DNA of 38,608 bases from assembly GCA_019239875.1 (NCBI GenBank), contig JAFAZI010000073.1, positions 1-38,608 on the forward strand. The letters are read 5' to 3'. This DNA is from Frankiaceae bacterium (GTDB taxonomy: Bacteria; Actinomycetota; Actinomycetes; JAFAQI01). The notes beneath the pieces were generated by a model. It saw nothing but the letters and a program-made list of their open reading frames with translations. It had not been told where the DNA came from and searched no databases. The translations under genes were made by a program, and so were the position numbers. Of this stretch, positions 1 through 38,608 are shown piece after piece. How positions within the stretch are numbered: the stretch's first letter is position 1; every line of letters starts with the position of its first letter.

Positions 1-243
<243 letters not shown>

Positions 244-301
244 ACCTGTCGTGAGTGCGTGTTAGACCTAGCGAACCGATGAAGTCACCTGAGGAGAACT
301 G

Positions 302-628
302 ATGGGCGCCAACACCAAGACCGTCACCGACGCGACCTTCGACGCCGAGGTGCTCGGCAGCGACCGGCCGGTCCTGGTCGATTTCTGGGCCGAGTGGTGT
401 GGCCCGTGCAAGATGATCGCCCCGGTGCTCGACGAGATCGCGGTCGAGCACGCCGACAAGATCACGATTGCCAAGGTGAACATCGACGAGAACCCCGAGA
501 TCGCTCGGCGTTACCAGATCATGTCGATCCCGACCATGTCGGTGTTCAGCTCGGGCGAGGTCGTCAAGAACATCGTCGGTGCCAAGCCCAAGGCCGCGCT
601 GCTGCGTGACCTCGAGGCCTACATCTGA
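302..628 (+). CDS. trxA: Thioredoxin
   Basis: A 108-residue protein, the usual size of a single-domain thioredoxin. It has the active site WCGPC with the redox cysteines at residues 33 and 36, preceded by LVDFWAEWC, and the conserved cis-proline in SIPTMSVF. It reduces disulfides of cytoplasmic proteins such as ribonucleotide reductase and is itself reduced by the TrxB encoded just upstream. The ATG at 302 is chosen because a strong ribosome binding site, GAGGAG at 291-296, lies 5 bases before it. The gene ends the trxB-trxA unit, and a strong hairpin terminator follows at 654-695. Confidence 0.97.
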   Translation: MGANTKTVTDATFDAEVLGSDRPVLVDFWAEWCGPCKMIAPVLDEIAVEHADKITIAKVNIDENPEIARRYQIMSIPTMSVFSSGEVVKNIVGAKPKAALLRDLEAYI

Positions 629-653
629 TCGTCGGCGGGTTCTTCCCGCACTC

Positions 654-695
654 ACGAAGCCGGCGCGGGCGTCCCAGCGCCGGCTTCGTCGTTTT
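654..695 (+). terminator. Intrinsic terminator after trxA
   Basis: A perfect stem of 13 pairs (654-666 with 677-689; outer bases ACGAAGCCGGCGC) closes a 10-base loop and is followed by GTTTT at 691-695. It begins 26 bases after the trxA stop and before the CwlM-like gene, so it should separate the two transcripts. Confidence 0.88.
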
Positions 696-747
696 AGAAA
701 TTCACGCCGCTGGGAACGCTCTGCGATCGGACTACGATCGGTGAGTC

Positions 748-1896
748 ATGCAGCAGTTGTTCCGCCGCGGCGATCGTGGTCCCGCCGTGGCGGAAATTCG
801 CGCCAAGCTGGAACGTCTCGGGAGACTTGATCCCGTTGGTGGCGAAAACCTGACAAACCAGACAGACATACTTTTTGACGACGTGACCGACTACGCCGTG
901 CGGTCATTCCAGCAGGAGCGCGGGCTCCGAGTCGACGGCGTCGTCGGCCCGGAGACCTATCGCGCGCTGGACGAGGCGCACTGGCGCTTCGGCGACCGGC
1001 TGCTGTCCTATCGCCCTGGGCATCCGTTCATCGGCGACGACGTCACAACGCTTCAGCAGCGGTTGCTCGACATGGGGTTCGACCCCGGGCGATGTGACGG
1101 CATCTTCGGCCGCGCGACGGAGGCAGCGCTGCAGGAGTTCCAGCGCAACGTCGGTCTGCGATCGGACGGCGCGCTCGGCCCTGGCACGCTGCGTGCGCTC
1201 GAGCAGCTCCGCCGTACCGTCACCGGCGGCTCGCCGTCGGCGCGCCGCGAGGAGGAACGGCTGCGGCGCGGTCACGGTGCCCTCGCCGGGCGGATCATCG
1301 TGCTCGACCCCGGACACGGTGGCTCCGATGGCGGGGTTGCGGCTAACGATCTGGTAGAGGCTGAGATCGTGCTCGACCTCGCGGCGAGGATCGAGGGGCG
1401 TCTCGGCGCGCTCGGCGTGACGACCTATCTCACCCGCAGCGCCGACACCTGCCCTGACGATCGCGAGCGCGCGCAGTTCGCGAACGACATGGCGGCCGAG
1501 ATCTTCGTATCACTTCACCTCGACGCGATGGCGACCGAACACGCGAGCGGCGCGGCATGCTTCTACTACGGCGCAAGCCGCCACGGCCGGCACGTGCGGT
1601 CGGCGGTAGGCGAGCGGCTCGCCGATCTGATCGGGCGTGAGGTCGCGACTCGTACCGACCTGGTGGACGGCCGCGTGCACCCCATGACGTGGGAGCTGCT
1701 GCGGCTGACCCGGATGCCCGCAGTTCGGCTGGATGCCGGCTATCTCACCAGCCCGAGCGACGCTGCCCGATTGGCGACGCCGGAGTTCCGTGACGCGCTG
1801 GCGGAGGCGGTCGTCGCGGGGATCCAGCGGCTATACCTCCCGGAGCACCTCGACGTGCCGACCGGCCAGTTCCGCATGCCCGCGCTCAGCAACTGA
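748..1896 (+). CDS. cwlM: CwlM-like peptidoglycan-binding / amidase_3 protein
   Basis: 382 residues with no signal peptide. Two peptidoglycan-binding repeats come first (about 5-75, with DGVVGPETYRALD, and 92-155, with DGALGPGTLRALE), then an N-acetylmuramoyl-L-alanine amidase type 3 fold (about 182-365). The zinc ligands of the family look intact: H190 in DPGHGG, E204 in LVEAEIVLDL and H257 in SLHLDA. The usual catalytic Glu of the late VExGF motif is Asp (D329 in RLDAGYLTSP). In mycobacteria the protein at this locus, CwlM, is a cytoplasmic regulator of MurA phosphorylated by PknB, and its zinc site is degenerate. This copy keeps the metal site, so it could be a regulator, a weak amidase, or both. 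Lack of an export signal favours a cytoplasmic role. ATG 748 lies 9 bases after TACGAT (733-738), a possible -10 of a nearly leaderless promoter. Confidence 0.88.
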   Translation: MQQLFRRGDRGPAVAEIRAKLERLGRLDPVGGENLTNQTDILFDDVTDYAVRSFQQERGLRVDGVVGPETYRALDEAHWRFGDRLLSYRPGHPFIGDDVTTLQQRLLDMGFDPGRCDGIFGRATEAALQEFQRNVGLRSDGALGPGTLRALEQLRRTVTGGSPSARREEERLRRGHGALAGRIIVLDPGHGGSDGGVAANDLVEAEIVLDLAARIEGRLGALGVTTYLTRSADTCPDDRERAQFANDMAAEIFVSLHLDAMATEHASGAACFYYGASRHGRHVRSAVGERLADLIGREVATRTDLVDGRVHPMTWELLRLTRMPAVRLDAGYLTSPSDAARLATPEFRDALAEAVVAGIQRLYLPEHLDVPTGQFRMPALSN

Positions 1897-1918
1897 CCGG
1901 CGCGCTGCGGCGCTCGCC

Positions 1919-2545
1919 TCAGGTCCCGACCGGACGAAGCGCCCCCTCCGGCGACATCGATCCCAGCAGTCGCTCCAGCGCGACCTCTACGTCTTCCCGC
2001 CAGGATGCGGCCGACTTCAGCTCCAGGCGCAGCCGCGGCGTGAGATGGTGCGGGCGCACCGTTTTGAATCCCACCGACAGCAGGAAGTCGGTCGGCAGGA
2101 CGCAGTGCCCCAGTTCGCTCCACGAGTTGGTGCCGAAGGCCTCGACCGCTTTGACGCCCCGGCGGATCAGGTCCTTCGCCACCCCCTGGACGAGCATCCG
2201 ACCCAAGCCGCCGGCGTCGAACTCCGGGAGCACCGATGCGGTCATCAGCAGGACCGCGTCAGCGCTGACCGGCGAGGTCGGGAAAGCCACTGACCGCGGG
2301 ACGTAGCTCGGAGGGGCGTACAACACGAACCCCGCCGCCACGCCGTCGACGTACAGGACCTTGCCGCAGCTCCCCCACTCGAGGAGGGCGGCCGATACCC
2401 AGGCTTCCTTTTCCAGCTCAGGGTCGCCAGCCTCGATCGCTCGCTGTCCCGCACCGGGATCGAGTTCCCAGAACACGCATCGGCGGCAACGAGTCGGAAG
2501 ATCGTCGAGGTTGTCGAGGGTGACGTTCGCCAAGCGACGCGTCAT
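1919..2545 (-). CDS. GNAT-family N-acetyltransferase
   Basis: 208 residues, convergent with the CwlM-like gene (22 bp between stops). The middle has the GNAT acetyl-CoA binding pattern: a beta strand at AVLLMTASVLPEF, then GLGRMLVQGVAKDLIRRGVKAVEAFG, where the (Q/R)xxGxG/A loop contacts the pyrophosphate. The N-terminal part has paired cysteines in PTRCRRCVFWE. A GNAT protein beside parB recurs in Actinobacteria, but I know of no established substrate. It transfers an acetyl group from acetyl-CoA to an unidentified amine. It starts at ATG 2545 and is transcribed away from the perfect DnaA box at 2607-2615. Confidence 0.85.
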   Translation of the reverse strand: MTRRLANVTLDNLDDLPTRCRRCVFWELDPGAGQRAIEAGDPELEKEAWVSAALLEWGSCGKVLYVDGVAAGFVLYAPPSYVPRSVAFPTSPVSADAVLLMTASVLPEFDAGGLGRMLVQGVAKDLIRRGVKAVEAFGTNSWSELGHCVLPTDFLLSVGFKTVRPHHLTPRLRLELKSAASWREDVEVALERLLGSMSPEGALRPVGT

Positions 2546-2606
2546 GGTGCGACCCCTATACGCATGATCGCTCGATGCCCCATCGAGCCAGGAAGAACTG
2601 TAGTGG

Positions 2607-2615
2607 TGTGGACAA
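2607..2615 (-). promoter_or_regulatory. Perfect consensus DnaA box between parB and the GNAT gene
   Basis: The plus strand reads TGTGGACAA, so the minus strand carries TTGTCCACA, the consensus DnaA box of high-GC actinobacteria. It lies in the 97-bp gap between the parB stop and the GNAT start, about 7 kb from oriC. It is the only exact match I found by eye; boxes in oriC itself are all imperfect. Confidence 0.6.
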
Positions 2616-2642
2616 CTCTCGGCAATGGCCGCCGAGGCACGA

Positions 2643-3536
2643 TCACTCCGGCGGTGACTCCTCGTCCATCACACCGGGGGCGAGGTCACCGAGGATGCGG
2701 TGCAAATCGTCGAGCGACGCGAAGGCGATCGACAGCTTGCCGCGCCGGCGACCCAACTCGACCGTCACCTTGGTTTCGAGCCGATCCGAAAGGGCTTCCT
2801 CGAGGCGGGCCAGGGCGGGCACTTTCGCGGGCCGGGGGCCGCGCGAACGCGGCGCCGCGGGTTCCTCATCGATGGTCACCAGTTCCTCGGTGGCACGAAC
2901 CGACAAACCCTCACTCACGATGCGGGCGGCCAGCCGCTCCTGAGCGTCGGCGTCACCGAGCGTCAGGAGCGCACGCGCGTGGCCGGCGGATATGACGCCC
3001 GCTGCCACCCGCCGCTGCACGGTGGGCGGCAGACCGAGGAGACGAATCGTGTTGCTCACCTGCGACCGCGACCGCCCGATTCGCTCGGCGAGCTCCTCGT
3101 GCGTCGCGCCGAACTCCGCGAGCAGCTGTTGGTAGGCCGCGGCCTCCTCCAGCGGGTTGAGCTGCTGACGGTGCAGGTTCTCGAGCAACGCGTCGCGTAG
3201 CAACGCGTCGTCGTTGGTCTCCCGGATGATCGCGGGAATCGTCGTCTGGCCGGCCTCGCGACTCGCCCGGAGTCGCCGCTCGCCCATGACCAGCTGGTAG
3301 CGCCCCGGCCCGGTCTCGCGCACCACTACCGGCTGCAGAACACCAACCTCGCGGATGCTGGTGACCAGTTCGGCGAGGGCATCCTCATCAAAGACCTCGC
3401 GCGGCTGCCGCGGGTTCGGCTCGATGCTGTCAACCGGCAGATCTTCGAAGCGCGCGCCCGTGGGGTCCTCATCGATCGGACCGGCGGGAATCAACGCGCC
3501 GAGGCCGCGCCCCAGCCCGCCACGCCGAACGTTCAT
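2643..3536 (-). CDS. parB: Chromosome-partitioning protein ParB
   Basis: 297 residues, the usual length. The N-terminal [11 protein letters not shown] (residues 7-17) is the motif with which ParB stimulates the ParA ATPase. The CTP-binding and parS-loading domain follows (about 33-125), with GERRLRA at 85-91. A helix-turn-helix at about 146-168 ([21 protein letters not shown]) reads parS, and a C-terminal segment (about 245-290) should dimerise. ParB loads at parS as a CTP-dependent clamp, spreads along DNA, and works with ParA and SMC to segregate origins. Its targets are next door: four parS palindromes lie inside parA (4503-4728). The gene starts at ATG 3536, 39 bp after parA, and is the last gene of the rpmH-to-parB operon. 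Confidence 0.97.
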
Positions 3537-3575
3537 GCCGGTTCCTCCTGTCGGCCAGCTGATCGAGTTCGTCCC

Positions 3576-5000
3576 CTACGCCTGCGGCGTACCGGCCTCG
3601 CCTCTGACAGCAAGATCGTACGCCGCGGCGGTGTACGCCACCGCACCACGCGACGTCGGATCAAATGTCACCACGGTCTGACCGAATCCGGGGGCTTCCG
3701 ACACTCGGACACTCCGCGGAATTACCGACGACAACACCAACGAACCGAAATGCGCACGGACTTCCGCCGCGACCTGATCGGCCAGCCGGGTGCGGGCGTC
3801 GTACATCGTCAGCAGAATCGTCGACACGAACAACTCGGAGTTGAGGTGGTTCTTGACGAGATCCACGTTGCTGAGGAGCTGGCTCAACCCCTCGAGCGCA
3901 TAGAACTCGCACTGAATCGGGATCAGCACCTCATTAGCCGCGACCATGGCGTTCAGGGTCAGCAGGCCCAGTGACGGCGGGCAGTCGATGAGCACGTAAT
4001 CGACGTCACCGACCGAGTCCAGTGCGCGCCGAAGCCTCGACTCGCGCGCGACGACCGACACCAGCTCGATCTCCGCGCCGGCTAGGTCAATGGTGGCGGG
4101 GGCGCACCACAGATGTGGCACGCCGGGGACGGCCAGGCTGACGTCGGCGAGGGTCTGGTCCCCGATCAACACGTCGTAGATGGACGGGGTTCCCGCGGTG
4201 TGCGGCAGATTGAACGCGGTCGAAGCGTTGCCCTGGGGGTCGAGATCCACCACCAGGACCCGGATACCGTGCTGCGCGAGCGCAACCGCCAGATTGACCG
4301 TGCTCGTGGTCTTTCCTACCCCGCCTTTCTGGTTCGCAACGGTCATCACCCGCCGCCGAGGCGGTCGCGGCCACTGAGCCGGTGGCGATACCGCAGGGGG
4401 AGGGTCGACGGACGCTCCGGAGTAACCGCCGTCGTCATCCACCGACGTGGTGGTCATTATGGGTGTAGGACCGTCCGGCGGGACGTCGTGCGGCTCCGGT
4501 TCGGTTTCACGTGAAACATCGCTAGGCACCGGCGGCGCTGTTTCACGTGAAACGTCGGTAGGCACCGGCGGGTCGGTTTCACGTGAAACATCGTCTTCGC
4601 GTGACTCGGCGTCGGGCCAGGCTGCCGGGGGAGTTGCTGCGAGACCCGGTGGCGTAGAAGCATCCGGCTGCAACGCGCCGTTGTCATCGCGGACGTCGAC
4701 TGAGAGACCGAATGTTTCACGTGAAACAGTGCCGACGGCGTCCGCGGGGGTCGGTGGAGCTAGGGACGTCGCGGCCTCGAATGTGGGAGTCGCCGCTTCC
4801 CCATCCTCTTCTCTCCAGGTGTCTTCGGCGGGGGTCGTAGGCAGAGTCGTTACTGCATCGCCCTCGACCGGCTCGACGGGTTCGACGGGCTCGACCGACG
4901 TGGCCTCAGGTGGTTGACCCGGGTCAACTATGGCGGGGGGCGTTCGACGGGTTCCGGGAGCGCGGGTCATTCCGTCCGGCCATCCGACGTTGGACGTCAC
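3576..5000 (-). CDS. parA: Chromosome-partitioning ATPase ParA with long parS-encoding N-terminal extension
   Basis: 474 residues. The ParA/Soj deviant Walker ATPase begins near residue 216: KGGVGKTT at 225-232 (signature Lys plus P-loop Lys 230), then VLVVDLDPQGNAS and YVLIDCPPSLGLLT. It binds DNA nonspecifically as an ATP dimer and is released by ParB, which moves origins apart. The first 215 residues are a low-complexity Pro/Glu/Asp/Thr-rich extension, unusually long against typical chromosomal ParA (about 250-350 residues overall). It contains VEPVEPVEP near 36-46 and four VSRET peptides at residues 92, 138, 150 and 162, each the translation of a parS palindrome. The assigned start is GTG 5000, two bases after the rsmG stop. 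Later starts are possible, but the VSRET frame is open and kept throughout. Confidence 0.95.
   Translation of the reverse strand: MTSNVGWPDGMTRAPGTRRTPPAIVDPGQPPEATSVEPVEPVEPVEGDAVTTLPTTPAEDTWREEDGEAATPTFEAATSLAPPTPADAVGTVSRETFGLSVDVRDDNGALQPDASTPPGLAATPPAAWPDAESREDDVSRETDPPVPTDVSRETAPPVPSDVSRETEPEPHDVPPDGPTPIMTTTSVDDDGGYSGASVDPPPAVSPPAQWPRPPRRRVMTVANQKGGVGKTTSTVNLAVALAQHGIRVLVVDLDPQGNASTAFNLPHTAGTPSIYDVLIGDQTLADVSLAVPGVPHLWCAPATIDLAGAEIELVSVVARESRLRRALDSVGDVDYVLIDCPPSLGLLTLNAMVAANEVLIPIQCEFYALEGLSQLLSNVDLVKNHLNSELFVSTILLTMYDARTRLADQVAAEVRAHFGSLVLSSVIPRSVRVSEAPGFGQTVVTFDPTSRGAVAYTAAAYDLAVRGEAGTPQA
4503..4518. promoter_or_regulatory. parS: parS site 1 (ParB-binding palindrome)
   Basis: GGTTTCACGTGAAACA matches the parS consensus TGTTTCACGTGAAACA in 15 of 16 positions, and the 14-bp core 4504-4517 is a perfect palindrome. 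It lies inside parA and encodes VSRET at residues 162-166. Confidence 0.95.
4539..4554. promoter_or_regulatory. parS: parS site 2 (ParB-binding palindrome)
   Basis: TGTTTCACGTGAAACG, one mismatch from consensus, with a perfect 14-bp core at 4540-4553. It is exactly 36 bp from site 1 and encodes VSRET at ParA residues 150-154. Confidence 0.95.
4575..4590. promoter_or_regulatory. parS: parS site 3 (ParB-binding palindrome)
   Basis: GGTTTCACGTGAAACA, one mismatch from consensus, core 4576-4589. It is exactly 36 bp from site 2 and encodes VSRET at ParA residues 138-142. Sites 1-3 thus form a 36-bp, 12-codon tandem array (DVSRET plus a Pro-rich spacer). Confidence 0.95.
4713..4728. promoter_or_regulatory. 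parS: parS site 4, exact consensus
   Basis: TGTTTCACGTGAAACA is the full 16-bp parS consensus with no mismatch. It is 138 bp from site 3, in the same reading frame of parA, and encodes VSRET at residues 92-96. It is probably the strongest site of the cluster. Confidence 0.97.
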
Positions 5001-5002
5001 GG

Positions 5003-5641
5003 TTACCCCTTCCCGATCCCGGTGACCCGAACGACGGTCACTGGCTGGCCCGGTGCCGCCAGTCGAATGATCTCGACCTCGCCAAGCGGCTGTGCTGGAC
5101 GTTCCGAGATCTCACGAGCTGCGTTCTCCCCCTTGATCGCCAGCAACGCGCCGCCCTGCCTCAGAAGCGGAGTCGAAAGTGTCACCAGTTTGTCCACCGA
5201 CGCAACCGCCCGCGCCACCACGACGTCAACCGCGTGAGGAACGCCTTGCTCAGCACGACCATGATGGATCGAGACGTTCGGCAACTCAAGGCGTTCCAGG
5301 CAATGGGCGAGAAACCGCACGCGGCGCTGAAGCGGCTCCAACAGGGTCATCGCCACGTCGGGTCTGGCGATCGCGAGGGGGATTCCCGGCAACCCGGCAC
5401 CTGAGCCAAGGTCGACCACGGATGGCTGCTGCGGTAGCAGGGGCGCGAGCGCAGCGCTGTTGAGCAGATGGCGTTCCCAGATTCGGTCGGCCTCTCGCGG
5501 GCCGATCACGCCCCGCTCGATGCCATCGCCGCAGAGAAGGTCGGCGTAAGCGTGTGCCAGCTTGGCGCGATCACCGAACCGCTCGGCAATCGCTCCTCGG
5601 ATCGCCTCTAGTTCGCGTTCCGGCTGGCCCGCCGCGGTCAC
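5003..5641 (-). CDS. rsmG: 16S rRNA (guanine-N7) methyltransferase RsmG
   Basis: 212 residues, the size of RsmG (GidB). The SAM-binding motif is VVDLGSGAGLPGIPLAIARP, followed by LLEPLQRRVRFL, where the acidic residue of motif II holds the ribose. VVARAVASVDKLV corresponds to the conserved late motif of the family. RsmG methylates N7 of G527 (E. coli numbering) in 16S rRNA; its loss gives low-level streptomycin resistance in several bacteria. It starts at GTG 5641, overlapping the jag stop by 4 bp, and its stop is 2 bases before the parA GTG, so translation is probably coupled. Position between jag and parA is the standard actinobacterial order. Confidence 0.96.
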   Translation of the reverse strand: MTAAGQPERELEAIRGAIAERFGDRAKLAHAYADLLCGDGIERGVIGPREADRIWERHLLNSAALAPLLPQQPSVVDLGSGAGLPGIPLAIARPDVAMTLLEPLQRRVRFLAHCLERLELPNVSIHHGRAEQGVPHAVDVVVARAVASVDKLVTLSTPLLRQGGALLAIKGENAAREISERPAQPLGEVEIIRLAAPGQPVTVVRVTGIGKG

Positions 5642-6156
5642 ACCGGTCGGATCACGATGTAGCGCGCTGGTTCCTCACCCTCAGATTCGGTCTCGACGCC
5701 GGCCACCGCGGCCACGGCGTCGTGCACGATCTTGCGCTCGAACGGCGTCATCGGGTCGAGCCGCTCCTCGGATCCGGACTGGGCGACCCGGTTGGCGGCA
5801 GCGGTGCCGAGTTCGGTGAGCTCGTCTCGACGCCGGGCACGGTGACCACCCACATCGAGCATCAGGCGGCTACGGACGCCCGTCACTCGATGAACGGCGA
5901 GGCGGGTCAGCTCCTGGAGTGCGTCCAGGGTGGCGCCATCGGCGCCGATCAGTCGATCGAGGCCCGAGCCCACCACCGACACCGCGGCGCGGTCGCCTTC
6001 AACGTCGATGTCGATGTCGCCGTCGAGATCCGCAATGTCGAGTAGTACCTCGAGGTAGTCCGCGGCGATGTCGCCCTCGCGCTCGAGCAGACTCATGTCC
6101 TCGGAGTCGGCCGCCACGTCCTCAGCTGGGGTACCACTCGTGCTGTCAACTGTCAT
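5638..6156 (-). CDS. jag: Jag/KhpB-like KH-R3H RNA-binding protein
   Basis: 172 residues. An acidic N-terminus (to about 45) leads into a KH domain with VVGSGLDRLIGADGATLDALQ, a variant of the GxxG loop that grips single-stranded RNA. An R3H domain at the C-terminus contains the helix PFERKIVHDAVAAV. The Jag_N domain found in Firmicutes is absent, as is usual in Actinobacteria. The protein probably binds RNA in the cytoplasm. In Gram-positive bacteria Jag/KhpB is linked to cell elongation and to YidC, with which it is nearly always co-encoded. It starts at ATG 6156, overlapping the yidC stop by 4 bp. Confidence 0.93.
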   Translation of the reverse strand: MTVDSTSGTPAEDVAADSEDMSLLEREGDIAADYLEVLLDIADLDGDIDIDVEGDRAAVSVVGSGLDRLIGADGATLDALQELTRLAVHRVTGVRSRLMLDVGGHRARRRDELTELGTAAANRVAQSGSEERLDPMTPFERKIVHDAVAAVAGVETESEGEEPARYIVIRPV

Positions 6157-7202
6157 CGGCGTCCCTTTTTGCGCTTCTTCGATCGGTTGGGGTTCGGCCG
6201 GTTGGTCGGCTTCGGAGCGACCGCGCCCGGCGAGATTGCGCCGCCCGGAGGAAGCGCGACATTGCTACCCGTCGAGGCGGGCTTCGGTGTCGTGGGGGCC
6301 GGTCGCGGCTTCGCCCCCGGCGCCGGTTTGTTCGGCTTCGCGCCGACCGCGGGTCCGGCGACCGGCGCGGTCGTAGTCGCGCTGTTGGGCGCGGTGACCG
6401 CGTCCATGTGTTTGATGATCACCCGCTGCTGCGCCATCGTCCACACGTTCGTGGTGAGCCAGTAGATGAGCACGCCGATGGGGAACGCGAAGCCATAGAA
6501 GAGGAACAGGACCGGAAAGACGTAGAGCATGATCTTCTGCTGCTGCGCCATCTGGTTGTTGCCGCTGGCGTTGTTCTGCGCCATCAGCTGGCGCTGGGTG
6601 ATGAAGGTCGTCGCGCCCATCAGCAGGGTCAGGACGAGGGCGAGCACCCGGGTCGAGCCTTGCGAGCCGCCGAGCTGGTGCAGCAGCGTCGTACTGCTTC
6701 GGAACGACACCGAGATCGGGACGCCGAAGATCTTTGCGTGGGCCGCACTGAAGATCTCGTGCTGTGAGAAGCCGGCGATGCTCTTCGGATAGCAGGACAA
6801 CGCGTTCGGATCACAGGTGGCGTTCAGTGGCTTGATCTCGCGCAGCGTGTGGAACAGCGCGATGAAGATCGGGATCTGCAGCAGCAGCGGAAGACAACCG
6901 GAGAGCGGGTTGGCGTTGTTCTCACGCCATAGCGCCATCATCTCCTGGTTGAGCCGCTCCTTGTCGTTCTTGTACTTGGCCTGCAGCTCCTTCATCTTCG
7001 GCTGCAGCACCTGCATCGCACGCATGTTCTTGGTCTGCTTGACGAACACCGGGAACAGCACAAGGCGCATGGCCATGGTCAACAAGATGATCGAGACTGC
7101 CCACGACCAGCCGCTGTCGGCGCCGAAGATGTGCCCCATCCCTGAATGGATGCCGGTCAGCAGGAAGGCAACAGCGTGGTAAAGCGGATCGAGGAAGCTC
7201 AA
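6153..7202 (-). CDS. yidC: Membrane protein insertase YidC
   Basis: 349 residues of the YidC/Oxa1/Alb3 family without the large periplasmic domain of proteobacterial YidC. The first hydrophobic segment (about 30-50, WSWAVSIILLTMAMRLVLFPV) carries the conserved arginine of the hydrophilic groove. It is followed by a cytoplasmic coiled hairpin rich in Lys and Glu (MKELQAKYKNDKERLNQEMM), then PLSGCLPLLLQIPIFIALF and further membrane segments up to about 265. The tail is Pro/Ala-rich and ends in a basic run that may contact the ribosome. YidC inserts membrane proteins alone or with SecYEG. The start is TTG 7202, overlapping the yidD stop by 4 bp, which fixes the start despite the rare codon. Confidence 0.95.
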   Translation of the reverse strand: MSFLDPLYHAVAFLLTGIHSGMGHIFGADSGWSWAVSIILLTMAMRLVLFPVFVKQTKNMRAMQVLQPKMKELQAKYKNDKERLNQEMMALWRENNANPLSGCLPLLLQIPIFIALFHTLREIKPLNATCDPNALSCYPKSIAGFSQHEIFSAAHAKIFGVPISVSFRSSTTLLHQLGGSQGSTRVLALVLTLLMGATTFITQRQLMAQNNASGNNQMAQQQKIMLYVFPVLFLFYGFAFPIGVLIYWLTTNVWTMAQQRVIIKHMDAVTAPNSATTTAPVAGPAVGAKPNKPAPGAKPRPAPTTPKPASTGSNVALPPGGAISPGAVAPKPTNRPNPNRSKKRKKGRR

Positions 7203-7435
7203 CGGGCGGCCCTCCCTGGGCGCAGCGGCGGGACCGGGTCATAGCCACCGGTAAAGAAAGGTTGACATTTCGCCAGCCGGCGCAGTGTGAGTCCGGTGCC
7301 GCGCAGGGCACCGTGTGCCGTGATCGCCTCGATCGCGTACTCACTGCAGGAAGGGGTGAACCGGCAGTGCGGTCGCATGAGTGGCGAGATCCAGCGCCGG
7401 TAACCGGCGAGCAGGACGAGCAAGATCCGGCTCAT
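7199..7435 (-). CDS. yidD: Membrane protein insertion efficiency factor YidD
   Basis: 78 residues. It contains the family core [35 protein letters not shown] as successive motifs: YR..ISPL, the [11 protein letters not shown] cysteine block, and HG..RG. YidD is a small membrane-associated protein that aids YidC-dependent insertion; its biochemical action is not settled. Here it lies between rnpA (4-bp overlap) and yidC (4-bp overlap). ATG at 7435. Confidence 0.94.
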
Positions 7436-7782
7436 CGCGCCGTCTCCGCTCTCACTGCCCGGTCTAACGCAGCGTCGAGCATCGCCTGCAGCTCGTCGCG
7501 ATCGAGCGTGGCAGCGGTGGGGAGCACGCGCACCACGAGGTCAAGACCACGCGGGAGCGCATCGAGACGCGCGGCCATCATGTGGCGCAGCTGCCGCCGG
7601 AGACGGTTTCGTCGCACGGCGGGACCAACGGCGCGCCCCACGACGAAACCAGCCCGCGCCGGCAGGTCGGCCGCCGTCTGCCGGGCGTGGACCACCAGGC
7701 CGCTGGAACGGGCGCGTCGACCGTCGCGGACGGTGGTCGCGAAGTCGGCGGGGTGGCGGACCCGTCGCGGGGCCGGAAGCAC
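7432..7782 (-). CDS. rnpA: Ribonuclease P protein component
   Basis: 116 residues, normal for RnpA. The basic RNA-binding signature is present as [20 protein letters not shown], the RNR motif that contacts RNase P RNA, after an N-terminal [18 protein letters not shown] strand region. With the RNA subunit (not in this window) it matures the 5' ends of tRNAs. The start is GTG 7782, 17 bp after the rpmH stop; the rpmH-rnpA pair is near universal. Confidence 0.95.
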
Positions 7783-7799
7783 AGATGCGAGCCGGGCCG

Positions 7800-7937
7800 C
7801 TACGCCGACAGCTCGGCGCGCCCCTTGCGGCGACGCGAGGAGATGATCGCGCGTCCTGCCCGCGTCCGCATCCGGAGCCGGAACCCGTGCGTCTTCGCGC
7901 GCCGACGGTTGTTCGGCTGGAACGTGCGCTTACTCAC
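7800..7937 (-). CDS. rpmH: Ribosomal protein bL34
   Basis: Read by eye on the minus strand: GTG 7937 to TAG 7800 gives 45 residues beginning [18 protein letters not shown] and ending RAELSA. This is bL34, with the conserved [17 protein letters not shown] core. It is too short for many ORF callers. It sits in the 50S subunit near 23S rRNA domain III. It is the first gene of the minus-strand operon running to parB and is divergent from dnaA across a 408-bp regulatory gap. Confidence 0.97.
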
Positions 7938-8345
7938 AACAACTCCACTACGGGCAACGATCGAAAGCGTGCGGCGGGCACGCTCAGGCGACCCCTATCG
8001 GGTGCGCCTGCCAAGGTACGGTCGCGCCCGCGCGATGGTCAAACCCGGCGGGCGTCAGCTGGCCTCCAATCTGTCTCGGTCAAGCCGACACGCCGGGCTG
8101 ACTACTCCGAATGTGGGGAACCGGTTGTAGGAGCGCCGCGAGTCCTGTTAGTTTTTCCACCGCCGACCTTCCCTGATCGCTCCTTCCCCGGGCGATGCCG
8201 TTGCGGCGTTGTCGGTTGGACACGGCAAGCCCGTTGTCTTCGCCTTGATCCACAGTCTGTGGACGGAGGTGTGGATGAGGGGCACGACACCGACCCACCC
8301 GCACGTTTTGCACGGCCGCTGCACGCTCGAGGACAGGGAGCATTT
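7938..8345. promoter_or_regulatory. rpmH-dnaA divergent control region
   Basis: 408 bp with no gene that I accept. It must contain promoters for the rpmH operon (leftward) and dnaA (rightward). A cluster of three DnaA-box-like sites lies at 8246-8278, and an isolated TTTTCCACC-like site lies near 8152-8160. The dnaA ribosome binding site AGGGAG is at 8335-8340. I could not assign -10/-35 elements with confidence. Confidence 0.7.
8246..8278. promoter_or_regulatory. Triplet of DnaA boxes at 12-bp steps upstream of dnaA
   Basis: Three 9-mers sit at 8246-8254 (TGATCCACA, plus strand), 8258-8266 (TGTGGACGG, so minus-strand CCGTCCACA) and 8270-8278 (TGTGGATGA, minus-strand TCATCCACA). They differ from TTATCCACA/TTGTCCACA by 1, 2 and 1 bases. 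The starts are spaced exactly 12 bp. The first two form an inverted repeat centred on T8256. This fits DnaA autoregulation or an auxiliary part of the origin. Confidence 0.6.
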
Positions 8346-9767
8346 GTGTCAGAACAGGTCCTCGACCTCGACTCGGTATGGACGCGAGCAATCGCCGGGC
8401 TGGGTGAGGATCTGGTCTCCGCGCAGCAACGCGCCTGGCTGCGGCTGACCAAGCCGCTCGCGCTGGTCCAAGACACCGTCGTCCTCGCAACGCCCAACGA
8501 CTTCGCGCGCGACGTGCTCGACACGCGGCTGCGCCCACTCGTGATCGACGCCTTGTCTCGGGAGCTCGCCCGTGACGTCCGGGTCGCCGTGACCGTGGAG
8601 TCCGAAGCCGATGCCGACAACGCGTCCGCGACGACGGTCCGCGAGACCGACGACGCATCGGTCGACGATCCCTACCCGGTTGATGAGATCGAGCCGGCGC
8701 CGATCGCGCCGATTCGTCGTACCCCGGAACCCGGCGATCGGCTCAACCCGAAGTATCAGTTCGAGACCTTTGTCATCGGCTCGAGCAACCGCTTCGCCCA
8801 CGCTGCCGCCGTCGCCGTCGCCGAGGCACCCGCGAAGGCGTACAACCCGCTGTTCATCTACGGCGAGTCAGGTCTCGGCAAGACCCACCTCCTGCACGCG
8901 ATCGGGCATTACACCCGCGCGCTAGTGCCCGGGTGCCGGGTGCGCTATGTGAGCTCGGAGGAGTTCACGAACGACTTCATCAACTCCATCCGTGATGGCA
9001 AGGGCGAGCTGTTCCGCAAGCGGTACCGCAACATCGACGTCCTGCTGGTCGACGACATCCAGTTCCTCGAGAACAAGGAACAGACCCAGGAAGAGTTCTT
9101 CCACACCTTCAACACGCTGCACAACGCGAACTCGCAGATCGTCATCTCCTCCGACCGAACCCCGAAGCAGCTGGTGACGCTGGAGGACCGGCTGCGAAAC
9201 CGGTTCGAATGGGGTCTGATCACCGACGTCCAGCCCCCTGAGCTGGAGACGAGGATCGCGATCCTGCAGAAGAAGGCCGCGGCCGAACGGCTCGACGCTC
9301 CCGCCGAGGTGCTGGAGTTCATCGCGAGCAAGATCTCGTCGAACATCCGCGAGCTGGAAGGCGCGCTGATCCGGGTGACCGCGTTCGCCAGCCTCAACCG
9401 GCAGTCGGTGGATCTGGCGCTCGCTGAGATCGTTCTCAAAGACCTGATCGCCGACGCCGCCGGCCCTGAGATCACGGCGCCGACCATCATGGCGCAGACC
9501 GCGGCGTACTTCTCGATCACGATGGAAGACCTCTGTGGCTCCTCGCGCAGCCGAGTGCTGGTCCAGGCGCGTCAGGTCGCGATGTACCTGTGCCGCGAGC
9601 TCACCGACCTGTCGCTGCCCAAGATCGGGCAGGCATTCGGCGGCCGCGACCACACCACCGTCATGCACGCCGATCGCAAGATCCGCTCACTCATGGCCGA
9701 GCGTCGATCGGTTTACACGCAGGTCTCCGAGCTCACCAACCGGATCAAGAGCCAGGCGCGCGGGTGA
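8346..9767 (+). CDS. dnaA: Chromosomal replication initiator DnaA
   Basis: 473 residues from GTG 8346, chosen because AGGGAG (8335-8340) lies 5 bases upstream and [11 protein letters not shown] is a typical DnaA N-terminus; the frame is open further upstream but without family similarity. Domain I (1-85) mediates self-assembly and helicase loading. A short acidic linker (86-130) is domain II. Domain III is the AAA+ ATPase, with Walker A GESGLGKT (173-180), Walker B LLVDDIQF and the arginine-finger region NRFEWGL. Domain IV ends with [15 protein letters not shown], the DnaA-box-reading helix-turn-helix. It opens oriC (9768-10122) to start replication. The short domain II contrasts with the very long linker of Streptomyces DnaA. 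Confidence 0.98.
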
Positions 9768-10122
9768 AGCGTCCACCTGCTTCCTCCACAGGCTTCATCC
9801 TCCGCACCGATCGGCCCCGCCGCGACGTCATCACGCTCCGTGCACAGGCTGGGGACAACTCTGTGGACGTTTGGGGCCAACATCGTCCAGTTGCGGGATC
9901 GATGAGCGTCGTCCACCGCCAGCGGCCGTTGCCCCCACCGGCTTCCACAGCCGGTCGTGGTCACAAAACCCCGGTTGACCTGCACTTTCGCCGGTTGTCG
10001 ACAGTTTCCACGGGACATACGACAACAACTGAATCCATCAAATTTGTCAGACCTTCAACGAACACTGTGGATCCAGCGGCGCCGTTCGCGTCGACTGGTG
10101 ACCATGCGAGAGGTGGTGCCCG
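9768..10122. other. oriC: Chromosomal origin of replication (oriC)
   Basis: 355-bp dnaA-dnaN gap with no ORF that resembles a gene. DnaA-box-like 9-mers, all imperfect, occur at 9782-9790 (TCCTCCACA), 9850-9858 (minus-strand TTGTCCCCA), 9862-9870 (minus-strand ACGTCCACA), 9909-9917 (TCGTCCACC), 9941-9949 (GCTTCCACA) and 10066-10074 (minus-strand GGATCCACA). The least GC-rich part is about 10015-10065 (CATCAAATTTGTCAG and flanks), the best candidate for the unwinding element. Location between dnaA and dnaN is the actinobacterial standard. It is compact compared with the large, box-rich Streptomyces origin. Confidence 0.85.
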
Positions 10123-11250
10123 ATGAAACTTCGGGTTGAGCGCGACAGTTTCTCCGACGCGGTCGCCTGGGCGGCACGAATCCTGCCGCAGAAGGCTGCG
10201 CTTCCGGTGCTGGCCGGCCTGCGCCTGGAAGTAGGGCCGGACGGCGCTCTCGAGCTGTCCGGCTTCGACTACGAGGTCTCGGCGCAGGCCCAGCTGGAGG
10301 CCACGGTCGCCGAAGCCGGCTCGATCCTGGTGCCGGGTCGGCTGCTCGCCGAGATCGTGCGGAGCCTGCCGCCGCAGCCGATCGACCTGTCGACCGACGG
10401 GGCGCGGGTCGTGGTGAGCTGCGGATCGTCGCGGTTCACGCTGCCGACGCTCCCACTCGACGAGTACCCGACGCTTCCCGCCATGCCGCAGGTGGCCGGG
10501 ACGGTTGGCAGTGACGCGTTCGCCGCTGCCGTCGCCGCGGTGGCCATCGCGGCCGGGCGGGACGACGCCCTCCCGGTCCTGACCGGGATCCGCGTCGAGA
10601 TCGACGGCGAGCAGGTCACGCTCGCTGCGACCGACCGGTACCGCTTGGCCGTCCGCACGCTGAAGTGGGCGCCGGTCGACCCCGGCATGCAGGCGACGGC
10701 GCTCGTCCCGGCTCGTACGCTCGCCGAAGCGGCGAAGTCGCTGACCTCCGGAGCCGAAGTCACCTTGTCGCTGTCCGCCGGCGGCCCAGGCGAGGGCCTC
10801 ATCGGACTGTCGGGTGCGCAGCGCTCGACGACCAGCCGCCTGCTCGACGGTGAGTTCCCGAAGTACCGGTCACTGCTGCCTGACTCGTCGTCGGCGACCG
10901 CCACCATCGACTCCGCCGCACTCACCGACGCGGTCCGCCGCGTGGCGCTCGTCGCCTCACGCACTTCGCCGATCCGGCTGTCGTTCTCCCCCGACGGTGT
11001 CAGCCTCGAGGCGGGTGGCGTCGACGAGGCCGAGGCGCAGGAGTCGCTGCCGGCGGAGTTCGAAGGTGAGGCGCTGACCATCGCCTTCAACGCGACGTAT
11101 CTGCTCGACGGACTCGGTTCGCTGGACTCCGACGAGGCGACGCTCGCGTTCACCGGCCCGACCAAGCCAGCCGTCCTGACCGGTAAGACCGGTTCAGACG
11201 GTGGGACGGACCACCGCTACCTGCTGATGCCGGTACGCCTGTCGTCGTAA
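10123..11250 (+). CDS. dnaN: DNA polymerase III beta subunit (sliding clamp)
   Basis: 375 residues forming three repeated clamp domains (about 1-120, 130-250, 255-375). Typical features are MKLRVERDSFSDAVAWAARILP at the start, FTLPTLPLDEYPTLP near 105-120, LPVLTGIRVEIDG and AATDRYRLAVR in domain 2, and the C-terminal HRYLLMPVRLSS strand that forms the protein-binding pocket. The dimer encircles DNA and tethers polymerase III and other clamp-binding proteins. ATG 10123 follows an AG-rich site at 10108-10115. It is the first gene downstream of oriC. Confidence 0.97.
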   Translation: MKLRVERDSFSDAVAWAARILPQKAALPVLAGLRLEVGPDGALELSGFDYEVSAQAQLEATVAEAGSILVPGRLLAEIVRSLPPQPIDLSTDGARVVVSCGSSRFTLPTLPLDEYPTLPAMPQVAGTVGSDAFAAAVAAVAIAAGRDDALPVLTGIRVEIDGEQVTLAATDRYRLAVRTLKWAPVDPGMQATALVPARTLAEAAKSLTSGAEVTLSLSAGGPGEGLIGLSGAQRSTTSRLLDGEFPKYRSLLPDSSSATATIDSAALTDAVRRVALVASRTSPIRLSFSPDGVSLEAGGVDEAEAQESLPAEFEGEALTIAFNATYLLDGLGSLDSDEATLAFTGPTKPAVLTGKTGSDGGTDHRYLLMPVRLSS

Positions 11251-11254
11251 ATCG

Positions 11255-11277
11255 CTACCCCCGTCTCGGCGGGGTAG
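11255..11277 (+). terminator. Weak hairpin between dnaN and gnd
   Basis: CTACCCC (11255-11261) pairs with GGGGTAG (11271-11277) around a 9-base loop, starting 4 bases after the dnaN stop. There is no T-run, so it may attenuate rather than stop transcription. Confidence 0.35.
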
Positions 11278-11313
11278 GCACAGGGCACCGGGGTACGCCG
11301 AAGGAGGCTGGTT

Positions 11314-12267
<954 letters not shown>

Positions 12268-12271
12268 CGAT

Positions 12272-13396
12272 TTGTACGTTCGCGCGCTCTCGGTCACCGA
12301 TTTCCGGTCCTATCCCGCGGCCGTCATCGAGCTCGAGCCCGGGGTCACCGCGTTGGTCGGCCCCAACGGGCAGGGAAAGACCAACCTGGTCGAGGCCGTC
12401 GGCTACCTGGCGACGCTGGGGAGCCATCGGGTGGCACTCGATGCCCCGCTGGTTCGGATGGGCGCGGACCGTGCGGTGGTGCGGGGGAAGGTAGTCCGGG
12501 AGGACCGCGAGACCCTGATCGAGGTCGAGATCACGCCCGGAAAGGCGAACCGGGCGCGCTTGAACGGCTCCCCGGTCACTCGCGCGCGTGACGTCCTCGG
12601 CACGCTGCGCACCGTGCTGTTCGCGCCGGAGGACCTGGCAATCGTCAAGGGTGACCCGTCGCAGCGGCGCGAGTACCTCGACGAGCTGCTGGTCGCGCGC
12701 TCGCCGCGGTACGCCGCAGTGCACTCCGACTACGACCGGGTGCTCAAACAGCGCAACGCGCTGCTCAAGACCTCCGGGCACGCCCGGCGTACCGGCTCCT
12801 CGCTCGGAACGCTCGACGTCTGGGACGCACACCTCGCGACGGCCGGTGCGGCGGTGCTGGCGGGTCGCCACGAGCTGATCGACGCGCTTCGGCCGCTGGT
12901 CGACAAGGCGTACGCGGCGGTCAGTCGCGGTGGCGGTCCGGCGCTGCTGGAGTACCGCACGTCGCTCGGCGAGGACGTGACGGAGACCACCGACCGTGAG
13001 TTGCTGGAGGCGGCGTTGGCGGCCGCGCTCGCGCAGGCGCGCGACAAGGAGCTCGAGCGGGGGATCACGCTGGTCGGGCCGCACCGGGATGACCTGGTGC
13101 TGTCCCTCGGCGAGCTGCCAGCGAAGGGTTACGCGAGTCACGGCGAGTCGTGGTCGTTCGCGCTCGCGCTGCGGCTCGCGGCGTACGACCTGTTGCGCAG
13201 CGACGGCGGCGAGCCGGTGCTCATCCTCGACGACGTGTTCGCCGAGCTCGACGACACTCGGCGGGAGTCGCTCGCGGAGCTGGTCGCGCCGGCCGAGCAG
13301 GTGCTGATCACCGCGGCGGTTGCGGGCGACGTGCCGGCCCAGCTGAGCGGGAGCCGGTGGGACATCGCGGCGGGGCAGGTGACGCGTGTCCGCTGA
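12272..13396 (+). CDS. recF: DNA replication and repair protein RecF
   Basis: 374 residues from TTG 12272, giving [14 protein letters not shown], the usual RecF beginning. An upstream ATG at 12167 in the same frame would overlap gnd by 100 bp and adds only low-complexity sequence, so I reject it. Walker A is GPNGQGKT (30-37). The ABC-type signature and Walker B region are near the end: [19 protein letters not shown] and [14 protein letters not shown]. RecF is an SMC-like ATPase that helps load RecA at gaps with RecO and RecR. The start lies 4 bases after the gnd stop with no clear ribosome binding site, which suggests translational coupling. The end overlaps the DUF721 start by 11 bp. Confidence 0.95.
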
Positions 13397-13892
13397 CCGC
13401 CCGGAGCCCGTCGAGCCTCCGGACGCTGCCCGTCGGCTGCTCGCCCGGGCGCGCAAAGCGAAACCGGTGCCGGTACGCCGCCGGGCGCGGCCGGCGAATC
13501 CGATCGACCAGCCGTGGAGTGGTGCCGGGCCGGACGGCCGTGACCCGGCTCCGCTCGGCGCTGCGGTCGGTGATCTGGTCAAGGAGCGCGAGTGGACGCG
13601 GACCCTCACCGCCGCCGGCATCCTGCCGCGCTGGGCCGAGATCGTCGGGCCTGACATCGCCTCGCACTGCCGACCCGAGAAGCTCGAGGCCGGGCAGCTG
13701 ACCTGCGTCGCCGAGTCGACCGCGTGGGCGACCCAGCTTCGGTTAATGTCAGGGCAGGTCCTGGCGCGGATCGCCGCCGAGGTCGGACCCGACATCGTGC
13801 GCCGGCTGCACGTCCGCGGGCCCACCGCCCCGGACTGGCGACATGGACCGCTGCGGGTGAGCGGGAGGGGCCCCCGCGACACCTACGGGTGA
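13386..13892 (+). CDS. DUF721 family protein (Rv0004-like)
   Basis: 168 residues. An N-terminal Arg/Pro-rich stretch (1-60) precedes the DUF721 domain: [56 protein letters not shown] appears as consecutive motifs ([20 protein letters not shown], then [18 protein letters not shown]). The domain resembles the nucleic-acid-binding N-terminal domain fold discussed for DciA/DnaA, and actinobacterial DUF721 proteins between recF and gyrB are now treated as DciA-type helicase loaders. I infer the same role here, loading DnaB at the origin, but the sequence alone does not show it. It starts at GTG 13386, overlapping the recF stop. Confidence 0.85.
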
Positions 13893-16063
<2,171 letters not shown>

Positions 16064-16082
16064 CCCCCGACGCCGCCCCGAC

Positions 16083-16126
16083 TTGTCAGGCGCTCAGGTC
16101 GCTATAGCGACCCCACACGCTGACAA
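16083..16126. promoter_or_regulatory. Nested inverted repeat in the gyrB-gyrA gap
   Basis: A perfect 16-bp palindrome, GGTCGCTATAGCGACC (16097-16112), is flanked by a second pair of arms, TTGTCAG (16083-16089) and CTGACAA (16120-16126). It starts 19 bases after the gyrB stop and ends 41 bases before gyrA. It has no T-run. It could be an operator, an RNA processing hairpin, or a promoter (TATAGC core) sensitive to supercoiling. Confidence 0.5.
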
Positions 16127-16167
16127 CTCGCGCCTTTCGCCCACGACCGACCACCAGGGAGAGTGCT

Positions 16168-19175
<3,008 letters not shown>

Positions 19176-19179
<4 letters not shown>

Positions 19180-19751
19180 CGACCGGCTCGGGCGACATGC
19201 TCGGCGGCGCTCCCAGGTTCGGCGATTCGATTGCGCCGAGCACTCGGGGATCGACCGTCGAGCCTGAGACGTCCCGGCCCAAGCCCGTCCTTCCCCCGCC
19301 CGGCGCCGCCGCGACCGTCGTACCCGAGGACAAGAAGCGGCCGGTCACCGTCGGCACGGCGCCGGTCAGCCGCAAGAAGGGCCGGCGCGCGAGGCTGACG
19401 GTCAAGCGGATCGATCCGTGGACGACGCTGAAGTTCTCGTTCGTCTACGGCCTGGCGGGCATGGTCGTGCTGCTGGTGTCGGTCATCGTTCTGTACGGCG
19501 TGGTCGACGCGATGGGGGTCATCTCGTCGGTCCGGTCCTTCCTCAGCGACGTCGGGGACTCCAGCTCCTCCGGCGGGGGCGGCGGCATCGGGGCGTGGCT
19601 CGGCTTCAGCCGAGTGATGCTCGTGACCCTCGTGCTTGGCCTCGTCAACGTCGTACTGTTCACCGCCTTCGCGACCCTCACGGCCTTCATCTACAACGTC
19701 TGCACGGACATCGTCGGCGGGGTCGAGGTCACCCTCGCCGAGCGAAACTGA
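19176..19751 (+). CDS. DUF3566 transmembrane protein
   Basis: 191 residues, GTG 19176 overlapping the gyrA stop by 4 bp. The first 75 residues are Pro/Gly/Arg-rich and cytoplasmic in character ([22 protein letters not shown]). The DUF3566 domain follows: [29 protein letters not shown] gives the first membrane segment (about 85-112), a Ser/Gly loop separates it, and [30 protein letters not shown] is the second (about 145-172), ending [14 protein letters not shown]. Genes of this family lie downstream of gyrA in many Actinobacteria. The M. tuberculosis counterpart (Rv0007) is a membrane protein with reported links to division and envelope. I see no catalytic motif. Confidence 0.9.
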
Positions 19752-19818
19752 GACCTCGTCACGCGAGCCGCTGCGGTAGGCTCGCTGGCCGCACGCCGGT
19801 ACGTCGGCGGGCACCTGA

Positions 19819-19893
19819 GGGCCTGTAGCTCAGCTCGGTTAGAGCGCTTCCCTGATAAGGAAGAGGTCGATGGTTCAAGTCCATCCAGGCCCA
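19819..19893 (+). tRNA. ileT: tRNA-Ile (GAU)
   Basis: A 75-base cloverleaf: acceptor GGGCCTG (19819-19825) pairs with CAGGCCC (19886-19892), discriminator A at 19893, anticodon GAT at 19854-19856 in loop CTGATAA, and T-loop GGTTCAAGTCC. CCA is not encoded. It follows the DUF3566 gene, the usual post-gyrA location in Actinobacteria. Confidence 0.97.
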
Positions 19894-19919
19894 CAACCAA
19901 GCAGGACCAGGCCCCGCTA

Positions 19920-19992
19920 GGGGACGTAGCTCAATTGGCAGAGCACCGCCTTTGCAAGGCGGGGGTTAGGGGTTCGATTCCCCTCGTCTCCA
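19920..19992 (+). tRNA. alaT: tRNA-Ala (UGC)
   Basis: A 73-base cloverleaf: acceptor GGGGACG (19920-19926) pairs with CGTCTCC (19985-19991, one G-U), discriminator A at 19992, anticodon TGC at 19953-19955 in loop TTTGCAA, and T-loop GGTTCGATTCC. CCA is not encoded. It is 26 bp after tRNA-Ile and probably on the same transcript. Confidence 0.97.
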
Positions 19993-20031
19993 CTTGATCG
20001 CTTCGCGCCGAGCCGCGCGAAGCGGGCCAAG
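19993..20031 (+). terminator. Hairpin after the tRNA pair
   Basis: CGCTTCGCGC (19999-20008) pairs perfectly with GCGCGAAGCG (20015-20024) around a 6-base loop, with outer CTTG/CAAG pairing at 19993-19996 and 20028-20031. It starts one base after tRNA-Ala. There is no T-run, but the GC-rich stem could terminate the tRNA transcript or mark its 3' processing. Confidence 0.55.
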
Positions 20032-20081
20032 ATCCCGCCGCCCGAGACCCATTTTGCGCGGCTCGCGGAGTCCTCTCCGGG

Positions 20082-20840
20082 TCAGGCCCGCTCGCAGGCG
20101 ATGCCGTCCTTGTCGCCGTCCAGGCCCGAGTTGATCGACATGGCGTGTCGGTACAGGTGACTGCTGTGCTTGAAGGTCGTGACCGGGGTTCCGGTGGTGT
20201 GGTCATGCGCGTGCTTCTTGCCGATGCCGTGGGGCCAATGCCGGTTGACGGCCGTGCAGTTGGTGAACCAGCTCCGGGGGTACGACCCGTGACCCGCGCC
20301 ACCGCCGCCCGATCCACCGCCGCCGTGGTGATGCCCCGAGGTGACGTACACATAGCTCGTCGTGCCGTAGTGCTTCATGGCCTTGACCCAGTCGCGCGCG
20401 ATCGCGCGGCGGGCATGACGTGCAGACAGCTGCCCTTGGCAGACCCGGTTGTGAAGCTCGTTCTCGAGGCCGTCCTTGGCGTTCGGGATCCGGCCGCGCT
20501 CGGGCCACAGGTTCTTGATCCCGTTGGCGCCGCCGAGCTCCAGCGGGATGAGGTGGTCGATCTCGAAGTGCCCATGCTTCGAGTACGCGATTCCGTACTC
20601 CTCGAACACCCGCCGGCGCATCGAGTCGCTCACGCTGCGGTGGCGCGACGAGTAGCCCGACCGGCAGAACTTGCGGGGCGGCGCGTGGTGAGCGACCTTG
20701 CCCGGCGTCGCGTGCCGGTCGGGCAGCGGGTACCCGTGCTCGTGGCGGGTGTGGGCGTCGCCGGATGCCGACGCATCCGTCGTCCCCAGCGCCGCCATCA
20801 GGGCAGCGAGGACCGCCGCCACCACCACGCCACGTCTCAC
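20082..20840 (-). CDS. Secreted HNH nuclease-like protein with excalibur domain
   Basis: 252 residues from GTG 20840. An N-terminal signal peptide (1-27, RRGVVVAAVLAALMAALGTTDASA) indicates secretion. An HNH-type core is seen at 92-114: FEIDHLIPLELGGANGIKNLWPE, with the D95-H96 pair, N110 and a preceding histidine cluster. A Gly/His-rich linker (169-188) leads to a C-terminal excalibur calcium-binding domain (194-252) with NCTAVN at its start and DGDKDGIACE at its end. Secreted nucleases with excalibur tails are known in Actinobacteria, where the tail is thought to bind calcium and cell wall. I infer an extracellular DNase; activity cannot be judged here. It converges on the tRNA pair and is divergent from the DUF3592 gene. 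Confidence 0.83.
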   Translation of the reverse strand: MRRGVVVAAVLAALMAALGTTDASASGDAHTRHEHGYPLPDRHATPGKVAHHAPPRKFCRSGYSSRHRSVSDSMRRRVFEEYGIAYSKHGHFEIDHLIPLELGGANGIKNLWPERGRIPNAKDGLENELHNRVCQGQLSARHARRAIARDWVKAMKHYGTTSYVYVTSGHHHGGGGSGGGGAGHGSYPRSWFTNCTAVNRHWPHGIGKKHAHDHTTGTPVTTFKHSSHLYRHAMSINSGLDGDKDGIACERA

Positions 20841-20930
20841 AAGGTCGAACGTTAGGACTTCGTCAAGATCAACTCAGACGAATCCGAACTTGTCCCCGCT
20901 CCGCGGCGACGGACCTGGCACCCTTGCCAG

Positions 20931-21419
20931 ATGAGCGAGCGCCTGGTGACCGCGTTCGTGTGGCTAGGGATCGCGCTGCTGGCGGCGCTCCCCCCGCTCA
21001 TGATCGTCGGCAGCTTCCAGCTCAAGGCCCAGGTCGAACCCGTCAAGAACGGCGTCACGACCACTGGCACGATCGTCGACTACTCATCGAGTCATCACCT
21101 GCACGGCGGCACGACCTACGACCCGCAGATCTCGTTCAACGACGCGAGTGGCGGGGTTCACTTCTTCCAAGGGCCGAGTACGTCGCACCGTCCGACGCTC
21201 AACTCCACGGTCAAAGTGTCGTACGACCCGGCCAACCCGGACCACGCGTCCGACCTGTCAGCAGGCAAGGCGACGTGGAAGGTGTTGCTCATCATCGGGA
21301 TGGTGACGACAGTGGGCGAGCTGTATGTGCTCGGGCGCGTGGTGGCCCGCCGGATCCGCCCTGACCGCGCCGACCGCGATCCGGCTAGCTCGACTTTGTA
21401 CGAGAAGTACGAGACGTAG
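20931..21419 (+). CDS. DUF3592-like membrane protein
   Basis: 162 residues with an ATG at 20931. A first membrane segment (8-30, TAFVWLGIALLAALPPLMIVGSF) is followed by an extracytoplasmic beta-rich domain (about 31-115). This domain contains TTTGTIVDYSSSHHLHGGTTYDPQISFND and VKVSYDPANPDHASD, which match the DUF3592 pattern of a strand with TGTIV and a late VxYDPxxPxxA. A second segment lies at about 116-138, and the tail is basic then acidic. The role of DUF3592 proteins is not established. The 3' end overlaps the convergent repeat-protein gene by 35 bp. Confidence 0.72.
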   Translation: MSERLVTAFVWLGIALLAALPPLMIVGSFQLKAQVEPVKNGVTTTGTIVDYSSSHHLHGGTTYDPQISFNDASGGVHFFQGPSTSHRPTLNSTVKVSYDPANPDHASDLSAGKATWKVLLIIGMVTTVGELYVLGRVVARRIRPDRADRDPASSTLYEKYET

Positions 21420-21999
21420 TCGGCGGCGCTGACACCGGAACGTCGGTCGGAGGCGTCGCGGCTCCAGTGGGAGGCGCTCCGGCCTCAGTGGGGGACGCCG
21501 AGGACGCGGCGCTCGGGGGCGCCGGGTACGCCGCAGGCTGCGGGGTCGACGCCGTGCGCCGCTTGATGACCGCGAACGCCGCTCCACCAGCACCCACCGC
21601 CAACGCGACGATGCCCAACCGCTTGCCGCGGCTTGGCTTCTGCTGCCGACGAGCGAGCCGGGCAGCGTGCTTCTGCGCCTTCTTGCTCAACTCGGTGCTG
21701 TGCTTTGCGGCTTTCTTGCTGAGCTCGTTGCTGTGCTTGGCCGCCTTCTTGCTCAACTCGCTGCCGTGGCGTGCCGCTGCCTTACCGATGTCGCTGCCAC
21801 GAAGCGCCGATGCAGCGTCAATGGCGCGCGACGCGGCTTCGGCCCGCAGCGGCGCTGAGGCCTCGCGCGCCGCGGTCACCGCAGCGCCAACCGCTGGCGC
21901 GATGTCGTTCTTGACCGCCGTACGAGTGGCCTCGCGAGCGGTGCTCAGCGAGTCGACCAGTCGTTCCTTGGCGACATCCAGGTCCGGTGTGGTGCTCAC
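21385..21999 (-). CDS. Membrane protein with 11-residue helical repeats
   Basis: 204 residues from GTG 21999 (GGAGG just upstream). I do not recognise a named family. Residues 1-70 are Ala-rich helix (VAKERLVDSLSTAREATRTAVK), like small actinobacterial envelope or stress proteins. Residues 77-118 hold nearly four copies of an 11-residue unit, (K/R)HSxELSKKAA, an amphipathic undecad with evenly spaced Lys, Glu and Leu. A basic stretch (RRQQKPSRGKR) then precedes one membrane segment at 128-145 (LGIVALAVGAGGAAFAVI), followed by KRR and a Pro/Ala/Ser/Thr-rich tail of about 55 residues. The helix probably lies on the cytoplasmic face of the membrane. Undecad repeats are typical of LEA, apolipoprotein and synuclein helices; any lipid-surface role here is inference. 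Confidence 0.7.
   Translation of the reverse strand: MSTTPDLDVAKERLVDSLSTAREATRTAVKNDIAPAVGAAVTAAREASAPLRAEAASRAIDAASALRGSDIGKAAARHGSELSKKAAKHSNELSKKAAKHSTELSKKAQKHAARLARRQQKPSRGKRLGIVALAVGAGGAAFAVIKRRTASTPQPAAYPAPPSAASSASPTEAGAPPTGAATPPTDVPVSAPPTTSRTSRTKSS
21646..21771 (-). repeat. 33-bp in-frame tandem repeat (11 codons)
   Basis: Encodes residues 77-118 of the protein above: three full copies of (K/R)H(S/G)xELSKKA(A/Q) and a partial fourth (KHAARLARR). The DNA copies are similar but not identical, with synonymous differences. Confidence 0.85.
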
Positions 22000-22061
22000 G
22001 GGTGACCTCCAGGTCGGATTGCTCTCCTGGCGAGCGTTCCCCGCTGACCGCTTGCTGAACC

Positions 22062-22907
22062 TCAGCCCGTAAAGGTCGGTTGTGACTTCACGGCGTGCGC
22101 TGCCCTAGCTACGGGCACCGGGTGGCCAGCCCCGTTGCCGGCAGACCCATGGGTACCGCCCGGCACCGAGCGAGGCGTCTCCTCCTCCTCGTTGCCGACG
22201 AACAGCCGGCGGTCGCCGTAGCTGGTCTGCCAGCACAAGCCACGGACTGCCCCCGGTCCGTACGTCGTGTCACTCGCCACGTCGAAGGATCCGGTGGCCG
22301 TCGCGGCGGCCGAGTCGTAGGAGAGGTCACTGATCGTCGTCAGCTCATTCCCGTAGGAGAGGAACGACGCGGACACCGGACCGCCGAGGCAGTTGGTGAG
22401 GTTCACGTTCACGTGGGTGCCGCGGAAGGCGAACGTGGGCGAGGCCTTGATCGCGCCGCTCGCCGCAGCGACCGTCAACGACGTGCTCGCGTTGTTGGTT
22501 CCGGCGACGTGCGAGTGCCGGCCCGCGGTCTGCTGGCCGCAGTCGACCGAGAGTGTGACCGTCGCGCTCTCGCCGCTCGCGTCGCTGCTCGCGGCGTCGG
22601 CCGGCACGGTGATCGTCGTGCTCACCGAGCCGTCAGCCGCATCGGTCGTGCCGTCCGCGACCTGCTGCGAAGCCCCCGTGCCGCCGACGGCGGTGTAGCC
22701 GATCGAGACGGTGTACGGCGCGCCGTAGCAGGAGGAGTCGTTGGTGGTGTTGGTGCCGGAGACGTCGACCGAATCGCCCGGGAGTGCCGAGCCCGGATCG
22801 ACCGTCACGGTGTATGCGGTCGCCCCCGCTGCCGACATCGAGGTCACCGGGACGGTGACCCAGGCGGCGGTGAGCGCCGCGATTGCGATCAGCTTCGGTG
22901 CCTTCAT
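22062..22907 (-). CDS. Secreted beta-rich (Ig-like) protein of unknown function
   Basis: 281 residues from ATG 22907, with GGAGGGGATCA directly upstream; an open frame extending to 23333 overlaps the L,D-transpeptidase gene and is rejected. A signal peptide covers about 1-29 (LIAIAALTAAWVTVPVTSMSAAGA). The mature part is rich in Thr, Ser, Gly and Val with alternating strand patterns. It has two related halves: YTVTVDPGSALPGDSVDVSG near the start, and AIKASPTFAFRGTHVNVNLTNC later. Four cysteines in pairs (SSCYG, DCGQQ, NCLGG, LCWQT) could form disulfides. There is no anchor, LPxTG motif or enzyme motif. It looks like an extracellular structural or binding domain. It is divergent from the L,D-transpeptidase across 48 bp. 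Confidence 0.72.
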   Translation of the reverse strand: MKAPKLIAIAALTAAWVTVPVTSMSAAGATAYTVTVDPGSALPGDSVDVSGTNTTNDSSCYGAPYTVSIGYTAVGGTGASQQVADGTTDAADGSVSTTITVPADAASSDASGESATVTLSVDCGQQTAGRHSHVAGTNNASTSLTVAAASGAIKASPTFAFRGTHVNVNLTNCLGGPVSASFLSYGNELTTISDLSYDSAAATATGSFDVASDTTYGPGAVRGLCWQTSYGDRRLFVGNEEEETPRSVPGGTHGSAGNGAGHPVPVARAAHAVKSQPTFTG

Positions 22908-22929
22908 TGATCCCCTCCGTGCCCGGTCC

Positions 22930-22945
22930 TGCCCGAGTTCGGGCA
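22930..22945. promoter_or_regulatory. Palindrome between two divergent envelope genes
   Basis: TGCCCGA (22930-22936) and TCGGGCA (22939-22945) form a perfect 7-bp inverted repeat with a 2-bp spacer, in the 48-bp gap shared by the secreted protein and L,D-transpeptidase genes. Size and position suit a dimeric repressor operator. Confidence 0.4.
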
Positions 22946-22955
22946 TTATCCGCGA

Positions 22956-23675
22956 ATGCGCCGCCTCTTCGCTACGGTCGTCTTGGCGCTCGTGTGCGGC
23001 TGCAGCGGGCAGTCGGCCACGTCTACGCAGGCGCCACCCACCGCATCCCCCTCTTCGACGCCGGCTGCGACGACTCGGTTCCCGTCGTACGCCGTCACTG
23101 CCCGGGTCGCCGACGTCGCGATCTACGCATCGCCGCACGGCAGGGTGACGCGACGGCTCGCGAACCCGACGCGCCTCGGCGTACCGCTGACGTTCCTGCT
23201 CAAGCGACGGGTGGGTGACTGGCTCGAGGTGTATCTGCCGATCCGCCCTGACGGCAGCACCGGCTGGATCATGGCCGGCGCAGGTCGGGTGCGCGGTGAC
23301 CCGTACCGGATCGACGTCCATCGCCGCGCCCACCGGCTGGACCTGTTCAAGTTCGACCGGCGGGTGCGGTCATTCCCGATCGGCGTCGGCACGGCCGACA
23401 CTCCGACCCCCGGCGGCGTGTACTACCTGAAGGAGCTGCTCCGCCCGCCGGATCCGCACGGCTTCTACGGCCCTTACGCCTTCGGACTGTCAGGGTTCTC
23501 GGCGGTGCTGCACAGCTTCGCCGGCGGCAACGGCGTCATCGGGATCCACGGCACCAACGACCCCGCGAGCGTGGGCCGCTCGGAAAGCCACGGCTGCATC
23601 CGGATGCGCAACGCAGCAATCTCCTACCTCGCACACCGCCTCCCCCTCGGCACGCCGGTCCGAATCCTGCGCTAG
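22956..23675 (+). CDS. L,D-transpeptidase (YkuD) lipoprotein
   Basis: 239 residues. The N-terminus RRLFATVVLALVCGC ends in a lipobox-like LVCGC, so the protein is probably a lipoprotein, followed by a Thr/Ser/Pro/Ala linker to about residue 45. An SH3-like segment (46-110: VADVAIYASP, GDWLEVYLPIRPDGSTGWI) precedes the YkuD catalytic domain (about 115-239). The domain has IGIHGTND and SHGCIRMRN, with catalytic Cys214 and its His. It cross-links peptidoglycan stems (3-3 links) or attaches proteins to them outside the membrane. The SH3 plus YkuD arrangement without Ig domains differs from mycobacterial LdtMt2. Confidence 0.92.
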   Translation: MRRLFATVVLALVCGCSGQSATSTQAPPTASPSSTPAATTRFPSYAVTARVADVAIYASPHGRVTRRLANPTRLGVPLTFLLKRRVGDWLEVYLPIRPDGSTGWIMAGAGRVRGDPYRIDVHRRAHRLDLFKFDRRVRSFPIGVGTADTPTPGGVYYLKELLRPPDPHGFYGPYAFGLSGFSAVLHSFAGGNGVIGIHGTNDPASVGRSESHGCIRMRNAAISYLAHRLPLGTPVRILR

Positions 23676-23684
23676 CGCCCGCCG

Positions 23685-23723
23685 CACCGTCGTCATCCCG
23701 GGGGCAACGGCACGACGACGGTG
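23685..23723 (+). terminator. Hairpin after the L,D-transpeptidase gene
   Basis: CACCGTCGTC (23685-23694) pairs perfectly with GACGACGGTG (23714-23723) around a 19-base loop, 9 bases after the stop codon. It lacks a T-run. Confidence 0.5.
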
Positions 23724-24152
23724 GGCGAATGGCCACGGCCACGAGGTCGCCCTCGCGTGGCGCTTGTGACGCCGGAAACTCCGCGACCGTGACGTTCTTG
23801 GCGCTGCGGCCTGAGCATTGTTGACCAGGCGCCAGCCCGTCCATGGCATGACTGGGTGGTTGTATCTGGTCATTTCTGACTAGAGGTCCGGCAAGATGAC
23901 CTGCGTTGACCAGACATAGCGGGACATTCCACGCCGCACCGAGATGGGCGGATTCTTCGCCTTGGAACGCCGGGGCTAGTCGAAAAGGTCTAAGCCGACC
24001 GAGTGAACCCGGCCGCCGGTACTCATGATCGCCAAGGTGCTCGCGAGTGCGCCGAGGGGGATCGGCGTCGACCTCAGCAGTGCCGTGCAACGATGGCTGA
24101 CGCCGCCACATCGGCGGTCCCTGTTCTGCGGGGCAGTCATCGAAGGAGCACC
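23724..24152. other. Intergenic stretch before the cyclophilin gene
   Basis: 429 bp with no convincing gene. Open frames cross it on both strands but run antisense into the neighbouring genes and show no recognisable domain. Around 23860-23950 the sequence is less GC-rich than its surroundings, so it may hold the cyclophilin promoter or a decayed remnant. The ribosome binding site for the next gene is AAGGAG at 24143-24148. Confidence 0.5.
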
Positions 24153-24683
24153 GTGGCCGAGGATCTCTACGCCACCCTGTCCACGAGCGAGGGCGACATC
24201 CGGGTACAGCTGTTCCCGAATCACGCCCCGAAGACGGTTGCGAACTTCGTCGAGCTCTCCGAGGGCACCCGCGAGTGGACCGACCCGCGGACCGGCTCGC
24301 GAGTGACGGCGCCGTTGTACGACGGGACGGTCTTCCACCGCGTGATCAGCGGCTTCATGATCCAGGGTGGTGACCCCCTCGGCACCGGAACCGGTGGGCC
24401 GGGATACCGGTTCAACGACGAGATCCATCCGGAGCTGGCGTTCACCAAGCCGTACCTGCTCGCGATGGCGAATGCCGGTCCAGGCACGAACGGCTCCCAG
24501 TTCTTCATCACGGTCGAGCCGACCAGCTGGCTGACCGGCAAGCACACGATCTTCGGCGAGGTCGCCGACGGGGACAGCCGAGCCGTTGTCGACAAGATCG
24601 CCGCGGTCCAGACCGGGCAGATGGACCGGCCGGTCACGGACGTGGTCATCAACAAGATCGCGATTGATCGGGTCGCCGGCTGA
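24153..24683 (+). CDS. ppiA: Peptidyl-prolyl cis-trans isomerase, cyclophilin type
   Basis: 176 residues from GTG 24153, chosen for AAGGAG (24143-24148) and the standard MAEDLYATLSTSEGDIRVQLF beginning; the frame is open 50 codons further up without similarity. Cyclophilin motifs are clear: FHRVISGFMIQGGDP with the catalytic Arg and the substrate-contact Phe and Gln residues, then MANAGPGTNGSQFFIT and HTIFGEV. It has no signal peptide, so it should act in the cytoplasm to speed prolyl isomerisation during folding. It is the counterpart of M. tuberculosis ppiA (Rv0009), which also lies after gyrA. The rhomboid gene follows with a 1-bp gap. Confidence 0.96.
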   Translation: MAEDLYATLSTSEGDIRVQLFPNHAPKTVANFVELSEGTREWTDPRTGSRVTAPLYDGTVFHRVISGFMIQGGDPLGTGTGGPGYRFNDEIHPELAFTKPYLLAMANAGPGTNGSQFFITVEPTSWLTGKHTIFGEVADGDSRAVVDKIAAVQTGQMDRPVTDVVINKIAIDRVAG

Positions 24684-24684
24684 C

Positions 24685-25617
24685 GTGAGCTCGCCAATCG
24701 ACGAGCCGCCCGCGGACGTCGAACAGTTCTGCTACCGGCACCCGTCCGAGGCGACCGGGGTTCGCTGCACGCGATGCGAGCGGCCGATCTGCCCGCGGTG
24801 CATGAACGCGGCGGCGGTCGGATTCCAGTGCCCCGAATGCGTGCGCGAGGGCAGCAAGTCAGTCCGCCAGGCGCGAACGGTGTACGGCGGACGGGTCTAC
24901 GCAGGGTCGGCCGTTGGCGTGACGCAAGCACTCATCGCGATCAACGTGGTGGTGTTCATCATCACCGTGAGCAGCGGCGCCAGCGTGTTCTCTGGACACG
25001 CCGGCACGTCGACGATCTACGCCCGCTTCGCGATGAGCCCGGTCGCGGTCGCCCACGGCCAGTGGTACCGGTTGTTCACGTCCGCCTTCCTGCACTATGG
25101 CCTGCCGCACATCTTCTTCAACATGTACGCGCTGCTGCTTGTCGGACCCCAGCTCGAACGAGTCCTGGGTCGGCTGCGCTTCGTCGTCCTCTACGTCCTC
25201 GCCGGCGTCGGTGGCGGCCTGCTGTCGCTCGCAACAGGCCCCCTCGGCGAGCAGGCGGCCGGTGCGTCGGGCGCAATTTTTGGTCTCTTCGGTGCGCTCT
25301 ACATCGTGGCTCGACACCTCAAGCTGCAGACCGGCGGAATCGCCGTCACCATCGCGGCGAACCTGGTCTTCACCTTCGCGGTGTCCAACATCGACTGGCG
25401 GGGCCACATCGGCGGGCTTGCGACGGGTTCGGTGATCGCGCTGGTGTTCGCGTACGCGCCGCGCGGGCCCTCCCGAGACCGAATCCAGGCGGCGGGCGTC
25501 GGCCTGGTCGCGATTGTCCTCGTCGCGGTTGGCGTGCTCGGCGCCCATCACGTGACCAGCCGGTGCCACGTTCTTCACACGCACAACGGCATACCGACGT
25601 ACTGCACGGCCCAGTGA
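24685..25617 (+). CDS. Rhomboid-family intramembrane protease with N-terminal zinc finger
   Basis: 310 residues from GTG 24685, one base after the cyclophilin stop. A B-box-like zinc-binding segment comes first, with ligands C16, H19, C28, C31, C36, C39, C49 and C52 (CYRHP, CTRCERPICPRCM, CPECV). A rhomboid domain follows (about 75-260) with six predicted membrane segments: HG-type strand WYRLFTSAFLHYG, HIFFNMYAL, the catalytic serine in GASGAIFG (S195) and the catalytic histidine in RGHIGGL (H241). A seventh segment near 268-288 is likely. It should cut substrate proteins within the membrane; substrates are unknown. The counterpart in mycobacteria is Rv0110-like. Confidence 0.93.
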   Translation: MSSPIDEPPADVEQFCYRHPSEATGVRCTRCERPICPRCMNAAAVGFQCPECVREGSKSVRQARTVYGGRVYAGSAVGVTQALIAINVVVFIITVSSGASVFSGHAGTSTIYARFAMSPVAVAHGQWYRLFTSAFLHYGLPHIFFNMYALLLVGPQLERVLGRLRFVVLYVLAGVGGGLLSLATGPLGEQAAGASGAIFGLFGALYIVARHLKLQTGGIAVTIAANLVFTFAVSNIDWRGHIGGLATGSVIALVFAYAPRGPSRDRIQAAGVGLVAIVLVAVGVLGAHHVTSRCHVLHTHNGIPTYCTAQ

Positions 25618-25672
25618 CCCGCGTCGCGTAACCAAGATCACAGGGCGGTCCCTGCAGCCGGCCGGAACACTT

Positions 25673-25687
25673 CCGAACTCGGTTCGG
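25673..25687. promoter_or_regulatory. Short inverted repeat upstream of the thiolase gene
   Basis: CCGAAC (25673-25678) and GTTCGG (25682-25687) with a 3-bp spacer, 75 bp before the thiolase start. It could be an operator of a fatty-acid-responsive regulator or a weak terminator of the rhomboid transcript; I cannot decide. Confidence 0.3.
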
Positions 25688-25761
25688 TTATCCCGATACA
25701 CTCAATCCGCGGAGCCGGGACTCGCCCGGACTCTCGGGATTCCAGGCCAGGAGGCACGCAC

Positions 25762-26904
25762 ATGCGCGATGCGGTCATCGTCGAGGCGGTACGCACGCCG
25801 GTCGGCAAGCGGAACGGCGCTTACAAGGACATTCACCCCGTGGACCTGTCGGCCCACATCCTCAACTCGCTCGCCGAGCGCACCGGCATCGACCCGACCG
25901 TCGTCGACGACGTCGTGTGGGGCGTCGTCAGCCAGGTCGGTGAGCAGACGATGAACGTCGGCCGCAATGCCGTTCTCGCCGCCGGTTGGGACGAGTCGGT
26001 GCCCGGCACCACCGTCGACCGCCAGTGCGGATCCAGCCAGCAGGCGGTCCACTTCGCCGCGGCAGGTGTCCTCTCCGGCCAGTACGACGTCGCGGTCGCC
26101 GGTGGCGTCGAGTCCATGACCCGCGTGCCGATGGGCTCCTCCGTGGGTGCCGATGTCGGCTTCCCGATGGGCCCGAAGTTCTTCGCGCGCTACGAGGGCC
26201 AGCAGATCAACCAGGGTCTGGGCGCCGAGATGATCGCCGAGCGCTGGGGCCTGTCGCGCCAGCAGGTCGACGAGTTCTCGATCGGTTCGCACGAGAAGGC
26301 AGCCGCCGCCATCGACTCCGGCGCATTCGCGAAGCAGTACGCCGTCGTCCCCGGCACGGGCCTCGAGGCTGATGAAGGCGTCCGACGAGGCGGCACGGTC
26401 GAGAAGCTCGGCGAGCTCAAGACCGCCTTCAAGGAAGACGGCGTCATCACCGCCGCGAACTCCTCGCAGATCTCCGACGGCTCGGGTGCCTTGCTCATCA
26501 CGACGAGCGAGAAGGCCGCCGAGCTCGGCCTCAAGCCACTGGTCCGGCTGCATTCGTTCGCCCTCGCAGGCGACGACCCGGTCATCATGCTCACCGCGCC
26601 GATCCCCGCGACCGCCAAGGTGCTGAAGCGCTCCGGTCTGTCGATCGGCGACATCGGCGCCTTCGAGATCAACGAGGCGTTCGCTCCGGTGCCGCTCGCG
26701 TGGCTGAAGGAGACAGGTGCTGATGAGAAGGCGCTGAACCCCCTCGGCGGCGCGATCGCGATCGGCCACCCGCTCGGCGGCTCCGGCGCCATCCTGATGA
26801 CGCGCCTCGTGCACCACATGGTCGACAACGGCATCAAGTACGGGCTGCAGTCGATGTGCGAGGGCGGGGGGATGGCGAACGCCACCATCCTCGAACTGCT
26901 CTAA
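25762..26904 (+). CDS. Acetyl-CoA C-acyltransferase (thiolase)
   Basis: 380 residues, start ATG 25762 with AGGAGG (25749-25754). Thiolase motifs are complete: the nucleophilic cysteine C89 in DRQCGSSQQAVHFAA, VAGGVESMTRVPMGS, INEAFAPVPLAW, GGAIAIGHPLGGSGA with the activating His, and the C-terminal CEGGGMANATILEL with the second catalytic Cys. It cleaves 3-ketoacyl-CoA to acetyl-CoA and a shortened acyl-CoA, or runs the reverse condensation. It is alone rather than beside a FadB partner, so a degradative or synthetic role is open. QCGSSQQAV is typical of steroid or fatty acid thiolases of the FadA5/FadA group in Actinobacteria. Confidence 0.93.
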   Translation: MRDAVIVEAVRTPVGKRNGAYKDIHPVDLSAHILNSLAERTGIDPTVVDDVVWGVVSQVGEQTMNVGRNAVLAAGWDESVPGTTVDRQCGSSQQAVHFAAAGVLSGQYDVAVAGGVESMTRVPMGSSVGADVGFPMGPKFFARYEGQQINQGLGAEMIAERWGLSRQQVDEFSIGSHEKAAAAIDSGAFAKQYAVVPGTGLEADEGVRRGGTVEKLGELKTAFKEDGVITAANSSQISDGSGALLITTSEKAAELGLKPLVRLHSFALAGDDPVIMLTAPIPATAKVLKRSGLSIGDIGAFEINEAFAPVPLAWLKETGADEKALNPLGGAIAIGHPLGGSGAILMTRLVHHMVDNGIKYGLQSMCEGGGMANATILELL

Positions 26905-26912
26905 CTCACTCT

Positions 26913-27020
26913 CAGAGCACCCGGACTGTCCACTCGGGGCTGAGGGAAACTCTCCTCGGTTCGCTTCGCTCCCTGCGGGGAGTTCCCCAACGCCCCTCCG
27001 TGAACAGTCCGGGTGCTCTG
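26913..27020. repeat. Large nested inverted repeat
   Basis: Outer 17-bp arms are perfect: 26913-26929 (CAGAGCACCCGGACTGT) and 27004-27020. Inside, GGGAAACTCTCC (26944-26955) pairs with GGGGAGTTCCCC (26977-26988) with one mismatch and one G-U. The structure lies 8 bp after the thiolase stop and ends 2 bp before the next start codon. It could be a terminator, a cruciform, or a remnant of a small mobile palindromic repeat. Confidence 0.8.
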
Positions 27021-27022
27021 GT

Positions 27023-27754
27023 TTGCTTAGCGCTGTGGATGTCGTTCGCCATCTGGCGTGTCTGGAGGTTGAGGGCACGCGGCTGGGTGAGGTGGGTCGG
27101 GTCGCGGAGTTTGATGCTGCGATTCCGGGCTGTGAGGGGTGGACGGTTCGGGACTTGCTGTCCCATGTGGGGGTCGTGCATCGGTGGGCGGGCCGGATCG
27201 TCCGCGAGGGTCTTGCCAGGCCGGACGGCGTGACGGCGGAGGCGCCGGACGATGACAGCGGGCTCGTCGAGTGGTACCTCGACGGTTTCAGCTCGCTGGT
27301 CGAGACGTTGCGGGCGGCGCCGGACGACGTTGAATGCTTCGCCTTCCTGCCGGCCCCGTCGCCGCTCGCCTTCTGGGCGAGGCGGCAGGCGCTCGAGACC
27401 GCCATCCACCGCGCCGACGCCGAAGCCGCGATGGGTGGGGTGGCGCCGTACGAGGACGACCTCGCGCTCGATGGGATGGCGGAGCTGCTCGTCGGGTTCG
27501 GCGCCCGCAAGAAGGTTTTCGAGCCAGCGACCGTTCGTCTTGCGCCGGCCGGTGCCCCGTCGTGGCTGGTGACGCTGGGACCTGAGGGTCTTGCGGCGGA
27601 AGCCAACGATCCCGGCGGTGCAGCGGACGTCACCGTGAGTGGCAGCCCGTCAGAGGTCTATCGGTGGATGTGGAACCGCCCCGCTGACGTGGCGGTCGAG
27701 GGCAGCGCCGCGGCCGCCGCCGAGTGGCAGAAGCTCGCCGTCCGCTGGTCCTAG
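27023..27754 (+). CDS. Mycothiol-dependent maleylpyruvate isomerase-family protein
   Basis: 243 residues. The N-terminal DinB-like four-helix domain contains PGCEGWTVRDLLSHVGVVHRWAGRIV, the hallmark of the maleylpyruvate isomerase mycothiol-binding family, with a metal-ligand His in the LxHVGxVHRW motif and another at ETAIHRADAE. A C-terminal SCP2-like domain (about 150-243) ends VSGSPSEVYRWMWNRP. Members use mycothiol, the actinobacterial thiol, for isomerisation or conjugation; the substrate here is unknown. The start is TTG 27023 or GTG 27035. Neither has a clear ribosome binding site, and the right arm of the large inverted repeat stops only 2 bases before TTG 27023. Confidence 0.87.
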   Translation: MLSAVDVVRHLACLEVEGTRLGEVGRVAEFDAAIPGCEGWTVRDLLSHVGVVHRWAGRIVREGLARPDGVTAEAPDDDSGLVEWYLDGFSSLVETLRAAPDDVECFAFLPAPSPLAFWARRQALETAIHRADAEAAMGGVAPYEDDLALDGMAELLVGFGARKKVFEPATVRLAPAGAPSWLVTLGPEGLAAEANDPGGAADVTVSGSPSEVYRWMWNRPADVAVEGSAAAAAEWQKLAVRWS

Positions 27755-27764
27755 CCCCCAGATT

Positions 27765-27830
27765 TCGTCCAACCGTCTCGAATCGTTGATTCGAGACGTG
27801 TCAAACCAACGATTCGAGACGGTTGGACGA
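27765..27830. terminator. Perfect 24-bp inverted repeat with a third competing arm
   Basis: Arms 27765-27788 and 27807-27830 are perfectly complementary (24 bp, 18-base loop). The loop contains a further copy of half the arm: GATTCGAGACG (27788-27798) can pair with CGTCTCGAATC (27774-27784), leaving a 3-base loop. Two exclusive hairpins are therefore possible. It lies between two convergent genes and most simply acts as a bidirectional terminator. Confidence 0.8.
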
Positions 27831-27877
27831 GTACGACGGCTAAACGCGAGGAATCGCGGGCTCTCGGGCGGCGGTGG

Positions 27878-28813
27878 TCAGTTGGTGTCGCGGCGGTCCC
27901 AGGCGGCGAGCAGGCTCTCGAGGACCGACTCGGCTTCGCCGAGGCCACCGAGGTGGCTTTCGCCGGGCTGCACGTGCATGCGTACGTCGGGCAGCAGCGA
28001 CACCATGTGCTCGCCGTGGCGGAACGGGATGATGTGGTCGGCGTCGCCGTGCCACCACTCGACCGGCACCTTGATGTCGCTGACGTTGAAGCCCCACTCA
28101 CGGCCGAACAGCACCGCGTCGTACACCGGTGCCCGCAGCCCTGGCAGGCTCCCGTTGAGCAGGTCGTCGAGGAACATCGCGCCGAACTCCGGACGGAGCA
28201 GGAGCCGGCGATCGCCCTCGGGTGAGATCCGCGCGTAGAGGTGCAGACCCGGGGTGGCGATCGGCCGGATCGACCAGATCAGGGTGCTGACGCCGAAGGC
28301 GATCGGCTCCCGCAACAGCCGCAGCGGAGTCTGGAACCGCTGCGCGAGCGCGACGATGCTCCCCTCCGCGGCTTCCGGGCCCACTGACGGCGCAACGCCG
28401 CCGAGGATCATCGCCGCCCGGACGCGCTCGGGCATCTCGTGGGCGCAGGCCAGCGCGTAGGGACCGCCGCCGGACAGACCGATGACGCCGAAGTCGCCGA
28501 TCCCGAGCCGGTCCGCGATCTCTCGGACATCAGAGGCGAAGTCCACCACCCGGTCGTACTGGTGCGGCGTCGATGAACCCACGCCCGGCCGGTCGACGCC
28601 GATGATCCGGATGTCGTTCTCGACCCCGGCGATCCGGGCCGGCTCCGGGATCTGCCGCCGCGCGCCGGGCGTCCCGTGGAACCAGAACACCGCCCGGCCG
28701 GTGGCGGCGCCGAACTCGGCGAAGCCGAGCCGGCGGCCGTCGTCGAGGGTGACGGTGCCTTCGACCCGAGGTGCGGTGAGGAGGTTGGCGCGGCGTGCAG
28801 ATGCTCTATTCAT
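27878..28813 (-). CDS. Alpha/beta hydrolase
   Basis: 311 residues. The fold is recognisable from VFWFHGTPGARRQ (oxyanion HG), IIGVDRPGVGSS, the nucleophile elbow GLSGGGPYA (S114), WWHGDADHIIP with the acid Asp, and GESHLGG with the catalytic His near the end. A Leu/Arg-rich lid lies at about 145-235. It hydrolyses an unknown ester, amide or epoxide-like substrate in the cytoplasm; no signal peptide is seen. The start ATG 28813 overlaps the end of the FmdB-like gene by 8 bp, so the two are probably co-transcribed. It converges on the mycothiol-dependent gene. Confidence 0.9.
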   Translation of the reverse strand: MNRASARRANLLTAPRVEGTVTLDDGRRLGFAEFGAATGRAVFWFHGTPGARRQIPEPARIAGVENDIRIIGVDRPGVGSSTPHQYDRVVDFASDVREIADRLGIGDFGVIGLSGGGPYALACAHEMPERVRAAMILGGVAPSVGPEAAEGSIVALAQRFQTPLRLLREPIAFGVSTLIWSIRPIATPGLHLYARISPEGDRRLLLRPEFGAMFLDDLLNGSLPGLRAPVYDAVLFGREWGFNVSDIKVPVEWWHGDADHIIPFRHGEHMVSLLPDVRMHVQPGESHLGGLGEAESVLESLLAAWDRRDTN

Positions 28814-29048
28814 CGCTGATCTTTTCGGCGGTCTCGCGGAGGGCCTTGAAATCCTTGCCGCGGGTGTCGGACACGAGTTTGTCGGTCGAGGTGAATCCCC
28901 AACCGTTGTACTTCACAGCAATTCGGGCGAAGCGGTGCTTGGCGGGTTCGCCGCATTCGGCGCACGCACGGTCGGCGGTCTCGCCGAGCGGCAGGAGCTC
29001 CTCCGCTTCAGTTCCGCAGGAGGTGCACCGAAAGAGGTACAGCGGCAT
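28806..29048 (-). CDS. FmdB-family zinc ribbon protein
   Basis: 80 residues. MPLYLFRCTSCG opens the typical FmdB zinc ribbon, with paired cysteines C8/C11 and C29/C32 (CTSC and CAEC), then FARIAVKYNGWGFTSTDK, which is also conserved in the family. The tail is charged and helical. These small proteins are named after a putative regulator of formamidase genes, but their real function is not known. ATG 29048. It overlaps the alpha/beta hydrolase start downstream. Confidence 0.9.
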   Translation of the reverse strand: MPLYLFRCTSCGTEAEELLPLGETADRACAECGEPAKHRFARIAVKYNGWGFTSTDKLVSDTRGKDFKALRETAEKISDE

Positions 29049-29158
29049 CGCTCAGCCGACAATCCACACTGGGGATAACACCTGTGGGTGAATGACATGG
29101 GTGTGACTACACGACTGTTTTGCGCATGCTGCGGCCCAGCCCCGTGTTCTGCAGGTCG

Positions 29159-29407
29159 TTATCTCCACTGCGTCGAGATCCCAAACCCCGCGATGATGAA
29201 TCCGAAGCCGATCAGCAGATTCCAGTTGGTGAGCGACTTCAGCGGCAGACTGCCGCCGGTCACGTAGAACAGCACCAGCCACACGATGCCGATCAGGAAG
29301 CAGCCGAGCATGAGGGGCGCCACCCACGGCGGGCTCACGCGCTTCTTGGCCGACCGCGTCGGCGGCGGCGTGTAGGCGGCCTTCGTGCGCACTTTTGACC
29401 TGGGCAC
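29159..29407 (-). CDS. crgA: Cell division protein CrgA
   Basis: 82 residues from GTG 29407 (GGAGGG upstream). A basic N-terminus [15 protein letters not shown] leads to two membrane segments at about 30-50 ([19 protein letters not shown]) and 60-80 ([19 protein letters not shown]). This is the standard CrgA arrangement, including VxPPW before the first segment and the terminal STQWR. CrgA sits at the septum, binds FtsZ, FtsI and FtsQ partners, and tunes divisome assembly in Actinobacteria. It is divergent from the sortase gene across 44 bp and is part of the conserved crgA-trpG-pknB neighbourhood. Confidence 0.96.
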
Positions 29408-29451
29408 GAACCCTCCCTCTCGTCGACGGCTTCGGCACTAGCGTAGACACC

Positions 29452-30201
29452 GTGGACATCGCGGCGCCGCCGACCAGCCACGAGGCCCGTTCGACCAGGG
29501 GTCAGGGGCATTGGCGGACCGTGATCCGGGGCGTTGGCCAGACCATGATCACAGCTGGCGTGATCGTCCTGCTGTTCGTCGCGTACGAGCTCTGGTGGAC
29601 CGGCCTCACGACCAAGCGCGACCAGCACCACCTGTTCACTCAGATCCACCAGCAGTGGAACCGGGGACAGCTGCTCAAGGACCCGCCGCTCGGCTCCGGT
29701 ATCGCCATCTTGCGCATCCCGAGATTCGGCGCCAAGTACGTCTTCGTCATCGTGCAGGGCACTGCGACCGCCGACCTGATCAAAGGCCCCGGCCACTACC
29801 CGGGTACGGCGATGCCAGGCCACAAGGGCAACTTCGCCGTCGCCGGCCATCGCACGACGTACGAACATCCCTTCTACAACCTCAACCAGCTCAAGTCCGG
29901 AGACCCGATCGTCCTCGAGACGGCGAAAACCTGGTTCACCTACACCGTCGAGGACATCCCAGGCACTCACGCCAAAGCTCAGGAGATCGTCGCGCCGACC
30001 GACATCCAGGTGGCCTATCCCGTGCCGGACCAACCCAACGCCGCACTCCCGCCGACCCAAAAGGTCCTCACCTTCACCTCGTGCAACCCGCGATACTCCG
30101 CGGCGCAGCGGATCGTGGTGCACGCCCTCCTTACCCAGCAGCAGCCGAAACGGGCGGGCCTCCCACCGGCGCTTGCCGGCTATCGACTGGCGGGCTCCTG
30201 A
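29452..30201 (+). CDS. Class E-like sortase
   Basis: 249 residues from GTG 29452; an upstream start at 29395 would overlap crgA. One membrane segment (about 31-50, TMITAGVIVLLFVAYELWW) anchors the protein. The sortase domain follows (about 80-228), with catalytic H133 in VAGHRTTYEHPFYNLN, C211 in LTFTSCNP and R220 in SAAQRIVVHALL. The TSCNPRYSAAQR pattern and the location beside crgA match the class E sortases of Actinobacteria, which link LAXTG-type proteins to the wall. No LPxTG or LAxTG substrate is apparent in the window. Its stop overlaps the next start (TGATG), indicating coupling. Confidence 0.93.
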   Translation: MDIAAPPTSHEARSTRGQGHWRTVIRGVGQTMITAGVIVLLFVAYELWWTGLTTKRDQHHLFTQIHQQWNRGQLLKDPPLGSGIAILRIPRFGAKYVFVIVQGTATADLIKGPGHYPGTAMPGHKGNFAVAGHRTTYEHPFYNLNQLKSGDPIVLETAKTWFTYTVEDIPGTHAKAQEIVAPTDIQVAYPVPDQPNAALPPTQKVLTFTSCNPRYSAAQRIVVHALLTQQQPKRAGLPPALAGYRLAGS

Positions 30202-30413
30202 TGTACGTCTGGCTGTGGCGCCGACTTCCCGGCGGGATCCCCGGCAAGCTCACCGGCTGCGCCGTACTGCTCGTCGCCGTCGTCGCTGTGCTGTTCCTCG
30301 TGGTCTTCCCATGGGCCAGCCCGCGGCTGCCGTTCAACCACGTGACCGTCAACACCCCGCAGTCGCCGTCGCCGCAGGTCCAGCAGACCGACAAGCCTGC
30401 CGTCCCGACATGA
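30201..30413 (+). CDS. Small single-pass membrane protein
   Basis: 70 residues from ATG 30201, overlapping the sortase stop by one base. A basic N-terminus (MYVWLWRRLPGGIPGKL) is followed by one membrane segment at about 19-38 (CAVLLVAVVAVLFLVVFPWA) and a short outer tail rich in Pro, Gln and Ser (NTPQSPSPQVQQTDKPAVPT). Similar small proteins often follow class E sortases in Actinobacteria. Coupling suggests a function with the sortase, perhaps as an accessory; there is no sorting motif. Confidence 0.82.
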   Translation: MYVWLWRRLPGGIPGKLTGCAVLLVAVVAVLFLVVFPWASPRLPFNHVTVNTPQSPSPQVQQTDKPAVPT

Positions 30414-30425
30414 CATGATCGTCCG

Positions 30426-32153
30426 GTGACTCCGGGGTACGACGAACGACCCTGGCTGTCGGCTTATCCGTCGGACGTCCCGGCCGACCACGAGTTCCCG
30501 CAGGTGCCGCTGACCCGGCTGCTCGACGACGCGGCGGACGGCTTCCCCGGCACCGTGGCACTGTCGACGTTCGCGATGTCCTCGGTCGGCCAGCGGATCA
30601 CCTACCGCCAGCTCCGTGACTCGGTCGACCGGCTTGCAGGTGGGCTGGCCACCAACGGGGTGAAGCCCGGCGACCGGGTGGCCGTCATCCTGCCCAACTG
30701 CCCGCAGTACGTGATCTCGTTCTTCGCAATCCTGCGGCTCGGTGCGGTCGTGGTCCCATGCAACTCGGTGTCGACCGCTGACGAGCTGCGTACCCAGCTG
30801 GCGGACTCGGGCGCGACGCTGGTGATCTGCCTGGACCGCGTCGCCGAGACGATCCTGGGTCTCCGTACCGACACCGCGGTCCGCACGGTGGTGGTGACGT
30901 CGTTGGCGGACGCGCTGTCACCGATCGCCAGGGGGCGCCTCAGCGTGCCGCTGCCGAAGGCTCGGGCGCAGCGCGCGCGGATGGTCGCGACGGTTCCGGA
31001 TGACCCATCGGTCGTCCGGTTCCGGACGCTCGTCCGAACCGGTCCGGTCGCGCGCCAGGCCGCGGTCGACCCCGCGACCGATGTCGCCGTCCTCCAGTAC
31101 ACCGGCGGGACGACCGGGCAGCCGAAGGCAGCGATGCTGACCCACTCGAACCTGGTCGCGAACAGCTACCAGGTGCGGCTGTGGCTGCCGAACGCGATGC
31201 CGGGCCGCGAGGTCACGCTGGCCGTGTTGCCGCTATTCCACGTGTACGGCCTGACGCTGTGCATGTTGACGACCGTCTTGCTGGCGGGGCGGCTCGTCCT
31301 CGTGTCGCGGTTCGACCTCGATGCCGTGTTCGAGGTGATCGACGAGGAGCGGCCGACGCTGTTCCCCGGCGTACCACCCATCTACCAGGCGGTCCTGGAC
31401 TCACCGAAGGTCAAGCGCCATGACCTCAAGTCGATCCACGCGTGCATCTCCGGTGCGATGAAACTGCCGCAGGAGACGCAGGAACGTTTCGAACGGGTCA
31501 CCGGTGGTCGCCTGGTCGAGGGCTACGGCATGACCGAGACGTCGCCCGCGACCATGTGCGCGCCACTTGCGGGGCCGCGCAAGCCCGGCTCGGTCGGCGT
31601 GCCTTTGACCGGCACGCTGGCCCGCATCGTGGACCCCGAGAACCCCGCGACGGTCGTGGCGGTCGGCCAGAGCGGCGAGCTCGCGATCAAGGGTCCGCAG
31701 GTCTTCAAGGGTTACTGGGGCGACGGCGCGGCCACCGACAGCGAGGTGCTGACCCCGGACGGCTGGCTGCTCACCGGCGACATCGCGGTCATGGACCCGG
31801 ACGGCTGGTTCACGATCGTCGAGCGCAAGAAGGACCTGATCATCGCCGGTGGGTTCAACATCTACCCGACCGAGGTCGAAGAGGTCATTCGCACCCTGCC
31901 CGGTGTGACGGACTGCTGCGTGATCGGGTTGCCGGATCGCTATCGCGGCGAGACGGTCAAGGCTTATGTGGTGGCGCCGGCCGGTGACGTCACGGAAGAT
32001 GACGTGACCGCGCACTGCGCGGCGCGGTTGACGGCGTACAAGGTCCCGAAGTTCGTCGAGTTCCGATCGGAGCTGCCACGAACCGTCGTGGGCAAGGCGC
32101 TGCGTCGTCAGCTGCTCGCAGAGGAGCTGGCCAAGAAGGACTCGGAGCTGTGA
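30426..32153 (+). CDS. Long-chain acyl-CoA ligase (AMP-binding)
   Basis: 575 residues from GTG 30426, 12 bp after the small membrane gene. Adenylation motifs are intact: YTGGTTGQPKAAMLTH (P-loop, A3), LPLFHVYGL, EGYGMTETSP (A5), DGWLLTGDIAVMDPDGWFTIVERKKDLIIAGGFNIYPTEVEE as A7-A8 in pieces, and the C-terminal catalytic Lys in PRTVVGKALRRQ (A10). It activates a fatty or other carboxylic acid as acyl-AMP, then forms the CoA ester. The substrate cannot be read from the sequence. It is an unusual member of the crgA-trpG interval, where mycobacteria have a DUF881 gene. The stop overlaps the amidotransferase start by 4 bp. Confidence 0.92.
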   Translation: MTPGYDERPWLSAYPSDVPADHEFPQVPLTRLLDDAADGFPGTVALSTFAMSSVGQRITYRQLRDSVDRLAGGLATNGVKPGDRVAVILPNCPQYVISFFAILRLGAVVVPCNSVSTADELRTQLADSGATLVICLDRVAETILGLRTDTAVRTVVVTSLADALSPIARGRLSVPLPKARAQRARMVATVPDDPSVVRFRTLVRTGPVARQAAVDPATDVAVLQYTGGTTGQPKAAMLTHSNLVANSYQVRLWLPNAMPGREVTLAVLPLFHVYGLTLCMLTTVLLAGRLVLVSRFDLDAVFEVIDEERPTLFPGVPPIYQAVLDSPKVKRHDLKSIHACISGAMKLPQETQERFERVTGGRLVEGYGMTETSPATMCAPLAGPRKPGSVGVPLTGTLARIVDPENPATVVAVGQSGELAIKGPQVFKGYWGDGAATDSEVLTPDGWLLTGDIAVMDPDGWFTIVERKKDLIIAGGFNIYPTEVEEVIRTLPGVTDCCVIGLPDRYRGETVKAYVVAPAGDVTEDDVTAHCAARLTAYKVPKFVEFRSELPRTVVGKALRRQLLAEELAKKDSEL

Positions 32154-32794
32154 CCAAGATCCTGGTTGTCGACAACTACGACAGCTTCGTGTTCAACCTG
32201 GTGCAGTACCTCGCCCAACTTGGGGTCGAGGTCGAGGTACGACGCAACGACGAGGTGGCGGTCGCCGACGCCGTGGTCGCCGAGGCGGACGGGATCCTGC
32301 TCTCACCGGGCCCCGGAAAGCCGGAGGATGCCGGCGTCTGCATCGATCTGATCAACGCCGTGGGCGAGTCGACGCCGATCTTCGGTGTCTGTCTCGGACA
32401 CCAGGCGATCGCCGTGGCGTACGGCGGCACCGTCGATCGCGCGCCCGAGCTGCTGCACGGCAAGACGAGCGAGGTCGAGCACTCGGGTGTCGGTGTGCTC
32501 GCCGGCCTGCCGAGTCCATTCATCGCCACGCGCTACCACTCGCTCGCCGCCGTGAACGCGGATCTCCCGGCCGAGCTCGAGGTGACGGCACGGACCGGCA
32601 ACGTGATCATGGGCCTGCGCCACCGGGACTTCCCGGTGGAGGGCGTGCAGTTCCACCCCGAGTCGGTGCTCACCCAGGGTGGTCACCACATGCTGGCCAA
32701 CTGGCTCGCGGTCTGCGGCTACGGGGCAGCAGCGGCGCTTGTGCCCGAGCTGGCAGCGAAGATCGAGAAGCAGCGGGTCGCCGTCAGCCACTGA
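32150..32794 (+). CDS. pabA: Glutamine amidotransferase (anthranilate / aminodeoxychorismate synthase component II)
   Basis: 214 residues from GTG 32150. It begins TKILVVDNYDSFVFNLVQYL, the TrpG/PabA signature. The class I amidotransferase triad is present: Cys81 in GVCLGHQAIAVAYGG, and the His and Glu of VQFHPESVLT near the end; SPGPGKPEDAG forms the oxyanion and chorismate-partner loop. It releases ammonia from glutamine for anthranilate (tryptophan) or aminodeoxychorismate (folate) synthesis. The partner synthase is not in the window, so trpG and pabA cannot be separated. The homologous mycobacterial gene next to pknB is named trpG. It converges with pknB across 23 bp. Confidence 0.93.
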   Translation: MTKILVVDNYDSFVFNLVQYLAQLGVEVEVRRNDEVAVADAVVAEADGILLSPGPGKPEDAGVCIDLINAVGESTPIFGVCLGHQAIAVAYGGTVDRAPELLHGKTSEVEHSGVGVLAGLPSPFIATRYHSLAAVNADLPAELEVTARTGNVIMGLRHRDFPVEGVQFHPESVLTQGGHHMLANWLAVCGYGAAAALVPELAAKIEKQRVAVSH

Positions 32795-32817
32795 AACGTT
32801 CGAGGTCGGCGAACGCC

Positions 32818-34539
32818 TCAGTGCGTCGAGGTCGGGGTGTCGGTGGGCGTTGGCGGCGGGCTGTTGCCGGTCGGGGTCGACGTCGGCTTCGGGGACTTCT
32901 TCGGTTGCTGCTTGTCCACGTAGATGTACACCGTGGAGCCGGACGATACGTACGTTGCGCCGGTCGGCGTCTGGCTCACGATCAACCCGTCGTTGCGCCG
33001 GGTGTAGACGGCCGCGGTCCGGATCACCGGATTGAACCCGGCCTGGATCAGCTCCTGGCTCGCCGTCGCCGGGTCTTCGCCGGTCACGTCGGGCACCTTG
33101 ACGTGTGCGTTGGACACGACCAGGTCGACCTTCGTACCGGCCGCGACGATCTGCGTGGGCGCGATGACCTTCAAGACCTGGTTCGCGGGGGCGCTCGAGT
33201 TGCGGGGAATGATCCGCCCGAGCCGCAGTCCATGCGCCTCGAGCACTGCCCGCGCGCCCTCGATGTGCTGCCCGACCAGGTTGAGCGGGATCTGCACGGT
33301 ACGGATCCCGTTCGACACGACCAGGTCGACGGCGAGACCCGGCCGCAAGAAGATCCCGGCGGAGGGGGTCTGCGAGATGACCTCTCCCTTGTTGTTCTTG
33401 CCGGTGTACCGGTACACGATCTCGCCGACCCGGAGCCCCTGACCCAGCAGCGTGGAGCTGGCGTCGTCGAGCGACATGTGTTTGAGGTCGGGCGTCGTGA
33501 GGTCCTTCGTCGAGCTGTTGAGCACGTTGCTTGCGACCACCAGAGCGATGACGAAGACCGCGAAGGCGGCGACTCCCACCAGCGCGTACGCGAGGCCACG
33601 ACGACGTACCGGTGGCTCCCGCATCAACACCGTCGTCGGCGACACCGACGGGATCACGGGGTCATGGTTCGGCAGAACTGGTGTGGCATGGACCGGCTTG
33701 CCCGACATCGCGCGCTCGAGATCCGCCCGCATCTCGGCGGCGGAGGCGTAGCGGTTTGCCGGGTTCTTGGCCATCGCGACGAGGACGATCGCGTCCAGCG
33801 CAGTCGGGACGTCCGGCTCTACGACCGACGGCGGCGTCGGGTCCTCGCGCACGTGCTGATAGGCCACGGCGACCGCGGTGTCGCCGGTGAATGGTGGCGC
33901 GCCGGTCAGCAGCTCATACAGCAGGCACCCCGTCGAGTACACGTCGCTGCGTGCGTCGACGTGCTCACCGCGCGCCTGCTCGGGTGACAGGTAGTGCGCA
34001 GTGCCGACGACCGCCGCAGTCTGCGTCATGGTGGCGCCCGACGCGGTGAGGGCGCGAGCGATGCCGAAGTCCATGACCTTGATCTCGCCGGCCGGCGTCA
34101 CCATGACGTTGCCCGGTTTGATGTCACGATGGACGATGCCGGCGGCGTGCGCTTCCTCGAGGGCCGTGCACACCGCCGCGGTGATCTCCATGGCCCGCTG
34201 CGGGAGCAGCCGGCCCTCGGCCGCCAGCAGATCGCGGAGCGTCTGACCCTGGACGTACTCCATGACGATGTATGGCGTCGTCCGGCCGTCGATCGCTCCC
34301 TCGCCGGTGTCATACACGGCAACGATGGACGGTGAGCTCAGCGACGCTGCTGACTGTGCCTCACGGCGGAACCGGCCTTCGAAGGCCGGATCCTGGTTGA
34401 GGTCCGAACGCAGCAGCTTGATCGCCACGTCACGCCCGAGCCGCAAGTCGCGGGCTCGGCGTACTTCGGCCATGCCGCCGCGGCCGATCACGTCGCCCAG
34501 CTCGTACCGATCGGCCAGCAGCAGTCGTCTAGGGGGCAT
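32818..34539 (-). CDS. pknB: PASTA-domain Ser/Thr protein kinase PknB
   Basis: 573 residues. The N-terminal kinase (about 12-275) is complete: Gly loop IGRGGMAEV, VAIK Lys41, HRDIKPGN at 137-144 and DFG at 157-159, with several Thr in the activation loop (168-180) for autophosphorylation. A juxtamembrane region follows, then a membrane segment at about 316-338 and three extracytoplasmic PASTA domains (345-410, 412-477, 479-543), one fewer than mycobacterial PknB, and a Pro/Thr/Lys-rich tail. PASTA domains sense muropeptides or lipid II. The kinase controls cell-wall synthesis; CwlM is a known mycobacterial target and a CwlM-like gene lies at 748. It is last in the minus-strand rodA-pbpA-pseudokinase-pknB unit. 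Confidence 0.97.
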   Translation of the reverse strand: MPPRRLLLADRYELGDVIGRGGMAEVRRARDLRLGRDVAIKLLRSDLNQDPAFEGRFRREAQSAASLSSPSIVAVYDTGEGAIDGRTTPYIVMEYVQGQTLRDLLAAEGRLLPQRAMEITAAVCTALEEAHAAGIVHRDIKPGNVMVTPAGEIKVMDFGIARALTASGATMTQTAAVVGTAHYLSPEQARGEHVDARSDVYSTGCLLYELLTGAPPFTGDTAVAVAYQHVREDPTPPSVVEPDVPTALDAIVLVAMAKNPANRYASAAEMRADLERAMSGKPVHATPVLPNHDPVIPSVSPTTVLMREPPVRRRGLAYALVGVAAFAVFVIALVVASNVLNSSTKDLTTPDLKHMSLDDASSTLLGQGLRVGEIVYRYTGKNNKGEVISQTPSAGIFLRPGLAVDLVVSNGIRTVQIPLNLVGQHIEGARAVLEAHGLRLGRIIPRNSSAPANQVLKVIAPTQIVAAGTKVDLVVSNAHVKVPDVTGEDPATASQELIQAGFNPVIRTAAVYTRRNDGLIVSQTPTGATYVSSGSTVYIYVDKQQPKKSPKPTSTPTGNSPPPTPTDTPTSTH

Positions 34540-34632
34540 GCCGACCGCCGACTGGGGACCTCACGCGAAAAACGGTAGCCGGATCATGAGAGATCACCGG
34601 GGACCTCGGCGTCACGCCACGCAGCTGATCGG

Positions 34633-35688
34633 TCACGAGCACGTATCGGCCGTCACGGTCAGGTGCACGATGCTGCCGGCCTTGACCCGCATCCCAGCAG
34701 CCGGATCCTGCGCCACGATCGTGCCGCCGGAGTCCTTGCCCAGCTCGCAGACCTTCTCGGGTCGCAAGCCGGCATCCGTGAGCTTCAAGGCGGCCTGATC
34801 GACGCGGAGCTGCGTGACGATCGGCACGGTCACGTCGCCGGCCCCTTTGCCGACGAAACGCAGCAGCGCGCCACCGCCGACCACGACGATCGTGCCGAGG
34901 ACCAGCAGCCGGTTGCGGACCTGCTTGCGGGCCAGCGCCTCCTCCGGGCTCTCCTCGCGCCGCCAGGAAGGTCTCGGCTCCGCTGGTCGCTCCGCGGGTA
35001 CGGCGGTGGCGGGTGCCTCGCCACGCACTGCGGTGGCGAGCGCCAGCGCAGTGCGACCGATATCTGCCGCGTCGAGGTCGCGCGCCGAGCGGCTCGGGCT
35101 GGTAACCGTTGTCACGAACTCTTCGACGTCCGGCGGTGCACTGTCGGTTGACCCACGTACGCAGTCCGCGGCCAGCCGGCCGAGTGCCGCGACGTCGTCG
35201 GTCCGGCTCGCGGTGCTCGCGGGGTCGAAGCCGATCAGAGAGGCGACGCCGCCGGGTCGGACCAGGATCGCGTCAGCCGAGAGCGCGCCGTGCACGATGC
35301 CGGCGTCATGGGCGGCACCCAGCGCGATAGCGATCTGGCCGACAAGGTCGAGTGCGGCCGCGAGCGCGGTTTCGTGGATCAGCCAGTCCGGCAGCGGCTC
35401 GCCACTGACGAACGCCATGACGAGCCAGGTCTCCGCATCGGCCTCGCCGAAGTCGTGGACCTTGGCGATCCCAGGGTGGGACAGGGCGACGAGCCTGGCG
35501 GCGCCGCGGCCGAACCGTTCCCGCCACTCCGGGTCGGCCGCCGGCCCGCCGAAGAAGATCTTGAGCGCAACCGCCCGGCTGACGATGTCGTCGTGCGCCT
35601 TCCACACTTCGCGGCTGTCGCCACCGGAGAGCTTGTCACCGAGGACGTAGCGCTCCGCGTAGATCCGGGCGGACTCGTCGCCCGTCAT
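34633..35688 (-). CDS. PASTA-containing pseudokinase at the pknA position
   Basis: 351 residues from ATG 35688, overlapping the pbpA stop by 4 bp. The N-terminal domain (about 12-225) aligns with bacterial Ser/Thr kinases and keeps the ATP-site lysine K43 (ALKIF) and partner-like residues. The catalytic loop is HGALSADAI at 133-141 instead of HRDIKPGNV, so the catalytic Asp, Lys and Asn are all lost. The DFG motif is GFD (153-155). The Gly loop is LSGGDSREV. It should not phosphorylate. A membrane segment lies at 259-276, and one PASTA domain at 284-349 reads out the envelope. It occupies the place usually held by pknA between pbpA and pknB, and may act as a scaffold or PknB regulator; that is inference. 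Confidence 0.9.
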   Translation of the reverse strand: MTGDESARIYAERYVLGDKLSGGDSREVWKAHDDIVSRAVALKIFFGGPAADPEWRERFGRGAARLVALSHPGIAKVHDFGEADAETWLVMAFVSGEPLPDWLIHETALAAALDLVGQIAIALGAAHDAGIVHGALSADAILVRPGGVASLIGFDPASTASRTDDVAALGRLAADCVRGSTDSAPPDVEEFVTTVTSPSRSARDLDAADIGRTALALATAVRGEAPATAVPAERPAEPRPSWRREESPEEALARKQVRNRLLVLGTIVVVGGGALLRFVGKGAGDVTVPIVTQLRVDQAALKLTDAGLRPEKVCELGKDSGGTIVAQDPAAGMRVKAGSIVHLTVTADTCS

Positions 35689-37148
35689 GGGCACGACAGG
35701 ACGGCACACATGACGGTATGAGCGATCGGGGCGGCAGCGACACCGCCGACCCCGCCGTGCTCGACGAGCACGGCGACCGCGACGGTCGGGTGGGTCGCCG
35801 GCGCGAATGCGATGAACCACGCGTGGGTCGGCTGACCGGGGACGTTCTCGGCCGTACCGGTCTTCGCCGCGACCGGGATGCCGGAGATCGCTGCCGCGGT
35901 ACCGGTGCCCCCGGGCTGCGTGACGCCCTCCATCATCGTGGTGAGCTGCGAGGCCACGCCTGGCGATACCGCCTGGGAGAACGCCTGCGGGCGGGCTCGG
36001 GTCAACACGGATGCGTCCGGTGCCTTCGTGTCTGCGACGAGGTATGGCTTCATGACGATGCCGTGGTTCGCGATCCCGGCCGCGACCATCGCCATCTGGA
36101 GCGGCGTCACCGAATCGCTGTACTGCCCGATCGCAGAGTCTGCGAGCAGTGGCGGGTCCGAGGTCTTGACGTAGTTGCTGTCAGATACGCCGATCGGGAT
36201 GGTCAGGTGCTTGCCGAAGCCGAACGCAGCGGCCTGTTTCGCGATCGCGTCGCTGCCCAGCTTCAGTCCGAGGCCGCCGAACGCCGTGTTGCACGAGACC
36301 TTGAGCGCCTCGGCCAGGGTGATCTGACCGGACCCCGGGCAGGTCTCGCCCTGGAAGTTGGACAGCGTGTGGGTCGTGTTGTTGAAGGTCAGCTTGCTCG
36401 GTGCCGGGATAAGCGGCTGACTCGGCGTGTACTTACCGCTGGAGAGCGCCGTCGCCGACGTGATCACCTTGAACGTCGACCCGGGCGGATAGCTCTGGTT
36501 CACGGCGCGGTTGAGGAGTGGATCGCCGGGGTCGTGCGTGATCTGGTGAAACGCTGCCTGGTCGGTCTTGGTGTTGTGGCCCGAGATCTGGCTCGGGTCG
36601 TACGACGGGTACGACGCCATCGCCAGGATCGCGCCCGTCTGCGGGTTCAGGGCGACGACGGCACCCGCCCGCACGCCGTTGAAGCTCGGCGCCGACGCCA
36701 GCCCCTGGTATGCCGCGTGCTGTGCGTCGGGGTTGATCGTGAGGTCCACCGAGCCGCCCTGCGGCGTCCGGCCGGTGATCTCGTCGGAGATCCGGTGGAA
36801 GAACAGCTGATCCGAGGTGCCGGCGAGCGTGGAGTTCTCGGCCTGCTCGATCCCGGACGACGAGTACACGAGCGAGTAGTAGCCGGTCACCGGCGCGTAC
36901 TCGGCACCGCCCGGGTAGGTCCGCAGGTACTTCAGCGAGTCGTGGGTCTTGACCGACTTCGCGACGCTCTGGCCCGCCACCACGATCGGGCCGCGCTGGT
37001 GGGAGTACTCGCCGTACAGCACGCGGACGTTGTGCGGGTTGGCCCGTAGCGACGATGCCTGGCCGACCTGCACGATGTTGCTGTTGATCAGCAGCAACCC
37101 GAACATCGCGAGGATGGCGACCGCCACCTGCTTGAGCTGACGGTTCAC
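35685..37148 (-). CDS. pbpA: Penicillin-binding protein A (class B transpeptidase)
   Basis: 487 residues from GTG 37148. A short cytoplasmic N-terminus and one membrane segment (about 7-24) lead into the class B PBP dimerisation region and then the transpeptidase domain (about 155-480). All three active-site motifs are present: S224-T-F-K227, S285-C-N287 and K429-T-G431. It cross-links peptidoglycan outside the membrane together with a SEDS polymerase, here RodA encoded directly upstream (4-bp overlap). In M. tuberculosis PbpA is a PknB substrate required for septation. The 4-bp overlap with the pseudokinase downstream suggests a translationally coupled set. Confidence 0.96.
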   Translation of the reverse strand: MNRQLKQVAVAILAMFGLLLINSNIVQVGQASSLRANPHNVRVLYGEYSHQRGPIVVAGQSVAKSVKTHDSLKYLRTYPGGAEYAPVTGYYSLVYSSSGIEQAENSTLAGTSDQLFFHRISDEITGRTPQGGSVDLTINPDAQHAAYQGLASAPSFNGVRAGAVVALNPQTGAILAMASYPSYDPSQISGHNTKTDQAAFHQITHDPGDPLLNRAVNQSYPPGSTFKVITSATALSSGKYTPSQPLIPAPSKLTFNNTTHTLSNFQGETCPGSGQITLAEALKVSCNTAFGGLGLKLGSDAIAKQAAAFGFGKHLTIPIGVSDSNYVKTSDPPLLADSAIGQYSDSVTPLQMAMVAAGIANHGIVMKPYLVADTKAPDASVLTRARPQAFSQAVSPGVASQLTTMMEGVTQPGGTGTAAAISGIPVAAKTGTAENVPGQPTHAWFIAFAPATHPTVAVAVLVEHGGVGGVAAAPIAHTVMCAVLSCP

Positions 37149-38524
37149 CGTTTCACCACCATCGTGGCGAACTCATCGGGTGACTGCGGCAGCTCTGACG
37201 CCGGTTGTCGCGCGGCGTCGCTGATTCGCAGCAGCAGCGCGAGCAGGATCCAGCTGGAGATCAGGCTGGAGCCGCCGTAGGAGAGGAACGGAAGCGTCAG
37301 GCCGGTCAGCGGGATCAGGCGCGTGACGCCGCCGAGCTGGACGAAGATCTGAAGTGCGAACCCGAACGACAGGCCGACACCCAGCAGCTTGCCGAAGTCG
37401 TCCTTGGTGCCGATCGCCGCACGGATGCCGCGCATCACGATCAGCAGGTAGACGGTCAGCACGGCCATCAAACCGGCGAGGCCGAGCTCCTCGGCGATGG
37501 TCGAGCCGATGAAGTCGGTGTTGGCGAACGGGACCAGGTCGGGTCGTCCCTGACCGAGCCCGGTGCCGAAGATCCCGCCGGTCGCCTGACCGAACAGACC
37601 CTGGGCGAGCTGATAGCTGTCGCCCGTGATGTATTTCGGCGCCAGCGGATGCAGCCAGATCTGCACGCGTTCGTGGACGTGGCCGATGAAGTGATAGGCG
37701 CCGAGGGAGCCGAAGAGGAACAGCACGATGCCGATCAGCAACCAGGAGCGACGCGTCGTCGCGACGTAGAGCATCACGACGAAGATTCCGAAGAACAGCA
37801 GACTGGAGCCGAGGTCGCTCTCTCGGGTGAGGATCAGCAGGCTGGCGCCCCACGCGACGAGCACCGGTCCGAGATCGCGGCCGCGGGGCATCGTCATGCC
37901 GGCGACCTTGCGCCCCGCGAGTGCCAGCACCGCGCGCTTGCGGACCAGGTAGCCGGCGAAGAACACCTCGAGGAGCATCTTCGCGATCTCACCCGGCTGG
38001 ATGGAGAAGGAGCCGAACCGGATCCAGATCCGCGCGCCGTTCACGGTGCTGTGGCTGGCGGGGAGCAACGCCGGGATCACCAGGAGGAAGAGCCCCGCGG
38101 CCATCGCGGTGTAGGTCAGCGACTCGAGCTGCCGGTGGTCGCGGATGAAGTAGAGCACCGCGACGAAGCAGATGATCCCGATCACGGTCCAGACCAGCTG
38201 AAGTGGCGCGTTGTGCGTGGCGTGCTTGGTCGTCAGGGTCGCGAGGTCGAGCCGATGGATCAGGACGAGCCCGAGCCCGTTGAGAAAGATCACAGCTGGC
38301 AGCAGCACGGGATCGGCGTACGGCGCGAGCCAGCGAACGGCGAGGTGGGTGCCGATCGCGAGCGCTGCGAAGCCGAGGCCGTCCTGGAGCAGACCGCTGG
38401 GCAGCTTGTTGGTGTAGGCCGCACTGACGGAGGTGAAGGCGACGAGGGTCAACACCACGGCGAAGAGGACGAGGATGAGCTCGGTGGCGCGTCGCTTCTC
38501 GCCCAGGGGAGCGGCGACGCTCAC
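37145..38524 (-). CDS. rodA: SEDS peptidoglycan polymerase RodA/FtsW
   Basis: 459 residues from GTG 38524. This start overlaps the upstream stop by 4 bp (GTGA), like the rest of the operon; TTG 38542 and GTG 38539 are in frame alternatives adding six or five residues. About ten to twelve membrane segments are visible. SEDS signatures include NGARIWIRFGSFSIQPGEIAK, TRESDLGSSLLFFG, YQLAQGLFGQATGGIFGTGLGQG, TDFIGSTIAEELGLAG and LPFLSYGGSSLISSW. The Asp of ESDLGS and the Glu pair in AEELG are characteristic. It polymerises lipid II into glycan with PbpA as partner. The gene corresponds to Rv0017c rodA. Confidence 0.96.
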   Translation of the reverse strand: MSVAAPLGEKRRATELILVLFAVVLTLVAFTSVSAAYTNKLPSGLLQDGLGFAALAIGTHLAVRWLAPYADPVLLPAVIFLNGLGLVLIHRLDLATLTTKHATHNAPLQLVWTVIGIICFVAVLYFIRDHRQLESLTYTAMAAGLFLLVIPALLPASHSTVNGARIWIRFGSFSIQPGEIAKMLLEVFFAGYLVRKRAVLALAGRKVAGMTMPRGRDLGPVLVAWGASLLILTRESDLGSSLLFFGIFVVMLYVATTRRSWLLIGIVLFLFGSLGAYHFIGHVHERVQIWLHPLAPKYITGDSYQLAQGLFGQATGGIFGTGLGQGRPDLVPFANTDFIGSTIAEELGLAGLMAVLTVYLLIVMRGIRAAIGTKDDFGKLLGVGLSFGFALQIFVQLGGVTRLIPLTGLTLPFLSYGGSSLISSWILLALLLRISDAARQPASELPQSPDEFATMVVKR

Positions 38525-38608
38525 GGAGCGGTCACGCACCAAGCGGGTGTCGGCGCCGCCGACGGCTTGATCACGACCCGCTTGCCGTTGCGGTGGGTGA
38601 CCCGGGGG
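38521..38608 (-). CDS. pstP: C-terminal end of the upstream operon gene (probably pstP), partial
   Basis: Reading the minus strand from the window edge gives 28 complete codons, ending GKRVVIKPSAAPTPAWCVTAP and then TGA at 38523-38521. There is no domain in this fragment. The assignment to the PP2C phosphatase pstP rests on position: it precedes rodA in the conserved pstP-rodA-pbpA-pknA-pknB order, and such phosphatases end in low-complexity basic tails. The 4-bp overlap with GTG 38524 supports it being a real coding end. Confidence 0.45.
   Translation of the reverse strand, partial: PRVTHRNGKRVVIKPSAAPTPAWCVTAP

Follow-up and report, generated by a model that had tools for sequence, protein, structure and literature searches.

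A PknA-derived pseudokinase with a PASTA domain between pbpA and pknB in an uncultured Frankiales clade

The window analyzed here is the whole 38,608-nucleotide stretch of a Frankiaceae contig (JAFAZI010000073.1). Toward one end it carries a rodA/ftsW-type gene, pbpA, a kinase-like gene, and pknB on the same strand (Table 1). The kinase-like gene is one uninterrupted open frame located between pbpA and pknB, the position of a PknA ortholog. Its start lies within the pbpA stop codon in an ATGA overlap, which bears out the 4-bp coupling described in an earlier sequence-only reading of this DNA, and pknB follows 93 bases downstream. That reading also described one membrane segment and one PASTA domain, both of which were recovered; the PASTA domain was detected by Pfam with an E value of 4e-10 (39.9 bits against a cutoff of 23.2). 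As likewise proposed, the locus has no intact kinase other than PknB.

Table 1. Genes at the locus and parts of the pseudokinase (window positions)
Feature	Position	Strand	Basis
rodA/ftsW-type gene; contig ends just past it	37145..38542	-	
pbpA, ATGA overlap with pseudokinase start	35685..37148	-	
Pseudokinase gene (pknA ortholog), PASTA-bearing single-pass membrane protein, 351 aa	34633..35688	-	Translation, orthologs, tree, model
Kinase N-lobe, residues 10-97; degenerate Gly loop, alphaC Glu replaced by Gly62	35398..35661	-	Model, alignment
K43, beta3 (VAIK) Lys	35560..35562	-	Alignment
HGALSADA, degenerate catalytic loop; active PknA has HRDxKPxN	35269..35292	-	Translation, alignment
GFD replacing DFG	35224..35232	-	Translation, alignment
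Activation-segment gap directly after residue 157, then alphaF remnant; alphaG gap further downstream	35155..35217	-	Alignment
alphaI helix, residues 207-221, conserved GRTALALA	35026..35070	-	Alignment
Juxtamembrane basic stretch and membrane segment, residues 247-281	34846..34950	-	Alignment, model
Single PASTA domain, residues 286-345	34654..34833	-	Pfam PF03793
pknB, kinase domain intact (HRD, DFG, activation loop), with PASTA domains	32818..34539	-	

Translation and alignment confirmed the catalytic substitutions that had been read from the sequence. HRD is replaced by H133-G-A135, the catalytic-loop Lys and Asn are replaced by S137 and A140, DFG is replaced by G153-F-D155, and the VAIK Lys is kept. 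In addition, Gly62 stands in place of the alphaC Glu, and degeneration extends to the Gly-rich loop (SGGDSREV). The claim that fold length is preserved was wrong, because about 50 residues of the activation segment and alphaG are deleted: relative to active PknA from the same family, the protein lacks about 28 residues of the activation segment and about 23 residues of the alphaG region. A pseudokinase was defined as a kinase fold in which at least one of the beta3 Lys, the HRD Asp, and the DFG Asp is missing, and this protein is one. Because it lacks the HRD, DFG, and activation loop of an active Hanks-type kinase, we call it a PknA-derived pseudokinase and not a PknA kinase.

The Pfam Pkinase score was 30.6 bits, against a gathering cutoff of 31.7, and the NCBIfam model for PASTA kinases (NF033483) scored 131 bits against a cutoff of 450. 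AlphaFold returned a compact kinase-like fold, a membrane helix, and a PASTA domain with a mean pLDDT of 87, a result that indicates compatibility with the kinase fold and is not proof of it, because active PknA sequences were in the underlying alignment. The best PDB match was M. tuberculosis PknA, both by sequence and by fold (4x3f), and structures of the MviN pseudokinase (3otv and 3uqc) ranked 47 and 49 in the fold search.

The relatives of the gene were sought in 12 genomes of the family, among them that of the window (G000). Syntenic full-length orthologs with 40 to 43% identity, no stop codons, and the same deletions were found in three genomes from two other genera (G001, G003, and G008). 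The agreement of four genomes led us to reject an assembly or frameshift artifact. The resulting pseudokinase set is four sequences, all from draft genomes. All four lack the catalytic Asp, Lys, and Asn and the DFG Asp, and all share the activation segment and alphaG deletions. The alphaC Glu position reads G, G, R, and R, and G000 (K43) and G001 retain the beta3 Lys, which is replaced by Thr in G003 and by Arg in G008; the beta3 Lys is thus not a conserved feature of the pseudokinase family. Pfam scored the kinase domain at 20.4 bits in G001 and did not recognize it in G003 and G008, while the PASTA domain exceeded the Pfam cutoff in every ortholog. Active PknA occupies the same place in seven genomes of the family, from three genera, and one match of the contig search (L064) also proved to be active PknA. 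In the remaining genome, G004, which represents a fourth genus of the pseudokinase clade, pbpA is followed directly by pknB, and the roughly 108 bases between them (L058:6037-6146) hold no recognizable pknA remnant.

Phylogenetic analysis placed the gene within the history of PknA. A tree of RodA, PbpA, and PknB grouped G004 with the four pseudokinase genomes in one clade (100/100), within which G004 was sister to G003 and G008 (100/100). In a kinase-domain tree, the pseudokinases were monophyletic (100/100) among PknA-type kinases on a branch of length 1.24. PknB fell on one side of a branch supported at 99/98 and the pseudokinases fell among the PknA sequences, where their exact point of attachment was weak (56/78) because of the long branches. 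We conclude from position, sequence, and tree that the window gene is a PknA ortholog. That the lineage turned PknA into a pseudokinase, as the sequence-only reading had suggested, is upheld by synteny, the tree, and the shared alphaI-membrane-PASTA part. Because the orthologs share their deletions, family-mates are active, and G004 is nested in the clade without the gene, the simplest history is a single inactivation before the clade radiated, long retention, and then gene loss in G004. A profile search of 395 genomes of the class for other PknA pseudokinases gave full-length matches in the four clade members only (about 560 to 577 bits; next best, 149), a search that is not exhaustive, since a dead PknA of separate origin would not stand out with this profile. 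The 17 loci fetched from outside the clade encoded kinases with intact HRD and DFG.

PknA of mycobacteria lacks a PASTA domain, and on that ground the PASTA domain here had been called notable. Comparison within the class indicated otherwise. Of 19 active PknA-type proteins compared across the class, 15 have PASTA, those of the family-mates among them; when the four pseudokinases are included, the domain is present in 19 of the 23 members of the alignment. Moreover, the active PknA proteins of family-mates that were checked by Pfam carry two PASTA domains each, compared with the one found here. Because most active PknA-type proteins in the class carry the domain, we conclude that PASTA on PknA is, on this sequence comparison, ancestral here and not notable, and that the pseudokinase lineage has lost one of two. 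In C. glutamicum, PASTA domains were found by the authors of that study in PknB and PknL only (PMC2784874).

Conservation was uneven along the protein. In sets of pseudokinase and active PknA genomes whose PbpA and PknB are equally diverged, the ratio of pseudokinase identity to active PknA identity was 0.59 (0.52 to 0.67) for the kinase core and 0.95 (0.83 to 1.08) for the alphaI, membrane, and PASTA parts together. The intervals did not overlap, and none of 1,000 bootstraps reversed the contrast. By part, the ratios were 1.00 for PASTA, 0.92 for the membrane segment, and 0.88 for alphaI, compared with 0.64 for the N-lobe, 0.55 for alphaD-alphaE, and 0.52 for the catalytic loop. Because synonymous sites are near saturation, identity by codon position was used in place of dN/dS. 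Codon positions 1 and 2 were 58 to 73% identical, above position 3 and above the fourfold sites (about 44 to 51%), and this suggests that the protein is under purifying selection. Selection now rests on the stretch from alphaI through the juxtamembrane and membrane segments to PASTA, and not on the kinase core. Conservation of this kind is expected if the membrane and extracellular parts do the work that is left to the protein.

The window's genome encodes seven kinase-family genes above the Pfam cutoff besides the pseudokinase, PknB included. The sequence-only reading had advised a search for an intact pknA elsewhere in the genome. No second intact ortholog was found in G000, but an active PknA-like paralog exists on another contig (G000:C127:30998-32008; L124:8624-10030); its catalytic residues are intact, and it matches PASTA weakly. 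Intact PknA-like kinases outside the locus were found in all four pseudokinase genomes (C127 in G000, C96 in G001, C5 in G003, and C116 in G008), and no other PknA-like gene was found in G004. Genus g7 has a distinct set of extra PknA-like kinases beside an active PknA. The C127 kinase adjoins a gene resembling uppP (undecaprenyl-diphosphatase), and two FHA-domain genes resembling fhaA and fhaB lie near the end of the same contig (G000:C127:56966-57674). Because of these FHA genes, C127 may join the right (rodA) end of the window, which would place the PknA-like kinase some 30 kb from the pseudokinase.

We consider it slightly better than an even chance that the PknA of this operon was inactivated once, in the ancestor of an uncultured Frankiales clade, and was kept as a noncatalytic single-pass PASTA membrane adaptor of RodA, PbpA, and PknB. 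The PASTA domain would bind peptidoglycan precursors or fragments outside the cell, the membrane segment and basic juxtamembrane part could dock on neighboring membrane proteins, and the dead kinase fold might serve as a cytoplasmic spacer or phospho-acceptor, with locus phosphorylation presumably carried out by PknB. The adaptor role would be accessory, because one genus of the clade dropped the gene. The broader statement, that this is a PknA-derived pseudokinase family in which a signaling enzyme became a PASTA-bearing membrane adaptor for the elongation machinery, we regard as evenly balanced. Slow decay toward loss, as in G004, would also yield part of the evidence pattern. A functionless relic on its way to loss is the other serious rival, since G004 lives without the gene, and the varied beta3 residue (K, K, T, and R), the falling Pfam kinase scores (30.6 and 20.4 bits, then none in two orthologs), and the long branches fit it. 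Nevertheless, four lineages with near-saturated synonymous sites have neither stop nor frameshift, codon positions 1 and 2 are constrained, the PASTA domain, membrane segment, and alphaI are conserved about as in active PknA, and the place in the operon is kept, so that a relic seems unlikely. An enzyme with migrated catalytic residues, whether kinase or other transferase, might draw on the beta3 Lys, which two of the four orthologs retain. It is very improbable, as that Lys is lost in the other two, the metal-site positions hold no conserved acidic residue, the alphaC Glu is gone, the Gly loop is acidic, and there is no activation segment.

The sequence-only reading had proposed an allosteric partner or decoy for PknB. 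In such a role the N-lobe of the pseudokinase would dock back-to-back against PknB and either activate it or compete for its dimer face. N-lobe dimers do activate PknB (PMC3601408), the MviN pseudokinase dimerizes back-to-back (PMC12599244), and the AlphaFold model retains the N-lobe fold. Of the three PknB residues that make up the back-to-back dimer triad, one, the Arg10 equivalent, is kept in all four pseudokinases. The other two erode: the Leu33 equivalent is V, A, A, and A, and the Asp76 equivalent is kept in G000 and G001 but is Ala in G003 and G008. MviN-type pseudokinases, in contrast, keep their dimer contacts (PMC12599244). Moreover, the kinase core is relaxed, N-lobe identity included, and G004 has lost the gene yet retains PknB. 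Because of the erosion of the triad, this function is weak as a clade-wide proposal, and we hold it to be quite doubtful. It is possible in G000, which keeps two of the three dimer residues and has a conservative change to Val at the third. A further alternative, compatible with the adaptor reading, is that an active PknA-like kinase such as that on C127 took over the job of PknA and freed the old copy. All four pseudokinase genomes have such a kinase outside the locus, but the paralogs share no neighborhoods across genera, their grouping in the tree is not resolved, G004 lost pknA without one, and genus g7 keeps one alongside active PknA. We regard the takeover as a minority possibility, although a C127-type kinase may have eased the inactivation of pknA.

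Among known systems, PknA of M. tuberculosis and other Actinomycetes shares with the pseudokinase its place between pbpA and pknB and its membrane topology and is the closest PDB match, but the pseudokinase lacks the catalytic residues, the activation segment, and alphaG, and it carries a single PASTA domain, which mycobacterial PknA lacks altogether. PASTA kinases (PknB, PrkC, StkP, and Stk1) have the same cytoplasmic kinase fold, membrane segment, and extracellular PASTA, together with a catalytic apparatus that is absent here. Seven families of bacterial pseudokinases (ActPs1-3, GLW, CP1, DYD, and DLHK) are listed in a 2025 review (PMC12599244). In that review PASTA occurs only in one reference title and PknA is not mentioned, and neither there nor in our searches did we find a description of a PASTA-linked bacterial pseudokinase family. 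MviN (Rv3910, ActPs3) is likewise a pseudokinase in peptidoglycan control, with complete motif loss and an activation-loop deletion (PMC12599244). It differs in being fused to a transmembrane flippase and lacking PASTA, whereas the window protein groups with PknA. The dimer contacts of MviN are conserved constraints, and the conserved N-lobe dimer-interface residues that mark ActPs3 erode in the pseudokinases. MviN is, by analogy, the nearest functional analogue of the PknA pseudokinase. In ActPs1 of Actinobacteria each of the three catalytic residues is substituted, and the G-helix is absent from about 60% (PMC12599244), but the family is described with PQQ-type C-terminal domains and not PASTA, a separation that is by description only.

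PknA is a drug target. In M. tuberculosis it is essential (PMC7164672); a C. glutamicum strain deleted for pknA is viable (PMC2784874). The family studied here offers a natural series of three genera with active PknA, three in which it is dead but retained, and one with none, and this series bears on which PknA functions need catalysis. The parts under selection (alphaI, the membrane segment, and PASTA) point to a noncatalytic function of PknA, maybe also in active PknA.

A juxtamembrane Thr for phospho-recruitment showed no positional conservation among the orthologs. The juxtamembrane linker (window 34939-35016, residues 225-250) contains RRPWYD ahead of ERKRVRN in two orthologs and a close variant in a third. 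Thr-acidic stretches occur in the linker at shifting positions and might act as phospho-acceptors for PknB and FHA proteins.
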